64,000 bases of DNA. Origin: Phycicoccus sonneratiae (lineage in GTDB: Bacteria; Actinomycetota; Actinomycetes; Actinomycetales; Dermatophilaceae). The DNA is taken from positions 310,001 to 374,000 of the forward strand of contig NZ_JAFDVD010000003.1 of assembly GCF_016887965.1 (NCBI RefSeq), given 5' to 3'. Under the pieces are notes generated by a model. The model worked only from the letters and a program-made list of their open reading frames with translations. It did no database searches and was not told where the DNA came from. The translations under genes were made by a program, and so were the position numbers. Below are positions 1-64,000 of the stretch, one piece after another (position 1 is the first letter of the stretch; each line of letters opens with the position of its first letter).

Positions 1-139
1 CCGCCGGCGACCCGATGAGCACGGCCGGTACGTCGTCTGGGACCTCACCGACGGCTCCTACGACCGCGCGTCCGACACGGCGCCCCCGGGCGGCGACGCA
101 GTGCCCACACCCGAGACGGCTGCCCCTGCCGTCGCCTGA
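1..139 (+). CDS. C-terminal end of an unknown protein (partial)
   Basis: An open frame runs in from the left edge (first full codon at base 2) and stops with TGA at 137-139, giving about 45 residues. The visible part reads GRYVVWDLTDGSYDRASD followed by a Pro/Ala-rich tail ending TAAPAVA. There is too little to name a family. The tail looks like a disordered C terminus. It is convergent with the VOC gene at 182-619. It could be a chance frame, but the codon bias fits a real gene. Confidence 0.5.
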   Translation, partial: RRRPDEHGRYVVWDLTDGSYDRASDTAPPGGDAVPTPETAAPAVA

Positions 140-181
140 GCCCTGCCGCGCGGCGGTCCGCCACGACCCGGCGGGTTGAGC

Positions 182-619
182 TCAGACGGCGCGCAGATCC
201 TGGGCGAACATCACGATGATGCCGCTCGGGCCGCGGACGTAGCTGAGCCGGTACACGTCCTCGTACCTCGCGACGCCCCGCAGCGGGAAGCACCCGTGCC
301 GGGCCGCGACCTCGAGCGCGGCGTCGATGTCGTCGACCTGGAACGCCACCCGGTGCATCCCGATCTCGTGCGGGAGCGTCGGCTCGGTCTCGATGGCGTC
401 GGGGTGGAGGTACTCGAAGAGCTCGAGTCGGCCGGCGCCGTCGGGGGTCTGCAGCATGGCGATCCGCGCGTGGTTGCCGTCGAGCCCCACCGCGGTGTCC
501 GCCCACTCCCCGCTCACCTCGTCGCGGCCGAGGACGGTCAGCCCCAGGTCGGTGAAGAACGCGATGGTCTCCTCGAGGTCGCGCACGGCGATCCCGACGT
601 TCTCGAGCCTGATCGACAT
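182..619 (-). CDS. VOC (glyoxalase/bleomycin-resistance fold) protein
   Basis: 145 residues with a single vicinal-oxygen-chelate domain made of two beta-alpha-beta-beta-beta halves. The first half opens with LENVGIAVRDLEETIAFF and the second with GMHRVAFQVDDIDAALE. Likely metal-ligand positions include the Glu of RLELFEY and the His of MHRVAF. The N-terminal position that is often His is Asn here (ENVGIAV), and the last ligand segment reads IIVMFAQ with no Glu, so a metal-dependent reaction is uncertain. Methylmalonyl-CoA epimerase is the nearest well-known relative by length and opening motif, but I do not assign that activity. The ATG at 617-619 was chosen because the conserved first strand begins right after it. 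The longer upstream frame has no family-like sequence. Confidence 0.85.
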   Translation of the reverse strand: MSIRLENVGIAVRDLEETIAFFTDLGLTVLGRDEVSGEWADTAVGLDGNHARIAMLQTPDGAGRLELFEYLHPDAIETEPTLPHEIGMHRVAFQVDDIDAALEVAARHGCFPLRGVARYEDVYRLSYVRGPSGIIVMFAQDLRAV

Positions 620-629
620 GCCCCGCACG

Positions 630-1604
630 CTACCGACCGCGACGGCCCCCACGGTCGGCACGCACCCGCCGGACGAGGTCCTCGGCCGCCTCGTCCCACC
701 GCGGGTGCCGGAACTCGAAGCCCGCGTCGAGCAGCCGCCCCGGCACGACGCGCCGGCTCTTGAGGAGCAGCTCGGTGTCGGTGCGCAGCGCCCACGCCCC
801 GATCTCCGCCATCCACGCCGTCGCGGGCAACCCGGGCCGTCGGCCCCAGGCCCGCCGCAGCGCACGCATCAGCTCGCGCTGCGGAACCGGTCCCGGGGCC
901 GCGAGGTTCACCGGTCCCTCGAGGTCGTCCCGCTCGAGGAGCAGCTCGACGGCCCGCACGAAGTCCTCGTCGTGGATCCACGAGACGTACTGCCCGCCGC
1001 CGGCCACCGGCCCGCCGAGACCCAGCCGGGCCATCCACAGCATGACGTCGAGGACGCCGCCCCGGTCCGGGCTCATGACCATCGCCGCCCGCAGTGCGAC
1101 CCGTCGGGTCGCAGGCAGGGACGCCTCCTGCTGCGCCGCCTCCCACGCCCTCGCGATGCGCACGCTGTACTCCCAGTAGTCCGGGACCCCCGGCTCCTGC
1201 CCGCCGATGACGCCCGTCGCCTCGTCGTTCGCGGCGTCCCGGCGGTCGGCGTAGATCGTCGCGGTGCTCATCTGCAGCCACACCCCCGGCGGGCGCTCCG
1301 CCAGCGAGATCGCCTCCCCCACAGCCCGTGTCGAGTCGACGCGCGAGTCCATCATCTGCCGGAGGTTCTCGGTGGTGTACCGGCAGCTGACGGTGCGACC
1401 GGCGAGGTTGACGACGGCGTCGGCCCCGTCGACCTCGGACGCCCAGTTGCCCACCGTCCGCCCGTCCCAGCCCACGTGCCGCACCCCCGGCTCGAGCGGG
1501 CCGGGGTGCCGGCTGAGCACCACCACCTCGTGACCGCTCGCGACGAGCGAGCGTCGCAGGATGCCTCCGACCTGTCCGGTTCCCCCCGGGATGACGACCT
1601 TCAC
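630..1604 (-). CDS. TIGR01777-family NAD(P)-dependent epimerase-like protein
   Basis: 324 residues, an atypical short-chain dehydrogenase of the SulA/YfcH-like TIGR01777 group. The N terminus carries the nucleotide-binding GGTGQVG motif (residues 7-13), followed by DAVVNLAGR and then STATIYADR, a typical family segment. The C-terminal part (about residue 260 onward) matches the DUF1731 region that ends these proteins (LLKSRRVVPGRLLDAGFEFRHP). The true substrate of the family is unknown. The GTG start at 1604 is supported by the Rossmann motif starting immediately and by a TATGCT -10 element 6 bases upstream, consistent with a leaderless transcript. It lies 10 bases upstream of the VOC gene on the same strand, so the two may be cotranscribed. 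Confidence 0.9.
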   Translation of the reverse strand: MKVVIPGGTGQVGGILRRSLVASGHEVVVLSRHPGPLEPGVRHVGWDGRTVGNWASEVDGADAVVNLAGRTVSCRYTTENLRQMMDSRVDSTRAVGEAISLAERPPGVWLQMSTATIYADRRDAANDEATGVIGGQEPGVPDYWEYSVRIARAWEAAQQEASLPATRRVALRAAMVMSPDRGGVLDVMLWMARLGLGGPVAGGGQYVSWIHDEDFVRAVELLLERDDLEGPVNLAAPGPVPQRELMRALRRAWGRRPGLPATAWMAEIGAWALRTDTELLLKSRRVVPGRLLDAGFEFRHPRWDEAAEDLVRRVRADRGGRRGR

Positions 1605-1610
1605 GGGTCG

Positions 1611-1616
1611 AGCATA
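1611..1616 (-). promoter_or_regulatory. -10 element TATGCT of a probable leaderless promoter
   Basis: On the minus strand TATGCT is followed by six bases (CGACCC) and then the GTG start of the epimerase gene. TANNNT placed 6-7 bases before a start codon is the usual arrangement of leaderless actinobacterial genes. The same layout recurs at 16543, 33774, 42671, 50680 and 56313. Confidence 0.5.
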
Positions 1617-1632
1617 GGCCGGGGCGACCGGC

Positions 1633-2550
1633 TCAGAGCAGGCGCTCGACGGCGTCGCAGACCGCCGTCACCCCCGGCGCCTCGAGCACGACGGAGTAGT
1701 GGTTCGCGTCGACCTCGGTGCAGCGCAGGGCATCCGGCAGCTCGAGGGCCGCCAGCCGCTGCGGGTCGTAGAGGCCCTGTGGCTCGTCCATCAGCCCGCG
1801 CCGGGCCCACACCAGCTCGACCGGCAGCCCGCGCGCCACCACCGCCCGGGCGGCGGCGTGGGTCTCGGGGTCGGCGAGCACGTCGGCGCCGTCGGCGCGC
1901 ACGGCGTCGAGGACGCACGAGCTGCGCCAGCCGCCCTCGTCGTCCGGCACGAGGTCGTGGAGGACGTAGCGCCGCGCCGCGTCACCGGCGGGACCCCGCA
2001 GCACCGGCCCCAGCGCCGGGTGCTCGTCCCAGAACGCGAGGTACTCCGCCTCGGACCCGAAGCGCATCGACAGCCGCTGCATCGCCGGGCCGATGACAGC
2101 CGTCAGCGCGCCGTCGACGTCGAGGTCGGGTGGCGCCGGGAAGGCCAGCCCCCCGTCGACGAGCACCACTCCGGCGAACCGTTCCGGATGGCGGTCCGTG
2201 GCCAGCGCGGCGACGAACGCCCCCATCGAGTGCCCGACGAGCACCGGTGCCGCCGCGAAGGCCGACGCGATGCCGGCGAGGTCGGCCGCGTGCACCCCGA
2301 GGCCGTACGGTCCCGGCGCGCCGGCGCTCCCGGCCCGTCCCCGCAGGTCCGGGGCCAGCACGCGGACGGCCCCGGGCCGTCGACGGCCGAGCTCGTCGGC
2401 GACCCGTTGCCACGACAGGCCGTTCGCCGTGATGCCGTGCACGGCGAGGACGACCGACGCGTCCTCGGCGACCGGTCCGGTCGTCAGGTCGTGGACGGCG
2501 AGGTGCCCCTCGGGCAGCTCGATGACGAACGCGGGGTCGACGGTGCTCAT
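1633..2550 (-). CDS. alpha/beta hydrolase, last gene of the ABC importer operon
   Basis: 305 residues. The fold is shown by the oxyanion segment AVHGITANG, the nucleophile elbow GHSMG with Ser108, an acidic residue late in the chain and the terminal ANHYSV segment supplying His. Substrate is unknown; the family includes esterases, amidases and haloperoxidase-like enzymes. Its ATG (2548-2550) overlaps the TGA of livM by four bases, so it is translationally coupled to the transporter, and I chose this start over a longer frame for that reason. The coupling suggests that it hydrolyses something imported by the system or releases an importable amino acid, amide or carboxylate; that is inference. 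Confidence 0.9.
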   Translation of the reverse strand: MSTVDPAFVIELPEGHLAVHDLTTGPVAEDASVVLAVHGITANGLSWQRVADELGRRRPGAVRVLAPDLRGRAGSAGAPGPYGLGVHAADLAGIASAFAAAPVLVGHSMGAFVAALATDRHPERFAGVVLVDGGLAFPAPPDLDVDGALTAVIGPAMQRLSMRFGSEAEYLAFWDEHPALGPVLRGPAGDAARRYVLHDLVPDDEGGWRSSCVLDAVRADGADVLADPETHAAARAVVARGLPVELVWARRGLMDEPQGLYDPQRLAALELPDALRCTEVDANHYSVVLEAPGVTAVCDAVERLL

Positions 2551-3584
2551 GTCCGCACACCCTTCCGTACGAGGCGTCCCCCGAGGCCGGTGAGGCCGCT
2601 CGGGGCGAAGTACACGACGACGACGAAGAACGCGCCGAGGACGAAGAGCGGCTGGGCCAGCACCGACTGCAGGACTCCGGGCAGCGCGTCGAGGACGCCG
2701 GAGCCGCTCGCCTCGGTCAGCCGGGCGTCGGCGTAGTGGTAGAGGAAGCCCCCGACCACCGCGCCCCACGTGCTGCCGGCGCCGCCGAGGACGACCATGA
2801 CGAGCAGCGAGAGGGTGAACTCCGCCGTCGTGAGGTGCGGCCCCGAGCCACCGAGGACGAGGGCGTGCACGACGCCGCCGAGCCCCCCGAGGAACGACCC
2901 GACGACGAGCGCGAGCAGCTTGACCCGGTAGACCGACAGGCCGAGCACCGCGGCCCGGGACTCGTTCTCGCGCACCGCAGCCATCGCGTGCCCGGCCCGT
3001 GAGCGCACGAGCAGCCGCACGAGCACGAGCGCGACGACGAGGAAGCCGAGCGCCAGCCAGTACCGGTACGGGGCGTTGGCGACGCCGACGAGCAGCTCGG
3101 GCACGGCGTCGCGCGCGAGCGCCTTCCCCTCCTCGCCACCGGTCACGCCCGCGGGGTCGCGCAGCACGATGATTGACGCGGCCTGCGCGAAGGCCAGGGT
3201 GACCATCGCGAAGGCGATCCCGCCGACGCGCAGGGCCACCGCGCCGACGACGAGGGCCAGCAGCGTGGTGCCGCCCAGGGCGACGAGCACGGCCAGCGGC
3301 AGCGGCATCGACCAGTCGGCGAGCGAGACGGTGAGCAGGTAGGACCCCGCGGCGATGAACAGCGCGTGCCCGAAGCTCAGCAGCCCGGTGCGCCCGAACA
3401 CGACGTCGTAGCTGAGCGCGAACCCGGCGAAGACGAGGCAGGTCGCGAGCAGCTGCATCGACCCCGGCCCGTTGACCCGCCCCGGCAGCACCCCGGGGAC
3501 CGAGAACGACAGGTACGGCAGGTACGCGAGCAGCGCGAGGAGCACCACCGGCGGCAGGACCCGGAGGAGCGTGCGGGCGCTCAT
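2547..3584 (-). CDS. livM: branched-chain amino acid-type ABC transporter, permease LivM
   Basis: 345 residues, inner-membrane permease of the hydrophobic amino acid (HAAT) family. It has about nine to ten hydrophobic segments and the conserved cytoplasmic loop with GHAMAAVRENESRAAVLGL, the LivM signature that contacts the ATPase. The following segments LGGAGSTWGAVVGG and LGGLGGVVHALV are also typical. Its ATG at 3582-3584 overlaps the stop of livH and its own stop overlaps the hydrolase start, so it lies in a fully coupled operon read from livK. It would pair with LivH to form the channel. Substrate specificity cannot be read from the permease; amino acids, amides and urea are all known for this family. 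Confidence 0.94.
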   Translation of the reverse strand: MSARTLLRVLPPVVLLALLAYLPYLSFSVPGVLPGRVNGPGSMQLLATCLVFAGFALSYDVVFGRTGLLSFGHALFIAAGSYLLTVSLADWSMPLPLAVLVALGGTTLLALVVGAVALRVGGIAFAMVTLAFAQAASIIVLRDPAGVTGGEEGKALARDAVPELLVGVANAPYRYWLALGFLVVALVLVRLLVRSRAGHAMAAVRENESRAAVLGLSVYRVKLLALVVGSFLGGLGGVVHALVLGGSGPHLTTAEFTLSLLVMVVLGGAGSTWGAVVGGFLYHYADARLTEASGSGVLDALPGVLQSVLAQPLFVLGAFFVVVVYFAPSGLTGLGGRLVRKGVRT

Positions 3585-4465
3585 GCGGCGGCCCCTTTCA
3601 GCGAGGACGGGCGCAGGAGGAGGACGAGGGCGAGGAGCAGGACGACCGACAGGTCGCCGATCCCGCTCGCCGCGTAGTAGTTCGCGAGCTGCTGCACGAG
3701 ACCGACGGCCATCGCGGCCACGGCCGTGCCGGTCAGCGACCCCATCCCGCCGATGACGACGACGATGAAGGCGTAGATGAGGAGCGACCCGCCCTGGAGC
3801 GGCGACACCGTGCCGGCGTACTGCGAGTACAGGACGCCGGCGAGGGCCGCGACGGCACCGCCGAGCCCGAAGACGACCGTGAAGGTGCGCCGGACGTCGA
3901 TGCCGAGGGCCTGGACCATCGTGCGGTTCTCCACCCCCGCCCGGATGACGAGCCCGAGGCGGGTGCGCTCGAGCAGCGCGAGCAGCCCGCCGTACAGGGC
4001 GAGGGCGACCGCGAGGTAGAGGAACCGGTCGACCGGCAGCCGCGCCCCGAGCACCTCGACGGTCCCGGCCAGCAGGGCCGGCTTGGCGACCGGGTGCGGG
4101 TCCGACCCCCAGATGCCCTGCACCGCAGCGACGCTCGCGAGTGACAGGCCGACGGTGACGAGCACCTGCTGGATGTGGTGCCGGTACAGGGGCCGGATGA
4201 GGACGGCCTCGGCGAGCACCCCCACCGCGGCCCCGACGAGCACCGCCACGACGGCCGCGACGAGCAGCCGCAGCCCGACCGCCATCGAGCCCGGCAGCGC
4301 GTCCATCGTCAGCCAGGCGGCGTAGGCCCCGGCGGTCATGAACGAGCCGTGCGCGAAGTTGAGGACCCCCATGAGCCCGTAGACGAGCGACAGGCCGCTC
4401 GCGGCGAGGAAGTACAGCGCCCCGAGCCCCAGCCCGGTGACGAGGACGAGGACGAGGTCGCTCAC
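3581..4465 (-). CDS. livH: branched-chain amino acid-type ABC transporter, permease LivH
   Basis: 294 residues with about eight membrane segments. Diagnostic LivH features are the N-terminal LVYGLMGVLNFAHGSFMTAGAY, the cytoplasmic loop GLVIRAGVENRTMVQALGI that docks on the ATPase, and the late FIVVVIGGMGSLTGTAVA. A GTG start (4463-4465) overlaps the livF stop as GTGA. It partners LivM in the membrane and is energised by LivF and LivG. Confidence 0.94.
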   Translation of the reverse strand: MSDLVLVLVTGLGLGALYFLAASGLSLVYGLMGVLNFAHGSFMTAGAYAAWLTMDALPGSMAVGLRLLVAAVVAVLVGAAVGVLAEAVLIRPLYRHHIQQVLVTVGLSLASVAAVQGIWGSDPHPVAKPALLAGTVEVLGARLPVDRFLYLAVALALYGGLLALLERTRLGLVIRAGVENRTMVQALGIDVRRTFTVVFGLGGAVAALAGVLYSQYAGTVSPLQGGSLLIYAFIVVVIGGMGSLTGTAVAAMAVGLVQQLANYYAASGIGDLSVVLLLALVLLLRPSSLKGAAA

Positions 4466-5175
4466 GCCACCTCCTCCCGTCGCATCGAGACGCCGAGCAG
4501 CTCGGTCGTCAGCGCCGGGTCCTCGACGAGCGCCCGTGCCTCGCCGCGGTGCACGACCTTCCCGGCGTCGAGGACGACGACGGTGTCGGCGATGCGCCGC
4601 ACGAGCGCGAGGTTCTGCTCCACGAGGAGGACCGGGGTCGTCCGCGCGACGCGCGCGAGCACGTCGGCGACCTCGGTCACGAGCTTGGGGGCGAGGCCCT
4701 TCGTCGGCTCGTCGACGAGCAGGAGGTCGTTGTCGCGCAGCAGGACCCGTGCCAAGGCAACCATCTGCTGCTGGCCGCCGGAGAGCGTCCCGGCCCGCTG
4801 CGAGCGTCGGCCGACGAGGTCGGGGAAGAGCTCCTCGACGATGGGGGCGTCGACGCCGGACGTCCGGCCGACCAGCCGGAGGTTCTCCTCGACGGTCAGC
4901 CCACCGAAGACCTCCCGGTCCTCGGGGACGTAGCCGATGCCGCCGGCGACGACCCGGTGCACGGGCTCGCCGGTGATGTCCCGGTCGCGCAGCCGGATGC
5001 CGCCGGTGCGCGGCGCGAGGCCGAGCACCGCCTTGAGGGTCGTCGTCTTGCCGACGCCGTTGCGGCCGAGCAGGGCGGTGACCCCGGTGTCGGGGACCTC
5101 GAACGAGACGCCCTGGAGGACGTGCGCTCCGCCGTACCGGACGTGGACGTCGTCGAGGGTGAGGACGCTGCTCAC
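4462..5175 (-). CDS. livF: branched-chain amino acid-type ABC transporter, ATPase LivF
   Basis: 237 residues, a complete ABC ATPase. Walker A is GRNGVGKTT, the signature is LSGGQQQM, and Walker B is LLLVDEPTKGLAP, which is the LivF-type wording. The switch region follows as LLVEQNLAL. The family marker GIGYVPEDREVFGGLTVEENL is present. The GTG start overlaps the livG stop. It is a cytoplasmic subunit that drives import together with LivG. Confidence 0.95.
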   Translation of the reverse strand: MSSVLTLDDVHVRYGGAHVLQGVSFEVPDTGVTALLGRNGVGKTTTLKAVLGLAPRTGGIRLRDRDITGEPVHRVVAGGIGYVPEDREVFGGLTVEENLRLVGRTSGVDAPIVEELFPDLVGRRSQRAGTLSGGQQQMVALARVLLRDNDLLLVDEPTKGLAPKLVTEVADVLARVARTTPVLLVEQNLALVRRIADTVVVLDAGKVVHRGEARALVEDPALTTELLGVSMRREEVA

Positions 5176-5906
5176 AGTGCTTCTCCCAGGTAGGCCTGCT
5201 GGACCCGCTCGTCCGCGGTCACCTCGTCGGGGCGGCCGACCGCGAGGAGGCTGCCGTGGTGCAGCACGGCCACCCGGTCGGCGAGGCCGAGGACGACGTG
5301 CATGTGGTGCTCGACCATCGCGACGGCGACACCCGAGTCGCGCACCTCGCCGATGACGGCGGTCAGGCCGTCGACGTCCTCGGCCGAGACCCCGGCCATC
5401 GGCTCGTCGAGGAGCAGCGCGCGCGGCTCGGAGGCCAGGGCCATCGCGAGCTCGAGGGTGCGGCGGCCGCCGTGCGAGAGGTCGCGTGCGAGGGTGCCGG
5501 CCGCCCCGCCCATCCCCACCCGTTCGAGGAGGGCCTCGACCCGGCCGGCGGCGACGGACGCCGCGCGCCGGAACGGCGACGCCGGCGACGGGCCGGAGCC
5601 CTGCACCGCGAGCCGCACGTTCTCACCGGCCGTCAGGCCGTCGAAGAGGGCCGAGGTCTGGAACGAGCGCGCGAGCCCGAGCCGCGAGCGCCTCGTCGCC
5701 GACGCCCGGCTGACGTCCGCCCCGCCGAGGGTGACCCGCCCGGTGCTGGGTCGGGTCACCCCCGAGAGGACGTTGACGAGCGAGGACTTGCCGGCACCGT
5801 TCGGGCCGATGATGCCGACGAGCTCGCCGGCGCCGACCGTCAGGCTGACGTCCTCGAGGATGCGGGCACCCCCGACCTGCCAGCCGACGGCCTCGGCGCC
5901 GATCAC
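5172..5906 (-). CDS. livG: branched-chain amino acid-type ABC transporter, ATPase LivG
   Basis: 244 residues. Walker A is GPNGAGKSS, the LivG marker LARSFQTSALFDGLTAGENV follows, Walker B is LLLDEPMAGVS, and the C terminus contains VEHHMHVVLGLADRVAVL, a LivG hallmark. The signature motif is LSHGGRRTLE in place of the common LSYGQQR, a tolerated variant. The GTG start at 5904-5906 overlaps the livK TGA (GTGA); a much longer frame exists upstream but covers livK in another frame and is not coding. Second ATPase of the importer. Confidence 0.94.
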   Translation of the reverse strand: MIGAEAVGWQVGGARILEDVSLTVGAGELVGIIGPNGAGKSSLVNVLSGVTRPSTGRVTLGGADVSRASATRRSRLGLARSFQTSALFDGLTAGENVRLAVQGSGPSPASPFRRAASVAAGRVEALLERVGMGGAAGTLARDLSHGGRRTLELAMALASEPRALLLDEPMAGVSAEDVDGLTAVIGEVRDSGVAVAMVEHHMHVVLGLADRVAVLHHGSLLAVGRPDEVTADERVQQAYLGEAL

Positions 5907-7114
5907 TTGAACGGGCTGACCGGCGGGGCGACGGCCTGCGCGTCGAGGGTCTTGCCGGGCTTGACGGCGTACCCGTCGCCGCTCTTCTCGAGGGACGCGG
6001 TGAACATCGGCTGCAGCAGCGCGTGGTCCTCCGGGCGGATGGTCATCTGCCCCTTGGGCCCCTCGAAGCTCCAGCCCTCGAGGGCCGAGACCATCGCGGT
6101 CGTGTCGTCGGTGCTCTTCTCGAGGGCGTGCACGACCATCTGGGCGGCGACGAAGCCGTCGTTCGTGAAGAGGTCGACGCTGCCGCCCTGCTCCTCCATC
6201 CCGGCGGCGAGCGCCTGGTAGGCGGCGTTGTCGGCGGCGCCGTCGTAGAAGTGCGAGAGGAAGTCGATCTTCGTCGCGGACTCGCCGAAGAGCGCGTGGG
6301 TCGGCTTGATGTCGAGCCCGGTGACGACGGTCGTGACGTCGAAGACGCCCTGCTGCGAGAGCGAGGTCCACATCTGCGTGGCGTTGGCACCGGCCCAGGC
6401 GACGAACAGCAGGTCGGGCTCGGCGGCCTTGACCTTCGAGGCGAACGGCGTGAACTCCGTCGCCGCGGCGGGCACCTCGACGCCCGACACGGTCGCCCCC
6501 TTCGCGCCGAGGACCGCGGTGACCGCGGCGACGTTGGCCTTGCCGAACGCGCTGTCCTGGGCGAGGACGGTGACCTTCTTGCCCGTGACGTCGCCGATCA
6601 TGGTCCCGGCGGTCGCGACGTCCTGGTAGGTCTGGCGGCCGGAGCGGAAGGTGTACTCGTTGGCACCGGTGACGGCGTCGACGGCTGCCGGGCCCGAGAC
6701 GAGGAGCACCTTGTTGTCCTTCGCGAGCGGGGCGACCTGGAGGGCGACCCCGGAGGACGTCGAGCCGGCGAGGACCTTGACGCCCTTCCCGATGAGGTCG
6801 GTGGCGGCCGCGACGGCCTTGGCGGGGTCGCCGGCGTCGTCCTGCTCGGTGACCTCGACCGGGCGGCCGTTCACCGCGTTCGTGCCCTTCGTGGCGTAGT
6901 CGAGCCCGGCGGTGAAGCCCTGCCGGTACTGCTCGCCGTAGGTCGCGAGGGGGCCGGACCGGCTGTACACGAGACCCACCTGCACCGGGCTGCTCGACGC
7001 GGACGACCCGGAGCCGCCACCGGCGTCGGCACCCGGCTCCCCGGGTGTGCCACAGGCCGCGAGGGCGAGGGTCAGGACTGCGCTCGCCACGGCGAGAACT
7101 GGGCGACGGGACAC
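5903..7114 (-). CDS. livK: substrate-binding lipoprotein of the ABC importer
   Basis: 403 residues. A lipoprotein signal peptide is clear: MSRRPVLAVASAVLTLALAA with the lipobox Leu18-Ala-Ala-Cys21, followed by a Gly/Ser-rich linker and a Peripla_BP_6 domain (QVGLVYSRSGPLATYGEQY). The mature protein would be anchored outside the membrane and deliver ligand to LivHM. The family binds branched-chain amino acids, amides, urea or small carboxylates; the ligand here is not known. The GTG start at 7112-7114 is backed by a strong Shine-Dalgarno (GGAGGAGGAG) a few bases upstream, and longer in-frame starts would bury the signal peptide. It is first in the operon livK-livG-livF-livH-livM-hydrolase, with four-base overlaps at every junction. 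Confidence 0.93.
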   Translation of the reverse strand: MSRRPVLAVASAVLTLALAACGTPGEPGADAGGGSGSSASSSPVQVGLVYSRSGPLATYGEQYRQGFTAGLDYATKGTNAVNGRPVEVTEQDDAGDPAKAVAAATDLIGKGVKVLAGSTSSGVALQVAPLAKDNKVLLVSGPAAVDAVTGANEYTFRSGRQTYQDVATAGTMIGDVTGKKVTVLAQDSAFGKANVAAVTAVLGAKGATVSGVEVPAAATEFTPFASKVKAAEPDLLFVAWAGANATQMWTSLSQQGVFDVTTVVTGLDIKPTHALFGESATKIDFLSHFYDGAADNAAYQALAAGMEEQGGSVDLFTNDGFVAAQMVVHALEKSTDDTTAMVSALEGWSFEGPKGQMTIRPEDHALLQPMFTASLEKSGDGYAVKPGKTLDAQAVAPPVSPFK

Positions 7115-7224
7115 GGGCTCCTCCTCCGGGGGGCGCTCGCGCCACTGCTGCAACGAGATCCGTTGACGCCCCTGTCGATCCGGCGACCGTATTCGTCGGT
7201 GAGCGACCACTCCGTGGGCTCGGG

Positions 7225-7253
7225 CCCCACACTCCCCGTCCACAGGTGTGGGG
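7225..7253 (-). terminator. hairpin downstream of the mgtC-like gene
   Basis: CCCCACAC (7225-7232) pairs with GTGTGGGG (7246-7253) around a 13-base loop. It begins about 30 bases past the stop of the MgtC-family gene, so it is a candidate terminator; there is no T-run. The rest of the 7115-7281 gap should hold the livK promoter. TACGGT on the minus strand near 7188 is a possible -10, weakly supported. Confidence 0.45.
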
Positions 7254-7281
7254 ACGGTCCATGCGCATCCGTCCCCACCGG

Positions 7282-8001
7282 TCACTCGTCGAGCGCGTCC
7301 CCCGTCGTGACGCCGCGGACGCCGGCGATCTCGTCGAGCCGACTGGTGAGGAGGGCGAGGTCGGTCGCCCCGGCGAGGACGAGGGTGACGTCGACGAGCG
7401 GCGCGCCGTCGGACTCCTCGCGGCGGCGGCTGCGCAGCTCCTCGACGGACAGTCCGCCCGCGGTGACGGTGTCGATGATGTCGCGCAGCAGCCCCCGGCC
7501 GTCCTCGTAGGTGATCCGGATGCCGAACACGTGCGGGCGGAAGCGGGCGGCCAGACGGCCGAGCGGGCGGATGCCGTACATGAGGAGGAAGTAGCCGACG
7601 GTCGTCACGGCGGCGAGGAGCAGCAGGCCGGCGCCCGCGGCAGCCCCGACGGCCGAGGTGAGCCAGATGCTCGCCGCCGTCGTCAGCCCCCGCACGGTGT
7701 CACGGCGCATGAAGATGACGCCGGCGCCGATGAACCCGAGCCCGCTGACGATGCCGGCCGCGACGCGGGACGGGTCGTAGGAGACGCTCGGGCCGAGGAC
7801 GTCGGTGAAGCCGTACTTGCTGACGAGCACCCACAGCGCCGACCCGGTGCCGACGAGCGTGTAGGTGCGCAGGCCGGCGGACTTCTGCTGCACCTGACGC
7901 TCGAAGCCGATGGCGAGCGACAGCAGGAGGGCCGCGGCGAGCTCGGCGACCTGGACCCAGCCCTGACCGGACAGATCGAGCAGGCGGTCGGCGGTGGCCA
8001 T
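7282..8001 (-). CDS. MgtC/SapB-family membrane protein
   Basis: 239 residues. The N-terminal half has four to five membrane segments with the family core LAIGFERQVQQKSAGLRTYTL and GLGFIGAGVIFM followed by VRGLTTAASIWLTSAVG. The C-terminal third is a soluble ACT-like domain (FGIRITYEDGRGLLRDIIDT). MgtC proteins of pathogens inhibit the F-type ATPase and help survival in low magnesium; most environmental members have no tested function. The ATG start is at 7999-8001. It is divergent from the alcohol dehydrogenase at 8071. No Mg-responsive leader is evident. Confidence 0.92.
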   Translation of the reverse strand: MATADRLLDLSGQGWVQVAELAAALLLSLAIGFERQVQQKSAGLRTYTLVGTGSALWVLVSKYGFTDVLGPSVSYDPSRVAAGIVSGLGFIGAGVIFMRRDTVRGLTTAASIWLTSAVGAAAGAGLLLLAAVTTVGYFLLMYGIRPLGRLAARFRPHVFGIRITYEDGRGLLRDIIDTVTAGGLSVEELRSRRREESDGAPLVDVTLVLAGATDLALLTSRLDEIAGVRGVTTGDALDE

Positions 8002-8070
8002 CCCGCCAACCTAGCCGCGGCCGGGGGTCCGACGGGGCGTCCCGGGCACCGTCGCTGGCAGTCTGGAGCC

Positions 8071-9126
8071 GTGCAAGCCCTCGTCTACGACGCCTTCGGC
8101 GCCGACCCGCGCGTCACCGAGCTGCCCGACCCACCCGCCCCGCCCGGCGGAGCCGTCGTGCGGGTCACCTCGACCGGTCTGTGCCGCAGCGACTGGCACG
8201 GCTGGGCGGGGCACGACCCGGACATCGCGACGTTCCCGCACACCCCCGGGCACGAGCTCGCGGGGGTCGTGGAGGCCGTCGGCGACGGAGTCGCCCGCTC
8301 GTGGGTCGGACGCCCGGTCACCGCGCCGTTCGTCCTCGCCTGCGGCGCCTGCGCCACGTGCGCGGCCGGCGACGGCCAGGTCTGCCCCCACCAGCGCCAG
8401 CCCGGGTTCACCGACCCCGGGTCGTTCGCCGAGCGGGTCGTCGTCCACGCGGCGGAGACCAACCTCGTCGACCTGCCGGCGGAGGTCCCCCCGTCCGTCG
8501 CCGCCGGCCTCGGCTGCCGGGTCGCGACGGCCCACCGGGCCGTCACCGGGCGCGGCCGGGTCGCCGAGGACGAGACGGTGGTCGTGTTCGGGTGCGGCGG
8601 AGTCGGACTCGCGGCCATCCAGGTCGCGGCGGCTCGGGGCGCCCGGGTCTGCGGCGTCGACCTCGACGCCGGCTCCCGCGCGCTCGCGCTCGAGCTCGGC
8701 GCGGAGCGCGTCCTCGACGGCACCCTCGCCGAGGCCGAGCTCGTGCAGGCGGTCCGCGACTGGTCGGGAGGCGGCGCGCACCTGTCGGTCGACGCCGTGG
8801 GCTCGCCGCAGACCTGCCGCACCGGCATCCTCTCTGCGCGCCGCCGGGGACGGCACGTCCAGGTCGGGCTGCTGCCCCCGGCCGCGGGACGGGCCGAGGT
8901 GCCGATGGAGCGCGTCATCGGCTGGGAGCTCGACGTCCTCGGCAGTCACGGGATGGCCGCCGCCGACTACCCCGGCCTGCTCGCCGACGTCGTGGGCGGC
9001 CGCCTCGACCTCGCCGCCCTCGTGGCGCCCGGCGACCCGGTGGGACTCGAGGAGGCCGGCCGGCTGCTCGTCGCGATGGGCGACAGCGCGTCGCGGGGGA
9101 TGCAGCTCGTCGACCCGGCCCGCTGA
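8071..9126 (+). CDS. zinc-dependent alcohol dehydrogenase (MDR family)
   Basis: 351 residues, medium-chain dehydrogenase/reductase. Catalytic zinc ligands are Cys38 (TGLCRSD) and the His-Glu of HTPGHELAGVV. The structural zinc loop is intact with four Cys in CGACATCAAGDGQVC, and the Rossmann motif is FGCGGVGLAAIQVA. An acidic residue after the second strand (CGVDLDAG) favours NAD(H). Substrate is unknown. The GTG start at 8071 was chosen because the family N terminus begins there; the frame upstream runs through the divergent mgtC region and is spurious. Confidence 0.92.
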   Translation: MQALVYDAFGADPRVTELPDPPAPPGGAVVRVTSTGLCRSDWHGWAGHDPDIATFPHTPGHELAGVVEAVGDGVARSWVGRPVTAPFVLACGACATCAAGDGQVCPHQRQPGFTDPGSFAERVVVHAAETNLVDLPAEVPPSVAAGLGCRVATAHRAVTGRGRVAEDETVVVFGCGGVGLAAIQVAAARGARVCGVDLDAGSRALALELGAERVLDGTLAEAELVQAVRDWSGGGAHLSVDAVGSPQTCRTGILSARRRGRHVQVGLLPPAAGRAEVPMERVIGWELDVLGSHGMAAADYPGLLADVVGGRLDLAALVAPGDPVGLEEAGRLLVAMGDSASRGMQLVDPAR

Positions 9127-9187
9127 CCCCAGGACCCCGGACCCCCTGACCCCAGGCCCCCGGACCGCCAGGCGGGCCGGCCCGGGC

Positions 9188-9221
9188 GCGGCGCCGGACA
9201 GACCACCCGGTCCGGCGCCGC
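9188..9221 (+). terminator. perfect GC hairpin after the alcohol dehydrogenase
   Basis: GCGGCGCCGGAC (9188-9199) is perfectly complementary to GTCCGGCGCCGC (9210-9221) around a 10-base loop. There is no T-run, as is common for actinobacterial terminators. It separates the dehydrogenase from the operator-controlled methyltransferase. The bases before it (9127-9180) are a C/G-rich low-complexity run with nothing else visible. Confidence 0.7.
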
Positions 9222-9247
9222 ATGTCCGGCCGGACGCTCTCGACGAT

Positions 9248-9263
9248 ATACCCCGTGCCGTAT
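9248..9263 (+). promoter_or_regulatory. CsoR/CstR-type operator A
   Basis: ATACCCCGTGCCGTAT is a 16-base imperfect palindrome of the ATACCC-N4-GGGTAT type used by the CsoR/CstR (DUF156) family. It lies 60 bases before the 9324 methyltransferase. Its right half runs into TATCCA, a near -10 element, the same overlap seen at the other three operators. It is the least symmetrical of the four sites. Confidence 0.6.
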
Positions 9264-9323
9264 CCAGCGCCGTGATGCGCGGCACATCCGACGCGGGAGC
9301 CCGGGAGCCGTCACACTGGTCGC

Positions 9324-9983
9324 GTGCCCGTCCTCGGAGTGCGCCGGTGGTGGGACGAGCGCGCCCTGCCCCGGCTGACCCACCGGTCCTGCCAGGGAGC
9401 CGACGTCGACCGCTGGCGGGCCCCGGTGTGCGCCGCGGCCACGGGCGTCGTCCTCGACGTCGGCTTCGGCTCCGGCCCCAACCTCGAGCACTACCCGGCG
9501 CAGGTCACGCGCGTGCTGGCCGCCGAGCCGTCGGACCTCGCGTGGGAGCTCTCCGGACCGCGGAGGGAGGCGTTCGGGCGCCCCGTGGAGCGCACGACGC
9601 TCGACGCCGCCGACCTGTCGGCACTGGCCGACGGCTCGGTCGACACGGTCGTCACGGCGTGGGCGCTGTGCACCGTGCCCGAGGTCGAGACCGCGCTCGC
9701 CGAGGCGCGACGGGTGCTGCGACCGGGCGGGGCGCTGCTGTTCGTCGAGCACTCGCTCGCACCGGACGCGCGGACGGTGCGGTGGCAGCGGCGCGTCCAG
9801 CCGGTGTGGGGACGGGTGGCCGGCGGCTGCCACGTCGACCGCGACCTGCCCGCCGTCATCGCCGCGGCGGGCTTCGCCGTCGACGTCGAGCGGGCCCGGG
9901 CCATCGCCCCGGGGCCGCTACGGGCCTGGGGCTGGTTCGTCAGCGGAACCGCCCGACCGGAGGAGTCCGGCCGGGCGGGGTGA
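9324..9983 (+). CDS. METTL7-like SAM-dependent methyltransferase
   Basis: 219 residues, class I methyltransferase. Motif I is VVLDVGFGSGPNLEHYP. Later come DGSVDTVVTAWALCTVPE and RRVLRPGGALLFVEHS, then WQRRVQPVWGRVAGGCHVDRD. This succession (GSGPN; DGSVD.VV...LC.V; RVLRPGG...EH; W..V...W....GC...R) is that of the METTL7/TMT1 and bacterial PmtA-like group. Human METTL7 proteins methylate alkyl thiols and hydrogen sulfide; other relatives methylate phospholipids or quinone precursors. An operator of the CsoR/CstR type lies upstream, so a thiol or sulfide substrate is an attractive inference. The GTG start at 9324 fits the start of family similarity. Confidence 0.85.
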   Translation: MPVLGVRRWWDERALPRLTHRSCQGADVDRWRAPVCAAATGVVLDVGFGSGPNLEHYPAQVTRVLAAEPSDLAWELSGPRREAFGRPVERTTLDAADLSALADGSVDTVVTAWALCTVPEVETALAEARRVLRPGGALLFVEHSLAPDARTVRWQRRVQPVWGRVAGGCHVDRDLPAVIAAAGFAVDVERARAIAPGPLRAWGWFVSGTARPEESGRAG

Positions 9984-9995
9984 GGGCCGCGCGCG

Positions 9996-10157
9996 TCAGC
10001 GACCGAAGAGCTTGCCGAGGAACCCGCCGCTCGGCGTGCTCTCGTGCCCGGTGCAGCGGTCGGCGGACGGGACGCCGCGCATCACCTGGTCGACGTGCTG
10101 GCCGCAGCCGGCCCAGGTCGTCTTGCCGCACTGGCGACAGGTCACGGCTCGGCACAT
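9996..10157 (-). CDS. 53-residue cysteine-rich protein (zinc-ribbon-like)
   Basis: Begins MCRAVTCRQCGKTTWAGCGQ and ends GGFLGKLFGR. It has six positions able to bind metal or react with sulfur in the first 35 residues: Cys2, Cys7, Cys10, Cys18, His21 and Cys35. Cys7-x2-Cys10 with Cys18-x2-His21 looks like a small zinc knuckle. The start is the ATG at 10155-10157, preceded by a GAGGAGT Shine-Dalgarno. I recognise it as a widespread short uncharacterised protein, not a named family. Operator B lies 43 bases upstream with a TATGCT -10, so it has its own promoter besides possible read-through from the methyltransferase gene. Its role is unknown; shared control with a CstR-like sensor suggests metal or sulfane-sulfur handling. 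Confidence 0.85.
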   Translation of the reverse strand: MCRAVTCRQCGKTTWAGCGQHVDQVMRGVPSADRCTGHESTPSGGFLGKLFGR

Positions 10158-10199
10158 GGGGTACTCCTCGGGGTTCGGGTGCTGGGCAACGTCGCCAGC

Positions 10200-10215
10200 A
10201 TACCCTAGGGGGTAT
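10200..10215 (-). promoter_or_regulatory. CsoR/CstR-type operator B
   Basis: ATACCCTAGGGGGTAT, nearly perfect palindrome. It starts one base after the stop codon of the 10216 methyltransferase and precedes the 53-residue gene. On the minus strand its end merges into TATGCT (10202-10197), a good -10, so a bound repressor would cover the promoter. Confidence 0.75.
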
Positions 10216-10839
10216 CTACTCCGCCAACCGTCGCAGGACCACCACGGTGTCGAGCGCGGGCCGGGCCGCCCCCTCGACCTCGCGTTCGCGCAGCCGCGAC
10301 GACTCCACCTCGACCGGCAGGCCGGCGACGGCGGCGACGACGTCGTCCGGGTCGTGGAGGACGGCCGCGTCCTGCGGGCCGCCCGCGCCCTCGGTCAGGT
10401 TGCGGGCGGCGTGGCAGACGACGAGCACCGTGCCCCCGGGCGCGGCGGCCGCCACGCCAGCGGTCAGCGCGCGCCGCCACTGGTCGTCGGGCAGCTGGAG
10501 GTAGGCGAAGAGGACGAGGTCGTAGCCGTCACCGCCGGTCGGTGCCGGGGCCGCCCCGAGGGCGTCGGCGACGACCGCCCGGAAGGGCCCCGCGTCGGGC
10601 CCCAGCCGCTCGGCGGCGATCCCCCGCGCGCGCTCGACGGCCACCGGCGAGAAGTCGGCAGCGGTGGCGTCCCAGCCGCGCTCGGCGAGCCAGAGGGCGT
10701 TGCGGCCCTCCCCCGCGGCCACGTCGAGCACCCGCCCCGGCGGCAGCGGAGCGCAGATCTCCTCGACGAACCGGTTGGGCGTGCTCGACCAGACGAGCTC
10801 GGCCCCGGCGTAGCGGGCGTCCCAGGTCGTGGCGTCCAT
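10216..10839 (-). CDS. TehB/thiopurine-type SAM-dependent methyltransferase
   Basis: 207 residues, class I methyltransferase with motif I VLDVAAGEGRNALWLAERGW (about residues 37-56), the acidic SAM-ribose loop DATAADFS, and FAYLQLPDDQW. The opening WDARYAGAELVWSSTPNRFVEE is typical of the group that includes TehB and thiol/thiopurine methyltransferases. The ATG at 10837-10839 is seven bases past the stop of the CstR-like gene, so the two form an operon. Methylation of a sulfur or chalcogen compound (sulfide, thiols, tellurite) is a reasonable guess from family and context; it is not shown. Confidence 0.88.
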   Translation of the reverse strand: MDATTWDARYAGAELVWSSTPNRFVEEICAPLPPGRVLDVAAGEGRNALWLAERGWDATAADFSPVAVERARGIAAERLGPDAGPFRAVVADALGAAPAPTGGDGYDLVLFAYLQLPDDQWRRALTAGVAAAAPGGTVLVVCHAARNLTEGAGGPQDAAVLHDPDDVVAAVAGLPVEVESSRLREREVEGAARPALDTVVVLRRLAE

Positions 10840-10846
10840 CAGGGCC

Positions 10847-11107
10847 TCAGGCCAGGGAGAGGAAGAGCTTCTCCATCGACCCGACGTCCATCGTGCCGCC
10901 CTCGGGGTCGGTGATGCACTGCCGCAGGCCGAGCGCGATGACGGCGAAGCCGGCCCGGTCGAGGGCCTTGGACACTGCCGCCAGCTGGGTGACGATGTCC
11001 TGGCAGTCGCGGCCGTCCTCGATCATCTTGAGGATGCCGCCGATCTGGCCCTGGGCGCGCTTGAGCCGCTTGACCACGGCCTGCATCTCGGTCTGGTCGA
11101 GCTCCAT
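10847..11107 (-). CDS. CsoR/CstR-family (DUF156) transcriptional regulator, CstR-like by its cysteines
   Basis: 86 residues, all-helical copper-sensing/persulfide-sensing repressor family. The N-terminal helix has the family core KRLKRAQGQIGGILKMIE. Cys35 (GRDCQDIVTQL) and Cys64 (GLRQC) sit 29 residues apart, as in the family. Copper sensors have a His four residues before the second Cys; here that residue is Gly60. Lack of that ligand, with both cysteines kept, is the pattern of CstR, which reacts with persulfides and sulfane sulfur. It has its own operator (C) 35 bases upstream. It heads the pair regulator-methyltransferase, with the thioredoxin gene just upstream. Sulfur sensing is the better inference; metal sensing is not excluded. 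Confidence 0.92.
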   Translation of the reverse strand: MELDQTEMQAVVKRLKRAQGQIGGILKMIEDGRDCQDIVTQLAAVSKALDRAGFAVIALGLRQCITDPEGGTMDVGSMEKLFLSLA

Positions 11108-11141
11108 GACGGGCCTCCTGAGGTGGACGACGGGCCCGATG

Positions 11142-11157
11142 GTACCCCGGGAGGTAC
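11142..11157 (-). promoter_or_regulatory. CsoR/CstR-type operator C (autoregulation)
   Basis: GTACCCCGGGAGGTAC, palindromic over both halves, extended by one paired base on each side (11141-11158). On the minus strand it runs into TACCAT (11144-11139), a -10 element 31 bases before the regulator start. This implies that the regulator represses itself. Confidence 0.7.
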
Positions 11158-11206
11158 CTGCGGGAGGGCTCTGCGGCGCAGGACCCGGAATGTGGTGCGG
11201 GAGGGG

Positions 11207-11572
11207 TCAGCCGGCCTGCTGCGCGGCGACCTGCGCGCGGACCTCGTCCATGTCGAGGTTCTTGATGCCCTCGACGACCTGCTCGAGCGCAGCCGGGGGC
11301 AGCGCGCCGGCCTGGCGGAAGACGAGGATGCCGTCGCGGAAGCCCATGAGGGTGGGGATCGAGGTGATCTGCGCGGCGCCGGCGAGCGCCTGCTCGGCCT
11401 CGGTGTCGACCTTGCCGTGGACGACGTCGGTGTGCGACTCGCTCGACTTCTCGAAGGTGGGGGCGAACTGGCGGCACGGGCCGCACCAGGAGGCCCACCA
11501 GTCGACGAGGACGATGCCCTCGTCGCCGACGGTCTTCTCGAAGGTCTCGGTCGTGAGGTCCACGGTGGCCAT
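11207..11572 (-). CDS. thioredoxin
   Basis: 121 residues, thioredoxin fold with the canonical active site WCGPC (Cys30, Cys33) and the cis-proline segment ITSIPTLMGF. It has no signal peptide, so it is cytoplasmic. The ATG at 11570-11572 has a GAGGAG Shine-Dalgarno six bases away; a longer frame to 11614 lacks this. Operator D lies 49 bases upstream, overlapping a TATCCT -10, which puts this thioredoxin under the CstR-like regulator. In that setting reduction of protein or low-molecular-weight persulfides is a plausible job. The tail (MDEVRAQVAAQQAG) is slightly longer than in the housekeeping form, which suggests a dedicated paralogue. Confidence 0.93.
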   Translation of the reverse strand: MATVDLTTETFEKTVGDEGIVLVDWWASWCGPCRQFAPTFEKSSESHTDVVHGKVDTEAEQALAGAAQITSIPTLMGFRDGILVFRQAGALPPAALEQVVEGIKNLDMDEVRAQVAAQQAG

Positions 11573-11620
11573 TGCTGTCTCCTCGGAGATCGGGGACGGG
11601 TGTTCGGACTGCACAACAGG

Positions 11621-11636
11621 ATACCCCTATGGGTAT
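11621..11636. promoter_or_regulatory. CsoR/CstR-type operator D in a divergent promoter
   Basis: ATACCCCTATGGGTAT, the best palindrome of the set. On the minus strand it merges with TATCCT (11623-11618), the -10 of the thioredoxin gene. On the plus strand it merges with TATATT (11634-11639), a possible -10 toward the DUF2202 gene. It could therefore control both directions. Confidence 0.8.
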
Positions 11637-11698
11637 ATTCCCTGCCATTTCCGTGATGGAGAACGCCTCCGACGGCCGAGATCATCCCGCCGCGCACC

Positions 11699-11753
11699 TT
11701 CACGAAGGCTTCACGGGCGCCCCACGGGACCCTTCACGTGCACGCCGTTCACT
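11699..11753 (+). promoter_or_regulatory. TTCACG direct repeats upstream of the DUF2202 gene
   Basis: TTCACG occurs at 11699, 11710 and 11733, and TTCACT at 11748. The first two are 11 bases apart, the spacing used by OmpR/PhoB-type response regulators. Such a regulator is encoded at 13627-14346 in the same cluster, so these may be its boxes; that is inference. Confidence 0.4.
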
Positions 11754-11790
11754 GGGTCGCAGTCACCCGTCCACGACCGAGGAGCACACG

Positions 11791-12516
11791 ATGAACCGCA
11801 CGATCCGCACCACTGCCGCCGCCCTCGGGGCCGGCGCCCTCCTCGCCGGCGGGCTCGCCGCCGGTCAGGCCTTCGGCGTCACCGGACCCGGTACGGCCCC
11901 CGCCATCGCCACGAGCACCGCGGCCGCCACCGCCACCCCCGCCCTCACCGAGGCCCTGCGCTTCGCGAGCGACGAGGAGCGGATGGCTCGCGACCTCTAC
12001 GCCGCGATCGCCGACCGCTACGACGACGCCCTCCCGTTCAGCCGGATCACCACGAGCGAGCAGCGCCACCTCGACGCGGTGAGCACGCTCCTCGCCCGCT
12101 ACGGCATCGCCGACCCGAGCGCCGGGTCGACCCCCGGGACGTACGCCGACACCGCCGTGCAGGACCTCTACGACACCTGGTGGTCGCAGGCCCAGCGCTC
12201 GCTCGACGACGCGTACGACGTCGGCGTGGCGCTCGAGCAGCGAGACATCGCCGACCTCGAGACGACCATCGCCGCCGACCTCCCGAGCGACGTGGACGCC
12301 GTCCTGGCCAACCTGCTGCGCGGGTCGCGGATGCACCTCCGTTCCTTCACCGGCGCCGCGAACGGCGAGACCGCCACCGGCGGCGGGATGATGGGTGGCC
12401 GCCGGTCCTCCGACGGCACGACCGGCCGGAGCCGCGGTGGGATGACGGGCCGCTGGGGCGCCGGGACCGCTGCCGACTCGACCGGCTCCGGCGAGTGCCC
12501 GATGCTCGACGACTGA
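11791..12516 (+). CDS. secreted DUF2202 ferritin-like protein with Gly/Met-rich tail
   Basis: 241 residues. A Sec-type signal peptide (MNRTIRTTAAALGAGALLAG, with GLAAGQAFG after it) is followed by a four-helix DUF2202 domain. Acidic and histidine residues suited to a di-metal site are seen in FASDEERMARDLY, TTSEQRHLDAV and, near the end, SRMHLRS. The last 50 residues are low complexity, with GGGMMGG, GGMTGRW and a final ECPMLDD. The ATG at 11791 has a GAGGAG Shine-Dalgarno. It is next to a two-component system whose sensor loop is also Met-rich, which hints at an extracytoplasmic metal (perhaps copper) role. DUF2202 has no established activity. Confidence 0.87.
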   Translation: MNRTIRTTAAALGAGALLAGGLAAGQAFGVTGPGTAPAIATSTAAATATPALTEALRFASDEERMARDLYAAIADRYDDALPFSRITTSEQRHLDAVSTLLARYGIADPSAGSTPGTYADTAVQDLYDTWWSQAQRSLDDAYDVGVALEQRDIADLETTIAADLPSDVDAVLANLLRGSRMHLRSFTGAANGETATGGGMMGGRRSSDGTTGRSRGGMTGRWGAGTAADSTGSGECPMLDD

Positions 12517-12520
12517 CGCG

Positions 12521-13630
12521 TCAGCCGCGCACCGGCAGCAGCGGGAGGCGCAGGACGAACCGTGACCCGAGGCCCGGGCCGTCCGAGGCCGCGCTCAGCT
12601 CGCCGCCGTGCGCCCGCGCGATGCCTCGGGCGACCGTCAGGCCGATGCCGGACCCGGCGTCGGTGCGCTCGCGTCGTCGTTCGGCCACCCGGTAGAAGCG
12701 CTCGAAGACCCGCTCGAGGTCGTCCGCGGCCAGCCCCTCGCCGGTGTCCGAGACCATGACCACCCGGGAGCCTCCGTCGTCACGGACCTCGACCGTGACC
12801 CGGCCGCCCGGTGGCGTGGCCCGCACCGCGTTGCCGACGAGGTTGGTGACGACCTGGGCGATGCGGTCGGGGTCGACGACCGCCTCGACCCTCTCGTCCG
12901 CCGACACGACGAGCTCGAGCCCGGCGTCCTCGGCCTGGGGGCGAAGGCGTTCGGCCGCCGCCGCGACGACCGCGGCGAGGTCGGCGGCTCGCGGCTGGAG
13001 GGCGAGCCTGCCCTCCTCGGCCCGGGAGAGGGCGGAGAGGTCGTCGGCGAGCCGACGCAGCCGGCGCACCTCGTCCGAGACCTTGCCCAGCTCTTTTGGG
13101 CCGGTCGGCAGGACGCCGTCGATCATCCCCTCGACGTAACCGTCGACGACGGTGAGCGGCGTGCGCATCTCGTGCGCGACCTCCCCGAGCAGCCGCGTGC
13201 GGCGGGCCTCGGTCTCGGCGAGCGCCCGGCCGAGGGTGTTGACGTCGTCGGCGAGGGCGGCGAGCTCTGCCTCGTGCGGCGGCTCGACCCGCACGTCGTA
13301 GCGGCCCGCGGCGATGAGCCGCGTGGTCACACCGACGCGCTGCAGCGGCCGGACGAGGCGGGTGGCCGCGAGGATCCCGAAGCCGGCGGCCGCGACCACC
13401 CCGACGAGGAGCCCGATGCCGATCGCCTGGGTCACGGCGTCGACGACCTGGGTGCGCACCTGCTGCTGCGTGCCGGAGCCCGGGCCGCGGCCCATCATCA
13501 TCGCGCCCATGCCCGTCGAGCGGTCGAAGATGACCGGCGTCAGGGCCCGGACCACGAGGACGGTCGCGAGTCCACCGAGCAGGGCCACGACGAGGTGGCT
13601 GAGGACGAGACGGACGGCGACGCGGTTCAC
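12521..13630 (-). CDS. sensor histidine kinase with a short Met-rich outer loop
   Basis: 369 residues. Membrane segments lie at about 8-30 and 70-92 with a 40-residue outer loop containing GMGAMMMGRGPGSG (residues 40-53). A HAMP domain follows (about 93-145), then HisKA with phospho-acceptor His153 (VAHEMRTPLT), and HATPase with NLVGNAVRATPPGG, DTGEGLAADD and GSGIGLTVARG. The GTG start overlaps the response-regulator stop (GTGA), so the pair is coupled. The very short, methionine-rich loop suggests direct sensing of a soft metal, but no ligand can be assigned. Confidence 0.93.
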   Translation of the reverse strand: MNRVAVRLVLSHLVVALLGGLATVLVVRALTPVIFDRSTGMGAMMMGRGPGSGTQQQVRTQVVDAVTQAIGIGLLVGVVAAAGFGILAATRLVRPLQRVGVTTRLIAAGRYDVRVEPPHEAELAALADDVNTLGRALAETEARRTRLLGEVAHEMRTPLTVVDGYVEGMIDGVLPTGPKELGKVSDEVRRLRRLADDLSALSRAEEGRLALQPRAADLAAVVAAAAERLRPQAEDAGLELVVSADERVEAVVDPDRIAQVVTNLVGNAVRATPPGGRVTVEVRDDGGSRVVMVSDTGEGLAADDLERVFERFYRVAERRRERTDAGSGIGLTVARGIARAHGGELSAASDGPGLGSRFVLRLPLLPVRG

Positions 13631-14346
13631 GGCTCCCCCTCGGGGCGTGGGAGGAACTTGTAGCCGACCCCGCGGACCGTCCCGACGAGCCGGGGGTCGG
13701 CGGCGTCGTCACCGAGAGCACGGCGGATGCTGCGGACGTGCACGTCGACGACGCGTGGGTCGCCGTAGAAGTCGTACCCCCAGACCTCCTCGAGGAGCTG
13801 GGCCCGGCTGAACACCCTTCCGGGAGAGGCCACCAGCGCGTGGAGCAGGTCGAACTCGAGCGCCGACAGCTGTACCTCCCGCCGGCCGACCCGCAGCTCG
13901 CGGCGATGCGGGTCGAGGACGAGGCCGTCGAAGCGCAGGACCCCGTCGTCCGGCGGGGCTCCGGGTGCGGTCTCCCGACGGCGACGCAGCACGGTGCGTA
14001 CCCGGGCGACGACCTCGCGGGGGCTGAACGGCTTGGTGACGTAGTCGTCGGCGCCGGTCGCGAGGCCGACGAGGGTGTCGGCCTCCTCGGCGCGCGCGGT
14101 GACGAGGATGACGTAGACGTCGGAGTCCCGGCGCAGCGTGCGCAGCACGTCGAGGCCGTCGAGGTCGGGCAGGCCGACGTCGAGGAGGACGAGGTCGGGG
14201 GCCGTGCCGTCGGCGGCCAGGACACGGCGCAGGGCCTCGGCACCGGTGGCCGCCTCGGTGACGAGGTGCCCCTCGGCCTCCAGGTAGGCGCGCAGCACCG
14301 TGCGGATCTCCTGCTCGTCGTCGACGACGAGGACGCGTCCGGCCAT
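13627..14346 (-). CDS. OmpR/PhoB-family response regulator
   Basis: 239 residues. The receiver domain has the acidic pair Asp9-Asp10, phospho-acceptor Asp56 (LLDVGLPD), the Thr of VTAR and the Lys of TKPFSP. A winged-helix DNA-binding domain follows (VQLSALEFDLLHALV, ending with the DVHVRSIRRALGDD and GVGYKF segments). The ATG at 14344-14346 has AGGAGG upstream; the longer frame is not family-like. It is cotranscribed with the sensor kinase and is divergent from the Rsm22-like gene 55 bases away. Confidence 0.94.
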   Translation of the reverse strand: MAGRVLVVDDEQEIRTVLRAYLEAEGHLVTEAATGAEALRRVLAADGTAPDLVLLDVGLPDLDGLDVLRTLRRDSDVYVILVTARAEEADTLVGLATGADDYVTKPFSPREVVARVRTVLRRRRETAPGAPPDDGVLRFDGLVLDPHRRELRVGRREVQLSALEFDLLHALVASPGRVFSRAQLLEEVWGYDFYGDPRVVDVHVRSIRRALGDDAADPRLVGTVRGVGYKFLPRPEGEP

Positions 14347-14401
14347 CCGACCTCCTGGTGCGACTGCGCGGCGCCCGGGTCCAGCGTAGGAGGATGCGGC
14401 C

Positions 14402-15388
14402 ATGGCCCTCACGCTGACCCGCGCCCTCGAGGCGGTCCTCGACGGCGAGGACGCCGAGGCCCTGCGGCGGGCGACGGCGCGGCTCATCGAGGTGTACCGC
14501 TCCGGGGCCCCACCGGAGGAGCAGGCGCTGCGCGATCCCGTGTCCGCGGCGGCGTACGCGGCCTACCGGATGCCGGCCACCCACGCCGCCGTGTCGCGGG
14601 TGCTTCGGTACGCGATGGAGGTCGCACCCGACCTGGCCCCGCGCTCGCTCGTCGACGTCGGCGGCGGCACGGGTGCGGCCGCGTGGGCGGTGGCCGAGGC
14701 GTTCCCTGAGGTGGCCTCCGTGGAGGTGCTCGACGCATCCGCCGACGCCCTGTCGCTCGGGGCGCGCATCGCACGCAACGGACCGCCCGTCGTCGCGGGC
14801 GCGCGCTGGACCCGGGCCGACTTGACCGTGAACAGCCTTCTGCCGCAGGCCGACCTGGCGACCATCAGCTACGTCCTCGGCGAGCTGCCCGGCGACCTCC
14901 CGGACCGGGTCGTCGACGCGTCGGTCGCGGCGGCGGGCGTCGTGGCCGTCGTCGAGCCGGGCACGCCGCGGGGCTTCGCCGCCGTGCACGCCGCGCGCGA
15001 ACGCCTGCTGGGCGCCGGGTGGCACCTCGTCGCTCCCTGCCCGCACGAGGACGCCTGCCCGCTGGCGGCCGCCGGCGACTGGTGCCACCTCGCGGTGCGC
15101 CTCGACCGGACCGCACTGCACCGCCGCCTCAAGGGCGGCGCCCTGGGCCACGAGGACGAGAAGGTGTCGTACGTCGTGGCCCGCCGGGAGCCCGCCGCGC
15201 TGCCCGGGGGTCGCGTCCTGCGGCACCCGGTGACCCGCAAGGGGATGGTCCGGCTCGAGCTCTGCCGGGCGGACGGCACGGCCGCCGCCGAGGTCGTCAG
15301 CAAGCGCCAGGGCCCGCGTTACCGGGCCGCGCGCCACGCCGGGTGGGGGGACCGGTGGCCGCCGGAGGGAACGGACGCGGCAGACTGA
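14402..15388 (+). CDS. Rsm22/METTL17-type small-ribosomal-subunit methyltransferase-like protein with Fe-S cysteines
   Basis: 328 residues. The SAM-binding-type motif is SLVDVGGGTGAAAWAVAEAF, and the family core follows (ISYVLGEL, VVEPGTPRGF). Four cysteines, Cys213, Cys219, Cys228 and Cys288, form the CPHxxxC...WCHLAVR...LC arrangement that binds a [4Fe-4S] cluster in mitochondrial METTL17. Rsm22 proteins act in small-subunit ribosome assembly; bacterial members are untested. The start ATG at 14402 has AGGAGG nine bases upstream. Monocistronic, between a two-component system and HU. Confidence 0.88.
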   Translation: MALTLTRALEAVLDGEDAEALRRATARLIEVYRSGAPPEEQALRDPVSAAAYAAYRMPATHAAVSRVLRYAMEVAPDLAPRSLVDVGGGTGAAAWAVAEAFPEVASVEVLDASADALSLGARIARNGPPVVAGARWTRADLTVNSLLPQADLATISYVLGELPGDLPDRVVDASVAAAGVVAVVEPGTPRGFAAVHAARERLLGAGWHLVAPCPHEDACPLAAAGDWCHLAVRLDRTALHRRLKGGALGHEDEKVSYVVARREPAALPGGRVLRHPVTRKGMVRLELCRADGTAAAEVVSKRQGPRYRAARHAGWGDRWPPEGTDAAD

Positions 15389-15461
15389 CCGTTGACGCCG
15401 CTGGACAGGAACCGGCGGTAGCGTCGGGATTTCAGCACCAACGACAACCAGGAAAGGTCCC

Positions 15462-15740
15462 ATGTCGACCAAGAAGGACATCGCCCAGGCCGTCGCCCAG
15501 CGCACGGACGTCTCCGCGTCCGCCGCCGAGGAGATCATCAACGCGGCGCTCGACGTCGTCGGTGAGCACCTCGCCAAGGGTGAGGACGTCAAGCTCGCCG
15601 GCTTCGGCAGCTTCGAGACCCGCGAGCGCGCCGCGCGCACCGGCCGCAACCCGCAGACCGGCGAGGAGATCCAGATCGCCGCGTCGACGTCGGTCGGCTT
15701 CAAGGCCGCCGCGCAGCTCAAGCGCGCCGTCAACGGCTGA
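15462..15740 (+). CDS. hup: HU-family DNA-bending protein (short form)
   Basis: 92 residues, the full HU fold: STKKDIAQAVAQRTDVSASA, the VKLAGFGSFETRERAAR segment, and the DNA-binding arm GRNPQTGEEIQIAAS. It lacks the long Lys/Ala-rich tail of mycobacterial-type HupB, so it is the HupA-like short form. An AGGAAAGG Shine-Dalgarno precedes the ATG. Upstream, TTGACG (15392) and TAGCGT (15419) are possible promoter elements, but the 21-base spacer is longer than usual. A strong hairpin terminator follows. Confidence 0.96.
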   Translation: MSTKKDIAQAVAQRTDVSASAAEEIINAALDVVGEHLAKGEDVKLAGFGSFETRERAARTGRNPQTGEEIQIAASTSVGFKAAAQLKRAVNG

Positions 15741-15758
15741 CGCAGCAGCACACGCCAC

Positions 15759-15787
15759 GGGGCGCCGACCACCACGGTCGGCGCCCC
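15759..15787 (+). terminator. terminator of the HU gene
   Basis: GGGGCGCCGACC (15759-15770) pairs perfectly with GGTCGGCGCCCC (15776-15787) around ACCAC, 18 bases after the HU stop codon, then GTTCGC. Confidence 0.85.
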
Positions 15788-15811
15788 GTTCGCATCTCCC
15801 ACCCCGACTTG

Positions 15812-15870
15812 TTGCGAGTTCGGCCGCTCGACACACGGCCAACAAGGGTGTCGAGCGGCGGAACTCGCAA
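15812..15870. repeat. intergenic inverted repeat, 23-base arms
   Basis: Arms at 15812-15834 and 15848-15870 match at 22 of 23 positions around a 13-base loop, and pairing continues outward with imperfections to about 15802-15879 (ACTT against AAGT). Both arms carry TTGCGAGTTC and GCTCGACAC. It lies after the HU terminator, so a second terminator is not needed. It may be a repetitive palindromic unit of this genome. Confidence 0.75.
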
Positions 15871-15935
15871 TAAGTGGGGACATCTCGGGGTTGGCCCGAG
15901 GGACCGCACTCCCCCGACGCCGTAGGAGAGACCGC

Positions 15936-16457
15936 ATGAGCCTGGAGCGCCCGACCGCCCCGAACCCGTACGAGATGCTGCCCGCGGTCCCGTCGTTCAC
16001 CGTGACGAGCGACGACGTGACCGACGGCGCGCCGCTCAAGGACGACCAGGTCGCCGACCAGGGCAACACCTCGCCCCAGGTCTCGTGGAGCGGCGCCCCC
16101 GAGGGGACGCAGAGCTACGTCGTCACCGTCTTCGACCCCGACGCCCCGACCCCGTCGGGCTTCTGGCACTGGGTGCTCGTCGACGTCCCCGCCGACGTGA
16201 CCTCCCTGCCCGCCGGTGCCGCCACGCAGGACCTGCCCGGCAACGCCTTCCACGTCCGCAACGACGGCGGCGAGGCCGGGTTCACGGGCGCCGCCCCGCC
16301 CGAGGGCGACGTGCCGCACCGCTACTACCTCGTCGTGCACGCCGTCTCCGAGCCCACGCTCGGGGTCGATGCCGACGCCTCCCCCGCCGTGGTGTCCTTC
16401 AACCTGGCCTTCACGACGCTCGGCCGGGCGGTCATCCACGGGACCTACCAGCACTGA
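15936..16457 (+). CDS. YbhB/YbcL-family (PEBP-like) protein
   Basis: 173 residues of the phosphatidylethanolamine-binding protein family, bacterial Raf-kinase-inhibitor-like branch. Hallmarks are [20 protein letters not shown], the anion-pocket motif [20 protein letters not shown], and [20 protein letters not shown]. No signal peptide. The molecular role of bacterial members is not settled. The ATG at 15936 follows TAGGAGAG. A perfect hairpin ends the transcription unit. Confidence 0.95.
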
Positions 16458-16504
16458 TGACGGCAGCCGTCGCCGGCCCGGGCGACGGATTCCGCAGCCC
16501 GAAT

Positions 16505-16538
16505 GCGCCCCCGCTGCCCTTTCCGGCAGCGGGGGCGC
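16505..16538 (+). terminator. terminator of the PEBP-like gene
   Basis: GCGCCCCCGCTGCC (16505-16518) pairs perfectly with GGCAGCGGGGGCGC (16525-16538); the loop is CTTTCC. The stem ends five bases before the -10 element of the next gene. Confidence 0.85.
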
Positions 16539-16542
16539 CCCG

Positions 16543-16548
16543 TATGCT
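16543..16548 (+). promoter_or_regulatory. -10 element TATGCT, leaderless promoter for the aldehyde dehydrogenase
   Basis: TATGCT ends seven bases before the ATG at 16556, and no Shine-Dalgarno is visible. An in-frame ATG at 16544 lies inside the -10 and is therefore an unlikely start. Confidence 0.55.
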
Positions 16549-16555
16549 CACGAGC

Positions 16556-18034
16556 ATGCACCAGTACATCGGCGGTGAGCGCCGGGCCGCGAGCAGCGGT
16601 GAGGGCTTCGACGTCCTCGACCCCAGCACCGACGAGACGGTCGAGACCGTCACCCTCGCCGGCCCCGACGACGTCGACGCCGCGGTGTCGGCCGCGCACG
16701 CCGCCTTCGCGGAGTGGTCGCGCGCCACGCCGGTCGAGCGCGCCACCGTCCTCACGAAGGCCGCCGCCCTCCTCGACGAGCGCGCCGAGGAGATCGCGCA
16801 GCTCGAGTCGCGGCAGGCCGGCAAGCCGATCCGCCTCGCCCGCGAGTTCGACGTGCCCGGCACGGTCGACAACACCGCGTTCTTCGGCGCCGCCGCCCGC
16901 CGTCTCGACGGGATGGCCAGCGGCGAGTACTCGGGCGACCACACCAGCTCGATCCGGCGCGAGCCGATCGGCGTCGTCGGGTCGATCGCCCCGTGGAACT
17001 ACCCGCTGCAGATGGCCGCCTGGAAGGTGCTGCCCGCCATCGCCGCCGGCAACACCATCGTCCTCAAGCCCGCAGAGATCACCCCGCTCACCTCGCTGCT
17101 CTTCGCCGAGGCGTTCACCGAGGCCGGCGCCCCGGCAGGCGTCGTCAACGTCGTCACCGGCACCGGGCCGGTCGCCGGCGAGCACCTCGTCGGGCACCCC
17201 GACGTCGCGATGACCTCCTTCACCGGGTCGACCGCCGTCGGCCGCCGGGTGATGGCCACCGCCGCGGCCACCGGCAAGCGGGTGCACCTCGAGCTCGGCG
17301 GCAAGGCGCCGTTCGTCGTGTTCGACGACGCCGACCTCGAGGCCGCCGTCCACGGCGCCGTCGCCGGCTCCCTCATCAACACCGGCCAGGACTGCACCGC
17401 CGCCACCCGCGCCATCGTCCACCGCTCGGTCCACGACGCGTTCGTCCGGGGTGTCGCCGACCTCTTCGCCCAGGTCCGCATCGGCGCGACGCCCGACCCC
17501 GCCACCGACCTCGGCCCGCTGTCCTCGCGCGCCCACCAGGACAAGGTCGCCGGGATGGTCGAGCGCGCCCGCGGCTACGCGAAGGTCGTCACCGGCGGCC
17601 GCGCCCCCGGTGGTGACCTCGCCCGCGGCTCCTACTACGAGCCGACCCTGGTCACCGACGTGCCGCTCGACTCCGAGATCTGGACCGACGAGGTCTTCGG
17701 GCCGGTGCTCGTCGTCGTGCCGTTCGACGACGACGACGAGGCGATCCGCCTGGCCAACGACACCGAGTTCGGCCTCGCCGCGAGCGCCTGGACCCGCGAC
17801 ACCTACCGCGCGGGTCGCGCCTCGCGCGAGATCGCGGCAGGCTGCGTGTGGGTCAACGACCACATCCCGATCATCAGCGAGATGCCGCACGGCGGGTACA
17901 AGCACTCCGGTTTCGGCAAGGACATGTCCGCCTACTCGTTCGACGAGTACACCAACGTCAAGCACGTCATGCACGACATCACCGGCGAGGCCCGCAAGGC
18001 CTGGCACCGCACGATCTTCACCCTGCCGGGCTGA
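16556..18034 (+). CDS. aldehyde dehydrogenase, aminobutyraldehyde/betaine-aldehyde type
   Basis: 492 residues, NAD(P)-dependent aldehyde dehydrogenase superfamily. Active-site Glu246 (LELGGKAPF) and nucleophile Cys280 (NTGQDCTAATR) are present, as are PWNYPLQMAAWKVLPAIAAGN and the C-terminal MPHGGYKHSGFGKDMS. The wording around NTGQDC and GYKHSGFGKD is typical of gamma-aminobutyraldehyde dehydrogenases of putrescine breakdown. An aminotransferase gene follows 31 bases downstream, so the pair probably converts an amine-derived aldehyde to an amino acid and then deaminates it. The exact substrate is inferred. Confidence 0.92.
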   Translation: MHQYIGGERRAASSGEGFDVLDPSTDETVETVTLAGPDDVDAAVSAAHAAFAEWSRATPVERATVLTKAAALLDERAEEIAQLESRQAGKPIRLAREFDVPGTVDNTAFFGAAARRLDGMASGEYSGDHTSSIRREPIGVVGSIAPWNYPLQMAAWKVLPAIAAGNTIVLKPAEITPLTSLLFAEAFTEAGAPAGVVNVVTGTGPVAGEHLVGHPDVAMTSFTGSTAVGRRVMATAAATGKRVHLELGGKAPFVVFDDADLEAAVHGAVAGSLINTGQDCTAATRAIVHRSVHDAFVRGVADLFAQVRIGATPDPATDLGPLSSRAHQDKVAGMVERARGYAKVVTGGRAPGGDLARGSYYEPTLVTDVPLDSEIWTDEVFGPVLVVVPFDDDDEAIRLANDTEFGLAASAWTRDTYRAGRASREIAAGCVWVNDHIPIISEMPHGGYKHSGFGKDMSAYSFDEYTNVKHVMHDITGEARKAWHRTIFTLPG

Positions 18035-18065
18035 CCCGGACCGACTCACCGAAAGGCCTTCCGCG

Positions 18066-19442
18066 ATGACCGAGTTCGCCTCCCCCGACGTCCGGCCCGA
18101 CACCGACAAGGGCGCCCAGGTGGCCCGCGACGACCGCGCCCACGTCTTCCACTCGTGGTCCGCGCAGGCTCAGATCGCGCCGCTGCCGATCGCCGGCGCG
18201 TCCGGCTCGTACTTCTGGGACTTCGAGGGCAAGCGCTACCTCGACTTCTCGAGCCAGCTGGTCAACGTCAACATCGGCTACCAGCACCCGAAGCTCGTCG
18301 CCGCCATCCAGGAGGCCGCGGCCCGTCAGTGCACCATCGCCCCGAGCTTCGCCGACGAGTCGCGCTCCGAGGCGGCCCGGATGATCGCCGAGCGTGCCCC
18401 CGGCGACCTCGACAAGGTGTTCTTCACCAACGGCGGCGCCGAGGCCACCGAGAACGCGATGCGGATGGCGCGCATCCACACCGGCCGGCACAAGATCCTC
18501 ACGACGTACCGCAGCTACCACGGCGCGACGAGCGGCTCGATCCTCGCCACCGGTGAGCCGCGCCGCTGGGGGTCCGAGCCTGGCGCACCGGGATTCGTCC
18601 ACTTCTGGGGCCCGTACCCGTTCCGGTCCGCGTTCCACTCGACGTCTCCGGAGCAGGAGTGCGAACGCGCGCTGCAGCACCTGCGCGACACGATCATGGT
18701 CGAGGGCCCGCAGACCATCGCCGCGATCATGCTCGAGACCGTCGTCGGCACCAACGGCATCCTCGTGCCGCCGGACGGCTACCTCGCCGGCGTCCGCGAG
18801 CTCTGCGACGAGCACGGCATCCTCTGGATCGCCGACGAGGTGATGGCCGGCTTCGGGCGCTGCGGCGAGTGGTTCGCCGTCGACCACTGGGGCCTGGCCC
18901 CCGACCTCATCTGCTTCGCCAAGGGCGTCAACAGCGGGTACGTGCCGCTCGGCGGCGTCGTGATGTCGGCGCGCGTGGCGGCGACCTTCGACGACCGCCC
19001 GTACCCGGGCGGCCTCACCTACTCCGGCCACCCGCTGGCCTGCGCCTCGGCCGTCGCGTCGATGCGGATCTTCGAGGAGGAGGGCATCCTCGAGCACGTC
19101 CGGAAGATGGCCGACACCGTCATCGGGCCGCGCCTGGAGGAGATCCGGGCCAAGCACCCGTCGGTCGGCGAGGTGCGCGGGCTCGGGGTGTTCTGGGCGC
19201 TCGACCTCGTCAAGGACACGACGACGAACGAGGCGCTCGTGTCCTACAACGCCTCGGGCGAGGCGGCCAAGCCGATGGCCGAGCTGATGGCCGCGTGCAA
19301 GGCCGAGGGCCTCTGGCCGATGACGCACTTCAACCGGTTGCACGTCGTGCCGCCGTGCACGACGACCGCCGAGGAGCTGGCCGAGGGGCTCGACGTCCTC
19401 GACCGCGCCCTCGACGTCGCCGACGCGCACGTCACCGCCTGA
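18066..19442 (+). CDS. class III PLP-dependent aminotransferase
   Basis: 458 residues. PLP Lys286 lies in CFAKGVNSGYVPLGGV. The cofactor-binding FTNGGAEATENAMRMAR, YRSYHGATSGS and IADEVMAGFGRCGEW are all intact. The family includes GABA, putrescine, taurine and beta-alanine transaminases using pyruvate or 2-oxoglutarate. Its position behind an aminobutyraldehyde-type dehydrogenase favours an omega-amino acid or diamine substrate. The segment FVHFWGPYPFRSAF resembles taurine-pyruvate-type enzymes, so taurine remains an alternative. The ATG at 18066 is preceded by a weak GAAAGG. Confidence 0.9.
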   Translation: MTEFASPDVRPDTDKGAQVARDDRAHVFHSWSAQAQIAPLPIAGASGSYFWDFEGKRYLDFSSQLVNVNIGYQHPKLVAAIQEAAARQCTIAPSFADESRSEAARMIAERAPGDLDKVFFTNGGAEATENAMRMARIHTGRHKILTTYRSYHGATSGSILATGEPRRWGSEPGAPGFVHFWGPYPFRSAFHSTSPEQECERALQHLRDTIMVEGPQTIAAIMLETVVGTNGILVPPDGYLAGVRELCDEHGILWIADEVMAGFGRCGEWFAVDHWGLAPDLICFAKGVNSGYVPLGGVVMSARVAATFDDRPYPGGLTYSGHPLACASAVASMRIFEEEGILEHVRKMADTVIGPRLEEIRAKHPSVGEVRGLGVFWALDLVKDTTTNEALVSYNASGEAAKPMAELMAACKAEGLWPMTHFNRLHVVPPCTTTAEELAEGLDVLDRALDVADAHVTA

Positions 19443-19474
19443 CCCCCGACCCGACTTTCTCTCCGGATGCCGGA

Positions 19475-19518
19475 ACCTTCAGCGACCGGCCCCTTGCAAG
19501 GGGTCGGTCGCTGAAGGT
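19475..19518. terminator. 44-base near-perfect palindrome between convergent genes
   Basis: The left arm ACCTTCAGCGACCGGCCCC and the right arm GGGGTCGGTCGCTGAAGGT pair with one mismatch around a TTGCAA centre. It sits 33 bases after the aminotransferase stop and about 50 bases past the stop of the convergent secreted-repeat gene, so it is probably a bidirectional terminator. Confidence 0.75.
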
Positions 19519-19571
19519 CGTGGCAGGTCGCGGCCTCGAGGCGCCCCTCGGGCGCAGGCCCGGCGGGTGGC

Positions 19572-20117
19572 TCAGGTCGCGCTGGGCGACGCGGAGGGCG
19601 CGGGCGAGGGGTTGCTCGGCTTCGTCGGCAGCTCGACGCCACACTTCTCCGCCGCCGCCTTCAGGTCGGCCCGGACGGACTGGCGCTGCTCCTTGCTCAG
19701 GGGGCCCCACGGCCGCGTGACCTTCGCGTCGTCGAGGCACTGCTTCTGGGTGTCGGAGAGGTCGTTCCAGAACGCCCGGGCCTTCGGGAAGGGCAGCTCG
19801 ACGCCGCACTTCTGCGCGGCGGCGGTGACCTGGTCGCGCAGGGCCTTGCGCTCGGAGTCGTCGAGCGGGCCGACCGGGCGGCTGACCTTCGCGTCCTCGA
19901 GGCACTGCTTCTGGGTGTCGGACAGCTTCTTCCACCAGGCGCGACCGGGGTGGATCTTCGCCTGGGGGGTGGTGTCATCGGCCGTGGCAGCGACGCTCAC
20001 GGCGTCGACGGCGGCGACGGGTGCCGGAGCGGCGGTGGCGCTCGTGGCGACGATGCCGGTGGTGACGGCGGCGCCGCCGACGGCGAGCGCGACGAGGGAG
20101 GTGCGGAGGGCGGGCAT
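19572..20117 (-). CDS. secreted protein with two cysteine-containing 50-residue repeats
   Basis: 181 residues. A signal peptide (MPALRTSLVALAVGGAAVTT) precedes two copies of one module at about residues 60-109 and 115-164, each built on LSDTQKQCL-DAKV-RP-GPL...KCGVELP. Each copy has two Cys (72 and 104; 127 and 159), probably disulfide-bonded outside the cell. The tail is Pro/Ser-rich. The DNA also repeats closely (for example around 19731 and 19896), so the duplication is recent. The ATG at 20115-20117 has AAGGAG upstream. I know no named family. It is divergent from the two-component system at 20287, which may control it. Confidence 0.82.
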   Translation of the reverse strand: MPALRTSLVALAVGGAAVTTGIVATSATAAPAPVAAVDAVSVAATADDTTPQAKIHPGRAWWKKLSDTQKQCLEDAKVSRPVGPLDDSERKALRDQVTAAAQKCGVELPFPKARAFWNDLSDTQKQCLDDAKVTRPWGPLSKEQRQSVRADLKAAAEKCGVELPTKPSNPSPAPSASPSAT

Positions 20118-20286
20118 CGGGTGCTCCTTGGAGAGGTCGTCGGGTGCGGTGACGTTGACGAGAGTGGAGCCCGACCCTCGCGACCACTGCGCGTGAACCT
20201 CGGGGGTTGCTGGAGATCGGCACTGGCCGCGCTTTTCAGCAAGTCCCGAGGATTCCTCCAGACAGCTCGGCGCCGGCCGTGGGAGC

Positions 20287-20988
20287 GTGGGCGCCGTGGC
20301 CGAGACCCCCGCCCCGCGCGTCCTCGTCGTCGACGACGAGGAGAACATCAGCTACCTCGTCTCCTCCGCCCTGCGCCTCGCCGGGATGGACGTGACGACC
20401 GCCGCGACCGGCGAGGAGGCGCTGACCACGGCGGCCCGCACCGCGCCCGATGTCGTGGTCCTCGACGTGATGCTCCCCGACCTCGACGGCTTCGAGGTCC
20501 TGCGCCGCCTGCGCGCCATCGGCAGCAGCGCTCCCGTCCTCTTCCTCACCGCGCGCACCGACACCGCCGACCGGGTGCGCGGGCTGACGAGCGGCGGCGA
20601 CGACTACATCACCAAGCCGTTCGCGCTCGAGGAGCTCGTCGCGCGCGTCCACGTCGCGCTCCGTCGCGGGGGCGCGGCCGCCGCCCCGAGCGCCCGCCAC
20701 CGGGTGCACGACCTCGTCCTCGACGAGGACCAGCACCGCGTGTGGCGCGGCGACACCGAGGTCCACCTCACCGCCACGGAGTTCAGCCTGCTGCGCCTGC
20801 TCCTCGTCAACGCCGGCCGTGTCGTCACCCGCGCGCAGATCCTCGACCACGTCTGGCAGTACGACTTCGCGGGCGAGACGGCCATCATCGAGTCCTTCGT
20901 CTCGACGCTGCGCAAGAAGGTCGACGCCGTGCCGCCGAAGCTCGTCCACACCGTCCGCGGCGTCGGCTACAGCGTGCGGGAGCCGTGA
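20287..20988 (+). CDS. OmpR-family response regulator
   Basis: 233 residues. Receiver domain with Asp16-Asp17, phospho-acceptor Asp60 (VLDVMLPDLDG), and Lys of TKPFALEEL; winged-helix output domain with HLTATEFSLLRLLLVNAGRVVTR, ending VRGVGYSVREP. The GTG start at 20287 is used; a GTG nine bases later is equally possible. The stop overlaps the kinase start (TGATG). Confidence 0.93.
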   Translation: MGAVAETPAPRVLVVDDEENISYLVSSALRLAGMDVTTAATGEEALTTAARTAPDVVVLDVMLPDLDGFEVLRRLRAIGSSAPVLFLTARTDTADRVRGLTSGGDDYITKPFALEELVARVHVALRRGGAAAAPSARHRVHDLVLDEDQHRVWRGDTEVHLTATEFSLLRLLLVNAGRVVTRAQILDHVWQYDFAGETAIIESFVSTLRKKVDAVPPKLVHTVRGVGYSVREP

Positions 20989-22343
20989 TGACCCTGCGCC
21001 GGCGGCTCGTCGCCGCGGTGGCGGTGCTCGCCGTCCTGTCGGTGGTCGCCGGCGTCACCGTCGTCCTCGTCCAGCGGGCCTTCCTCCTCGGGCGGCTGGA
21101 CGCCCAGATCAGCGCCCTCGCCGAGAACCCGCGCGCCGTCCTCCTCGCCTCGCAGCGCTCCGAGGGCGCGGTGGCGACCGCCGCCCTCAGTGACGTCTAC
21201 GTCGGCCGGATGGGCGCCGACGGCCGGCTGAGCACCGTCCTCGCCCCGCAGGCCGACCCCACCCTCGTCCCCGACCTCGAGCCCGGCGAGCGCGTCCTCA
21301 CGCCCGCCGGCCGGTCCACCGCCTCCGGCGACGCGCCCCGCGTCCGGGTCGTCACCGTCCCCCTGGCCAACGGGCGCGCGCAGGCCGTCATCGCCGTCCC
21401 GACGACCTCGGCCGACCTGACGACCCGGCGGCTGGCGCTGACCCTCGGGCTCACCGGCCTGGTCGTCGCGGCCTTCGTCGGGCTGCTGCTCTGGTGGGTC
21501 GACCGGCTCGGGCTGCGGCCGATCGCCGAGATGACCGATGCCGCCGACGCCATCACCGCGGGCGACACCTCACGGCGCGTCCCGCCCGGGCCGCCCGGCA
21601 CCGAGGCGGCGCGGCTCGGCGAGGCGCTCAACACGATGATCGACACGACGACCGCGACGAACGAGCGGATGCGCCGGTTCGTCGCCGACGCCTCGCACGA
21701 GCTGCGCACCCCGCTGACGACCCTCGGCGGGTACGCGGCCCTGCACGCCACCCGCGAGCCCGGCCCGCTCGACGACCGCGGCCGGGCCGACGTCGACGAC
21801 GCGATGCGCCGGATCGGCGACGAGGCGGCCCGGATGCGACGCCTCGTCGACGGCCTGCTCGACCTCGCCGGGCTCGACGCCCCGGACGCCCTGCGCCGCG
21901 AGCCGGTCGACCTCGCCGAGGTGCTGCGCGACGTCGCCTCCGACCTGCGCGTCGTCGCGCCCGACCGGGTCGTCACCCTCGACGCCCCCGAGCACCTCGT
22001 CGTCACCGCCGACCGCGACCGCGTCACCCAGGCCCTCGTCGGGCTGACGTCGAACGCGGTGCGGCACACCCCGGACGGCACGCCCGTCGCGCTGCGGGTG
22101 CTCGTCCGGCCGGGGTGGGTGCGGGTCGAGGTCGCCGACGCCGGGCCGGGCATCCCCGCCGAGCACCTGCCCCACCTGCTCGAGCGCTTCTACCGGGTCG
22201 ACCGATCGCGCTCGTCCGGCAGCGGTGGGTCCGGGCTCGGGCTGGCCGTCGTCGACGCCGTCGCCCGGGCGCACGGCGGGTCGGTCGAGGTGACGTCGGA
22301 GGCCGGGCGGGGCACGGTCTTCGCCCTCGTCCTGCCCGCCTGA
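20988..22343 (+). CDS. sensor histidine kinase
   Basis: 451 residues. An N-terminal membrane helix (about 8-28) is followed by an outer domain of about 120 residues with a segment rich in small residues, then a second helix (about 148-168), HAMP, HisKA with His237 (DASHELRTPLTTL), and HATPase with LTSNAVRHTPDG, DAGPGIPAEH and GGSGLGLAVV. This architecture is of the PhoR/MprB-TcrY type common in Actinobacteria. It is coupled to the response regulator by a TGATG overlap. Signal unknown. Confidence 0.93.
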   Translation: MTLRRRLVAAVAVLAVLSVVAGVTVVLVQRAFLLGRLDAQISALAENPRAVLLASQRSEGAVATAALSDVYVGRMGADGRLSTVLAPQADPTLVPDLEPGERVLTPAGRSTASGDAPRVRVVTVPLANGRAQAVIAVPTTSADLTTRRLALTLGLTGLVVAAFVGLLLWWVDRLGLRPIAEMTDAADAITAGDTSRRVPPGPPGTEAARLGEALNTMIDTTTATNERMRRFVADASHELRTPLTTLGGYAALHATREPGPLDDRGRADVDDAMRRIGDEAARMRRLVDGLLDLAGLDAPDALRREPVDLAEVLRDVASDLRVVAPDRVVTLDAPEHLVVTADRDRVTQALVGLTSNAVRHTPDGTPVALRVLVRPGWVRVEVADAGPGIPAEHLPHLLERFYRVDRSRSSGSGGSGLGLAVVDAVARAHGGSVEVTSEAGRGTVFALVLPA

Positions 22344-22448
22344 CCCTGTGGACGGGCTCGGCGGATGTCGCCGTCGCGACGTACGGTGGGGTGTTCAGGG
22401 TTCGCCGGAGCAGGGGCGGTCCCACGCCCGTGCGAGGAGGGGTTGCCG

Positions 22449-25400
22449 ATGGCCCGCGTCGTCACCGCGCGCCGCCTCGCCGAGCTGACCAACCGCGAGC
22501 TCGGCGAGGTGTGCGGCACCGTCACCGTCGCGCGCGGGCTCGCGTACGCGCGCGAGGGGCGGGTCGTCGACGTCGAGGTCTCCGCCGACGGCGCGCACGC
22601 CACCGGCTGGGTCGGCGGGAGCGCCGGCGAGACGTACACGACCCGCGTCGCCCTGCGACCGCACGAGGAGGACGGCCGGCAGCCGCTGCGGCGCTGGCAC
22701 AGCCAGTGCTCGTGCCCGGTCTCCGGCGACTGCAAGCACGCCGTGGCCGTCGCGGCCCGCGTCCGCGAGCTCTCGCCCGCCCCGCTCCCCGACGAGCCGC
22801 CCACCCCGACGTGGGAGCGGGCGCTCGGCGGCCTCCTCGACGAGGACGTCCCGCGCGACGTCACCCCGGTCGGCCTGCTCCTCGAGTCGGCCGCGGCCGG
22901 CACCGGGCGGGCCCGGCTCACCGAGGACACCGGGCGCGGCCAGCTGCGGCTGCGCCCCGTCGTGCCGGGGGTGCGCGGCGCGTGGATCCGCACCGGGGTC
23001 TCCTGGGAGTCCTTCGCCGGGGGCTACTACGGCTACGGCCGCGTCACCTACCCCGACGACCACATCGACGCGCTCACCGCCATCGCCGACGCCCACCGCC
23101 GCTCGGTCCGCGCCTTCGGCTACGGCCGGATGCCCGACGCCATCCTCCTCGACCACCTCGGCTCCGGATGGGTCCAGCTGCTGCGCGCCGCCGACCGGGC
23201 CGGCGTGCGCCTGCTCACCGACCTCGCCGGCCAGGGCGAGGTCGCCTTCGCCCCCGACCCCGCCGAGCTCGTCGTCGACATCGAGCGCACCGACGACGGC
23301 GCCGCCCTCCACCCCCGGCTCGACCTGCCGGTCGGCCCCGGCACCGACACCCACCTCGTCGGCTCGCCGGCCACCGGGTTCTGGCTCCGCGACGACGACA
23401 CCCTGGTCCTCGGCGCACTCACCGAGCCGCTCGACGGCACCCGCCAGCGGCTCCTCGACCTCGGGGTCGTCGAGGTCCCCGAGGCCGACTGGGCGCGCTT
23501 CACCGTCACCCACCTGCCCGGCCTGCGGCGCAAGGCCCGCGTGCGCAGCCTCTCCCCAGAGCTCGAGCTCCCCGAGGCCGTCCCGCCCCGGCTGCACCTC
23601 GCGGTCACCGTCGAGCCGGGCCACCGCACCCACCTCGCGTGGGGCTTCCGGTACGGCGGGACGAGGGGCGTGCACGTCGCGCTCGGCTCCGACGAGCCCG
23701 ACCCGATGCGCGACCGCTCGGCCGAGCGCCGGCTCGAGGCCGAGCTGCACGGCGTCCCCGAGGTCGCCGACTTCGACGCCCTCTGGCAGGTCGTCGCGCA
23801 CCAGCCGCACCTCGTGCCCGAGGTCCGGCTGCACGCGTTCACGACGGTCGGGTTCAGCCACCTCCTGCCGGTCCTCGAGGAGCTGCCGTTCCTCGACGTC
23901 GAGGTCCACGGCGAGGTCGCCGAGTACACCGAGGTCGACGAGGCCCCGCTCATCCAGGTCTCGACGAGCGACGGGTCCGGCGGCGGGTCGGGCGCGGCCA
24001 CCGACTGGTTCGACCTCGACATCTCGGTCACCGTCGCCGGCGAGGACGTGCCGCTCGCGCCCCTCATCGAGGCCATCGCGCGCAAGCACGAGCACCTCAT
24101 CCTCGACTCCGGCACGTGGTTCGCCCTCGACCGTCCCGAGCTCGAGACGCTGCGCCGGCTCGTCGAGGAGGCGCGCTCGCTGCAGGACAAGCCCTCCGAC
24201 CCGCTGCGCATCTCGGCGGTGCACGTCGGCCTCTGGGAGGAGCTCGCGGCGCTCGGGGTCGTCGAGGAGCAGAGCGAGCGCTGGACGCGCACGGTCGGCC
24301 GCCTCGTCGACAGCGGCCACCTCGCGCCGGCCGAGGTCCCGGCCGGGCTCGACGCCACGCTGCGGCCCTACCAGGTCGAGGGGTTCCGCTGGCTCTCGAT
24401 GCTCTGGGACTGCGGCCTCGGCGGGGTCCTCGCCGACGACATGGGTCTCGGCAAGACCGTGCAGATGCTCGCGATGGTGCTGCGCGCCCACGAGCTCGGC
24501 GAGCTCGAGCACCCGGTGCTCGTCGTCGCGCCGACCTCGGTGCTGTCCACGTGGGCGGGCGAGGCCGCGCGGTTCGCGCCCTCGCTGCGCACGGCCGTCG
24601 TCGAGCGCACCCGCGGCAAGGACCGCCGCAGCCTCGCGGCCGCCATCGGGGACGCGCAGGTGGTCATCACGTCGTACACGGTGGCCCGCATCGACGAGGA
24701 ACAGTGGCGCTCACGGCCGTGGGGCGCGGTCGTCCTCGACGAGGCGCAGTTCGTCAAGAACCACCAGGCCAAGACCTACCAGGCCGTCCGGCGCCTCTCT
24801 GCCAGAGCGAAGTTCGCGATCACCGGTACGCCGCTGGAGAACTCGCTGATGGATCTCTGGTCGCTGCTGTCCATCGTGGCGCCGGGGCTGCACCCGAAGC
24901 CGGGGGCGTTCAAGGAGCAGTGGGCGAATCCCATCGAGCGCGACGGCGACGCCGACCGGCTGGCCACGCTGCGTCGGCGCATCCGCCCGCTGATGCTCCG
25001 GCGCACCAAGGAGTCGGTCGCCACCGAGCTGCCGCCCAAGCAGGAGCAGGTGCTCACCGTCGACCTGCACCCGCGGCACCGGGCGGTCTACGACCGGCAC
25101 CTCCAGCGCGAGCGGCAGCGGCTGCTCGGGCTCATCGACGACCTCGACGGCAACCGGATGGCGGTGCTCCGGGCGCTCACCGCGCTGCGCCAGCTCTCCC
25201 TCGACCCCGCGCTCGTCGACGAGCAGTACGTCGGGCTCGCCGACTCGGCGAAGGTCGACGCGCTCGTCGAGCACGTCACCGAGCTGGCCGGCGAGGGGCA
25301 CCGCGCGCTCGTGTTCTCGCAGTTCACCGGCTTCCTCGGCATCGTCCGCCGGCGGCTCGAGGCCGAGGGCATCGCCTACGAGTACCTCGACGGGCGCACC

Positions 25401-25751
25401 CGCGACCGCGCCGACCGGATCGCGGCCTTCCGTGACGGCGAGGCACCGGTCTTCCTCATCTCCCTCAAGGCCGGCGGCTTCGGCCTCACCCTCACCGAGG
25501 CCGACTACGTCTTCGTCCTCGACCCGTGGTGGAACCCCGCCGCCGAGGCCCAGGCCATCGACCGCGCGCACCGCATCGGGCAGACCAAGCCGGTCAACGT
25601 CTACCGGTTGGTGTCGCGGAACACGGTCGAGGAGAAGGTCATCGCCCTCCAGGAGCGCAAGCGCGACCTCTTCACCAAGGTCGTCGACGAGGGTGCGGCC
25701 CTCAGTCGGGCCCTGACCGCCGACGACCTGCGCGGCCTCCTCGCCGACTGA
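22449..25751 (+). CDS. SWIM zinc-finger SNF2-family helicase
   Basis: 1100 residues. An N-terminal SWIM motif C87-x-C89-x5-C95-x-H97 (CSCPVSGDCKH) is followed by a roughly 550-residue accessory region and then a complete SNF2 ATPase. Motif I is ADDMGLGKT with Lys669, motif II is DEAQ at Asp764, and the second lobe ends with VLDPWWNPAAEAQAIDRAHR and IGQTKPVNVYRL. This is the long bacterial RapA/HepA-like DEAD/SNF2 protein with an N-terminal SWIM domain that is widespread in Actinobacteria. A role in DNA or RNA-polymerase remodelling is presumed from family. The ATG at 22449 has GAGGAGGGG upstream. The lone gene is closed by paired hairpins. Confidence 0.93.
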   Translation: MARVVTARRLAELTNRELGEVCGTVTVARGLAYAREGRVVDVEVSADGAHATGWVGGSAGETYTTRVALRPHEEDGRQPLRRWHSQCSCPVSGDCKHAVAVAARVRELSPAPLPDEPPTPTWERALGGLLDEDVPRDVTPVGLLLESAAAGTGRARLTEDTGRGQLRLRPVVPGVRGAWIRTGVSWESFAGGYYGYGRVTYPDDHIDALTAIADAHRRSVRAFGYGRMPDAILLDHLGSGWVQLLRAADRAGVRLLTDLAGQGEVAFAPDPAELVVDIERTDDGAALHPRLDLPVGPGTDTHLVGSPATGFWLRDDDTLVLGALTEPLDGTRQRLLDLGVVEVPEADWARFTVTHLPGLRRKARVRSLSPELELPEAVPPRLHLAVTVEPGHRTHLAWGFRYGGTRGVHVALGSDEPDPMRDRSAERRLEAELHGVPEVADFDALWQVVAHQPHLVPEVRLHAFTTVGFSHLLPVLEELPFLDVEVHGEVAEYTEVDEAPLIQVSTSDGSGGGSGAATDWFDLDISVTVAGEDVPLAPLIEAIARKHEHLILDSGTWFALDRPELETLRRLVEEARSLQDKPSDPLRISAVHVGLWEELAALGVVEEQSERWTRTVGRLVDSGHLAPAEVPAGLDATLRPYQVEGFRWLSMLWDCGLGGVLADDMGLGKTVQMLAMVLRAHELGELEHPVLVVAPTSVLSTWAGEAARFAPSLRTAVVERTRGKDRRSLAAAIGDAQVVITSYTVARIDEEQWRSRPWGAVVLDEAQFVKNHQAKTYQAVRRLSARAKFAITGTPLENSLMDLWSLLSIVAPGLHPKPGAFKEQWANPIERDGDADRLATLRRRIRPLMLRRTKESVATELPPKQEQVLTVDLHPRHRAVYDRHLQRERQRLLGLIDDLDGNRMAVLRALTALRQLSLDPALVDEQYVGLADSAKVDALVEHVTELAGEGHRALVFSQFTGFLGIVRRRLEAEGIAYEYLDGRTRDRADRIAAFRDGEAPVFLISLKAGGFGLTLTEADYVFVLDPWWNPAAEAQAIDRAHRIGQTKPVNVYRLVSRNTVEEKVIALQERKRDLFTKVVDEGAALSRALTADDLRGLLAD

Positions 25752-25769
25752 CCCGACCGCCGTTCCGCT

Positions 25770-25817
25770 GGTTCGAGGTGAACGGCGACCCGATCCCGGT
25801 CGGGTTTCACCTCGACC
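25770..25817. repeat. first of two tandem intergenic hairpins
   Basis: GGTTCGAGGTGAA (25770-25782) pairs with TTCACCTCGACC (25806-25817), with one bulge. The arm word TTCGAGGTGAA is shared with the second hairpin, so the two are related copies. Confidence 0.6.
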
Positions 25818-25830
25818 CGGCGTGCCCTCC

Positions 25831-25885
25831 CGCGGTTCGAGGTGAAAGCCGACCGTCACAGGGTCCCTTTTCACCTCGAACCGCG
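25831..25885. terminator. second intergenic hairpin, perfect 17-base arms
   Basis: CGCGGTTCGAGGTGAAA (25831-25847) pairs perfectly with 25869-25885; the loop is 21 bases. It lies between the convergent helicase and fumarase genes, 13 bases from the fumarase stop, fitting a bidirectional terminator. Confidence 0.65.
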
Positions 25886-25897
25886 CTGACGGCGGGG

Positions 25898-27319
25898 TCA
25901 GTCGGGGCGAGTCATCGCCTCGGGGTCGACCCACCGGTCGTAGTCCTCCGCCGACACCGACCCCGACGCCAGCGCCGCCTCCCGCAACGTCGACCCGTCG
26001 CGGTGCGCCTGCTTGGCGATGGCCGCCGAGGCGTCGTACCCGATGTGCGGCGCGAGGGCGGTGACGAGCATGAGGTCGGCGTCGAGGTGCTCGGCGATGC
26101 GCCCCCGGTCGGCCTCCAGCCCCAGCACGCAGTGCTCGCGGAACGAGCGGCACGCGTCCGAGACCAGCCGCACCGACTCGAGCACCGCGTGCGCCATGAC
26201 CGGCGTGAAGACGTTGAGCTGGAAGTTGCCCTGCGTCCCGGCGAAGCCCACCGTCGCGTCGTTGCCGAAGACCCGCGTGACGACCATCGTCATCGCCTCG
26301 GACTGGGTGGGGTTCACCTTGCCCGGCATGATCGAGGACCCCGGCTCGTTCTCGGGGATGCGCAGCTCGCCGATGCCCGTCCGCGGCCCGGACGCCAGCC
26401 AGCGCACGTCGTTGGCCAGCTTCATCAGCCCGCCGGCCAGCGTCCGCAGCGCCGACGACACGGCCACGAGCCCGTCGTGCGCCGCGAGCTGCACGAAGAG
26501 GTTGTCGGCCTGGTGGAACGCGAGCCCGGTCTCCTCCGACAGGTGGCGCGCCACCGCCGGCCCGAACGCCGCCGGCGCGTTGAGCCCCGTCCCCACCGCC
26601 GTCCCGCCGATGGCCAGCGCCAGCACGCGCTCCCCCGCGTGCCGCACGTCGGCCTGGGCCTCGCGCAGCTGCCCGGCCCAGGCGCCCACCTCCTGTCCGA
26701 GGGTCACCGGCGTCGCGTCCTGGAGGTGGGTGCGCCCCACCTTGACGACGTCCGCGTACTCGGCGGCCTTCGCGTCCAGCGCCTCGCAGAGCGCGTCGAC
26801 GGCCGGGTGCAGCCGCTCGGCGAGCTCCAGCGCCACCGCGACGTGCACCGCCGTCGGGAAGGTGTCGTTGCTCGACTGGCTGCGGTTGACGTGGTCGTTC
26901 GGGTGCACCGGCTCCTTCGACCCGAGCACCCCGCCGAGCAGCTCGATCGCCCGGTTGGCGACGACCTCGTTGGCGTTCATGTTCGACTGCGTGCCCGACC
27001 CGGTCTGGAAGACGACGAGCGGGAAGTGCTCGTCGAGGTCGCCGCGGGCCACCTCGTCGGCGGCCTCGACCACCGCTCGCGCCACGTCGTCGGGGAGCAG
27101 CCCGAGCTCGGCGTTGGCCAGCGCGGCCGCCTTCTTGAGCAGCCCGAGGCCGCGGACGACCGGCCGGCCCCAGACGAAGGTGTCGCGGCCGATGTCGAAG
27201 TGCTCGAGGCTGCGCTGGGTCTGCGCGCCCCAGTACCGGTCGGCGGCGACCTCGACCGTCCCCATCGTGTCGCGCTCGGTGCGCGTCGCCGCGCCGGCCG
27301 GACCCTGCTGCGTCGTCAT
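25898..27319 (-). CDS. fumC: class II fumarate hydratase
   Basis: 473 residues, fumarase/aspartase superfamily. The family signature [13 protein letters not shown] is intact and carries the catalytic Ser loop. [29 protein letters not shown] and the N-terminal [19 protein letters not shown] are diagnostic of FumC. It catalyses fumarate + water to malate in the TCA cycle. The ATG at 27317-27319 with GGAGG just upstream is used; a longer frame exists but is not family-like. Aspartase is the other family member with this signature, but FumC wording fits better. Confidence 0.94.
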
Positions 27320-27503
27320 CCCTCCACGGTAGGCCGCCCGCGGCCACGCACCGGCCCGGGGACCCCGACGAGAGACGTGCGACACGGACCCGTCCGGACC
27401 CTCCCCTGACGAGGCAGGTTCTGGGACACTGGCCCTCTGCCCACCGCAGCGTCGCGAGCCGGGTCACCGGAGTCGTGGCGTCCGCCCGACCGAGGGAGGC
27501 CCC

Positions 27504-28277
27504 GTGCCCCGGCTCGACCCCGTGCCGCCCGGCCCCAGCGCACCGACGCTGTGGATGGCCCGGCGCGAGTGGCGCGCGGCCCTCGAGCTGGCGACCTCGG
27601 CGGTCCGCACCCGTAACGTCGCGGGCTGGCCGACGGGCGACGGGCACCCGGTGGTCGTCCTCCCGGGCTTCCTCGCCGGCCCGGAGTCCACCGTCTTCCT
27701 CCGCCAGCACCTGCGCCGGCTGGGCTACCGCGTCCACGACTGGCGCCAGGGCCGCAACCTCGGCGCGAGCCCCGAGCTCGCCGAGCGCCTCGAGGAGCTC
27801 CTCCTTGAGGTCCACGACCGCTACGGGCGCCGGGTCAGCCTCGTCGGCTGGAGCGCGGGCGGGGTCTACGCCCGCGAAATGGCCCGCGCGCTGCCCGACT
27901 ACACGCGCGGCGTCATCACCCTCGGCAGCCCGTTCCGCCACCACCCGGCCGCCACGCGGGCCTGGGCGATGTACCGGGTGATGAACCGCCACAACCTCGA
28001 CCTGATGTTCACCGAGGAGGCGCTCGCACTGCGCGCCCAGCCGCTCCCCGTCCCCACGACGAGCATCTACTCGCGCGCCGACGGCATCGTCGCGTGGCAG
28101 TGCTGCGTCGCCGACCCGGCGCCGCGCACCGAGAACGTCGAGGTCTCGGCCACGCACCTCGGGTACGGGCACCAGCTCGAGACGCTGCACGTCATCGCCG
28201 ACCGGCTCGCGCAGCCCGAGGACACCTGGGCGCCCTACGCCGGGGGCACCCCGACGCCGCACGACGAGGCGGTCTGA
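27504..28277 (+). CDS. alpha/beta hydrolase linked to a wax ester/TAG synthase
   Basis: 257 residues. The nucleophile elbow is GWSAGG with Ser117, and the oxyanion segment is VVLPGFLAGP. It also has a late Asp region (SIYSRADGIVAW) and His in LGYGHQLETLHVIAD. The lid is small. The GTG start at 27504 follows GGGAGG. The WS/DGAT gene begins five bases after its stop, so it is probably a lipase or esterase working on neutral lipid or acyl substrates; substrate unproven. Confidence 0.88.
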   Translation: MPRLDPVPPGPSAPTLWMARREWRAALELATSAVRTRNVAGWPTGDGHPVVVLPGFLAGPESTVFLRQHLRRLGYRVHDWRQGRNLGASPELAERLEELLLEVHDRYGRRVSLVGWSAGGVYAREMARALPDYTRGVITLGSPFRHHPAATRAWAMYRVMNRHNLDLMFTEEALALRAQPLPVPTTSIYSRADGIVAWQCCVADPAPRTENVEVSATHLGYGHQLETLHVIADRLAQPEDTWAPYAGGTPTPHDEAV

Positions 28278-28282
28278 GCGGC

Positions 28283-29683
28283 GTGGCGCGCACGCGCTGG
28301 GCCAGTCCGCTCGACGCCATCTTCCTCATCGGGGAGACCCCCGAGACACTGATGCACGTCGGGTCGCTGCTGCACTTCTCCTACCCCGAGGGCGAGGACG
28401 ACGGCTTCCTGCGCGACCTCGTCGCCGACGTCCGCTCGAGCGCGGTCGAGCTGCCGTGGACCCTGCGCCTGCAGACCCGACGGGTCATGCGCCAGCCGGT
28501 GCACCGCTGGGTCGAGGACGAGCGGTTCGACATCGACTACCACGTGCGCCACTCGGCACTACCCGCCCGGGGCGGCGAACGAGAGCTCGGCGTGCTCGTC
28601 TCGCGGCTGCACTCCAACCAGCTCGACTTCCGTCGCCCGCCGTGGGAGATGACCTTCATCGAGGGCGTCGGGCCGGGCCGGTTCGCCGTCTACACGAAGA
28701 TCCACCACAGCCTCGTCGACGGGTACACGGGCGCGCGGATCCTCCAGCGCGGCCTCTCGGAGGACCCGGCCGACCGCACCCATCCACACTTCCTCGGCCT
28801 CGCGCGCCGGCCCCGGCCCGAGGGCGAGTCCCGCGAACCGGTCGGCGACGTCGCCTCGATCCTGCGCAGCGTCTCGGCGTCGGTGACCTCGCTGCCGGCG
28901 GTCGCGCGCACCCTCGTCGAGACCCAGCTGCGCCGCGGGCAGACCTCGACGCGGGCGGTCACCTCGTACCAGGCGCCGATGAGCATCCTCAACGGCCCGA
29001 CCGGGCGCTCGCGCCGGTTCGCCACCCAGCAGTACGACCTCGAGCGGCTGCGGGCCGTCGCCCGCGCCCGGAACGCCACCCTCAACGACGTCCTCATGGC
29101 GATCTGCGCGGGCGGGCTGCGGCGCTTCCTCGACGGCCTCGAGGCCCTCCCCGACCGGCCGCTCGTGGCCTTCGTGCCCGTCAACGTCCGCGCCCCCGAG
29201 AGCGAGGGCGGCGGCAACTACGTCGGGGCGACGCTCGTCTCGCTCGCGACGGACATCGAGGACCCGCTCGCCCGGCTCGCGGCCATCACCTCCTCGTCGC
29301 GGGCGGCCAAGGGCCGGATGCGCGGGATGGGCGGCGACGCGGTCATCGCCTACAGCGCCCTGCTCCTCGCCCCGGCCGGGCTCCAGGTGGCCCGGGCGAT
29401 GAGCGGCCTGCCGCTGCCCGGTCCGCTGACCCTCAACGTCTGCATCTCGAACGTGCCGGGGCCGACCAAGCCGCTCTACTGGCGCGGGGCCCGGCTCGAC
29501 GCCACCTACCCGGTGTCGATCCCCGGGCACTCGATGGCGCTGAACATCACGGCCCAGTCCTACGCGGGCACGCTGAACCTCGGCTTCATCGGCGACCGCG
29601 AGGCGCTGCCGCACCTGCAGCGCCTCGCCGTGCACACCGGAGAGGCCCTCGCCGACCTCGAGCGCGAGGCCGGGACCGCCTGA
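28283..29683 (+). CDS. wax ester synthase/diacylglycerol acyltransferase (WS/DGAT)
   Basis: 466 residues. The catalytic motif HHxxxDG is present as His141-His142-Ser-Leu-Val-Asp146-Gly. The later NVCISNVPGPTKPLYWRGARL and AQSYAGTLNLGFIGD are the conserved C-terminal blocks. The enzyme joins acyl-CoA to diacylglycerol or a fatty alcohol, making storage lipid at the inner face of the membrane. The GTG start at 28283 begins with DAIFLIGETPETLMHVGSLL, the expected N terminus. It forms an operon with the hydrolase upstream. Confidence 0.93.
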   Translation: MARTRWASPLDAIFLIGETPETLMHVGSLLHFSYPEGEDDGFLRDLVADVRSSAVELPWTLRLQTRRVMRQPVHRWVEDERFDIDYHVRHSALPARGGERELGVLVSRLHSNQLDFRRPPWEMTFIEGVGPGRFAVYTKIHHSLVDGYTGARILQRGLSEDPADRTHPHFLGLARRPRPEGESREPVGDVASILRSVSASVTSLPAVARTLVETQLRRGQTSTRAVTSYQAPMSILNGPTGRSRRFATQQYDLERLRAVARARNATLNDVLMAICAGGLRRFLDGLEALPDRPLVAFVPVNVRAPESEGGGNYVGATLVSLATDIEDPLARLAAITSSSRAAKGRMRGMGGDAVIAYSALLLAPAGLQVARAMSGLPLPGPLTLNVCISNVPGPTKPLYWRGARLDATYPVSIPGHSMALNITAQSYAGTLNLGFIGDREALPHLQRLAVHTGEALADLEREAGTA

Positions 29684-29696
29684 GCCGCAGCCCGAC

Positions 29697-30119
29697 TCAG
29701 CCCTGGGTGCCCTCGCCGGTGCCGATGTTGACCATCCACGAGATGCCGTAGCGGTCGGTGAGGGCGCCGAACTCGTCGCCCCACATCTGCTTCTCGAGCG
29801 GCATGGTCACCGTGGCGCCCTCCGCGAGGCCCTCCCAGTAGCCCCGCAGCTTCTCGTCGTCGCCGCTCAGCGACACGTGGACGTTGGAGGCGGCCGTGCC
29901 GCCGCCCTCCTGGCCCGGGGGCATGTCGGAGCCCATGAGCACGAAGCCGTCGTCGGTGGCCAGGTAGGCGTGCATCACGCCGTCGGCGCCGTCGCCCTCC
30001 ATGCCGTACTGCCCGAAGGTCATGATGTCGAGCTGCCCGCCGAGGACCTGCTGGTAGAAGGTCATCGCCTCGCGGGCCGTGCCGTCGAAGTTGAGGTAGG
30101 GGTTGAGCTGGCTGGCCAT
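29697..30119 (-). CDS. PhnB-like VOC protein
   Basis: 140 residues, PhnB/3-demethylubiquinone-methyltransferase-like branch of the VOC superfamily: LNPYLNFDGTAREAMTFYQQ, VLGGQLDIMTFGQYG, HAYLATDDGFVLMGSDMPP, and late FGALTDRYGISWMVN. Enzymatic activity is unknown for nearly all such proteins. The ATG start is at 30117-30119. Convergent with WS/DGAT, 13 bases apart. Confidence 0.9.
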   Translation of the reverse strand: MASQLNPYLNFDGTAREAMTFYQQVLGGQLDIMTFGQYGMEGDGADGVMHAYLATDDGFVLMGSDMPPGQEGGGTAASNVHVSLSGDDEKLRGYWEGLAEGATVTMPLEKQMWGDEFGALTDRYGISWMVNIGTGEGTQG

Positions 30120-30242
30120 GGTGGTCTCCCTGCGTCCGTCGTCGCTGACGCCTGGTGACGCTACGCCGGTGCGCCGACAGCGACCAGACCCTCGCCGGTC
30201 CCGACCCTTGCCGCGCGGAGCGGCGGGGAGGACCATCGCGGG

Positions 30243-30677
30243 ATGACGACCCTCTACGAGCAGGCCGGGGGCGCCGAGGGGATGCTCGCGCTGTCGCACG
30301 CGTGGCACGCGCGCTGCCTCGCCGACCCCGTCGCCGCGCACCCGTTCGAGCACCCGGGCCACCCCGAGCACGTCGAGCGGCTCGCCGCCTACTGGGGCGA
30401 GGCCCTCGGCGGACCGCCCGCCTACACGGACGGGATGGGCGACGAGGCCCACGTCAGCCGGATGCACGCCGGCGAGGGCGAGCACGCCGAGCTGGACCGC
30501 GCCTGCATCGCCTGCTTCGACGTCGCGATGACGGACGTCGGCCTCACCACCGACCCGCTGCGCACCGAGCTGCACGACTACTTCGTGTGGAGCACGGGGC
30601 GGCTGTCGGCGCACCCGGGATCGGCCGACCGCATCGCGGACGACCTCACCGTGCCGCGGTGGCCGCAGCCGGGGTGA
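30243..30677 (+). CDS. group II truncated-haemoglobin-like globin
   Basis: 144 residues. It has the compressed globin fold of the GlbO type: LYEQAGGAEGMLALSHAWHAR, the E-helix region HPGHPEHVERLAAYWGEALGG, and the likely proximal His in SRMHAG. The N-terminal segment is typical but the usual Tyr B10 is not obvious. It probably binds haem and O2 or NO; physiological role unknown. The ATG follows GGGGAGGA. It is convergent with the PPOX gene downstream. Confidence 0.85.
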   Translation: MTTLYEQAGGAEGMLALSHAWHARCLADPVAAHPFEHPGHPEHVERLAAYWGEALGGPPAYTDGMGDEAHVSRMHAGEGEHAELDRACIACFDVAMTDVGLTTDPLRTELHDYFVWSTGRLSAHPGSADRIADDLTVPRWPQPG

Positions 30678-30686
30678 GCCCCGCGG

Positions 30687-31172
30687 TCAGAGGTCGACGG
30701 TGTGGCTCTCCCCGGGCTCGGGCTGCTCGCCGGTGACCCGGGCCCTGACCATCTCGACGACCGTCGCGACCCGGCCGGGGCTGTCCCAGTACTGCGCGGT
30801 CTCTCCGTCGATGCGGATGACGGCGACCTCCGGGTCCTCCGGCTCCTTCTGGAACCACGTCTTCGCGAACTCGTTCCAGAGCTCGCGCGCCTTGGCGGGG
30901 TCGCGACGGACCTCCGCCGTGCCGGCGACCGACACCCACGCCCCCTCCTTCGTGAAGGCGACGTTGACCCGGGAGTGGGCCTCGATCTCGTGGGCCGGCG
31001 CGCTGTCGGCGAGGGCGAGGAACCAGAAGGTCCCGTCGTCGTCGACCTCCTGCAGCGTCATCGGTCGCGACGTCAGGGCGCCCGACTCGGTGTGCACCGT
31101 GGTGAGCATCGCCGTGCGCTGGTCCTCGACGAGCTCCTTGACGTGGGCGGTGCCGTTCTCGTGGCGGGTCAT
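30687..31172 (-). CDS. pyridoxamine 5'-phosphate oxidase-like (general stress protein 26) family
   Basis: 161 residues, split-barrel flavin-binding fold. Diagnostic segments are AMLTTVHTESGALTSRPMTLQEVDDDGTFWFL, ALADSAPAHEIEAHSRVNVAF and WVSVAGTAEVRRD. It is a paralogue of the protein at 48632-49126. Members bind FMN or F420 or nothing known; this sub-branch is often stress-induced. The ATG at 31170-31172 is used because the longer frame overlaps the gnd stop region. Confidence 0.9.
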   Translation of the reverse strand: MTRHENGTAHVKELVEDQRTAMLTTVHTESGALTSRPMTLQEVDDDGTFWFLALADSAPAHEIEAHSRVNVAFTKEGAWVSVAGTAEVRRDPAKARELWNEFAKTWFQKEPEDPEVAVIRIDGETAQYWDSPGRVATVVEMVRARVTGEQPEPGESHTVDL

Positions 31173-31257
31173 CGGTGCTCCTTCGTCGATCTGTGGTGCT
31201 GGTGGTGTGAGGGGTACCCGCCCGGCGTCCGCGCCACACGGCACGGCCCGTCGGTGC

Positions 31258-32733
31258 TCAGCCGGCGTCGACCTCGACGCGGTCGCCGGCCCACGGCGTG
31301 TGGAACGTCCCCTCGCGGTCGACCCGCTCGTAGGTGTGCGCGCCGAAGTAGTCGCGCAGGCCCTGGACGAGCGCCGCCGGCAGGCGCTCGGCCCGCAGCG
31401 CGTCGAGGTAGGCGAGCACCGAGGAGAACACCGGCAGCGGCACACCGGCCGCGACCCCGGCGGCCACGACCCGCCGCAGCGCGGGCAGCCGCTCGGTCAC
31501 GGCGGCCGCGAAGTCCGGGGTGGCGAGCAGGCTCGGGGCGTCGGGGTGCTCCTCGAGCGCGTCGGTGATGTCGGCGAGCAGCCGGGCCCGGATGATGCAG
31601 CCGTCGCGCCAGATGCGCGGGAGGTCGGCGAGCTCGACGTCCCACCCGTGCTCGGCCGAGCCGGCGCGGACCATGTCGAGGCCCTGCGCGTACGCGACGA
31701 CCTTGGCCGCGTAGAGCGCCGCCCTCAGGTCGTCGGGGTCCAGGCCCGGGTCGTCGGCGACGGCAGGGTCCTCCTCGGGTGCGGCGAGCGCCTCGCGGAC
31801 GGCGTCCCGGCGGGTGGTGTCACCGGAGACCGCGCGGGCCATCGTCGCCTCGGCGATGGCGGTGACCGGGACCCCGAGGTCGAGGGCGGTCTGCACGGTC
31901 CAGCGGCCGGTCCCCTTCTGCTCGGCCGCGTCCCGGACGACGTCGACGAACGGCCGCCCGGTCTCGGCGTCGGTGTGCGCGAGGACCTCGGCGGTGATCT
32001 CGACGAGGTAGGACTCGAGCTCGGTGTCGTTCCAGCCCCGGACGACCTCGGCCACGTCGGCGGGTTCGAGGTGCACCAGCCGGCGCAGCAGGTCGACGCT
32101 CTCGCCGATGAGCTGCATGTCGGCGTACTCGATGCCGTTGTGCACCATCTTCACGAAGTGCCCCGACCCGTCGGGCCCGATGAGGGTGCAGCACGGCTCG
32201 TCGTCGACGTGCGCACTGATCACCTCGAGGAAGGGCCCGATCTCGGCGTAGGTGTCGCCGTCGCAACCCGGCATGATCGACGGCCCCTCGAGGGCGCCGA
32301 CCTCGCCGCCCGAGACGCCGACCCCGGCGAAGCGGATCCCCTTGCGCGCCAGCGCCTCGTGGCGGCGCATCGTGTCGTGGAAGTGCGCGTTGCCCGCGTC
32401 GGCGACGACGTCGCCCTCGTCGAGCAGCGGCGCGAGCTCGTCGAGGACGGCGTCGGTGCCCTCACCGGCCTTGACCATGACGATGATCCGCCGCGGCCGC
32501 TCGAGCGCGCCGACGAGGTCCTCGAGCGAGCGGGCGAGGGTGAGGTCGCCCTCGTCGCCGAACTCGTCGACGAGCGCCTCCGCCTTGCTCGTCGTGCGGT
32601 TGTGCACCGCGACACGGAACCCGTTCCGGGCCAGGTTGCGGGCGAGGTTGCGCCCCATGACCGCGAGGCCGGTGACCCCGATCTGCGCGCGGGGGGCGGA
32701 GGTGTCGGTGGTCGTGGCGTCGGTGTCCGGCAC
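31258..32733 (-). CDS. gnd: 6-phosphogluconate dehydrogenase, decarboxylating
   Basis: 491 residues. Rossmann start IGVTGLAVMGRNLARNLARN, active-site segments GVGVSGGEVGALEGPSIMPG and HFVKMVHNGIEYADMQLI, and the signature QKGTGRWT. It converts 6-phosphogluconate to ribulose 5-phosphate + CO2 with NADP in the pentose phosphate pathway. The GTG start at 32731-32733 precedes an unstructured Asp/Thr-rich lead of about 16 residues. The length fits the long NADP-dependent form. Confidence 0.96.
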   Translation of the reverse strand: MPDTDATTTDTSAPRAQIGVTGLAVMGRNLARNLARNGFRVAVHNRTTSKAEALVDEFGDEGDLTLARSLEDLVGALERPRRIIVMVKAGEGTDAVLDELAPLLDEGDVVADAGNAHFHDTMRRHEALARKGIRFAGVGVSGGEVGALEGPSIMPGCDGDTYAEIGPFLEVISAHVDDEPCCTLIGPDGSGHFVKMVHNGIEYADMQLIGESVDLLRRLVHLEPADVAEVVRGWNDTELESYLVEITAEVLAHTDAETGRPFVDVVRDAAEQKGTGRWTVQTALDLGVPVTAIAEATMARAVSGDTTRRDAVREALAAPEEDPAVADDPGLDPDDLRAALYAAKVVAYAQGLDMVRAGSAEHGWDVELADLPRIWRDGCIIRARLLADITDALEEHPDAPSLLATPDFAAAVTERLPALRRVVAAGVAAGVPLPVFSSVLAYLDALRAERLPAALVQGLRDYFGAHTYERVDREGTFHTPWAGDRVEVDAG

Positions 32734-32816
32734 CGGGTCTCCCGTCGTCGAGGTCAGGTCGGTTCCCTGCGGGGCAACTCCGACGGCGACCGGGCTGTTC
32801 CCGTCGCCACCGGGGG

Positions 32817-33701
32817 TCAGCGGTCGTAGTGCCCGGCGGAGATGTCCTCGAGGAGGGTCGGCTGCGTCGGCGCCCAGGACATCAGCGCGCGGGTCCGCTC
32901 GGCCGTCGTCGCGTGGTCGAGCGTCTGCATCATCCCGAAGAAGCCGAGCCGCTCGGGCTCGACGTCCCCGACGACCGGCAGGTCGAGCCGGGCGGCGAGG
33001 GCCTCGGCGATGTCCTTGACGGCGACGCCCTCGTCACCCACCGCGTGCAGCGCCGCACCGGCCGGGGCCGACTCCAGCGCGAGCCGGAAGAGGCGCGCGG
33101 CGTCGCGGACGTGCACCGCGCACCAGCGGTTCGTGCCGTCGCCGACGTACATCGCCGTGCCCGCCTCGCGGAACATCGAGGAAAGCTGGGCGACGAACCC
33201 GTGCGCGTCGCCCTCGCCGTGAACCGAGCGGGGCAGGCGCACGGCGGAGGGCCGGAAGCCGCGGGCGGCGCCGGCGAGGAGCCGCTGCTCGTTCTCGCCG
33301 CGGACCGCCACCGGCCCGACGGCCAGCGAGTCCTCCTCGGTGCTGGGGCGGCCCTGGCCCATCGGGGTGCCCGAGGCCGCGACGACGGGCTTCCCGGTGC
33401 CGTCGAGGCCAGCGACCATCGCGGCCACCGCCTCCCCCTCACGGGCACCGGCGGCCGCGAGGTCGCCCATGTCCTCGTGCGGGAAGGCGAGGTGGACGAC
33501 GCCGTCGGCCCGGTCGGCCTGCTCGCGCAGGAGGTCGTGGTCGTCGAGGGTGCCGCGGACGACGGTGGCGCCGCGGCCCTCGACGACCGCCGCGGAGGCG
33601 TCGGAGCGGGCCAGCCCGGAGACGGTGTGGCCGGCGGCGAGCAGCTCGGGGACGACGGCGGAGGCGACCCATCCGGAGGCGCCGGTGACGAAGACGTGCA
33701 T
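32817..33701 (-). CDS. NAD-dependent epimerase/short-chain reductase, TetR-controlled
   Basis: 294 residues, extended short-chain dehydrogenase. GASGWVASAVVPELLAAGH near the N terminus is the nucleotide motif. The catalytic-triad Tyr is not in a standard YxxxK, so the activity is uncertain; many such proteins bind NADPH only. The ATG at 33699-33701 has GAGGAG upstream. A TetR gene lies divergently, with two palindromic operators between the two starts, so this gene is almost certainly its target. Confidence 0.9.
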   Translation of the reverse strand: MHVFVTGASGWVASAVVPELLAAGHTVSGLARSDASAAVVEGRGATVVRGTLDDHDLLREQADRADGVVHLAFPHEDMGDLAAAGAREGEAVAAMVAGLDGTGKPVVAASGTPMGQGRPSTEEDSLAVGPVAVRGENEQRLLAGAARGFRPSAVRLPRSVHGEGDAHGFVAQLSSMFREAGTAMYVGDGTNRWCAVHVRDAARLFRLALESAPAGAALHAVGDEGVAVKDIAEALAARLDLPVVGDVEPERLGFFGMMQTLDHATTAERTRALMSWAPTQPTLLEDISAGHYDR

Positions 33702-33715
33702 GGGGATCTCCTCAG

Positions 33716-33736
33716 TGATGACAGGTTGTGACATCA
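33716..33736. promoter_or_regulatory. TetR operator 1 (proximal to the epimerase gene)
   Basis: TGATGACAG-GTT-GTGACATCA, a 21-base palindrome with GATGxCA half-sites. It sits 15 bases before the epimerase start. Confidence 0.75.
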
Positions 33737-33751
33737 ACGACCGTACACCAC

Positions 33752-33770
33752 GATGTCAGAAACTGTCATC
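33752..33770. promoter_or_regulatory. TetR operator 2 (over the tetR promoter)
   Basis: GATGTCAGAAACTGTCATC, a 19-base palindrome with the same GATGxCA half-sites as operator 1. It covers the spacer just before the TATACT -10. Confidence 0.75.
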
Positions 33771-33773
33771 ACC

Positions 33774-33779
33774 TATACT
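33774..33779 (+). promoter_or_regulatory. -10 element TATACT of the leaderless tetR promoter
   Basis: TATACT ends six bases before the ATG at 33786. This argues against the upstream in-frame ATG at 33753, which lies inside operator 2. Confidence 0.6.
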
Positions 33780-33785
33780 GGCCGC

Positions 33786-34343
33786 ATGGGTCGCTGGGCA
33801 CCGGACGCGCGGGGACGGCTGGAGCGTGCCGCGATGGTGCTCAGCGCCGAGCAGGGCTACGACGCCACGACCGTCGCGCAGATCGCCACGGCCGCCGGCG
33901 TCACCGAGCGGACCTTCTACCGGCACTTCCCCGACAAGTGCGACGCCTTCTTCCCCGACAACACCGGCCTGCTGGCCCTGCTCGTGGAGGCCGTGCGGGG
34001 CGCGCGGGCGGCCGGCGTCGGCGCCGCCCCGGCCGCGCTGGCGGCCGTGCACCGGCTCGCCGACATCGTCCTCGAGGAGCCGGAGCGCATCCTCCTCGGG
34101 GCCCGCGTCATCCCGTCGGTGCCCGTCCTCGCCGGACGCGACCTCTACCGGCAGGCGCAGATCGTCGACGCCGTGGCGGCCACGCTCACCGACGACGGCG
34201 TCGATGCCCTCGCCGCGCGGCTGGCTGCCGAGCAGGCGGTCGGGATCTGGCGGGTCGCCCTGCGGCAGTGGGCCGCTGCTCCCGACGAGCACTCGCTGAC
34301 CGACGTCCTCGACGCCACCTCGTCCGCGCTGCGCGGCCCCTGA
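33786..34343 (+). CDS. TetR-family repressor of the divergent epimerase gene
   Basis: 185 residues. N-terminal helix-turn-helix ATTVAQIATAAGVTERTFYRHFPDK (residues about 28-52) is the classic TetR DNA-binding domain; the remainder is an all-helical ligand domain. The ATG at 33786 was chosen because it directly follows the -10. Two matched operators in the 84-base intergenic region imply control of itself and of the 32817 gene. Inducer unknown. Confidence 0.93.
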   Translation: MGRWAPDARGRLERAAMVLSAEQGYDATTVAQIATAAGVTERTFYRHFPDKCDAFFPDNTGLLALLVEAVRGARAAGVGAAPAALAAVHRLADIVLEEPERILLGARVIPSVPVLAGRDLYRQAQIVDAVAATLTDDGVDALAARLAAEQAVGIWRVALRQWAAAPDEHSLTDVLDATSSALRGP

Positions 34344-34356
34344 CGGGCCCGGCCGG

Positions 34357-35850
34357 TCAGAGGCGACGGACGACCGTCCGGCTGCGCCGGAGCAGCTCCT
34401 CGCGGCGGTCCTCGTCCATCCCGTCCCAGGTCCGGGTGACCATCCGGGCCCGGACGTTGCCCTCGAAGACCTCGCGGTGGTGGTCGACGAAGCCCCAGTA
34501 GAGGGCGTCCCAGTCCTCGCGCCAGTCGCCCGGCCCGACGTCGGACATCTTCCGCAGGTAGTTGCTGCCGGAGACGTAGGGCTTGGTCGTGATGCCCGTG
34601 CCGGCGGCGAACTGCGACATCGCGTAGACGTTCGGCACCATGACCCAGTCGTAGGCGTCGACGAAGAAGGCCATGAACCACTCGTAGACCTCGGTGGGGT
34701 TGGTGCGCAGCAGGCACATCGCGTTGCCGAGCACCATGAGCCGCTCGATGTGGTGGGCGTAGCCGCGCTCGAGCACGCCCGAGACGACGTGGTCGACGGG
34801 GTCGAGGCCGGTGCTCGCGTCCCACCAGCCCGGCGCCAGGGACCGGGTGTGCCGCAAGTGGTTCGAGGTGCGCATCCGCCGGCCGTAGAGGTGGTAGGTC
34901 GCGCGCATGTACTCGCGCCAGCCGATGAGCTGGCGGACGAACCCCTCGAGCGACGGCAGGTCGACGCCCTGCTCGTCGGCGCCCTCGAGGACCGCCCGGA
35001 GCACCTCGCGCGGGTCGAGCAGCCCGCAGTTGAGGGCCGGGGTGATGGCCGCGTGGAAGACGAACGGGTGCTGCGTCGAGACGGCGTCCTCGTACGGGCC
35101 GAACTGCGCCAGCCGCTCGGCGACGAACTCGCGCAACCCCTCCCGGGCCTGTTCGTGCGTCACCGGCCAGTCGAAGGTGTCCGCGCGCCCCGGCGCGTCG
35201 GGGAACTCCTCGCCGACCCAGGCGATGGCCTCCTCGACCTCGGGGCACCGCTCCGGCGAGCCGCGGTCGGGCACCTCGTGGCCCTTCGGCAGCTTCTTGC
35301 GGTTCTCGGTGTCGAAGGACCAGCGCCCACCGACCGGCCGGTCGTGTGCCGGGCCCTCGACGAGGACGTCGAACCGCTGCCGCTGCCACTGGTAGAAGGT
35401 CTGCATCCGGGCGCGGTGGCCCCCGAACCACTCGGTCAGCTCGGGCCGGGTCGTGAGGAAGTTCGGGCTCTCCTCGACGTCCTCGGGCGCCAGGTCGACC
35501 TTCGCCTCGCCGAACGCCCCGCGCACGTCCCGCAGCAGCCAGTCGTCGACGACGTCGTGGAGGCGCACCTCGTCCGGCCGCGCGTCGGCGAGGTGCTCCG
35601 CGAGGCGCGTCCTCGTCTTCCGGCGTGCCGAGGTCTCGATGACGTCGACGTCGAAATCCTTCTCGCGCAACCGGTCCGCGAAGAGACGCATCGACGCCCG
35701 GTGCAGGACGAGCTTCTGGGCGTGGAACGGCTGCTGGCGGAACAGCAGGTCGTCCTCGACGAGCACGAAGCGCGTTCCCGAGGGCTCGTCGAGCAGCGAC
35801 TCGAACAGCTGGTGCGGGAAGACCACCCTCAGCCGCCGACTCCGTGCCAT
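34357..35850 (-). CDS. photolyase-related protein (FeS-BCP/DPRP family) lacking the Fe-S cysteines
   Basis: 497 residues, deoxyribodipyrimidine photolyase-related family, close to bacterial (6-4) photolyases such as PhrB and CryB. Family blocks are RLRVVFPHQLFE, MQTFYQWQRQRFDVLVEG, QLIGWREYMRATYHLYGRRM, and MSQFAAGTGITTKPYVSGSNY followed by WDALYWGF. In PhrB-type proteins the segment between these last two blocks carries CxxC plus another Cys for a [4Fe-4S] cluster; here it reads LRKMSDVGPGDWRED with no Cys. The whole protein has three Cys (ERCPEV, LNCGLL, AMCLLR), none in CxxC. It probably binds FAD and repairs or senses light, without the cluster. Confidence 0.92.
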   Translation of the reverse strand: MARSRRLRVVFPHQLFESLLDEPSGTRFVLVEDDLLFRQQPFHAQKLVLHRASMRLFADRLREKDFDVDVIETSARRKTRTRLAEHLADARPDEVRLHDVVDDWLLRDVRGAFGEAKVDLAPEDVEESPNFLTTRPELTEWFGGHRARMQTFYQWQRQRFDVLVEGPAHDRPVGGRWSFDTENRKKLPKGHEVPDRGSPERCPEVEEAIAWVGEEFPDAPGRADTFDWPVTHEQAREGLREFVAERLAQFGPYEDAVSTQHPFVFHAAITPALNCGLLDPREVLRAVLEGADEQGVDLPSLEGFVRQLIGWREYMRATYHLYGRRMRTSNHLRHTRSLAPGWWDASTGLDPVDHVVSGVLERGYAHHIERLMVLGNAMCLLRTNPTEVYEWFMAFFVDAYDWVMVPNVYAMSQFAAGTGITTKPYVSGSNYLRKMSDVGPGDWREDWDALYWGFVDHHREVFEGNVRARMVTRTWDGMDEDRREELLRRSRTVVRRL

Positions 35851-35892
35851 CCCCCGACCCTAGGCGCGCGGGCCGTGGACGATGATGGGCGC

Positions 35893-36291
35893 GTGCCATC
35901 CTTCGACGGCTCGATCCGCCTCTCGGCCACCGGGCCCCTGCCGGCCGAGCACGCGTGGGCGCGGTTCACCGAGCCCCGGCGCTGGCCCTCGTGGTCGCCG
36001 CAGGTCCGCGAGGTCGACTACCCGCACCCGGTCGTCGAGGCCGGCACGGGCGGACGGGTCACCGGTCTTGCCGGGGTCGTCGCCGTCTTCCGGGTCGACG
36101 CGGTCGACCACGCGGCGCGCACCTGGTCGTGGAGCGTGCGCTCGGGCCCGGTACGGGTGCGCCTCGACCACGGCGTCGACGTGGCCGGCGAGGGCAGCAC
36201 CGCCTGGGTCGTCGTCCACGGGCTGTGGCCGGTGGCGCTCGCCTACGCCCCGTTCGCGCGGCTGGCGCTGGGGCGCCTCGTGTCGGCCTGA
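35893..36291 (+). CDS. SRPBCC-family (polyketide cyclase/START-like) protein
   Basis: 132 residues. Helix-grip fold opening with IRLSATGPLPAEHAWARFTEPRRWPSWSPQVREV, which is the standard start of the family, followed by alternating strands. It probably binds a hydrophobic ligand; function unknown. The GTG start at 35893 is the only in-frame start matching the family N terminus. Divergent from the photolyase-like gene. Confidence 0.85.
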   Translation: MPSFDGSIRLSATGPLPAEHAWARFTEPRRWPSWSPQVREVDYPHPVVEAGTGGRVTGLAGVVAVFRVDAVDHAARTWSWSVRSGPVRVRLDHGVDVAGEGSTAWVVVHGLWPVALAYAPFARLALGRLVSA

Positions 36292-36323
36292 CCCTCCGTG
36301 CGGCCGGGGCGGCCGACGCCGGG

Positions 36324-36474
36324 TAGCATCGTGCCCGTTAGTGAGCTGTCCGTTGTGAAGTGGTTGAACGGTCCCGCCGGGGTCGAGCAGTTTCTGAGCA
36401 GAGGTACACCAAGGCATCACCGACGCCGGGCCCGCCGAGAGGCGGTGGGTCCTCGCTCAGAGAAAGGCCTCCCC
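36324..36474 (+). promoter_or_regulatory. promoter and long 5' leader of the cold-shock gene
   Basis: TAGCAT (36324-36329) is a good -10, which would give a leader of about 140 bases before the ATG at 36475. Long untranslated leaders are typical of cspA-type genes and fold differently at low temperature. AAAGG lies before the start. Confidence 0.5.
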
Positions 36475-36681
36475 ATGGCTACTGGCACCGTGAAGTGGTT
36501 CAACGCCGAGAAGGGCTTCGGCTTCATCGCCCCCGACGACGGCTCCGCCGACGTCTTCGCCCACTACTCGGCGATCAACTCCAGCGGGTACCGCTCGCTC
36601 GACGAGAACGCCAAGGTCGAGTACGAGACCACGCAGGGCCAGAAGGGCCCGCAGGCGGCGAACATCACCGTCATCGGCTGA
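36475..36681 (+). CDS. cspA: CspA-family cold-shock protein
   Basis: 68 residues, a single cold-shock domain with both RNA-binding motifs intact: RNP1 as [11 protein letters not shown] and RNP2 as DVFAHYSAI. It starts [18 protein letters not shown]. Acts as an RNA chaperone/antiterminator. Monocistronic, with a long leader and a hairpin terminator. Confidence 0.97.
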
Positions 36682-36717
36682 CCAGCCGTACCCCGCGCCG
36701 CGAGGCGCACCCACGAC

Positions 36718-36742
36718 CGCCGTCCGGCCCCGCCGGGCGGCG
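36718..36742 (+). terminator. hairpin after the cold-shock gene
   Basis: CGCCGTCCGG (36718-36727) pairs with CCGGGCGGCG (36733-36742) with one G-T pair and a five-base loop. It can also serve the convergent PPOX gene that stops at 36762. Confidence 0.6.
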
Positions 36743-36761
36743 TTCGTGCGTCCGGGGGCCG

Positions 36762-37187
36762 TCAGGCCACGGGCTCCCGGTCGACCGTGAGGACGATGCC
36801 CGCCCGCGGCTGCCGACGGATCCCCACGGTGCTGGTGACCTTGTCGACGAGGTCCGAGAGGCGCGCCGGCAGACCGTACTTGGCGACGACGGCCGCGCGG
36901 ACGCCGGCGACCTCCGCGGGCGACCGGACCACGACGCCCTCGCCTCGGTAGGTCGGGGCGTCGTCGGCCACCCGGCCCCGCATGTCGCACGGGCGCAGCT
37001 CGACACGGCGGGTGTGGTTCAGCCGCTTCACCTTGCCGGTGGCGTCGACGGTGATGACGACGAGGTGGTCGCTGCCGTCGACGGCGGGCGCGACCCACAC
37101 CGGGCTCGACACCGGCACGCCGGTGCGGCGGAAGGTCGTCAGGGAGGCGTACTTGGCGGTGGCGAGGGGGTGCTCGGTGGCGCTCAC
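36762..37187 (-). CDS. PPOX-class F420-dependent oxidoreductase family protein
   Basis: 141 residues, split-barrel flavin/deazaflavin-binding fold: LATAKYASLTTFRRTGVPVSSPVW, then DATGKVKRLNHTRRVELRPCDMRG. The RTGVPV..P.W and KV.RL....RVEL pattern is that of actinobacterial F420-binding PPOX proteins (TIGR03666-like). Reaction unknown. The GTG start is at 37185-37187. It lies 75 bases downstream of the giant peroxidase gene on the same strand; no evident coupling. Confidence 0.88.
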   Translation of the reverse strand: MSATEHPLATAKYASLTTFRRTGVPVSSPVWVAPAVDGSDHLVVITVDATGKVKRLNHTRRVELRPCDMRGRVADDAPTYRGEGVVVRSPAEVAGVRAAVVAKYGLPARLSDLVDKVTSTVGIRRQPRAGIVLTVDREPVA

Positions 37188-37262
37188 CCCTTCAGGGTAG
37201 GTCCGCCGGCGCCCCGGGGCGGGGTAGCAGGCCGCAGGGTCCCGGGACGCCGACGGACGGTC

Positions 37263-40200
37263 TCAGCGTGGGGCGACCGGCGTCGAGCGCTGTGACGCCG
37301 GTCCCTCCCCGTTCGCGTTGAGGGCGACCACCTCGAAGCGGTACGAGCCCGCCGGCAGGGTGAACGATCGGGTCCGGACGGCGGCACCCACGACCACGGT
37401 CGTCGGCGCCCCGACGGGAGTCACGCCGTCGGTGTCCATCCGCAGCGCGGTGACCCGGTACCCGGTGATCGGCGACCCGCCGGTCGAGGACGGGGCCGAC
37501 CAGCTCGCGACGGCGGTCAGCGCACCGCCGGCCGGGCCCTGGGCCGGAGCGAGCATCGTCGGCGCCCCGGGCACCCCGACGGGGACGACGGTGTTCGACG
37601 CCGCGGAGAGGGTGCTGGTCCCCAGGGCGTTGACGGCCTGGAGCCGGAACGAGTACCCCGTCCCGACCGTCAGCCCGGTCACCGTGGTGTTCGTCGGCGC
37701 CCCGGACAGCGAGCGGGTCTCGACGACCGTCGTGCCGGTGCGCACCTGCAGCTGGTAGCCGGTGAGCGGCAGGCCCCCGGTGTCCCCCGGGGTCCACGCG
37801 AGCACCGCCGACCCGTTCCCACGGACCGCGACGAGGGCGGTCGGCGGCAGCGGCGGACCGACCACCGTCACGGCGCCCGAGGTCCTCTCCGCACCGTCCC
37901 CGAAGAGGTTCACGGCGAGGACGGCGAAGGTGTAGGACCGTCCCGCGACGAGCCCGGTGACCACCCGCGCGCGGATGCCCGTGCCGATGCCGGTGACCCG
38001 GCCGACCTCGGCGCCGTCGGCCCGCACGACGAGCGTGTAGCTCGTGTACGACGCACCCGTGCCGGCGGGCGGGGCGGTCCACGACACGGTCGCGTTGCGG
38101 CTGGTGCCGGCGGTGGCGGTGACCGTGGCCGGTGCCGCCGGGGTGCGGACGAGGACGCGCTGGTCGCTGAACTGCAGGGCCTCGATGTTGCGCAGGCGGT
38201 CCGTGCCGTCACCGCGGGTGGCCCCGCCGACCGCCGGGGGCCCGCTCGTCGTGTCGCGCACGCCGAGGCTGCCGTCGGCGTTCGGCGTGATGACGTACTG
38301 GCTCCTCGGGCCGACGTAGGTCGCGACGTCGCAGTTGAGCGGCACTGCGGTGCCGCAGTCGGCGACCGGCGTCGCCGGGGTCGTGATCCGGCGCACGACC
38401 ACGACGTGCCCCGGGTCGACGAGGCCCCGGAAGACCGCCGCCTGCAGGGTCATCCCCGCGGTCCCGGGCCCGAAGGACCCGGTGCGGGCGGCGTTCTCGA
38501 GGAGGTCGGTCGTCCCGAGCTCGGTGGCGGGGTCGGCCGGGTCGGTGCGGACGCTGAGGGCCACCCGCAGCTCCTTGTCGCCGTCGATGACGTCGTCGCC
38601 GGCACGACCGGTGACGGTGTCGCTGCCGCCGCCGCCCAGCAGCACGTCGCCCTCGCCCCACACCCGGCCGGTGAGGGGGCAGCGGCCGCTCGCCGAGAGC
38701 GCGGCCGTCTCCTCGGCGGTGCCGACCCAGGTCGCCACCGGAGGGAGGACCGCGGCGAGCCCCTCGATCCGCGCGAGACCGTCCTCGTCGACCGCGTCGC
38801 AGCCGGAGAAGCCACCACCGCCGACGAGGCGCGGGAAGGCCAGGGCGTTGCTCGTGCCCTTGATCCGGTCGTTGAGCGGGCCGCCCGAGACCGCCTCGGT
38901 CTCGGCCCACCGGTCCCGGTTGGTCACCACCTGGATGGGCAGGCCGCCGAGGTTGTTGTTGATCATCAGGTCGTCGTCGGCGGCGACGGTGTCGTACTGG
39001 TGGATGGCCCAGTCGAAGCCTGCCGCACCGGCGTTGCGGTCGATCGTGGCGTTCTGGGCCATGACGTCGTCACCACCCTCGGCGTCGTAGTCGTTCTCCC
39101 CGACCTGGCCGACGAAGACGTCGTTGCCGGGGGCCGTCTCGGCCGGGTCGTCGAAGAACGGGGCCCCGTGGTCGCCCTGGAGGAGGTCCTGGCCGGTGCC
39201 GCCCTGGATCCAGTCGTCACCGCCGCCGCCGAAGACGACGTCGGCGCCCTGGCCGGCGATGACGAGGTCGTCGCCGGGGCCGGCGAAGACCTCGTTGTCG
39301 TTCGCGCCGCCGTTGAGGAGGTCGTTGCCGTCGTTCCCGTGGACGATGTCGTTGCCCGGCCCGGCGTCGATCGCGTCGTCGCCCGGCCCGCCCTTCGGCA
39401 CGTCGGCGCCGTCGAGGTCGGTGATGCGGTCGTCGCCGGGACCGCCGAGGACCACGTCGTCACCGCCGCCGCCCTCGACGACGTCGTCGCCCGCGCCGCC
39501 CCACACGGTGTCGTCGTCGACGCCGCCCGCGACCCGGTCGGTACCGGCGGTGCCGTCGTACACGGCCTGGCCGTTGAGGCCGGGCGGGTCGACGGTGTTC
39601 GTCGCGCGGTACTGGATGGTGCCGTCCGGGCGGCGCAGGAGGAGCCTGCCCTCGTCGCAGTCCGAGGTCGGGTCGTCGGCGACCGTGGCCCCGCTCGCCG
39701 CCCAGCCGGCCGGGGTGCCCTCGAGGTTCGCCAGGTCGAACTTGCAGTCGGCTCGCGCGAAGGCGTCGGCCTTGAGCGTCCGGGTACCGGAGGTGTTGCG
39801 CATGATGATCTCGGAGAAGGAGTTCCCCTCGAGCTGGGTGCGCAGGTTCATGCCCGGCGTGCGGGCCAGGTAGTAGAGGCGGTCGTGGTCCTGGAGGTCC
39901 TCCATCTGACGCTGGAAGACGTGGTTGAACGTGCTGCCGAGCATGCCGCCGCCCAGGTTCGTCGCCTCGGCGAGCCCGCCGACCCACAGGTCGACGTCGT
40001 CGACGCCGGTGGTCGTCACGCCTCCCGACGTGCCGGCCCAGTCGCCGGTGCCGTACATGAAGTCGGCGGCGTCGGCCGGGGCGGTGTCCGAGGGACGCGG
40101 GTCGACGATCGCCCGCGCGGCGCCACGGCGGGCCGCGGTGGTCGTCGCGGACACCACCGACGGGTGGCGGCCGTAGGCGGCCACGAGGTTGACGAGGGTC

Positions 40201-42569
40201 TCGGGGTGCTTGAGGTGCTGGCCGAGGTCGCTCCAGCTCTCGTACGGGGTCAGCGCCGCGTCGTGGGTCCGCGCGAAGAGCTGGCGGCGCACCTCGTTGA
40301 GTGGCGGCACGCCGGCGTCCCGCGCCCGGGCGATGTTGAGGGTCGCGAGGTCCAGCGGCAGGCCGAGGAGGTTGTTGCGCAGCGTCTCGGTGACGAACTC
40401 GTCGATCTCGTTGCCGGTCTGGTCCGAGGACCCCATGACGACCGCCCCGGCGCCTTCGGCCGCCGTGAGCGTCCCGGCCGGGCCCCCGTCGTAGAGGGTC
40501 GGCGGCGACAGGAAGGCGTCGAGGAGCGGCAGCGAGGCGTCGGTGCGCGTGCCGTCGGGCGCGACGACGTGCCGCGAGACCGTCTCGTCGAGCATCGAGT
40601 GCCCGAAGCGGTAGACGGCGTGCGCGAACTCGGCGGTGACGGCCGGGTCGACGTCCGGTGAGTAGACGTGGAAGGGGCGGATGGCCGGCTGCACCTTGCG
40701 GCCGAACTCCTCGAAGACGAGGTGCTGGTACTCCATCTCGGCGATGAAACGGGCGGCCTGGAAGAGGCGCTGGCCGTAGGTCCACGACCCCGTGCCTCCC
40801 GCCCCGGCGACGCCCACCGCCTGCCACTGCGCGAGGGCGGCCCGGCCGGCGGTGCTGGTGTCCTCCTCGAGCGAGGTGCGGATCTCGTCGACGAGCCGGT
40901 TGTGCTCGGAGTGGAAGACCTGGTGCACCGCGGTGAGCGCGATGTTCTCGTTGCACCGCCCGTCGCCGCAGGCGGCGTGCGACGCGAGCAGCTCGTCGTC
41001 GTACGTGCCCGCGGCGAGGGGGCCGGTGGTCACGACGGCGTCCGCGTCGGGCGTCGGCCAGGTGTCCGGCGCGCCGTCGTGGTCCGTGTCGACCGGCGAG
41101 GGGTCCGCGGCGTGCGCGATGTCCGTGAGGAACGGGGTGTCGAAGTGCGCGACGTCGGCCGGGACCGGCACCGGGTTCGTGGTGTCGCCCTCGACGAGAC
41201 CGCCCGCGGTGACGTACTGCGGGAGGCCGCGCGCCGGCCCCGGGAGGTAGTTGCCGTAGGGGTCGACGGCGAGCATCGGGACGTCGAGGGCGTCCTTGTC
41301 GGTCAGCGCGAGGCCGAGCAGCTCGCGGGACTGGCGCCTGACCGCGGCCCACGACGACTCGCCGCCGGTCATGTCGGGCGAGCCGGCGTAGGTGGCCCCG
41401 GCGGGCAGGCCGTCGAGGAGGCGACCGGTCGCGACCGCCGCGGGCCGGGTCGCCCCGACCGGGCCGGTGGCCGGGCCGTACTCGCGGAGGAAGACCTGGT
41501 GCGACGCGTGCGAGGTGTAGGTCTGGCTCTGGTCGATCCACGGGGTGTCGGTGTTCGCCGCCTCCCGGACGTCGTCGGACGTGCCGAGGACGCCGTCCGG
41601 GCCCTTCTGGTTGCGGGCGCGGGTCAGCACCATGAAGCGTCGCGAGGGCGGCACCTCGTCCCCCGTGCCGGCCCGTCCGTCCGGCCCGACGGTGACGAGC
41701 GGGTCGTCGGCCCTCAGCGGGACGAACACCGAGGCGCCGCCCTTGACGGTCTGGTCGATGCCGTGGTCGAAGAACTGGCCGAAGAACGTGAAGAGGCTGT
41801 TGTACGGCGGCGAGAGGCCGACGTCGGTCGTGATGTTCGGGATGAACAGCGTCTGGTGGCTCGGGGTGCAGCCCGGCGGGTCGGCGACGACGGGCGGGTC
41901 CGTCGAGGGGTCGGGGTCGGTGGTGCACGGGACCGCCGACGCGCTCTGGCCCTGCGAGCGCACCGGGTGACCGGCCGCGGCGACGGCCGCCGGGTTGGTC
42001 ATCGTCTGGTCGGCGACGAGGTTGCTGACGACCCGCGGCTCGGCGTCGACGACGGCGCCCGTCCGCTGGCTGTAGCTCGTCGGGCCCGGGGCGCCGACGG
42101 GCAGGCTCGGGGTGATCGGGTCGGCGTCGCGGAAGACGGGGGTCGTGAGGCGCGGGAACAGCTCGTCGGCCGAGGCGACCCGGAAGGTGGCCGCGCTCTT
42201 GAGGTTGTTGCACGAGCCGTCGACCGTGCGCAGGCCGTACGCGGTGAGGATGTCGGGAACCTGCTCGACGTCCGGGATGCCGTCGCCGGGCCGGTTGAGC
42301 AGCGTGCCGCACGGGTCGGCCGGCGTGAGGGTCGTGGTGTGCCGCTCGGCGATCCTGACCTGCTTGAGGATGAACGCCAGGTCGCCCCGGGTCACCGTGA
42401 ACCCGGCCCCGACGGTCGCCCCGCTCGAGGCGGCCTGGGCCGGTGGCGTGCCGACCCCGAGCGTCACCGCGGCGACCACCACGGCGAGCGCGCGCCGGGG
42501 CAGGTCCGAGCGCCCCCGGCCCCCTCGTGCCGGCACTCCTCGCCCCTGCCCCACGGCGTCACGCATCAT
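37263..42569 (-). CDS. secreted animal-type haem peroxidase with RTX and fibronectin type III domains
   Basis: 1768 residues. Signal peptide about 1-46 (core LAVVVAAVTLGVG, cleavage after AQA). Haem peroxidase domain about 250-930: distal Gln265-Asp268-His269 (GQFFDHG), catalytic Arg538 and Glu541 (GRCNENIALTAVH), and proximal His657 (YRFGHSML). All catalytic residues of the myeloperoxidase class are therefore present, and the Asp/Glu pair could bind haem covalently. Residues about 1010-1133 hold hemolysin-type Ca-binding nonapeptides (GGxGDDxxxGGxGDD), with a short second block near 1310-1333. Three fibronectin type III repeats span about 1473-1768. It is probably exported and cell-surface or matrix associated. 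Start ATG at 42567-42569 with GGAGG upstream; the longer frame runs over pxpA and is spurious. Confidence 0.92.
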   Translation of the reverse strand: MMRDAVGQGRGVPARGGRGRSDLPRRALAVVVAAVTLGVGTPPAQAASSGATVGAGFTVTRGDLAFILKQVRIAERHTTTLTPADPCGTLLNRPGDGIPDVEQVPDILTAYGLRTVDGSCNNLKSAATFRVASADELFPRLTTPVFRDADPITPSLPVGAPGPTSYSQRTGAVVDAEPRVVSNLVADQTMTNPAAVAAAGHPVRSQGQSASAVPCTTDPDPSTDPPVVADPPGCTPSHQTLFIPNITTDVGLSPPYNSLFTFFGQFFDHGIDQTVKGGASVFVPLRADDPLVTVGPDGRAGTGDEVPPSRRFMVLTRARNQKGPDGVLGTSDDVREAANTDTPWIDQSQTYTSHASHQVFLREYGPATGPVGATRPAAVATGRLLDGLPAGATYAGSPDMTGGESSWAAVRRQSRELLGLALTDKDALDVPMLAVDPYGNYLPGPARGLPQYVTAGGLVEGDTTNPVPVPADVAHFDTPFLTDIAHAADPSPVDTDHDGAPDTWPTPDADAVVTTGPLAAGTYDDELLASHAACGDGRCNENIALTAVHQVFHSEHNRLVDEIRTSLEEDTSTAGRAALAQWQAVGVAGAGGTGSWTYGQRLFQAARFIAEMEYQHLVFEEFGRKVQPAIRPFHVYSPDVDPAVTAEFAHAVYRFGHSMLDETVSRHVVAPDGTRTDASLPLLDAFLSPPTLYDGGPAGTLTAAEGAGAVVMGSSDQTGNEIDEFVTETLRNNLLGLPLDLATLNIARARDAGVPPLNEVRRQLFARTHDAALTPYESWSDLGQHLKHPETLVNLVAAYGRHPSVVSATTTAARRGAARAIVDPRPSDTAPADAADFMYGTGDWAGTSGGVTTTGVDDVDLWVGGLAEATNLGGGMLGSTFNHVFQRQMEDLQDHDRLYYLARTPGMNLRTQLEGNSFSEIIMRNTSGTRTLKADAFARADCKFDLANLEGTPAGWAASGATVADDPTSDCDEGRLLLRRPDGTIQYRATNTVDPPGLNGQAVYDGTAGTDRVAGGVDDDTVWGGAGDDVVEGGGGDDVVLGGPGDDRITDLDGADVPKGGPGDDAIDAGPGNDIVHGNDGNDLLNGGANDNEVFAGPGDDLVIAGQGADVVFGGGGDDWIQGGTGQDLLQGDHGAPFFDDPAETAPGNDVFVGQVGENDYDAEGGDDVMAQNATIDRNAGAAGFDWAIHQYDTVAADDDLMINNNLGGLPIQVVTNRDRWAETEAVSGGPLNDRIKGTSNALAFPRLVGGGGFSGCDAVDEDGLARIEGLAAVLPPVATWVGTAEETAALSASGRCPLTGRVWGEGDVLLGGGGSDTVTGRAGDDVIDGDKELRVALSVRTDPADPATELGTTDLLENAARTGSFGPGTAGMTLQAAVFRGLVDPGHVVVVRRITTPATPVADCGTAVPLNCDVATYVGPRSQYVITPNADGSLGVRDTTSGPPAVGGATRGDGTDRLRNIEALQFSDQRVLVRTPAAPATVTATAGTSRNATVSWTAPPAGTGASYTSYTLVVRADGAEVGRVTGIGTGIRARVVTGLVAGRSYTFAVLAVNLFGDGAERTSGAVTVVGPPLPPTALVAVRGNGSAVLAWTPGDTGGLPLTGYQLQVRTGTTVVETRSLSGAPTNTTVTGLTVGTGYSFRLQAVNALGTSTLSAASNTVVPVGVPGAPTMLAPAQGPAGGALTAVASWSAPSSTGGSPITGYRVTALRMDTDGVTPVGAPTTVVVGAAVRTRSFTLPAGSYRFEVVALNANGEGPASQRSTPVAPR

Positions 42570-42670
42570 CACGACCTGCCTCCCCGACGCCCCTGCTGCG
42601 TCGTCCCGGCAGGGTGACCCGTGGGCCTTGGGGATCCGTTGGGGTCGGTCCCGACCCCGGCGGACACCGG

Positions 42671-42676
42671 TAGCGT
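42671..42676 (+). promoter_or_regulatory. -10 element TAGCGT, leaderless promoter for pxpABC
   Basis: TAGCGT ends seven bases before the GTG start of pxpA at 42684; no Shine-Dalgarno is visible there. Confidence 0.5.
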
Positions 42677-42683
42677 CGGGGCC

Positions 42684-43451
42684 GTGGCCCTCGTCATCGA
42701 CCTCAACGCCGACCTCGGCGAGTCGTTCGGCGCGTGGGTGCTCGGCGACGACGACGCGATGCTCCGGGTCGTGACGAGCGCCAACGTCGCGTGCGGGTTC
42801 CACGCCGGTGACCCGACGACGCTGCGGCGCACCGTGGCCCGCGCGGCGGCGGGGGGAGTGGCGGTCGGCGCCCAGGTCGGGTACCGGGACCTCGCCGGCT
42901 TCGGGCGGCGCCGGATGGACGTCGCCCCCGACGACCTCACGGCCGACGTGCTCTACCAGCTCGGCGCGCTCGAGGCGATGTGCCGCGTCGCCGGCACCCG
43001 GGTCCGCTACCTCAAGCCGCACGGCGCCCTGTACAACACCGCCGTCACCGACGAGGGGCAGGCGCGGGCCGTCGTCGAGGCCGTCCTCGCCTACGACCCC
43101 GCCCTGCCGGTCATCGGCCTCCCCGGGTCGGCCCTGCTGCGGATCGCCGCCGCCGAGGGCCTCGGGACCGTCGCCGAGGCCTTCGCCGACCGCGGTTACG
43201 ACGCCCACGGGCACCTCGTGCCGCGGTCGCAGCCGGGGGCGCTCGTCACCGACCCCGAGGTCGTCGCCGAGCGGGTGGTGCGGATGGTCCGCGACGGGGT
43301 GGTGACGGCCGTCGACGGCTCCGAGGTGGCCGTCGCGCCCCGGTCGGTCTGCGTGCACGGGGACACCCCGGGCGCGGTCGCCGTCGCCACCGCCGTCCGC
43401 GAGGCCCTGCGCGGGGCCGGGGCGGCCGTCCACGCCTTCACCCACCGGTGA
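42684..43451 (+). CDS. pxpA: 5-oxoprolinase subunit PxpA (LamB/YcsF family)
   Basis: 255 residues. Family blocks are DLNADLGESFGAWVLGDD, SANVACGFHAGDP, VGAQVGYRDLAGFGRR, YLKPHGALYN, EAFADRGYDAHGHLVPRS and VCVHGDTPGAV. With PxpB and PxpC it performs ATP-dependent ring opening of 5-oxoproline to glutamate. Its stop overlaps pxpB (GTGA). Confidence 0.96.
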   Translation: MALVIDLNADLGESFGAWVLGDDDAMLRVVTSANVACGFHAGDPTTLRRTVARAAAGGVAVGAQVGYRDLAGFGRRRMDVAPDDLTADVLYQLGALEAMCRVAGTRVRYLKPHGALYNTAVTDEGQARAVVEAVLAYDPALPVIGLPGSALLRIAAAEGLGTVAEAFADRGYDAHGHLVPRSQPGALVTDPEVVAERVVRMVRDGVVTAVDGSEVAVAPRSVCVHGDTPGAVAVATAVREALRGAGAAVHAFTHR

Positions 43452-44119
43452 GCGGCGGGCTGCCCGTCGAGGTGCTGCCGATGGGCGGGCACGCGGTGCT
43501 CGTCGAGGTCGCGGACCTCGCGGCCGTCCTCGTGCTCGAGGCCGCGCTGCGCCCGCGCGTGCTCACCGGCGAGGGCGTCTGGGCGCGGGTCACCGACGTC
43601 GTCCCGGCGGCCCGGACCGTCCTGCTGACGACCGACGGGTCCGACCCCGCAGACCCCGCCGCCCTCGGGGAGGCCGTGCGGGGCGTGGCCGCCTCGCTCG
43701 ACGGGTCGGCGCCGCCGCCGAGCGAGGGCGAGGTCGTCACCGTGCCGGTGCGCTACGACGGGGAGGACCTCGACGAGGTGGCCGACCGCACCGGCCTCTC
43801 CGTGGCCGAGGTCGTCGCCGCGCACACCGGCACCGGGTGGCGCGTGGCCTTCGGGGGTTTCGCGCCGGGGTTCGCCTACCTCGTCGGCGGTGACCCCCGG
43901 CTGCGCGTGCCCCGGCGGTCCTCCCCGCGGGCGTCGGTGCCCGCGGGGTCGGTCGGGCTGGCCGGCGAGTTCTCCGGCGTCTACCCGCGCTCGTCCCCGG
44001 GCGGCTGGCAGCTGCTCGGCCGCACCGACGTCGTGCTCTGGGACGAGCGGCGCGACCCGCCGGCGCTCCTGCGTCCGGGATCCGTCGTCCGCTTCGTCGA
44101 CGCCGGGGGGTCGGGGTGA
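43448..44119 (+). CDS. pxpB: 5-oxoprolinase subunit PxpB
   Basis: 223 residues, KipI/allophanate-hydrolase-subunit-1 family: VRYDGEDLDEVADRTGLSVAEVVAAH, FGGFAPGFAYLVG and RSSPGGWQLLGRTD are the conserved blocks. It works with PxpC as the ATP-dependent part of 5-oxoprolinase. GTGA overlaps at both ends. Confidence 0.95.
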   Translation: MSGGLPVEVLPMGGHAVLVEVADLAAVLVLEAALRPRVLTGEGVWARVTDVVPAARTVLLTTDGSDPADPAALGEAVRGVAASLDGSAPPPSEGEVVTVPVRYDGEDLDEVADRTGLSVAEVVAAHTGTGWRVAFGGFAPGFAYLVGGDPRLRVPRRSSPRASVPAGSVGLAGEFSGVYPRSSPGGWQLLGRTDVVLWDERRDPPALLRPGSVVRFVDAGGSG

Positions 44120-44994
44120 GCCCGGCGCTCGAGGTGGTCCGCACCGGTCCGCTCGCGCTGCTCGAGGATGCGGGGCGCCCCGGCTGGGCATCGGTCGGGG
44201 TGGGCCGCTCGGGCGCCGCCGACCGGTCCGCCTACCGCCTGGCCTGCCGGCTCGTGGGCCACGACGACCACCCGGCGGTGCTCGAGGTGCTGCTCGGCGG
44301 GCTCGTCGTCCGGGCGCGGGGCGCGCTGACCGTCGCACTCGCCGGGGCGCCGGCACCGGCCCGCGTCGACGGCCGGGCGGTCGCGCACCGGGGGGTGGTC
44401 CACCTGCCCGACGGGGCCGAGCTCTCCCTCGGCACCCCGGCGTCCGGCCTGCGCACCTACCTCGCCGTGCGCGGTGGCCTCGCGGTCGAGCCGGTGCTCG
44501 GGTCGCGCTCGACGGACACCCTGTCCGGGGTCGGCCCACCGCCGGTGGCCCCCGGCGACGTCCTCCCCGTCGGCCCGGCGCCGCGCGCGTTCCCGGTCGT
44601 CGACGCCGCCCCGCCGTCCGCACCGGAGGCCGGGCCGGCCGTCCTCGACCTCCTGCCCGGCCCGCGCGCCGCGTGGGTCGGCGGGACCGACGTCCTGACC
44701 GGGCCCGGCTGGACGGTGGGCGCCGACAGCGACCGGGTCGGCGTGCGGCTCGCGCCGGTCGACGGGCCGGCGGTCGAGCGCGCCGAGGCCTTCCGCGACG
44801 CCGAGCTGCCGAGCGAGGGGATGGTCCGCGGCGCGGTGCAGCTGCCGCCCGGTGGCGAGCCCGTCGTCGTGCTCGCCGACCACCCGGTGACCGGCGGCTA
44901 CCCCGTCGTCGCGGTGCTCACCGAGGGGTCCGCCGACCGCGCCGCCCAGCTCCGGCCCGGCGAGCGGGTGCGCCTGCGCGCCGCCCGCCCCTGA
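44116..44994 (+). CDS. pxpC: 5-oxoprolinase subunit PxpC
   Basis: 292 residues, KipA/allophanate-hydrolase-subunit-2 family: LALLEDAGRPGWASVGVGRSGAADR, TYLAVRGGLAVEPVLGSRSTD, SDRVGVRL and LADHPVTGGYPVVAVL. It is shorter at the C terminus than some homologues but has all core blocks. Last gene of the pxpABC operon. Confidence 0.95.
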   Translation: MSPALEVVRTGPLALLEDAGRPGWASVGVGRSGAADRSAYRLACRLVGHDDHPAVLEVLLGGLVVRARGALTVALAGAPAPARVDGRAVAHRGVVHLPDGAELSLGTPASGLRTYLAVRGGLAVEPVLGSRSTDTLSGVGPPPVAPGDVLPVGPAPRAFPVVDAAPPSAPEAGPAVLDLLPGPRAAWVGGTDVLTGPGWTVGADSDRVGVRLAPVDGPAVERAEAFRDAELPSEGMVRGAVQLPPGGEPVVVLADHPVTGGYPVVAVLTEGSADRAAQLRPGERVRLRAARP

Positions 44995-44997
44995 CGC

Positions 44998-45576
44998 TCA
45001 CGACCGGCCGAGGTGGGCGAGCAGCAGCGACGCGGGGCCGGTTCCGGACGGGCGCACGGGCGGGGCGAAGCGCCTCCCCCGGCCGTGGACCGGCACCCGG
45101 CGCACCGCGACCGGCAGGAGGGCCGCGGCGAGGAGCGGGGGGAACGGCGCCTCGAGCCCCCGGGCCCGGGCGACGTCCCAGCCGTGCACGGCGATCTCGA
45201 GGGCACCGACCTCGACGGCGACGTCGGCGTCGAGCAGCGAGCTGCCGACCGCCACCTCCTGCGGCCGGTCCTCGCGCAGCCAGCCGTCGAGCAGGGCGCA
45301 GCCGAGGAGGCGCAGGTGCTCGGCGAGCACCTCCGGGCGCCGCGACGTCGGCGGCGGCCCGGCGAGCGCGACCCGGCCGAGCGAGAGCTCGGTGACCACC
45401 TCGAGGGAGTCGACCATGTGGACGAGCAGGTCGGCGAGCGTCCACCCCGCGCAGGGGGTCGGTCGCCCCGCCTCGGACCCGGCGACCCCGGCGAGGGCAC
45501 CGCGGGTCCAGGCGAGGGACCGCTCCAGCAGCTCGAGGTCGACCCCGGGACGAGTGTCCGCGGGACCCACGCTCAC
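44998..45576 (-). CDS. TIGR03086-type mycothiol maleylpyruvate isomerase/DinB-like protein
   Basis: 192 residues. The DinB-like four-helix start LLERSLAWTRGALAGV and TPCAGWTLADLLVHMVDSL match the TIGR03086/MDMPI N-terminal family, with a later EIAVHGWDVARA that supplies His for the metal site. Such proteins are presumed mycothiol-dependent transferases. The GTG start overlaps the stop of the sigma-factor gene, so it is coupled to it. Reaction unknown. Confidence 0.87.
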   Translation of the reverse strand: MSVGPADTRPGVDLELLERSLAWTRGALAGVAGSEAGRPTPCAGWTLADLLVHMVDSLEVVTELSLGRVALAGPPPTSRRPEVLAEHLRLLGCALLDGWLREDRPQEVAVGSSLLDADVAVEVGALEIAVHGWDVARARGLEAPFPPLLAAALLPVAVRRVPVHGRGRRFAPPVRPSGTGPASLLLAHLGRS

Positions 45577-46607
45577 TCCCCCGGTCGGGCGGGGACGTCG
45601 TCGGCGGTGAGGCGGGCCGGGAGGCCGGCCAGCGCGAAGTACTCGGGGTCGAAGAAGACGACGGCGTGCTTGACGTGGTCGCCGTCGAGCTCGAGGACCT
45701 GGAGCTGGAAGGGCGTGAAGACGTCGGCGCCGTCCTCGCCCTCCTCGCGCATGTAGAGGCCGAAGGCGGGCTGGCCGTTGCACGTCGTCGGGACCATCGG
45801 CATGTCGTACGAGCCGCCGGGGCACTGGGTGTCGACGAGCTCGGCGATCGTGCGCGGCCCCTGGTACCAGCCGGCGAACGGCGGCATCTCCCAGACGGCG
45901 TCCTCGGTGAAGAGCTTGGTGATGGCGTCGACGTCCTTGCGCCAGAACGCATCGACGTACCGGTCGAGCAGGGCCCGCTGCTCGTCGCTCAGGTCGGAGC
46001 CGGAGGCACCGTCCGGCGTCGGCGCGACCTGCTCGATGGTGGCCCGCGCCCGCTGCAGCGCGCTGTTGACCGACGCGACCGACGCGCCGGTGGCCTCGGC
46101 GACCTCGGCGGCGCTCCAGCGGAGGACGTCGCGCAGGACGAGGACGGCCCGCTGGCGGGCCGGCAGGTGCTGCAGGGCGGCGACGAAGGCCAGCCGCAGG
46201 GTGTCGCGCTCGGCGACGACGTCGGCGGGGTCGGCGGTGCCGAGCAGCGCGGCGTCGGGCATCGGCCCGAGCCACGGCACCTCGGTGCGCTCGTCGAGCG
46301 GGTCGCCGCCTTCGGAGGAGGCGGTGCCGAGCCCGGACGGCAGCGGCCGGCGGTCCTTGCCCTCGAGCGCGGTGAGGCAGACGTTGTGGGCGATGCGGTG
46401 CAGCCAGGTGCGCAGCGAGGAGCGCCCCTCGAAGGAGCCGTACGCGCGCCAGGCCCGCAGGTAGACCTCCTGGACGAGGTCCTCGGCCTCGGAGGGCGAC
46501 CCGGTCATCCGGTAGCAGTGGGCGAGCAGCTCGCGACGGTAGCGCGCGACGGCGTCGTCGAAGTCCTGGTCGGGCACGGCCTGCGCGCCCGCGTGCGTGG
46601 ACGTCAT
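45573..46607 (-). CDS. ECF sigma factor with SnoaL-like C-terminal domain
   Basis: 344 residues. Sigma region 2 (LLAHCYRMTGSPSEAEDLVQ and YLRAWRAYGSFEGRSSLRTW) and region 4 (LPARQRAVLVLRDVLRWSAAEVAEATG) are followed by a SnoaL/NTF2-like domain (DRYVDAFWRKDVDAITKLFTEDAVWEMPP). This is the SigG/TIGR02960-like group, where the C-terminal domain takes the place of an anti-sigma factor. The ATG at 46605-46607 has GGAGGAGG upstream. Its upstream 88 bases are duplicated next to the small membrane protein and MFS genes, suggesting a shared promoter. Confidence 0.93.
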   Translation of the reverse strand: MTSTHAGAQAVPDQDFDDAVARYRRELLAHCYRMTGSPSEAEDLVQEVYLRAWRAYGSFEGRSSLRTWLHRIAHNVCLTALEGKDRRPLPSGLGTASSEGGDPLDERTEVPWLGPMPDAALLGTADPADVVAERDTLRLAFVAALQHLPARQRAVLVLRDVLRWSAAEVAEATGASVASVNSALQRARATIEQVAPTPDGASGSDLSDEQRALLDRYVDAFWRKDVDAITKLFTEDAVWEMPPFAGWYQGPRTIAELVDTQCPGGSYDMPMVPTTCNGQPAFGLYMREEGEDGADVFTPFQLQVLELDGDHVKHAVVFFDPEYFALAGLPARLTADDVPARPGE

Positions 46608-46624
46608 CGGGGTCCTCCTCCCGG

Positions 46625-46712
46625 CACCCTCGTGGTGCCTCACCCGTACGGACCGGCTGCGATGCCGGAAATCATCGCCGAGCGACGAAGAGGTCCACCG
46701 TACCGTCGGGTC
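46625..46712. repeat. 88-base duplicated upstream region, copy 1
   Basis: This starts 18 bases before the sigma-factor ATG. It matches 46972-47059 over the same length. The best-kept blocks (minus strand) are GACCCGACGGTACGGTGGA at the far end and GTGAGGC-CCACGAGGGTG at the gene-proximal end. Confidence 0.75.
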
Positions 46713-46715
46713 CCC

Positions 46716-46952
46716 TCAGCGGCGGAGGTCGCGCCGTCGGGTGCTGACCCGGACCATGACGATCCCGAGGAGCACGGACAGTCCCCCGGACGCGGCGGCC
46801 AGCCCCCGGTGCCACTGCTCCGGCGCGTCGAACAGCGACGGCAGCGTGAGGACCAGCGTGGCCGCGGACAGCGCGAAGGCGGCCGGGACGAGCCAGGCGA
46901 GTCGACCACGGCGAGGCGTCAGGTCGGCCTCCACATCGTCTCCCATCGCCAT
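46716..46952 (-). CDS. small two-helix membrane protein
   Basis: 78 residues: MAMGDDVEADLTPRRGRLAW leads into a hydrophobic helix (LVPAAFALSAATLVLTLPSL), a short loop (FDAPEQWHRG) and a second helix (LAAASGGLSVLLGIVMVRV), then a basic tail. No family recognised. It sits between the two copies of the 88-base repeat, with copy 2 beginning 20 bases upstream of its start, so it probably belongs to the sigma-factor circuit. A membrane-bound partner of the sigma factor is possible but unproven. Confidence 0.75.
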   Translation of the reverse strand: MAMGDDVEADLTPRRGRLAWLVPAAFALSAATLVLTLPSLFDAPEQWHRGLAAASGGLSVLLGIVMVRVSTRRRDLRR

Positions 46953-46971
46953 CGTGCGGGTCCTCCCGCGC

Positions 46972-47059
46972 CACCCTCGTGGCGCCTCACCCCCACCGTC
47001 CCGGACCGGCGGCGAAAATGATCGCGCGCCGACGATGAGTTCCACCGTACCGTCGGGTC
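46972..47059. repeat. 88-base duplicated upstream region, copy 2
   Basis: This lies 20 bases before the small membrane-protein start (minus strand) and 10 bases before the MFS start (plus strand). TACCGT (47048-47053) on the plus strand is a possible -10 for the MFS gene. See copy 1 at 46625-46712. Confidence 0.75.
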
Positions 47060-47068
47060 GATCCCACC

Positions 47069-48547
47069 ATGACGACCACCGACACCACCACCGCGCCCTC
47101 CACCGGGCCCGCCGCCCCCGAGGCGCCGGGCTCCTACCCCGTCCTGCGCTGGCTGGTGCTGGCGACCTTCACCGTCATCCTCAACGAGACGGTCATGGTC
47201 AACGCGATCCCGCGCCTCATGGCCGAGTTCGACGTCACCGCCCGTGCGGCACAGTGGCTCTCGACGGCCTTCATGCTGACGATGGCCGTCGTCATCCCGG
47301 TCACCGGCTGGTTCCTCCAGCGGGTGACGACGCGGGCGGCCTTCACCGTGGCGATGTCCGTGTTCGGTGCCGGCACCCTCGTCTGCGCGCTGGCGCCGAC
47401 CTTCCCCGTCCTCGTCGGCGGGCGGGTCGTCCAGGCCGCCGGCACCGCCGTGATGATGCCGCTGCTCATGACGACGTTGATGACCGTCGTCCACGAGCGC
47501 GACCGCGGCCGGGTCATGGGCAACGTCACGCTCGCCATCTCCGTGGCGCCGGCGCTCGGTCCGGCCCTGTCCGGCGTCGTGCTCGCCGCGGCCGGCTGGC
47601 GCTGGCTGTTCGGCCTCGTCCTCCCGGTGGCCGCCGTCGTCACCGCGCTCGGCCTGCGCCGGCTCGAGAACGTCGGCGAGCCCCGCACGGGGACCGTCGA
47701 CTGGGCGAGCGTCGTGCTGTCCGCCCTCGGCTTCGGCGGGCTCGTCTACGGCCTGAGCCGGATCGGCGAGGAGCACCCCGGTGCCGTCCCCGCGCTCGGC
47801 TGGGTGCTCGGCGGTGTGGCCGTCGTCGTGGCTTTCGTCCTGCGCCAGCGCTCGCTCACCCGCCGGTCCGAGCCGCTGCTCGACCTGCGGGCCCTGACCC
47901 ACCGGGTGTTCTCGGTGTCGCTGGCCATGCAGTCGGTCGCCTTCCTCACGATGCTCGGCGCGATGATCCTCCTGCCGCTCTACCTCCAGGACCTGCGCGG
48001 GCTCACCCCGCTCCAGACCGGCCTGCTCGTCGCGCCGGGTGGTCTCGCGATGGGCCTGCTCGGACCGGTCGTCGGCCGGGTCTTCGACCGCGTCGGCGCC
48101 CGTCCGCTCGTCGTGCCCGGGTCGGTCGGGGTGCTCGTGTCGCTCGCGACGCTCGCCTTCATCGACGAGGTGACGCCGTACGCGCTGATCCTCGGGGTGC
48201 AGGTGCTCCTCATGGTCAGCCTCGCGGCGCTCTTCACCCCTGCCTTCACGCTCGGCCTCGGCGCCCTGCCGCCGCACCTGTACCCGCACGGCAGCTCGCT
48301 CCTCGGCACGGTGCAGCAGGTGGCCGCGGCGGTCGGCACCGCCCTCACGGTGACCGTCCTCTCGTGGCGCTCGGCGCAGCTCGCGGCCGACGGGGCCGGG
48401 GAGGCGGCCGCGTACGCCGGCGGCGTCCGGGCGGCCTTCGGGGTCGCGGCGGTGCTGGCCGTCGGGGTGGTCGTCCTCGCGGCGATGCTGCCGAACCGCC
48501 TGCCGCAGAACGCCGACGGCGAGGCTCCGGCCCCCGTCGCCCACTGA
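47069..48547 (+). CDS. MFS multidrug efflux transporter, DHA2 (EmrB/QacA-like)
   Basis: 492 residues with about 14 hydrophobic segments. Motif A-like loop TTRAAFTVAMSVFG is weak, but VVQAAGTAVMMPLLMT and GRVMGNVTLAISVAPALGPALSGVVL (motif C for antiporters) are clear. It probably exports hydrophobic drugs or metabolites by proton exchange. The start lies right after the second copy of the 88-base repeat, so it may be under the ECF sigma factor. Confidence 0.92.
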   Translation: MTTTDTTTAPSTGPAAPEAPGSYPVLRWLVLATFTVILNETVMVNAIPRLMAEFDVTARAAQWLSTAFMLTMAVVIPVTGWFLQRVTTRAAFTVAMSVFGAGTLVCALAPTFPVLVGGRVVQAAGTAVMMPLLMTTLMTVVHERDRGRVMGNVTLAISVAPALGPALSGVVLAAAGWRWLFGLVLPVAAVVTALGLRRLENVGEPRTGTVDWASVVLSALGFGGLVYGLSRIGEEHPGAVPALGWVLGGVAVVVAFVLRQRSLTRRSEPLLDLRALTHRVFSVSLAMQSVAFLTMLGAMILLPLYLQDLRGLTPLQTGLLVAPGGLAMGLLGPVVGRVFDRVGARPLVVPGSVGVLVSLATLAFIDEVTPYALILGVQVLLMVSLAALFTPAFTLGLGALPPHLYPHGSSLLGTVQQVAAAVGTALTVTVLSWRSAQLAADGAGEAAAYAGGVRAAFGVAAVLAVGVVVLAAMLPNRLPQNADGEAPAPVAH

Positions 48548-48631
48548 GGCGGGGGTTGCCCGGTCGGCCGACGGGGTAGGCCTCCGGGACGAGGCGCGCC
48601 GGCCGGGTGCGCCGCGACGAGCGGAGTGACC

Positions 48632-49126
48632 ATGGCACAGGACCAGGACGACCGGGCCACGGTGGTCGAGCTCGTGGGACGCGCCCAGTCGGCGATGCTC
48701 ACGACGATGACCTCCGGCGGCGACCACGTCAGCAGGCCGATGGCCGTGCAGGAGACCGAGTTCGACGGAGACCTGTGGTTCTTCGTCGACGAGGCCTCGG
48801 ACAAGGTGGCGCAGATCCGGGCGAACCCCAGCGTCAACGTGTCCTTCTCGAACGACCGCAAGAGCGAGTGGACGTCCATCAGCGGGACGGCCGAGGTGGT
48901 CCACGACCGGGCCAAGGCCGAGGAGCTGTGGGCCAAGCCGCTCGAGACCTGGTTCCCGGACGGGCTGGAGACTCCCGGCCTGGCCCTGGTCAAGGTCCAC
49001 GGCGACACCGCCGAGTACTGGGACGCCGCCACGAGCCGGGTCAAGCAGGCCCTGGGCATGGTCCGGGCGATCCGGCGCGACGACCCCGACGAGTTCCCCG
49101 CCGACAACCGCACCGTCGAGCTCTGA
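48632..49126 (+). CDS. general stress protein 26-type PPOX family protein
   Basis: 164 residues. Split-barrel domain with AMLTTMTSGGDHVSRPMAVQETEFDGDLWFFVDE and WTSISGTAEVVHDRAKAEELW. It is a clear paralogue of 30687-31172. The ATG at 48632 has GGAG seven bases upstream; the GTG at 48626 lacks spacing. Flavin-binding is likely, reaction unknown. Confidence 0.9.
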   Translation: MAQDQDDRATVVELVGRAQSAMLTTMTSGGDHVSRPMAVQETEFDGDLWFFVDEASDKVAQIRANPSVNVSFSNDRKSEWTSISGTAEVVHDRAKAEELWAKPLETWFPDGLETPGLALVKVHGDTAEYWDAATSRVKQALGMVRAIRRDDPDEFPADNRTVEL

Positions 49127-49140
49127 GGCCGCGGCCGAGG

Positions 49141-50631
49141 TCAGGCGGCGGCCCGCTCGGCCGCCGCCTCGGCCTCGGCGCCGTGCTCGTCGGTGCTCCG
49201 CGAGTCGGTGAGGGTCGAGGCCCCCCACGTCGCGACGACCCCGACGACGACGGCGAGCACGAGGTAGGTGACCCGCTCACCCCGGAAGAACGAGGCGACG
49301 AGGTCGGCGCCCCACGTCCCGGCCGGGAGGACCGTCGTCACGAGCAGCGCGACGAGGGTGCCGACGACGGCGGTCCCGATGCTCGACCCGACCTCCTGGG
49401 CCGTGTCGTTGAGCGCGGTGCCGAGCGACGTGCGGTTGGCCGGCATCGCGTCGACGAGGGCCACGGCGCAGGTCGTCATCACCGTGCGCAGGCCGAGCGT
49501 GAGCACGACCATCGAGGCGGCGATCGCGAGGTAGCCGTGCGAGACGCCCCACGCCATCCCGAGCAGGGAGACGGTGAGGAGCCCGGCTCCGACGAGGCAG
49601 GCGACCCGGTGGCCGAAGCGCCGGACGAGCCACTCGGACACCGGCGACGCGAGCAGCATCGTCACGATCATCGGCAGGTTGGCCAGGCCGGCCCGCACCG
49701 GGCTCCACCCGTACGCGTACTGGAAGTGCAGGATCAGCCCGAACATCACGCCGGCCATCGCGATCGAGGTCCCGACCTGCGCCAGCGTGGCGCCGCGAAC
49801 CGTGCCAGTACGGAACAGGGCCAGGTCGAGCATCGGTGCGGAGGTCCGGCGCTCGTGCCGGACGAAGGCGAGCACCGCGAGCACGGCGCCCACGACGGAC
49901 GCGACGGTGAGCGGTGCGAGCCACCCGTGCTCGACCCCGCTCGTCAGCGACCAGCAACCGAGGCCGATCGCGGCGGTGCTCAGCACGGCGCCCGGCAGGT
50001 CGAGGGCGTCGTCGGTGAGGTCCTCGGGGCGGTCGGCGGGGACGCCCAGCCGGACGCCGACCCACGCGAGCAGCGCGATCGGCGCGTTGACGAGGAGCAG
50101 CCACTCCCAGCGGACGTGGGCGAGCGCGGTGCCCCCGAGCAGCGGGCCGAGGACGAACCCGGACATGCCGACGACGATCATCACCGTCATCGCGCGCATC
50201 CGGAGCTCCTGGCCGTCGAAGAGCCGGAAGACGAGGGAGTTCGTGATCGGGGCCATCGCCGCGGCGGCGACGCCGAGGGCCGCACGCACGAGGACGAGCT
50301 CGCCGGTCGTCGAGACCGCGGCCACGGTCAGGCTGACGAGGCCGAAGACGGCCAGCCCGACGAGCAGCACGCGGCGCCGGCCGAGCCGGTCGGCCATCGA
50401 CCCGGCGGTGAGCAGCAGGCCGCCGAAGGTCAGCGAGTAGGCCCCGGTGACCCACTGGAGCGCGGTCGTGCCGCTGCCGAGGTCGCGGCCGATGGTCGGC
50501 AGCGCGATCGTCAGGAGGGTGTTGTCGACCATCTCGACGAAGAAGGCGAGGCAGAGCGCGGCGAGGGGGATCCACGCGGCGCGGAGCGAGGGGTAGGTGC
50601 GGGATGAGGGCGTGGTGGCGGTGGTCGTCAT
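49141..50631 (-). CDS. MFS transporter, DHA2 family, TetR-controlled
   Basis: 496 residues, about 14 membrane segments. It has MVDNTLLTIALPTIGRDLGSG, motif A GSMADRLGRRRVLLVGLAVF and motif C SGFVLGPLLGGTALAHVRWEW. Typical drug-efflux pump. It is divergent from a TetR gene with three palindromic operators between them. ATG at 50629-50631. Confidence 0.93.
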   Translation of the reverse strand: MTTTATTPSSRTYPSLRAAWIPLAALCLAFFVEMVDNTLLTIALPTIGRDLGSGTTALQWVTGAYSLTFGGLLLTAGSMADRLGRRRVLLVGLAVFGLVSLTVAAVSTTGELVLVRAALGVAAAAMAPITNSLVFRLFDGQELRMRAMTVMIVVGMSGFVLGPLLGGTALAHVRWEWLLLVNAPIALLAWVGVRLGVPADRPEDLTDDALDLPGAVLSTAAIGLGCWSLTSGVEHGWLAPLTVASVVGAVLAVLAFVRHERRTSAPMLDLALFRTGTVRGATLAQVGTSIAMAGVMFGLILHFQYAYGWSPVRAGLANLPMIVTMLLASPVSEWLVRRFGHRVACLVGAGLLTVSLLGMAWGVSHGYLAIAASMVVLTLGLRTVMTTCAVALVDAMPANRTSLGTALNDTAQEVGSSIGTAVVGTLVALLVTTVLPAGTWGADLVASFFRGERVTYLVLAVVVGVVATWGASTLTDSRSTDEHGAEAEAAAERAAA

Positions 50632-50648
50632 GGCCCCTCCTCTCGATC

Positions 50649-50697
50649 GAACGACGTTCGGTTCTCGAACACAGTTCGATACGATAGAACGATGTTC
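50649..50697. promoter_or_regulatory. three GAAC-N3-GTTC TetR operators
   Basis: GAACGACGTTC (50649-50659), GAACACAGTTC (50667-50677) and GAACGATGTTC (50687-50697), centred 18 and 20 bases apart. They span the MFS upstream region, the tetR spacer and the tetR start codon, an arrangement for repression of both genes. Confidence 0.8.
50680..50685 (+). promoter_or_regulatory. -10 element TACGAT of the leaderless tetR promoter
   Basis: TACGAT ends six bases before the ATG at 50692, and lies between operators 2 and 3. Confidence 0.5.
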
Positions 50698-51510
50698 GAT
50701 CCGACGCAACCCGCTGCCTCCCCGGTGTGGTCTGATGGGGCCGTGCCCCCTCAGCGACGCAGCCCCCGCGACGCCCGCGGACCCGCCGTCCGGCGCGGTC
50801 GCGGCGCGGAGAGCGGGCGCGAGTCCGGCCGACCGCCGCGGGCCCGGCGGCGGGCCTCGCACTCCCTCGAGTCGGTGCTCACCGAGACCGTCGCGCTGCT
50901 CGACGAGCACGGCGAGGCGGGGCTGAACTTCCGGGCGCTCGCCGGTCGGCTCGGGGGTGGCGTCGGCAGCATCTACTGGTACGTCTCGAGCAAGGACGAG
51001 CTCCTCGACCGGGCCTCCGACCACGTGCTGGCCGACGTCCTCGCCGCGGTCGCCGAGGTCGGCGGCGGCGACCCGGTCGACGACCTGCGGACCATCGCCG
51101 TCACCCTGTTCGACGCGATCGTCGACCGGCCGTGGCTCGGGGCCTACTTCATGCGCAACACGCTCGTGCAGCCCAACGCGCTCCGGCTCTTCGAGACGCT
51201 CGGCCAGCAGGCGCTGCGCCTCGACCTCACCGCGCGCCAGCGCTTCCACGCCGTCTCGGCGGTCGTCGGCTTCGTCGTCGGCACGGCCGCCGACCTCGGG
51301 CAGGAGCCGCCGGCCGAGGTGCTCTCCGGCGAGGTCGACCGCGACGAGTACCTCGCCGCCACCGTCGAGCAGTGGCGGCAGCTGGACGCCGAGGCCTTCC
51401 CATACCTCCACGAGATCGCCGACGAGTTCGAGGCGCACGACGACACCGACCAGTTCCGGGCCGGGCTCGACCTCCTCCTCGCCGGCCTGCGCCTCCAGGC
51501 CGGCGGCTGA
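50692..51510 (+). CDS. TetR-family repressor of the divergent MFS pump
   Basis: 272 residues. A disordered Arg/Pro-rich lead of about 50 residues is followed by the helix-turn-helix LNFRALAGRLGGGVGSIYWYVSSKDELLD and a helical ligand domain. The recognition helix wording (GSIYWYVSSKDELLD) is of the TetR_C/TetR-like drug-pump regulator branch. ATG at 50692 fits the leaderless promoter, although an internal start nearer the HTH cannot be excluded. Confidence 0.92.
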   Translation: MFDPTQPAASPVWSDGAVPPQRRSPRDARGPAVRRGRGAESGRESGRPPRARRRASHSLESVLTETVALLDEHGEAGLNFRALAGRLGGGVGSIYWYVSSKDELLDRASDHVLADVLAAVAEVGGGDPVDDLRTIAVTLFDAIVDRPWLGAYFMRNTLVQPNALRLFETLGQQALRLDLTARQRFHAVSAVVGFVVGTAADLGQEPPAEVLSGEVDRDEYLAATVEQWRQLDAEAFPYLHEIADEFEAHDDTDQFRAGLDLLLAGLRLQAGG

Positions 51511-51525
51511 GCGCGGCGGCCCGCC

Positions 51526-53937
51526 TCAGCTGAGGTGGTGCGGCTCGACGTCGCTGCGGTGCGAGCGGTCGGTGCCCGCCTTGACCCGTGTCCCCGAGTC
51601 GTGCCGCTCGCACGACCCCGCGGGCGCGAAGCGCACGACGACCGCCTTGGACGCCGGGCAGTTGCTCCCCTCGGCGACGTGGTCGAGCGGGACGAGGACG
51701 TTGCACTCCGGGTAGTAGGCGGCCGCGCACCCGCGCGCGGTCGGGTACGAGACGACGCGGTACCCGTGCGCGACGCGCTCCGAGCCGTCGGTCCACACGG
51801 ACACGACGTCGTAGACCTCGCCGTCGGCCAGGCCGAGGGCCGAGAGGTCGTCCGGGTGCACCATGACGACGTTCCGCCCGCCGGCGAGGCCGCGGTAGCG
51901 GTCGTCGTGCCCGTAGATCGTCGTGTTGAACTGGTCGTGGCTGCGGAGGGTCTGCAGGAGGAGGTGGCCCTCGGGGACCTCGAGGACCTCGATCGGGTTG
52001 ACCGCGATCTCCGCCCTCCCGGAGGGCGTCTCGAAGGTGCGGGTGTCGCGCGGCGGGTGTGGCAGGACGAAGCCGCCGGGTCGCTGCACCTTGGCGTCGT
52101 AGGCGTCGCAGCCCGGGACGACGTTGCCGATGTGACCGCGGATCGCCGCGTAGTCCTCGGCCATCGTCGCCCAGTCGATCGACGACCCCTCGGGCCGTGA
52201 CCCGAGCAGGGCCTCGGCGATCCGGCAGACGATCCACGGCTCGCCGTGCAGGTGCTCGCTCGCCGGCTCGTTGCGCCCGACCGACAGGTGCACCGAGCTC
52301 ATCGAGTCCTCGACGGTCAGGCCCTGCCAGCCCGCCGTCGTGACGTCGCGCTCGGTGCGCCCGAGGCACGGGAGGATGAGCATCCGCCGGCCCGGGAGGA
52401 CGTGCGTGCGGTTGGGCTTGGTCGAGACCTGGACGTTGAGGTCGAGGGAGCGCAGCACCTCGTGGGTCAGCTCGGAGTCGGGCGTCGCCGCGGCGAAGTT
52501 GCCGCCGAGGCCGACCATCACCCGCACCCTCCCCTCCTGGAGGGCGCGCACGGTGTTGACGACGTCGTGCCCCCGCTCGGCCGGCGGGTCGAACCCGAAC
52601 TCCTGGCGCAGCGCCTCGGCGAAGTGAGCCGGCAGCTTCTCCCAGATGCCCATCGTCCGGTCGCCCTGCACGTTCGAGTGGCCGCGCACCGGGCACAGGC
52701 CGGCGCCCGGCTTGCCGATGTTCCCCTGCAGGAGAGCGAGGTTCGTGATCTCCTTGATGGTCAGGACGGCGTGCTTGTGCTGCGTCACGCCCATGGCCCA
52801 GCAGAACACCGTGCGCGACGAGGCCGCCAGCAGGTCGGCGACGCGCTCGATCTGCTCGCGGGGCAGGCCGGTCGCCCGGTCGACGACGTCCCAGTCGAGG
52901 TCGGCGACGTGCTGCTTCCACGACTCGAAGCCGGTCGTGTGCCGGTCGACGAAGTCCTGGTCGACGGCACCCCGCTCGAGGAGCAGCGCGCCGAGCGCCT
53001 GGAACAGCGCGAGGTCGCCGCCGAGTCGGATCGGGAGGAACTCGGTCGCGAGGTCGGTGCCGACGCCGGTGAGACCGCGGACGGTCTGCGGGTTGTCGAA
53101 CTTCATGAGCCCGGTCTCCGGCAACGGGTTGACGGCGACGATGCGCCCACCGCCCCGCACGCACTTCTCGAGCGCGCTGAGCATGCGCGGGTGGTTCGTC
53201 CCCGGGTTCTGGCCCGCGATGACGACGAGCTCGGCCTCGTGGATGTCCTCGAGGGTCACCGACCCCTTGCCGATCCCGATCGACTCCGCGAGCGCGACCG
53301 ACGTCGACTCGTGGCACATGTTCGAGCAGTCCGGGAGGTTGTTCGTCCCGTACGCGCGGGCGAGGAGCTGGAAGGTGAACGCCGCCTCGTTGGAGGCCCG
53401 CCCGCTCGTGTAGAACACCGCCTCGTCCGGTGAGTCCAGGCCCCGGAGGGTGTCGGCGACGACGCCGATGGCCTCCTCCCACGACACCGGCTCGTAGTGG
53501 GTCCCGCCCTCGCGCAGGAGCATCGGCTCGGTGATGCGACCCTGCTGGCCCAGCTGGTAGTCGCTCCACGTCGCGAGCTCGGCCACCGGGTGGCGCGCGA
53601 AGAACTCGCGGTCGGCGCGGCGCCTCGTCGCCTCCTCCGCGACCGCCTTGGCGCCGTTCTCGCAGAACTCGGCGAAGGAGCGGTGCTCCGGGTCGGGGTC
53701 CGGCCAGGCGCAGCCCATGCAGTCGAAGCCGTGCACCTGGTTGAGGCGACGGAGGGTGCCGAGGGTGCGCAGCGGCCCCATCTGGCCGGCGCCGCGGTTG
53801 ACCGAGACGGCGACCCCCTCGACGCCTGCGGCGGCCCCGCGGCGGCGGTGCACGTCGACGTCGGTGGCGTCGACGTCGGTCGCCGGGGCGCCGCGCCACG
53901 GCTCGAGCATGCGGGTCAGGCGGGAGGAGTCGGGCAT
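51526..53937 (-). CDS. FdhF/YdeP-family molybdopterin oxidoreductase
   Basis: 803 residues. The YdeP-type N terminus HGFDCMGCAWPDPDPEHRSFAEFCENGAK is followed by the molybdopterin domain (SWEEAIGVVADTLRGLDSP, FYTSGRASNEAAFTFQLLARAYGTNN, SNMCHESTSVAL, WAMGVTQHKHAV) and the C-terminal molydopterin-dinucleotide domain. It lacks the N-terminal [4Fe-4S] CxxCxxxC of true formate dehydrogenases, as YdeP proteins do. Substrate is unknown; YdeP is linked to acid resistance in E. coli. It lies 71 bases downstream of a CitA/DcuS-type regulator gene and may share its control. Confidence 0.93.
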   Translation of the reverse strand: MPDSSRLTRMLEPWRGAPATDVDATDVDVHRRRGAAAGVEGVAVSVNRGAGQMGPLRTLGTLRRLNQVHGFDCMGCAWPDPDPEHRSFAEFCENGAKAVAEEATRRRADREFFARHPVAELATWSDYQLGQQGRITEPMLLREGGTHYEPVSWEEAIGVVADTLRGLDSPDEAVFYTSGRASNEAAFTFQLLARAYGTNNLPDCSNMCHESTSVALAESIGIGKGSVTLEDIHEAELVVIAGQNPGTNHPRMLSALEKCVRGGGRIVAVNPLPETGLMKFDNPQTVRGLTGVGTDLATEFLPIRLGGDLALFQALGALLLERGAVDQDFVDRHTTGFESWKQHVADLDWDVVDRATGLPREQIERVADLLAASSRTVFCWAMGVTQHKHAVLTIKEITNLALLQGNIGKPGAGLCPVRGHSNVQGDRTMGIWEKLPAHFAEALRQEFGFDPPAERGHDVVNTVRALQEGRVRVMVGLGGNFAAATPDSELTHEVLRSLDLNVQVSTKPNRTHVLPGRRMLILPCLGRTERDVTTAGWQGLTVEDSMSSVHLSVGRNEPASEHLHGEPWIVCRIAEALLGSRPEGSSIDWATMAEDYAAIRGHIGNVVPGCDAYDAKVQRPGGFVLPHPPRDTRTFETPSGRAEIAVNPIEVLEVPEGHLLLQTLRSHDQFNTTIYGHDDRYRGLAGGRNVVMVHPDDLSALGLADGEVYDVVSVWTDGSERVAHGYRVVSYPTARGCAAAYYPECNVLVPLDHVAEGSNCPASKAVVVRFAPAGSCERHDSGTRVKAGTDRSHRSDVEPHHLS

Positions 53938-54008
53938 TACCTCACCCTGTCACCCGGGGTGCGACGCACCGCTCCCGAGGTGCAGGTGGATTCGCGGGTC
54001 GTCGCAGG

Positions 54009-54701
54009 TCAGCCGGCGACCCAGGCGTAGGTCACCTCCGGGCGCCCGCCGCCGGAGTACCGGTTGCCGCGCACCACCCGGCCGGCCTCGACGAGGTGCT
54101 CGGCGTACCGGCGCGCGGTGACCCGGCTGACCCCGACGGCACCGCCCAGCTCGGCCGCGGACAGGGCCGCCGGCGCCTCCCGCACCGTCTCGGACACCCG
54201 GGCCAGCAGCTCCTCGGTCATCCCCTTGGGGACGGTGGGGGCCCCCGGCGGTCGCAGCCGGGAGAAGACGGTGTCGACCTGCGCCTGGGTGTCGACCTCC
54301 CCGCCGCCGACCTGGGCGCGGTACTCCCGGTAGGCGAGCAGCCGGTCGCGCAGCGTGCCGAAGACGAAGGGTTTGAGGACGTACTGCACGACCCCCAGCG
54401 AGACGGCCGCGCGCACCATCTCGAGGTCGCGCACCGACGTCACGGCCACGACGTCGGCCCGGTGGCCGCCGGCCCGCATCGCCCGGACGACGTCGAGCCC
54501 GGGCACGTCGGGCAGGCCCATGTCGAGGAGGACGAGCTCCACCGGCTCCGACCCGAGGTGCTGCAGTGCGTCGCGGGCGGTGTGCACGACCCCGGACACC
54601 ACGAACCCCTCGACCCGGCCGACGTACGTGGCGTGCGCCTCGGCGGCGACCGGCTCATCCTCGACGACGAGCACCCGGATGTCCGCCTCCGACCCGTTCA
54701 C
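54009..54701 (-). CDS. CitB/DcuR-type response regulator
   Basis: 230 residues. Receiver with Asp15, phospho-acceptor Asp60 (LLDMGLPDVPGLD), and Lys of LKPFVFGTL; then a winged-helix-like output domain (LSAAELGGAVGVSRVTARRY). This is the C4-dicarboxylate/citrate-sensing class. The GTG start overlaps the kinase stop (GTGA). Confidence 0.92.
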   Translation of the reverse strand: MNGSEADIRVLVVEDEPVAAEAHATYVGRVEGFVVSGVVHTARDALQHLGSEPVELVLLDMGLPDVPGLDVVRAMRAGGHRADVVAVTSVRDLEMVRAAVSLGVVQYVLKPFVFGTLRDRLLAYREYRAQVGGGEVDTQAQVDTVFSRLRPPGAPTVPKGMTEELLARVSETVREAPAALSAAELGGAVGVSRVTARRYAEHLVEAGRVVRGNRYSGGGRPEVTYAWVAG

Positions 54702-56305
54702 GCCGGCCCCCGCAGCGGCAGGGTCACGGTGACCGTCGCGCCCGGAGGGTCGTCGATGGCCAGCGTGCCGCCGAGCCGCTCGACCGTGTGGTGGACGAGC
54801 GCCAGCCCGATGCCCCGGCCCGCCTGTCCCCCACCGGACTTCGTGGAGAACCCACGCTCCAGCACGCGCGAGCGCAGCTCCGGGGGGATGCCGGGACCGG
54901 TGTCGGCGACGACGAGCTCGACCCGGTCGCCGAGGTCGCGGGAGCGCAGCGACACCCGCCGCACGCCGTCCACCCCGGTCACCGCGTCGACGGCGTTGTC
55001 GACGAGGTTGCCGATGACCGTGACGACGTCGCGCGCGGTGCCGACGTCGGCCGGCCAGCGCAGCCCCGGGTCGATGACCAGCTCGACGCCCCGCTCGTGG
55101 GCCTCGGCGGCCTTGCCGAGCAGGAGCGCCGACACGGTGGGGTCCTCGACCCCGGTGACGACGACGTCGGTGAGCTGCTGCGCCCGTTCGAGCTCCCCGG
55201 TGGCGAACTCGACCGCCCGCTCGGGGTGGCCGAGCTCGATGAGCGAGACCATCGTGTGCAGCCGGTTGCCGGACTCGTGGGCCTGCGAGCGCAGGGCCTC
55301 GGCGAGGCCGCGCGCCGCCCCGAGCTCGCCGGTGAGCTCCTCGAGGTCGGTGCGGTCGCGCACGGTGACGACCGACCCGAGGTCCTCGCCGTCGCGGTGC
55401 GCGCGTGCCTTGTTGAGCACGAGCACCCGGCTGCCGGTGACGTGCAGGTCGTCCTCGCGGACGTCGGCGTCGGTCATCGCGGCGACGAGCGGGGCGGCCA
55501 GGCCGAGCTCGGCGACCTCCCGCCCGGCGGGGTCCTCGGGGAGCCCGAGCAGCCGGCGGGCCTCGTCGTTGGCCAGCCGCACCCGCCCCTCGGGGTCGAC
55601 GAGGACGAGCCCCTCGGTCACCGAGTGCAGCACGGCGTCGTGGTGGTCGTGCATCGCCTGAAGCTCGGCGGCGCGCAGCCCGCGGGTCTGCCGGCGCACC
55701 CGGCGCGCGATGAGGGTGGTGCCGACCGCGGCGAGCAGCCCGGCGACCGCCCCGGCGACGAGGAGCGGCGGCAGCTCGTCGGCGAGCCGGGCGTTGACCG
55801 CCTCCTTGCCGATGCCGACCGCGACGAGCCCGACCACCCGCCCGCCGGAGAGCACCGGCACGACCGCGCGCCGGCTCGGGCCGAGGGTCCCCGTGTAGTC
55901 CTCGACGACCGTCCCGCCGGCCTGCGCCCCCTCGATGTGGCCGACGAAGCGGCGGCCGACCTGCTCGGGGTTCGGGTGGCTGTAGCGGATGCCGTCGGGG
56001 CTCATGACGACGACGAAGTCGGTGCGGGTGTTCACGCGGACCGCCTCGGCGAGCGGCTGGAGCACGCCCCCGGCGTCCCCGTCGCCGACCGCCGCGACGA
56101 CGTCGGGCTCCGCGGCGACCGACTGCGCGACGGCGAGCACCCGCGCGGTGGCCTCGTCGGCGACCGCCCGGCGGGCCTGGACGTACGCGGCCGCGAGCCC
56201 CGCGGCGATCACCCCGAAGACGAGGGCGACGACGAGCGCGGTGGTCTGCGCGGCGACGCTGCGGCCGGCCCGGCCCGCGTCGTCGCGCGTGAACACTGCG
56301 TACAC
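54698..56305 (-). CDS. CitA/DcuS-type sensor histidine kinase
   Basis: 535 residues. Two membrane helices (about 22-45 and 180-200) flank an outer PAS/PASTA-like sensor domain of about 130 residues, typical of citrate- and dicarboxylate-sensing kinases. An inner PAS domain (VLHSVTEGLVLVDPEGRVRLAN) precedes the kinase core with His343 in QAHESGNRLHTMVSLIEL and an HATPase (NLVDNAVDAVTGVDG, DTGPGIPPEL, GRGIGLALVHHTVERL). The GTG at 56303-56305 was chosen because TATCGT lies 7 bases upstream (leaderless). It is divergent from dctA, its likely target. Confidence 0.92.
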   Translation of the reverse strand: MYAVFTRDDAGRAGRSVAAQTTALVVALVFGVIAAGLAAAYVQARRAVADEATARVLAVAQSVAAEPDVVAAVGDGDAGGVLQPLAEAVRVNTRTDFVVVMSPDGIRYSHPNPEQVGRRFVGHIEGAQAGGTVVEDYTGTLGPSRRAVVPVLSGGRVVGLVAVGIGKEAVNARLADELPPLLVAGAVAGLLAAVGTTLIARRVRRQTRGLRAAELQAMHDHHDAVLHSVTEGLVLVDPEGRVRLANDEARRLLGLPEDPAGREVAELGLAAPLVAAMTDADVREDDLHVTGSRVLVLNKARAHRDGEDLGSVVTVRDRTDLEELTGELGAARGLAEALRSQAHESGNRLHTMVSLIELGHPERAVEFATGELERAQQLTDVVVTGVEDPTVSALLLGKAAEAHERGVELVIDPGLRWPADVGTARDVVTVIGNLVDNAVDAVTGVDGVRRVSLRSRDLGDRVELVVADTGPGIPPELRSRVLERGFSTKSGGGQAGRGIGLALVHHTVERLGGTLAIDDPPGATVTVTLPLRGPA

Positions 56306-56312
56306 AACGGTG

Positions 56313-56318
56313 ACGATA
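56313..56318 (-). promoter_or_regulatory. -10 element TATCGT of the leaderless kinase promoter
   Basis: On the minus strand TATCGT ends seven bases before the GTG at 56305. The remaining 56319-56385 holds the dctA promoter; no clear box seen. Confidence 0.5.
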
Positions 56319-56385
56319 ACGGCGCCGGGGGCCAGCCTGTCCGGTGGACGCGGCGCCCCTGCGTCCCCTGACGAAGGAGTCACCG

Positions 56386-57774
56386 ATGACCGCAGCCGCG
56401 CCCACCGACCCCACCCCCGGCGGGAGCGACAGCGCTCCCCGTCGGGACCGGACCCACGTCCTCTACATCGCGGTCATCGTCGCGATGCTCCTCGGCATCG
56501 CCGTGGGCTTCCTCTTCCCGGAGTTCGGGAAGGAGCTCAAGCCGCTCGGCACCTTCTTCGTCAACCTCATCAAGATGATGATCAGCCCGGTCATCTTCGT
56601 GACGATCGTCCTCGGCATCGGCTCGGTCCGCCGGGCCGCGCAGGTCGGCAAGGTCGGCGGCCTGGCCCTCGGCTACTTCCTCGCGATGTCGACCGTCGCC
56701 CTGGCCATCGGGCTCGTCGTCGGCAACATCGTCCAGCCGGGCGCCGGGCTCAACCTCACCGACGAGCTCGCGAAGTCGGGCCAGTCGCAGGTCTCGGCCG
56801 AGGCGGAGTCGACGACCGAGTTCCTCCTCGGGCTCGTGCCGGACACCCTCGTCTCGTCGCTGACCTCGGGCTCGGTGCTGCAGACGCTCCTCGTCGCCGT
56901 CCTCGTCGGGTTCGCCCTCCAGAAGATGGGTGGCGCCGGCGAGCCCGTGCTCCGCGGCATCAAGCACCTCGAGAAGCTCGTCTTCCGGCTCATGGCGATG
57001 ATCATGTGGGTCGCGCCGGTCGGCGCCTTCGGGGCGATGGCCGCCGTGGTCGGCGCCACCGGGCTCGACGCGCTGAAGAGCCTCGGCCTCATCATGGTCG
57101 CCTTCTACGCCACCTGCCTGATCTTCGTCTTCGTCGTCCTCGGGACGATCCTGCGGGTCGTCGCGGGCGTCAACGTCTGGTCGCTGCTCAAGTACCTCGC
57201 CCGCGAGTTCCTCCTCATCCTCTCGACGTCCTCGTCGGAGTCGGCCCTGCCGCGGCTCATCGCGAAGATGGAGCACCTCGGGGTCTCCCGGCCGGTCGTC
57301 GGCATCACCGTGCCGACCGGCTACTCCTTCAACCTCGACGGCACGGCGATCTACCTGACGATGGCCTCGCTGTTCATCGCCGAGGCGCTCGACAAGCCGT
57401 TCAGCATCGGCCAGCAGATCGGCCTGCTCGTCTTCATGATCATCGCGAGCAAGGGCGCCGCGGGCGTCACCGGCGCCGGCCTGGCCACCCTCGCCGGCGG
57501 CCTCCAGAGCCACCGCCCCGACCTCGTCGACGGCGTCGGCTTCATCGTCGGCATCGACCGGCTGATGAGCGAGGCGCGGGCCCTGACCAACTTCGCCGGC
57601 AACTCCATCGCCACCGTCCTCATCGGCACCTGGGTCGGCGCGATCGACCGCGAGCAGATGGAGGAGGTCCTCGCCGGGAGGCGCCCGTTCGACGAGTCGA
57701 GGATGATCGACGACGAGCCCGCCCACGAGGCACCGCCCGCGGCGGGCGAGGAGATCGCGGCCACCAGCCGCTGA
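56386..57774 (+). CDS. dctA: C4-dicarboxylate/proton or sodium symporter DctA
   Basis: 462 residues, DAACS (SLC1-like) family. Blocks: FFVNLIKMMISPVIFVTIVLGIG, STSSSESALPRLIAKMEHLG (the serine-rich hairpin), VPTGYSFNLDGTAIYL and IASKGAAGVTGAGLATLAGGLQ, then DRLMSEARALTNFAGNSIATVLIG. All binding-site segments are intact. It imports succinate, fumarate and malate. ATG at 56386 has AAGGAG upstream. It is divergent from the CitA/DcuS-type sensor pair. Confidence 0.96.
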   Translation: MTAAAPTDPTPGGSDSAPRRDRTHVLYIAVIVAMLLGIAVGFLFPEFGKELKPLGTFFVNLIKMMISPVIFVTIVLGIGSVRRAAQVGKVGGLALGYFLAMSTVALAIGLVVGNIVQPGAGLNLTDELAKSGQSQVSAEAESTTEFLLGLVPDTLVSSLTSGSVLQTLLVAVLVGFALQKMGGAGEPVLRGIKHLEKLVFRLMAMIMWVAPVGAFGAMAAVVGATGLDALKSLGLIMVAFYATCLIFVFVVLGTILRVVAGVNVWSLLKYLAREFLLILSTSSSESALPRLIAKMEHLGVSRPVVGITVPTGYSFNLDGTAIYLTMASLFIAEALDKPFSIGQQIGLLVFMIIASKGAAGVTGAGLATLAGGLQSHRPDLVDGVGFIVGIDRLMSEARALTNFAGNSIATVLIGTWVGAIDREQMEEVLAGRRPFDESRMIDDEPAHEAPPAAGEEIAATSR

Positions 57775-57782
57775 GACCCGGC

Positions 57783-57835
57783 CCGGCCACCGGGCGGACG
57801 ACGTCCTCGGAGGGGGTCGCCCGCCCGGTGGCCGG
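57783..57835 (+). terminator. terminator of dctA
   Basis: CCGGCCACCGGGCGG (57783-57797) pairs perfectly with CCGCCCGGTGGCCGG (57821-57835) around a 23-base loop, 9 bases after the dctA stop. Confidence 0.8.
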
Positions 57836-57880
57836 AGCCGTGCGTTCGCTGAGAACGCCAACCGGGACGACCGGTGACGG

Positions 57881-57914
57881 CGACCGTAACCTACGCTACC
57901 GTAGGTTACGGTCG
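57881..57914. promoter_or_regulatory. 34-base palindromic operator upstream of the nitronate monooxygenase gene
   Basis: CGACCGTAACCTACG and CGTAGGTTACGGTCG are perfect 15-base arms around CTAC. A weaker copy (CCTACGGTCCCGTAACC) follows at 57919-57935. It lies 46 bases before the start at 57960. No regulator gene with a matching self-operator is in the window, so the cognate repressor is elsewhere. Confidence 0.75.
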
Positions 57915-57959
57915 CGAAACCTACGGTCCCGTAACCCGCGGCCCGAGAGCGAGGACGCC

Positions 57960-59432
57960 ATGGCCGCCGTGCTGACCCCCACCCCCCGCCGCGGGTCCGC
58001 CCGTGCCGCGGGCCGCCCCCACCCGGTCGTCGTCCAGGGCGGGATGGGCGTCGCGGTCTCCGGGTGGCGCCTCGCCCGGGCGGTCTCCCGGGCCGGGCAC
58101 CTCGGCGTCGTCTCGGGGACGGCGATGGACGCCGTGCTGGCGCGCGTGCTCCAGGACGGCGACCCGGGCGGGCACTACCGGCGCGCGCTGGCCGCCTTCC
58201 CGCACCGCGACCTCGCCGAGCGCGTCCTCGCCACGTACTTCGTCGACGGCGGGCGGCCCTCCGGCACGCCCTACCGTCCCGTGCCCAAGATCGGCCTGCG
58301 CCCGTCGCGCGCCGGCCAGGAGCTCGCCGTCCTCGGCACCTTCACCGAGGTGTGGCTGGCCCGGGAGGGCCACGACGGGGTCGTCGGGGTCAACTGCCTC
58401 GAGAAGATCCAGCTCGCCACGCCCGCAGCCGTCCTCGGCGCGATGCTCGCCGGCGTCGACCACGTCCTCATGGGCGCCGGCATCCCGCGCGAGGTGCCGC
58501 AGCTGCTGCGGTCGCTCGCGGCCGGTCGGGTCGGGCGGCTGACCGTGGACGTCGCGGGCAGCACCCGGGCGCACCACGTCGAGGTCGACCCCGCGGCCCT
58601 CCTCGGCGAGCACCTGCCGGCCCTCGAGCGCCCCCGCTTCCTCGCCATCGTCTCGCTCGACCAGCTCGCGTCCTACCTCCACCGCGACCCCGACATCCGG
58701 CCCGACGGCTTCGTCGTCGAGCGGCCGCCGGCCGGCGGGCACTCCGCGCCGCCGCGCGGCCGGATGCAGCTCGACGAGCACGGGGCCCCGGTCTACGGCG
58801 TCCGCGACGAGGCCGACCTCGCGAAGGTCGCCGCCCTCGGCCTGCCGTTCTGGGTGGCCGGCGCGACGGGCAGCCCCGACGGCCTGGCCGCCGCCCGCGA
58901 GGCCGGGGCCGAGGGCATCCAGGTGGGGACGGTCTTCGCGCTCTGCGCCGAGTCCGGGCTCACCGACGCCGTCCGCCGCGACCTGCTCGGCCGCCTCGCC
59001 GCGGGCGACCTCGTGGTCCGCAACGACCCGCGCGCCAGCCCGACCGGGTTCCCGTTCAAGGTCGTCGACCTGCCCGGGACGGCGAGCGACCCCGCCGTGG
59101 CCGCCGACCGCCCGCGCCTCTGCGACCTCTCGTACCTGCGCCAGCCCTACGAGCGCCCCGACGGGTCGGTCGGGTTCCGGTGCGGCGCCGAGCCCGTCGC
59201 GATGTTCCTCCGCAAGGGCGGCACCCTCGAGGAGACCGAGGGCCGCCGCTGCCTGTGCAACGGGCTGACGGCGACCGTGGGACTGGGCCAGCAGCGCCGC
59301 GACGGGTACGCCGAGCCCCCGCTCGTCACCCTCGGCGAGGACCTCGCCGGGGCCCGCGAGCTGCTCCGCCGCCACCCGGACGGCTGGACGGCGGCCCAGG
59401 CGCTCGACTTCCTCACCGAGGACGGGCGCTAG
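57960..59432 (+). CDS. nitronate monooxygenase/PfaD-like FMN protein
   Basis: 490 residues, NAD(P)H-dependent flavin TIM-barrel of the 2-nitropropane dioxygenase superfamily. VVVQGGMGVAVSGWRLARAVSRAGHLGVVSG, GVNCLEKIQLATPAAVLGAMLAGVDHVLMGAGIP, FWVAGATGSPDGLAAAREAGAEGIQVGT and ALCAESGLTDAVR are the FMN/substrate blocks. The length and the C-terminal Cys-rich segment (RRCLCNGLTATVGL) fit the long PfaD-like branch, which includes enoyl-reductase partners of lipid synthases. The ATG at 57960 has GAGG upstream. It ends with a CTAG overlap with the convergent gene. Confidence 0.9.
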   Translation: MAAVLTPTPRRGSARAAGRPHPVVVQGGMGVAVSGWRLARAVSRAGHLGVVSGTAMDAVLARVLQDGDPGGHYRRALAAFPHRDLAERVLATYFVDGGRPSGTPYRPVPKIGLRPSRAGQELAVLGTFTEVWLAREGHDGVVGVNCLEKIQLATPAAVLGAMLAGVDHVLMGAGIPREVPQLLRSLAAGRVGRLTVDVAGSTRAHHVEVDPAALLGEHLPALERPRFLAIVSLDQLASYLHRDPDIRPDGFVVERPPAGGHSAPPRGRMQLDEHGAPVYGVRDEADLAKVAALGLPFWVAGATGSPDGLAAAREAGAEGIQVGTVFALCAESGLTDAVRRDLLGRLAAGDLVVRNDPRASPTGFPFKVVDLPGTASDPAVAADRPRLCDLSYLRQPYERPDGSVGFRCGAEPVAMFLRKGGTLEETEGRRCLCNGLTATVGLGQQRRDGYAEPPLVTLGEDLAGARELLRRHPDGWTAAQALDFLTEDGR

Positions 59433-60418
59433 GCCGAGGGGTCGACCACCACGACGACCTTGCCGCGGGCCCGGCCGGCCGCGACGTGCTCGATCGCCCG
59501 GGCCGCCTCCTCCAGCGGCCAGGTGCGCTCGATGTGCGGTCGCACCGCCCCGGACTCCAGGAGCGGCGTCAGCTCGGCGAGGTCGCTCCCGCGCTCCGCC
59601 GCCACGTGCATGACGAGCCGCTGCCGGACGAACGGCGAGAGGAGCGCCGCGCCGACCGAGCGCTGGAGGCCCCCGAGCCACCGTCCGCTCGTCTCGCTGC
59701 CGACGACGACGAGGGTGCCGCGCGGGGCGAGGACCCGCCGCAGCCGCCGGACCGGCCGGTGGCCGCCGATGTCGAGGACGACGTCGTACCGGACGCCCTC
59801 GGACTCGATGTCCGCGTGCTCGTGCTCGATCACGTGGGCCGCCCCGAGGTCGCGGACGAGGTCGGCCTTCGCGGCGCTGCAGACCCCGGTGACCACGGCG
59901 CCGGCCGCCACGGCGAGCTGCACCGCGAACGACCCGACACCGCCCGAGGCCCCGACGACGAGCACCCGCTGCCCGGGTCCGACGCCCGCGCCGCGGAGGG
60001 CCTGGTGGGCGGTCAGCCCGGAGACCGGGACGGACGCCGCCTCCTCGACCGCCAGCCGCTCGGGGCGGCGGGCGAGGCGGGCGACCGGCACGACGGCCAG
60101 CTCCGCGCACGAGCCGTCGGCGGTGCCGTACACGCGCTCGCCGACCGCCCACCCCGTGACGTCCGGTCCGAGGGCCACGACGGTGCCGGCGACGTCACGA
60201 CCCGGGGTGCGGTGCCGTGGCTTCGGCCTCCGCAGCCCGAGCCCCAACCGGGCGAGGCGGGGCAGACCGGTCATCACGTGGACCGTGCCGCGGTCGATCC
60301 CCGCCGCCCCGACGCGCACGAGCACCTCGCCACGGGCCGGGACCGGGTCCGGCAGCTCGTCCCGTCGGAGGCGGTCGGTGCCGCCGTACTCGTCCTGCAC
60401 GATCGCTCGCACGCCCAT
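59429..60418 (-). CDS. zinc-less NAD(P)-dependent quinone oxidoreductase-like (MDR)
   Basis: 329 residues, quinone-reductase branch of the MDR family: no catalytic or structural zinc ligands, Rossmann GASGGVGSFAVQLA, VLGPDVTGWAVGERVYG-like segment. It probably reduces quinones, enones or related electrophiles with NADPH. The ATG at 60416-60418 is divergent from the TetR-DUF429 gene, with CTTACNNNGTAAG operators between them, so it is the probable target of that TetR. Its stop overlaps that of the convergent nitronate monooxygenase at the palindrome CTAG. Confidence 0.91.
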   Translation of the reverse strand: MGVRAIVQDEYGGTDRLRRDELPDPVPARGEVLVRVGAAGIDRGTVHVMTGLPRLARLGLGLRRPKPRHRTPGRDVAGTVVALGPDVTGWAVGERVYGTADGSCAELAVVPVARLARRPERLAVEEAASVPVSGLTAHQALRGAGVGPGQRVLVVGASGGVGSFAVQLAVAAGAVVTGVCSAAKADLVRDLGAAHVIEHEHADIESEGVRYDVVLDIGGHRPVRRLRRVLAPRGTLVVVGSETSGRWLGGLQRSVGAALLSPFVRQRLVMHVAAERGSDLAELTPLLESGAVRPHIERTWPLEEAARAIEHVAAGRARGKVVVVVDPSA

Positions 60419-60422
60419 CTCC

Positions 60423-60435
60423 CTTACACCGTAAG
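60423..60435. promoter_or_regulatory. TetR operator, CTTACACCGTAAG
   Basis: Perfect CTTAC-N3-GTAAG palindrome, 5 bases before the 59429 gene start on the minus strand. Confidence 0.75.
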
Positions 60436-60461
60436 TCACCGCTGATGGGCGCCACGGTAGC

Positions 60462-60474
60462 CTTACGCCGTAAG
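60462..60474. promoter_or_regulatory. TetR operator, CTTACGCCGTAAG
   Basis: Second copy of the same palindrome, 39 bases from the first and directly before the ATG at 60475. TAGCCT (60458-60463) is a possible -10 overlapping this operator. Confidence 0.75.
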
Positions 60475-61920
60475 ATGGCGCAAGCCCGCCCAGCCGACCC
60501 CACCGCCCCGAGGAGCCCCGTGCCCCCACGCACCCCCCGCCCGGAGCGCCCCGCCCTGACCCGGGAGCGGATCGTCGCCGAGGCCGTCTCGCTCGCCGAC
60601 GGGTCCGGGCTCGCGGCCCTCTCGATGCGCGCGCTGGCCGGCCGGCTCGGCGTCGAGGCGATGTCGCTCTACCACCACGTCCCGCACAAGGACGCCCTGC
60701 TCGACGCGATGGTCGACGCCGTCTTCGCCGAGTTCCACGCACCGGTGGCCGGGCGCCCGTGGCGCGAGGAGCTGCGTCGCCGCTCCGTCGTCGGCCGCGA
60801 GGTCCTCCTGCGCCACCGCTGGGCGGTCGGGCTCATGGACGCGCGGCGCTCACCGGGACCGGAGGCCGTCGGCCACCACGACGCCGTGCTCGGCTGCCTG
60901 CGCCGGGCCGGTTTCTCGCTGGCGGCCACCGGCCACGTCTTCGCCCTCGTCGACGCCCACCTCTACGGCTTCATGGTCCAGGAGCTGGCCCTGCCCTTCG
61001 CCGACCAGGAGGAGCTCGCCGTCATCGAGGGCGAGATCGTCGACGAGGCCACCGCGGCCGCCTTCCCGCACTTCACCGAGTTCGCCCGCGAGCACGCCTT
61101 GCGGCCTGGCTGGTCCTTCGGTGCCGAGTTCGAGGTCACCCTCGACCTCGTCCTCGGCGCGGTCGCCGGGCTCGTCGACGAGGACGCGGCGGGCGAGGGG
61201 GACATCGGTGCTGCGACGCCGGTCGAGGTCACCGTGCCGGTGCTCGGCGTCGACGGCTGCAAGGCCGGGTGGGTCGGGGCGCTGCTGGAGCCCGGCGCGC
61301 CGCGGCCCCGGGTCGTCGTGGCCGCGACGGTCGCCGAGCTCGTCGAGGCCGTCCGCGAGTCCGCGGACGTCCGCGTCGTCGGCATCGACATCCCGATCGG
61401 GTTGCCGGACAGCACGACCCGCCGGGCGGATGCCCTCGCCCGGCAGGCGCTGCCCGGCAAGGCGTCGTCGGTGTTCACGACGCTCACCCGCGCGGCGTAC
61501 GCGGCCGACGACCGGGCCTCGGCCGACACCGTCAACCGGTCGCTCAGCGGCCAGGGGGTCGGGTCGCAGGCCTTCGCGCTGCGCGCCAAGATCCTCGAGG
61601 TCGACGCCTGGGTGCGCTCACGGCCGACCGTCGAGGTCCTCGAGGTCCATCCCGAGGTCTCGTTCGCGACGATGGCCGGCGCCCCGCTGCTCCCCGGCAA
61701 GAAGACCGCCGAGGGCCGGGCCGCGCGCCTCGAGGCCCTCGCCGCCGCCGGCGTCGCCCGCCCGTCGGTGCTCGAGGGCCGGGGCTATGCCGCCGACGAC
61801 GTGCTCGACGCCTGCGCCGTCGCGTGGACCGCCGCCCGGCGGGCGACCGGGCTCTCCCGGTCGCTGCCGGACCCGCCCGAGGTCTTCTCCGACGGCATCC
61901 CGGCCGCCATCCACGCCTGA
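60475..61920 (+). CDS. TetR repressor fused to a DUF429 domain
   Basis: 481 residues in one open frame. Residues 1-245 are a TetR-family repressor: a Pro-rich lead, HTH LSMRALAGRLGVEAMSLYHHVPHKDALLD, and a helical ligand domain. From about residue 254 (VTVPVLGVDGCKAGWVGALLE) a complete DUF429 domain follows, with VVGIDIPIGLPDSTTRRADA, an RNase H-like fold of unknown activity. No stop separates the two. GTG codons at 61234 and 61240 could start a separate DUF429 gene, but then the TetR part would lack its own stop. Either a true fusion or a frameshift at the join. Confidence 0.82.
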   Translation: MAQARPADPTAPRSPVPPRTPRPERPALTRERIVAEAVSLADGSGLAALSMRALAGRLGVEAMSLYHHVPHKDALLDAMVDAVFAEFHAPVAGRPWREELRRRSVVGREVLLRHRWAVGLMDARRSPGPEAVGHHDAVLGCLRRAGFSLAATGHVFALVDAHLYGFMVQELALPFADQEELAVIEGEIVDEATAAAFPHFTEFAREHALRPGWSFGAEFEVTLDLVLGAVAGLVDEDAAGEGDIGAATPVEVTVPVLGVDGCKAGWVGALLEPGAPRPRVVVAATVAELVEAVRESADVRVVGIDIPIGLPDSTTRRADALARQALPGKASSVFTTLTRAAYAADDRASADTVNRSLSGQGVGSQAFALRAKILEVDAWVRSRPTVEVLEVHPEVSFATMAGAPLLPGKKTAEGRAARLEALAAAGVARPSVLEGRGYAADDVLDACAVAWTAARRATGLSRSLPDPPEVFSDGIPAAIHA

Positions 61921-61968
61921 GCGCGAAACCGCTGGCCCCGTGCGGCAGCGGGTGACAGGGTGGCGCCC

Positions 61969-62382
61969 ATGACCGCACGCGTCTCGCACACGACGATCGA
62001 CTGCCGCAACGCCTACGAGCTCTCCGAGTGGTGGAAGGGCGTCCTCGACTACGTCGACGTCGCCGGCGACCCCAACGAGCCCGGCCACGAGGAGTGCGTG
62101 GTCCTCGCGCGCGACGGCTCGCACCGGCTGCTCTTCATCGAGGTCCCCGAGACCAAGGTCGGCAAGAACCGCATCCACCTCGACCTCGTCCCGGTCGAGG
62201 GCAGCCGGGACGACGAGCTCGCCCGGCTGCTCGCCCACGGCGCCGTCGAGGTCTCCGACCACCGCGGCCAGTACGGGCCCGGCACCGGGTGGGTGATCCT
62301 CGCCGACCCCGAGGGCAACGAGTTCTGCATCCTGCGCAGCGACGCGGAGGCCGGGCGCGAGGGCTGGCAGCCCGCCGTCTGA
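61969..62382 (+). CDS. VOC-family protein
   Basis: 137 residues. Two VOC half-domains opening VSHTTIDCRNAYELSEWWKGVLDY and later NRIHLDLVPVEGSRDDELAR, with the final strand LADPEGNEFCIL keeping the metal-ligand Glu. Metal-binding residues (His of VSHTTID, His of RIHLDL, Glu of NEFCIL) are consistent with an active enzyme, but the reaction is unknown. ATG at 61969; a GTG nine bases upstream is also in frame. Confidence 0.88.
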   Translation: MTARVSHTTIDCRNAYELSEWWKGVLDYVDVAGDPNEPGHEECVVLARDGSHRLLFIEVPETKVGKNRIHLDLVPVEGSRDDELARLLAHGAVEVSDHRGQYGPGTGWVILADPEGNEFCILRSDAEAGREGWQPAV

Positions 62383-62451
62383 CGGCGCGGCGGAACACGA
62401 CCGCCGGACCGGCGGTTGGCACGGGGGCAGACCGACGAGAGAGGCGCCACC

Positions 62452-62862
62452 GTGTCCGACTGGAACCAGAACATCATCGAGGAGTTCCGCGCCAACGGCG
62501 GGACGGTGCAGACGATGGGCTTCGGCCGCGGCCTCGTGCTGCTGCACCACACCGGCGCTCGCACCGGGACCGAGCGGGTCAGCCCCGTCGCCGCCATCCG
62601 CGACGGCGACGACACCTGGCTCGTCGCGGCCTCCAAGGGCGGCGCCCCGGACAACCCCGCCTGGTTCCACAACCTCCGCACCCACCCGGACGCGGCCATC
62701 GAGACACCGGACGACGGCACCGTCGAGGTGCGGGCGCGCGTGCTCGAGGGCGAGGAGCGCGACACCGCGTGGGCCCGGTTCACCGCGATGTCGGAGGGCT
62801 TCCGGTCCTACGAGCAGAAGACGACGCGCGTCATCCCGGTCATCGCCCTCACGCGTCGCTGA
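62452..62862 (+). CDS. deazaflavin (F420)-dependent nitroreductase-like protein
   Basis: 136 residues of the Ddn/F420-binding family: IIEEFRANGGTVQTMGFGRGLVLLHHTG, ARTGTERVSPVAAIRDGDDTWLVAASKGG and PDNPAWFHNLRTHPDAAIE are all diagnostic. It would use F420H2 to reduce a quinone- or nitro-type substrate. The GTG start at 62452 follows GAGAGG. Its end overlaps the convergent lutC end by 14 bases. Confidence 0.92.
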   Translation: MSDWNQNIIEEFRANGGTVQTMGFGRGLVLLHHTGARTGTERVSPVAAIRDGDDTWLVAASKGGAPDNPAWFHNLRTHPDAAIETPDDGTVEVRARVLEGEERDTAWARFTAMSEGFRSYEQKTTRVIPVIALTRR

Positions 62863-63457
62863 CGAGCACCACGTGGAGGGTGCGCGGCCCGTGCACGCCC
62901 TCCACGCGGTCGAGCTCGATGTCGCTCGTGGCGCTCGGGCCGCTGACCCAGGTCTGCGGGCGCACGGGGTCGAGCGCCGCGACCGCATCGGTGACGCCCC
63001 GCACGACGCCCGACGCGGGCAGGACGCAGACGTGGACGTCCGGGACGAGGGTGATCGCCCGCCGCCCCTCGCCCGGGCCGTGCGTGAGGACGAGCGTGCC
63101 GGTCTCGGCGACCCCGAGCGAGGCCCGCGTGACGACCGCGTCGACGGCGTCGAGCCCGGTGGGCGTCAGGTCGGCGTCGGGGACCGCCCCGCGCACGGCG
63201 AGGTCGAGGCCATCCGGCACGACGACGCGTTCCGCCCCGGCCAGGGCCGCGGCGACCGTGGCCTCGAGGTCGGCTGCGGCACACCGGGTCACCTCGGCCC
63301 GGTAGTCCTCGACCCGCTCGACGAAGAGGTCGACGAGGTCGGCCCCGGCGGGGAGCGGGTCACGGTCGCGGTAGGAGCGGTCGACCGCCGGCAGGTCCGG
63401 CCGGTCCTCGCCGAGGGCCGCTCGCACGGCGGCCAGGACGTCGTCGCGGGCGCTCAT
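62849..63457 (-). CDS. lutC: lactate utilisation protein LutC
   Basis: 202 residues, LUD domain (DUF162): DAVVTRASLGVAETGTLVLTHGPGEGRRA, LVPDVHVCVLPASGVV and ALDPVRPQTWVSGPSATSDIELDRVEGVHGPR are the LutC core blocks, the last being the diagnostic phosphate-type loop. With LutA and LutB it oxidises L-lactate. The ATG at 63455-63457 overlaps the lutB stop (ATGA). Confidence 0.95.
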   Translation of the reverse strand: MSARDDVLAAVRAALGEDRPDLPAVDRSYRDRDPLPAGADLVDLFVERVEDYRAEVTRCAAADLEATVAAALAGAERVVVPDGLDLAVRGAVPDADLTPTGLDAVDAVVTRASLGVAETGTLVLTHGPGEGRRAITLVPDVHVCVLPASGVVRGVTDAVAALDPVRPQTWVSGPSATSDIELDRVEGVHGPRTLHVVLVSDA

Positions 63458-64000
63458 CGACGGCCCTGCCCCTCGTCCCGGCCCGTGCGGCGCCACCAGG
63501 CGCGGAAGGACTCGACCGGTGGGGTCGGCAGGTCGCGGGCACCGGTCCAGCGCGAGCCCGGGAAGGGCAGCCAGCCGAGGACCCCCCGCCCACCGGGTGC
63601 TGCCCGACGGGTCCGCAGCCGACCGGCCAGCCCGGACGCCCTCTCCCCCAACGCCATCCGGCGTGAGTCACCGAGTACCCAAGCAGCGGCGCGCATCGCG
63701 AGCGCCTCGGGCTTCGGCCGCGGGTCGGCCCGGTGGGCGTCGACGACCCGCACCCGCTCGTGGACGAGCAGGCCGGGGATGTCGATGGCCACCGGGCAGA
63801 CGTCACCGCAGGCGCCGCAGAGCGTCGAGGCGTAGGGCAGGGCGTCGGTGGCGGGGTCGGAGCCGACCCCCGTGAGCATCGGGTTGAGGATGGCGCCGAT
63901 CGGCCCGGGGTAGACCGACCCGTAGGCGTGGCCGCCGACGCGCTCGTAGACCGGGCACACGTTGAGGCAGGCCGAGCAGCGGATGCAGCGCAGCACCGGC
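63454..64000 (-). CDS. lutB: lactate utilisation protein LutB (partial, 5' end outside window)
   Basis: About 182 C-terminal residues; the gene continues past the right edge. Two ferredoxin-type [4Fe-4S] motifs are seen: CIRCSACLNVCPVY and CGACGDVCPVAID. The N-terminal LUD domain lies outside. Electron-transfer subunit of the LutABC L-lactate oxidation complex. Coupled to lutC by ATGA. Confidence 0.95.
   Translation of the reverse strand, partial: PVLRCIRCSACLNVCPVYERVGGHAYGSVYPGPIGAILNPMLTGVGSDPATDALPYASTLCGACGDVCPVAIDIPGLLVHERVRVVDAHRADPRPKPEALAMRAAAWVLGDSRRMALGERASGLAGRLRTRRAAPGGRGVLGWLPFPGSRWTGARDLPTPPVESFRAWWRRTGRDEGQGRR

Follow-up and report, generated by a model that had tools for sequence, protein, structure and literature searches.

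A putative CstR-type sulfane-sulfur regulon around two methyltransferases, a thioredoxin and a 53-residue Cys/His protein in Phycicoccus sonneratiae

The systems described closest to the locus reported here are summarised from excerpts of the cited papers. In S. coelicolor, ScCsoR (SCO0620) is an autoregulated two-Cys CsoR-like repressor that acts on the operator ATACCn6GGTAT and is released by persulfidation of Cys37; its circuit comprises four genes (regulator, persulfide dioxygenase or PDO, rhodanese, and sulfite transporter), with the PDO and the rhodanese under its control (PMC7533328). CstR of S. aureus and E. faecalis is likewise a di-thiol CsoR-family persulfide sensor, controlling two rhodaneses and a CoA-persulfide reductase in E. 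faecalis, and the portion of text searched mentions neither a methyltransferase nor a small Cys protein (PMC9405070). TTHA1953 of T. thermophilus is a CsoR-like, thiol-responsive regulator whose dispersed regulon includes a methyltransferase and a thioredoxin; its half-sites are also ATACC/GGTAT, although they stand 2 bases apart instead of 6, and it controls Sox-linked genes (PMC10318464). Copper CsoR of S. lividans and RicR of mycobacteria share the family and the half-sites with our locus, and the RicR regulon is also dispersed and includes a small Cys protein, but both are copper sensors with an HxxxC motif, and the S. lividans consensus, ATATACCCCTNAGGGGTATAT, is spaced N7 (PMC3902906, PMC10470581).

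The locus lies in a 64-kb window (the whole stretch of DNA analysed), and its features are collected in Table 1, where enzyme names beyond the domain level are to be taken as likenesses. Like ScCsoR, it combines a two-Cys repressor with the N6 operator; unlike the ScCsoR circuit, the operator system of this genome takes in two methyltransferases, a thioredoxin, SQR- and CoADR-like genes and a 53-residue Cys/His protein (Cys53), with targets over several loci. We consider it highly probable, from sequence and gene context, that the cluster represents one of several islands making up a CstR-type sulfane-sulfur regulon, with the thioredoxin, the methyltransferases and Cys53 encoded here and the oxidising arm elsewhere.

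Table 1. Coordinates of the operators and genes of the cluster, in positions of the window.
Feature	Position	Strand	Sequence or domain evidence	Remark
Zinc alcohol-dehydrogenase-like protein	8011..9126	+	PF00107/PF08240	Membership doubtful; neighbours the METTL7-like gene in relatives
Operator 1	9248..9263	+	ATACCCCGTGCCGTAT, 1 mismatch to ATACCN6GGTAT	5' of METTL7-like methyltransferase gene
MT7, METTL7/UbiE-like SAM methyltransferase, 219 aa	9324..9983	+	Pfam Methyltransf_11 9.2e-16	
Cys53, 53-residue Cys/His protein	9996..10157	-	No match in Pfam, NCBIfam, PHROG or PDB	
Operator 2	10200..10215	-	ATACCCTAGGGGGTAT, 0 mismatches	Cys53 promoter, overlaps TATGCT
TehB-like SAM methyltransferase, 207 aa	10216..10839	-	Pfam Methyltransf_25 6.6e-11, TehB 3e-05	3' of regulator, one presumed operon
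CstR-type CsoR-family repressor, 86 aa	10847..11107	-	PF02583 8.4e-23; Cys35/Gly60/Cys64	
Operator 3	11142..11157	-	GTACCCCGGGAGGTAC, 2 symmetrical mismatches, GTACCN6GGTAC	Presumed autoregulatory, overlaps TACCAT
Thioredoxin	11207..11572	-	TIGR01068 97.5 bits vs cut-off 96.8	ORF open to GTG 11614
Operator 4	11621..11636	-	ATACCCCTATGGGTAT, 0 mismatches	Thioredoxin promoter, overlaps TATCCT
DUF2202 protein	11791..12516	+	PF09968 4.2e-31	Possible further member

The regulator has the CsoR/DUF156 fold (PF02583, 81 bits against a cut-off of 22.8), and the residues named in the first-pass annotation, Cys35, Gly60 and Cys64, were confirmed. None of 47 homologues, which were picked for their resemblance to the window protein, has His at position 60 (Gly in 40, Ala in 3, Ser and Thr in 2 each), while both Cys are invariant; the loss of the third-ligand His with both CsoR-position Cys present is the CstR pattern, as is a G/C-tract pseudopalindromic operator at sulfur-detoxification-type genes. 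The nearest solved chain is 7mq1, which we take to be a CstR structure. These residues suggest that the regulator may sense persulfides, and the earlier proposal of a CstR-type (His-less, two-Cys) regulon for sulfide/persulfide stress is supported by them together with the conserved operators and the genes behind these. The genome encodes two His-less regulators, which counts against assigning the sites to one of them, and within 200 bp upstream of the regulator gene no site with at most 2 mismatches was found in 19/46 matches.

A check of the sequence placed the four palindromes at 9248, 10200, 11142 and 11621, exactly where they had been noted. Three sites with at most 1 mismatch occur in the 64-kb window, every one of them inside the cluster, whereas 100 runs of a first-order simulation averaged 0.11 sites and never exceeded 1. 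At up to 3 mismatches the motif shows no clear excess in the window (48 observed vs 38.4 expected; 7/100 shuffles reach 48), and therefore only near-perfect matches are informative. Over the whole genome, the stricter pattern ATACCCNNNNGGGTAT matched 24 places with at most 2 mismatches, while its reversal matched 3; the 11142 site differs from the stricter pattern at 3 positions and is not among the 24. With at most 1 mismatch the counts were 9 and 0. The scan suggested by the first-pass annotation thus yields further candidate targets at other loci, PDO-like, SQR-like and CoADR-like genes among them.

In related genomes, the operators of homologous clusters are mostly kept. Counting distinct upstream regions (identical ones taken once) and labelling genes by best hits at E 1e-5, an operator with at most 1 mismatch stands within 250 bp upstream of PDO in 25/31, SQR in 7/8, CoADR in 29/45, Trx in 21/29, RHOD in 19/28, the regulator in 38/93, Cys53 in 70/118 and MT7 in 4/13, some of the PDO and RHOD labels resting on 30-40% identity; the reversed-motif control gave 0 for each gene class. 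The spacing is constrained too, with 67 pairs of exact half-sites at N6 and 0 at other spacings from 0 to 15 across 45 regulator loci, and 108 at N6, 12 at N5 and 1 at N7 across 80 Cys53 loci. All four palindromes had been described as merging with a -10-like TANNNT, which holds for Operators 2 to 4 but not at 9248, where the hexamer is TATCCA. Among relatives, the overlap with the -10 is directed towards the Cys53 gene (51 towards vs 19 away, n=70) and the regulator gene (28 vs 4, n=38), with no clear direction for thioredoxin (10 vs 10, n=21), CoADR (16 vs 12, n=29), PDO (11 vs 7, n=25) or MT7 (1 vs 1, n=4). Five sister genomes (L136-L140) also carry the variant form of Operator 3, at positions from -53 to -56. 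Two other genomic matches were set aside: the perfect N6 palindrome at C25:334192 was not accepted as an operator, since it coincides in part with the beginning of a tRNA-Gln gene and since at least 7 sister genomes carry the same string at a single place away from the regulator locus, and the site at C4:40556 has no clear target, the assumed DUF305 start being about 530 bp away.

The same genome encodes a copper-type CsoR, with C-H-C ligands, adjoining a P-type ATPase. Its locus carries a perfect N7 palindrome 26 bases before the start, the best N6 match there having 3 mismatches, and ATACCN7GGTAT with 0-1 mismatch stands just upstream of a copper-type CsoR homologue in 12/12 genomes of the genus (14/16 homologues), whereas the sites of the window are all N6. 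The half-sites are the same in both circuits, and it is the spacing, N6 versus N7, one base wider in the copper case, that separates the putative persulfide-type circuit from the copper-type one. These observations bear on the possibility that the cluster is a RicR-type copper regulon, whose repressor senses Cu(I) and in which Cys53 acts as a copper metallothionein similar to the mycobacterial MymT. The family and half-sites are indeed those of copper CsoR, RicR controls the Cu metallothionein MymT (PMC10470581, excerpt), and RicR is the best NCBIfam hit of the regulator. However, this hit scores 47 bits, far under the RicR cut-off of 175, the HxxxC motif is missing in 47/47 regulator homologues, the copper CsoR beside the P-type ATPase has its own N7 site, and the N6 operator is found at PDO-, SQR-, rhodanese- and CoADR-like genes. 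In addition, the fixed C/W/G/H pattern of Cys53 appears unlike a metallothionein, its C-C-W-C-H-C order presumably differing from MymT. Taken together, a copper regulon is extremely improbable.

The CstR-type reading finds its oxidising arm at other loci. Perfect operators were found at C21:20230, between a PDO-like metallo-hydrolase-rhodanese fusion and a rhodanese-regulator pair, at C21:22538, upstream of an SQR-like gene, at C21:23949, upstream of a TehA-like channel gene, and at C24:361193, upstream of the gene for a CoA-disulfide-reductase-like rhodanese protein; some sister genomes carry SQR-, PDO- or rhodanese-type genes in or beside the methyltransferase/regulator cluster. The statement that PDO and rhodanese are absent is therefore correct within the window but not genome-wide, and detoxification by methylation rather than by these enzymes was not borne out, as the oxidising genes share the operator in the same genome. 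Methylation would instead be an arm added to oxidation, with no replacement of it. The presence of the TehA-like channel and the TehB-like methyltransferase (TehB Pfam 3e-05) in a common operator system could also point to a tellurite/selenite (chalcogen oxyanion) response. We judge this very unlikely, given that both proteins score under their equivalog cut-offs (TehA 150/342; TehB 34.1 bits vs 218) and that most other operator-borne genes resemble sulfide/persulfide enzymes; selenide may serve as a side substrate without being the signal.

Both methyltransferases probably act, judging from their context, on H2S, thiols or persulfides (S-methylation). In several relatives, spread over several genera, SQR- or PDO-like genes precede MT7, whose likeness to METTL7 we assume, and the TehB-like gene adjoins the regulator in 8/11 sister genomes. 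The actinobacterial MddM1 and MddM2 (210 and 204 aa; published December 2025) are H2S-inducible enzymes that methylate H2S and MeSH; they are alike to the window methyltransferases in size, SAM fold class and actinobacterial origin, and in the main text 'regulator' and 'CsoR' have 0 occurrences (PMC12904073, excerpt). A narrower alternative leaves the regulon standing but takes both methyltransferases for ordinary housekeeping or xenobiotic enzymes without action on sulfur compounds. Each belongs to a diverse wider family: the solved chain closest to MT7 is a phospholipid N-methyltransferase, and those closest to the TehB-like protein are Slr1183 and Rv0560c, a heterocyclic-toxin methyltransferase. 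The linkage is confined to close homologues: of 26 MT7 loci in other genomes 7 show it, each with more than 50% identity, and MT7 homologues below 50% show no SQR/PDO/operator-type link. Nevertheless, the placement of MT7 in several genera and the H2S-induced activity of MddM1/MddM2 argue against this alternative, which we regard as unlikely, though to be taken seriously. None of 18 upstream regions of the TehB-like gene contains an operator (exception elsewhere: L184). Of 29 family loci of this gene in other genomes, 8 have a regulator within 1.5 kb; in a separate set of 29 loci from other genomes of the phylum, 1 has a site directly upstream, and a phylum-wide linkage of this gene to the operator was rejected.

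If H2S is a substrate of the methyltransferases, biogenic methanethiol and dimethylsulfide would come under the control of sulfide sensing, and this would bear directly on the induction of the S-methyltransferases lately described in Actinomycetota. The literature searched contained neither the Cys53 family nor, for Actinobacteria, a persulfide repressor in control of S-methyltransferase-like genes; a methyltransferase under a CsoR-like regulator is already in print for T. thermophilus (PMC10318464, excerpt). One paper retrieved with 'methanethiol' and 'CsoR' (PMC5069961) matched the latter through the author name Csordas. The zinc alcohol-dehydrogenase-like gene before the METTL7-like gene, here and in relatives, could serve as the detoxifier of an FrmR-type formaldehyde/electrophile regulon; yet its product scores 121 bits against a cut-off of 512.9 for mycothiol-dependent formaldehyde dehydrogenase, the gene has an operator upstream in only 1/11 regions, and the regulator does not match the FrmR equivalog (30.1 bits vs 133), which makes a formaldehyde regulon as improbable as a copper one.

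Cys53 is the strongest new element of the putative sulfane-sulfur regulon, its best conserved and least explained part, and was under-weighted in the first-pass annotation. Residues C2, C7, C10, W15, C18, H21 and C35 are invariant in 118 distinct relatives, which form a conserved Cys/His family in many Actinobacteria that is missing from the curated libraries searched. The window protein gave no Pfam or NCBIfam hit up to E 0.1, none in PHROGs up to 1 and a best E of 1.1 against the PDB; 67 members searched against Pfam gave a best E of 0.015, in 1 member. Its predicted fold has a mean pLDDT of 81.9 (about 86-92 for residues 1-40), and Foldseek retrieved nothing below E 4.9 with it. Among 58 genomes, the regulator and Cys53 are both present in 36, each occurs alone in 3, and neither in 16 (Fisher p=9e-9); for 24 family members outside the genus the counts in the same order are 15/1/0/8 (p=1e-5), and in one other genus, among the genomes listed, 8 are without Cys53 and none with it. 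Cys53 could be a sulfane-sulfur- or zinc-binding accessory. As a tentative and still doubtful extension, Cys53 would found a tiny sulfane-sulfur protein family, widespread in Actinomycetota, in which Cys2 (N-terminal after Met removal), CxxC, GCGxH and C35/H38 would make a zinc-knuckle-like persulfide carrier or sink working with thioredoxin, rhodanese and PDO; the CstR switch would also drive S-methylation of H2S/persulfides by the two methyltransferases and would be the regulator still lacking for the formation of methanethiol/dimethylsulfide from sulfide in Actinobacteria, and a single base in the spacing, N6 versus N7, would keep the persulfide and copper circuits apart.

Under the proposed mechanism, the reduced His-less two-cysteine repressor would bind ATACCN6GGTAT sites and block transcription, the -10 being overlapped at several of them. 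Persulfide or polysulfide would modify Cys35, with or without Cys64, so that the repressor dissociates and all targets are turned on, including, elsewhere, SQR-like, PDO-like-rhodanese, rhodanese and CoADR-like rhodanese proteins and the TehA-like channel, while the thioredoxin of the cluster would reduce persulfides. The weak variant at the repressor gene, Operator 3, may allow repressor synthesis before full derepression. A single sulfane-sulfur switch of this kind might link many Actinobacteria.

The cluster is kept in most of the genus, as the first-pass annotation had proposed to check. The thioredoxin gene adjoins the regulator, or is separated from it by one rhodanese gene, in 10/11 sister genomes; in two sister genomes (G005, G006) the Trx-regulator pair is present, with no site at up to 1 mismatch, TehB or Cys53 at the locus. 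The thioredoxin probably starts at ATG 11572 and not at GTG 11614, because GAGGAGA stands before the ATG. Operator 4 may also serve the divergent DUF2202 gene, which has an operator with at most 1 mismatch within 250 bp upstream in 4/5 regions, partly common to a divergent gene.

The regulator of the window belongs to the CsoR family (PF02583, 81 bits) and carries Cys35, Gly60 and Cys64; a re-check of the sequence bore out these residues, the gene order and the four operators as described in the first-pass annotation. The comparison covered 47 sequences, namely the window protein, the second His-less paralogue of the genome and 45 fetched loci picked by similarity. All of them retain both cysteines and none has His at position 60, which is occupied by G, A, S or T; the copper-type CsoR of the source genome, encoded next to a P-type ATPase, shows the pattern C-H-C. 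Among solved structures, the closest chain is 7mq1, which we take to be pneumococcal CstR; in the five alignments listed, the three chains of other proteins all have His at the regulator's position 60. According to an excerpt of PMC7533328, the Streptomyces coelicolor repressor ScCsoR recognizes the motif ATACCN6GGTAT, identical to that of the window, and is released by persulfidation of Cys37. Thiol modification is known to free the repressor in close relatives, and would be expected to free the window repressor likewise.

The near-perfect N6 matches of the window far exceed chance: its 64 kb hold three sites with at most one mismatch, where simulation gives a mean of 0.11. In the whole source genome (4.11 Mb in 33 contigs, the window being C17:310001-374000), a scan allowing two mismatches recovered 24 N6 places and 3 for the reversed pattern. 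Seven of the nine best genome sites lie at named promoters (two in the window and five elsewhere, including that of a dikinase); another was discounted as an operator because it overlaps tRNA-Gln, and the site at C4:40556 has no clear target gene. The site at 11142, though weak, is not noise, since GTACCN6GGTAC is kept at -53 to -56 relative to the start of the regulator in five sister genomes (L136-L140). Within 200 bp upstream of the regulator, 22 of 46 matches (those with enough upstream sequence, locus L178 being counted twice) have a site at ≤1 mismatch and 27 at ≤2, and the reversed control at ≤2 mismatches gave 1 in the same regions. The proposed overlap of each operator with a -10 element held at three of the four window sites and failed at the other. 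Among relatives, this overlap is directed towards the gene for the small protein Cys53 in 51 versus 19 of 70 cases and towards the regulator gene in 28 versus 4 of 38; it gives no direction for thioredoxin (10 versus 10 of 21) and a weak one for the CoA-disulfide-reductase-like (CoADR) and persulfide-dioxygenase-like (PDO) genes.

The spacing of the half-sites separates this regulator from the copper-type one. The copper CsoR of the source genome has the same half-sites set one base wider (see table), and an N7 site with 0-1 mismatch lies directly upstream of 14 of the 16 copper-type homologues of the genus, with at least one such homologue in each of the 12 genomes; the published consensus of S. 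lividans copper CsoR, in the part of PMC3902906 consulted, is likewise N7. In the 45 His-less regulator loci, by comparison, 67 exact half-site pairs are spaced N6 and none otherwise (spacings 0-15 tested), and the window holds two exact pairs, both N6. In this genus, a one-base spacing code seems to keep the copper and persulfide circuits insulated from each other. The exact pairs of 80 Cys53 loci (L026-L105) comprise 108 at N6, 12 at N5 and 1 at N7; the twelve N5 pairs mean that other genera may have one more class of spacing.

Features in the source genome and related loci
Feature	Position	Site or remark
Copper CsoR site ATACCN7GGTAT	G000:C33:112124-112140 (L024:5125-5141)	26 bases before copper CsoR start
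PDO-type metallo-hydrolase-rhodanese fusion	C21:18820-20196	perfect N6 site between it and rhodanese + second regulator
Second His-less regulator	G000:C21:20583-20873 (L019:8584-8874)	adjoins PDO-like gene
SQR-like oxidoreductase	C21:21044-22501	perfect N6 site upstream
TehA/SLAC1-like channel	C21:23991	perfect N6 site upstream
CoA-disulfide-reductase-like rhodanese protein	C24:359469-361181	perfect N6 site upstream
Pyruvate phosphate dikinase	C29:11608	one-mismatch N6 site before it, G000:C29:11532-11547
DUF2202 protein + two-component system	window:11791-14487	after the cluster
Second, short Cys53	L030, L033, L036, L037, L045, L048, L058, L079, L081, L083, L096, L103	

Contrary to the first-pass annotation, which held persulfide dioxygenase and rhodanese to be absent, such genes sit elsewhere in the same genome behind perfect N6 sites. 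The idea of methylation instead of oxidation was therefore wrong; methylation would be an addition rather than a substitute, and it is plausible that both routes operate. The names of these operator-linked genes outside the window stand at domain level: the PDO label is based on Lactamase_B and two rhodanese stretches, the CoADR-like protein scores 432 against a cut-off of 579, and the oxidoreductase on C21, with a Pyr_redox_2 domain, is presumably SQR-like, with no NCBIfam match at E 1e-15. The second His-less regulator is strongly diverged (46% to that of the window) and has RAQEV where the RAQGQ stretch is usual; its DNA binding may therefore differ, or its gene may be decaying. Two sister genomes (L300:3157, L305:3141) share with the source genome a one-mismatch site some 60-76 bp before pyruvate phosphate dikinase, and this central-carbon enzyme may therefore be a regulon member.

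Regulator homologues were searched in 58 genomes, from which 45 loci were taken for comparison; the regulator-TehB pair occurs in 8 of 11 sister genomes. Their layout is site-thioredoxin, site-(rhodanese)-regulator-TehB and site-Cys53, with MT7 (the METTL7/UbiE-like methyltransferase) and a dehydrogenase nearby. Thioredoxin adjoins the regulator, or is one rhodanese gene off, in 10 of the 11, the remaining one being cut off by a contig end, and Cys53 is found together with its operator in 8; G005 and G006 are exceptions that keep thioredoxin-regulator and lack the site, TehB and Cys53 there. An SQR-like gene lies inside the cluster in G008 and G007, and a PDO-like gene in two related genera (L148, L151). 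Counting distinct upstream regions, with labels given by best hits at E 1e-5, a site precedes PDO in 25/31 (many hits beyond the closest relatives sharing only 30-40% identity), SQR in 7/8, CoADR in 29/45, thioredoxin in 21/29, rhodanese in 19/28, Cys53 in 70/118, the regulator in 38/93, the second regulator in 0/1, MT7 in 4/13, TehB, which is downstream of the regulator, in 0/18, TehA in 2/2, the dehydrogenase in 1/11, DUF2202 in 4/5, the response regulator in 2/10 and the histidine kinase in 0/3; the reversed pattern gave 0 upstream of every one of these genes. The DUF2202 gene and the response regulator each have an operator before them in the sister genome G010 (L310:1113 and 3884), which suggests that DUF2202 and the two-component system are part of the same response in some species.

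Regarding the methyltransferases, the gene immediately 5' of MT7 (219 aa) is SQR- or PDO-like in the relatives' loci L137, L140, L151/L216 and L220/L238. In other genomes, 7 of 26 MT7 loci have an operator or a reference-set sulfur gene within ~1.5 kb, all seven homologues having >50% identity, and 8 of 29 TehB-like loci from the same taxonomic family (among the best 30 loci) have the regulator no more than 1.5 kb away. Excerpts of PMC12904073 describe two actinobacterial enzymes, MddM1 (210 aa, PP661493) and MddM2 (204 aa, PP661494), as H2S-induced and as methylating H2S and MeSH; none of the literature matches listed links 'mdd' names to CsoR/CstR. According to PMC13089183, polysulfide and glutathione persulfide are substrates of the human methyltransferase TPMT, so persulfide methylation is chemically feasible. 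The methyltransferases would methylate, and so cap, HS-, thiols or persulfides, and thioredoxin would reduce persulfides. The sites, their positions, spacing and conservation and the genes behind them are demonstrated, and the window regulon is well supported as an example of an established type of switch that contains new parts.

Among these parts, the small Cys53 family deserves attention. A scan of 84,980 species genomes found at least 447 relatives; in the best 80 of these, an operator lies within 250 bp upstream in 46 (reversed control 0), at least one site is in the locus in 69, and a regulator homologue is in the locus, at most ~4 kb off, in 51. With the relatives' loci and two plasmids added to these 80, the 127 copies (118 distinct) share the invariant residues M1, C2, C7, C10, W15, G17, C18, G19, H21 and C35, as does a 67-sequence alignment. 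Cys53 had no match in Pfam, NCBIfam, PHROG or solved structures, and three of its core sequence strings did not occur in the literature searched; the predicted fold is confident over residues 1-40 and resembled nothing in Foldseek. The protein would bind zinc and/or carry sulfane sulfur, and Cys2 would be exposed once the start Met is removed.

Cys53 is present in 36 of 296 genomes drawn from the phylum; 12 of 29 loci listed from other genomes of this set have a site, and 19 have a site, regulator or reference-set sulfur gene within ~1.5 kb. At a regulator cut of 57 bits, chosen after the scores were visible, 36 of 58 genomes hold both Cys53 and the His-less regulator, 3 and 3 hold one alone and 16 neither. 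Cys53 also occurs in 66 plasmid records, 64 of them from ten actinobacterial genera, with hosts including Rhodococcus, Curtobacterium, Clavibacter and Arthrobacter; among the 25 matches listed, no annotated gene lies under Cys53 (the gene table is incomplete). Rhodanese and TauE genes are near Cys53 in the two plasmid loci examined (L181, L182), and the Curtobacterium plasmid pC1a carries 'metal-sensitive transcriptional regulator'-Cys53-rhodanese, then DsrE, a TauE exporter, trxA and an MBL hydrolase. Finally, because twelve loci hold a second, shorter copy (40-44 aa) that lacks the GFFxRLFGR tail at the C terminus, the family has at least two forms; in 8 of the 12, the 250 bp upstream of the short copy contain an operator (≤1 mismatch).
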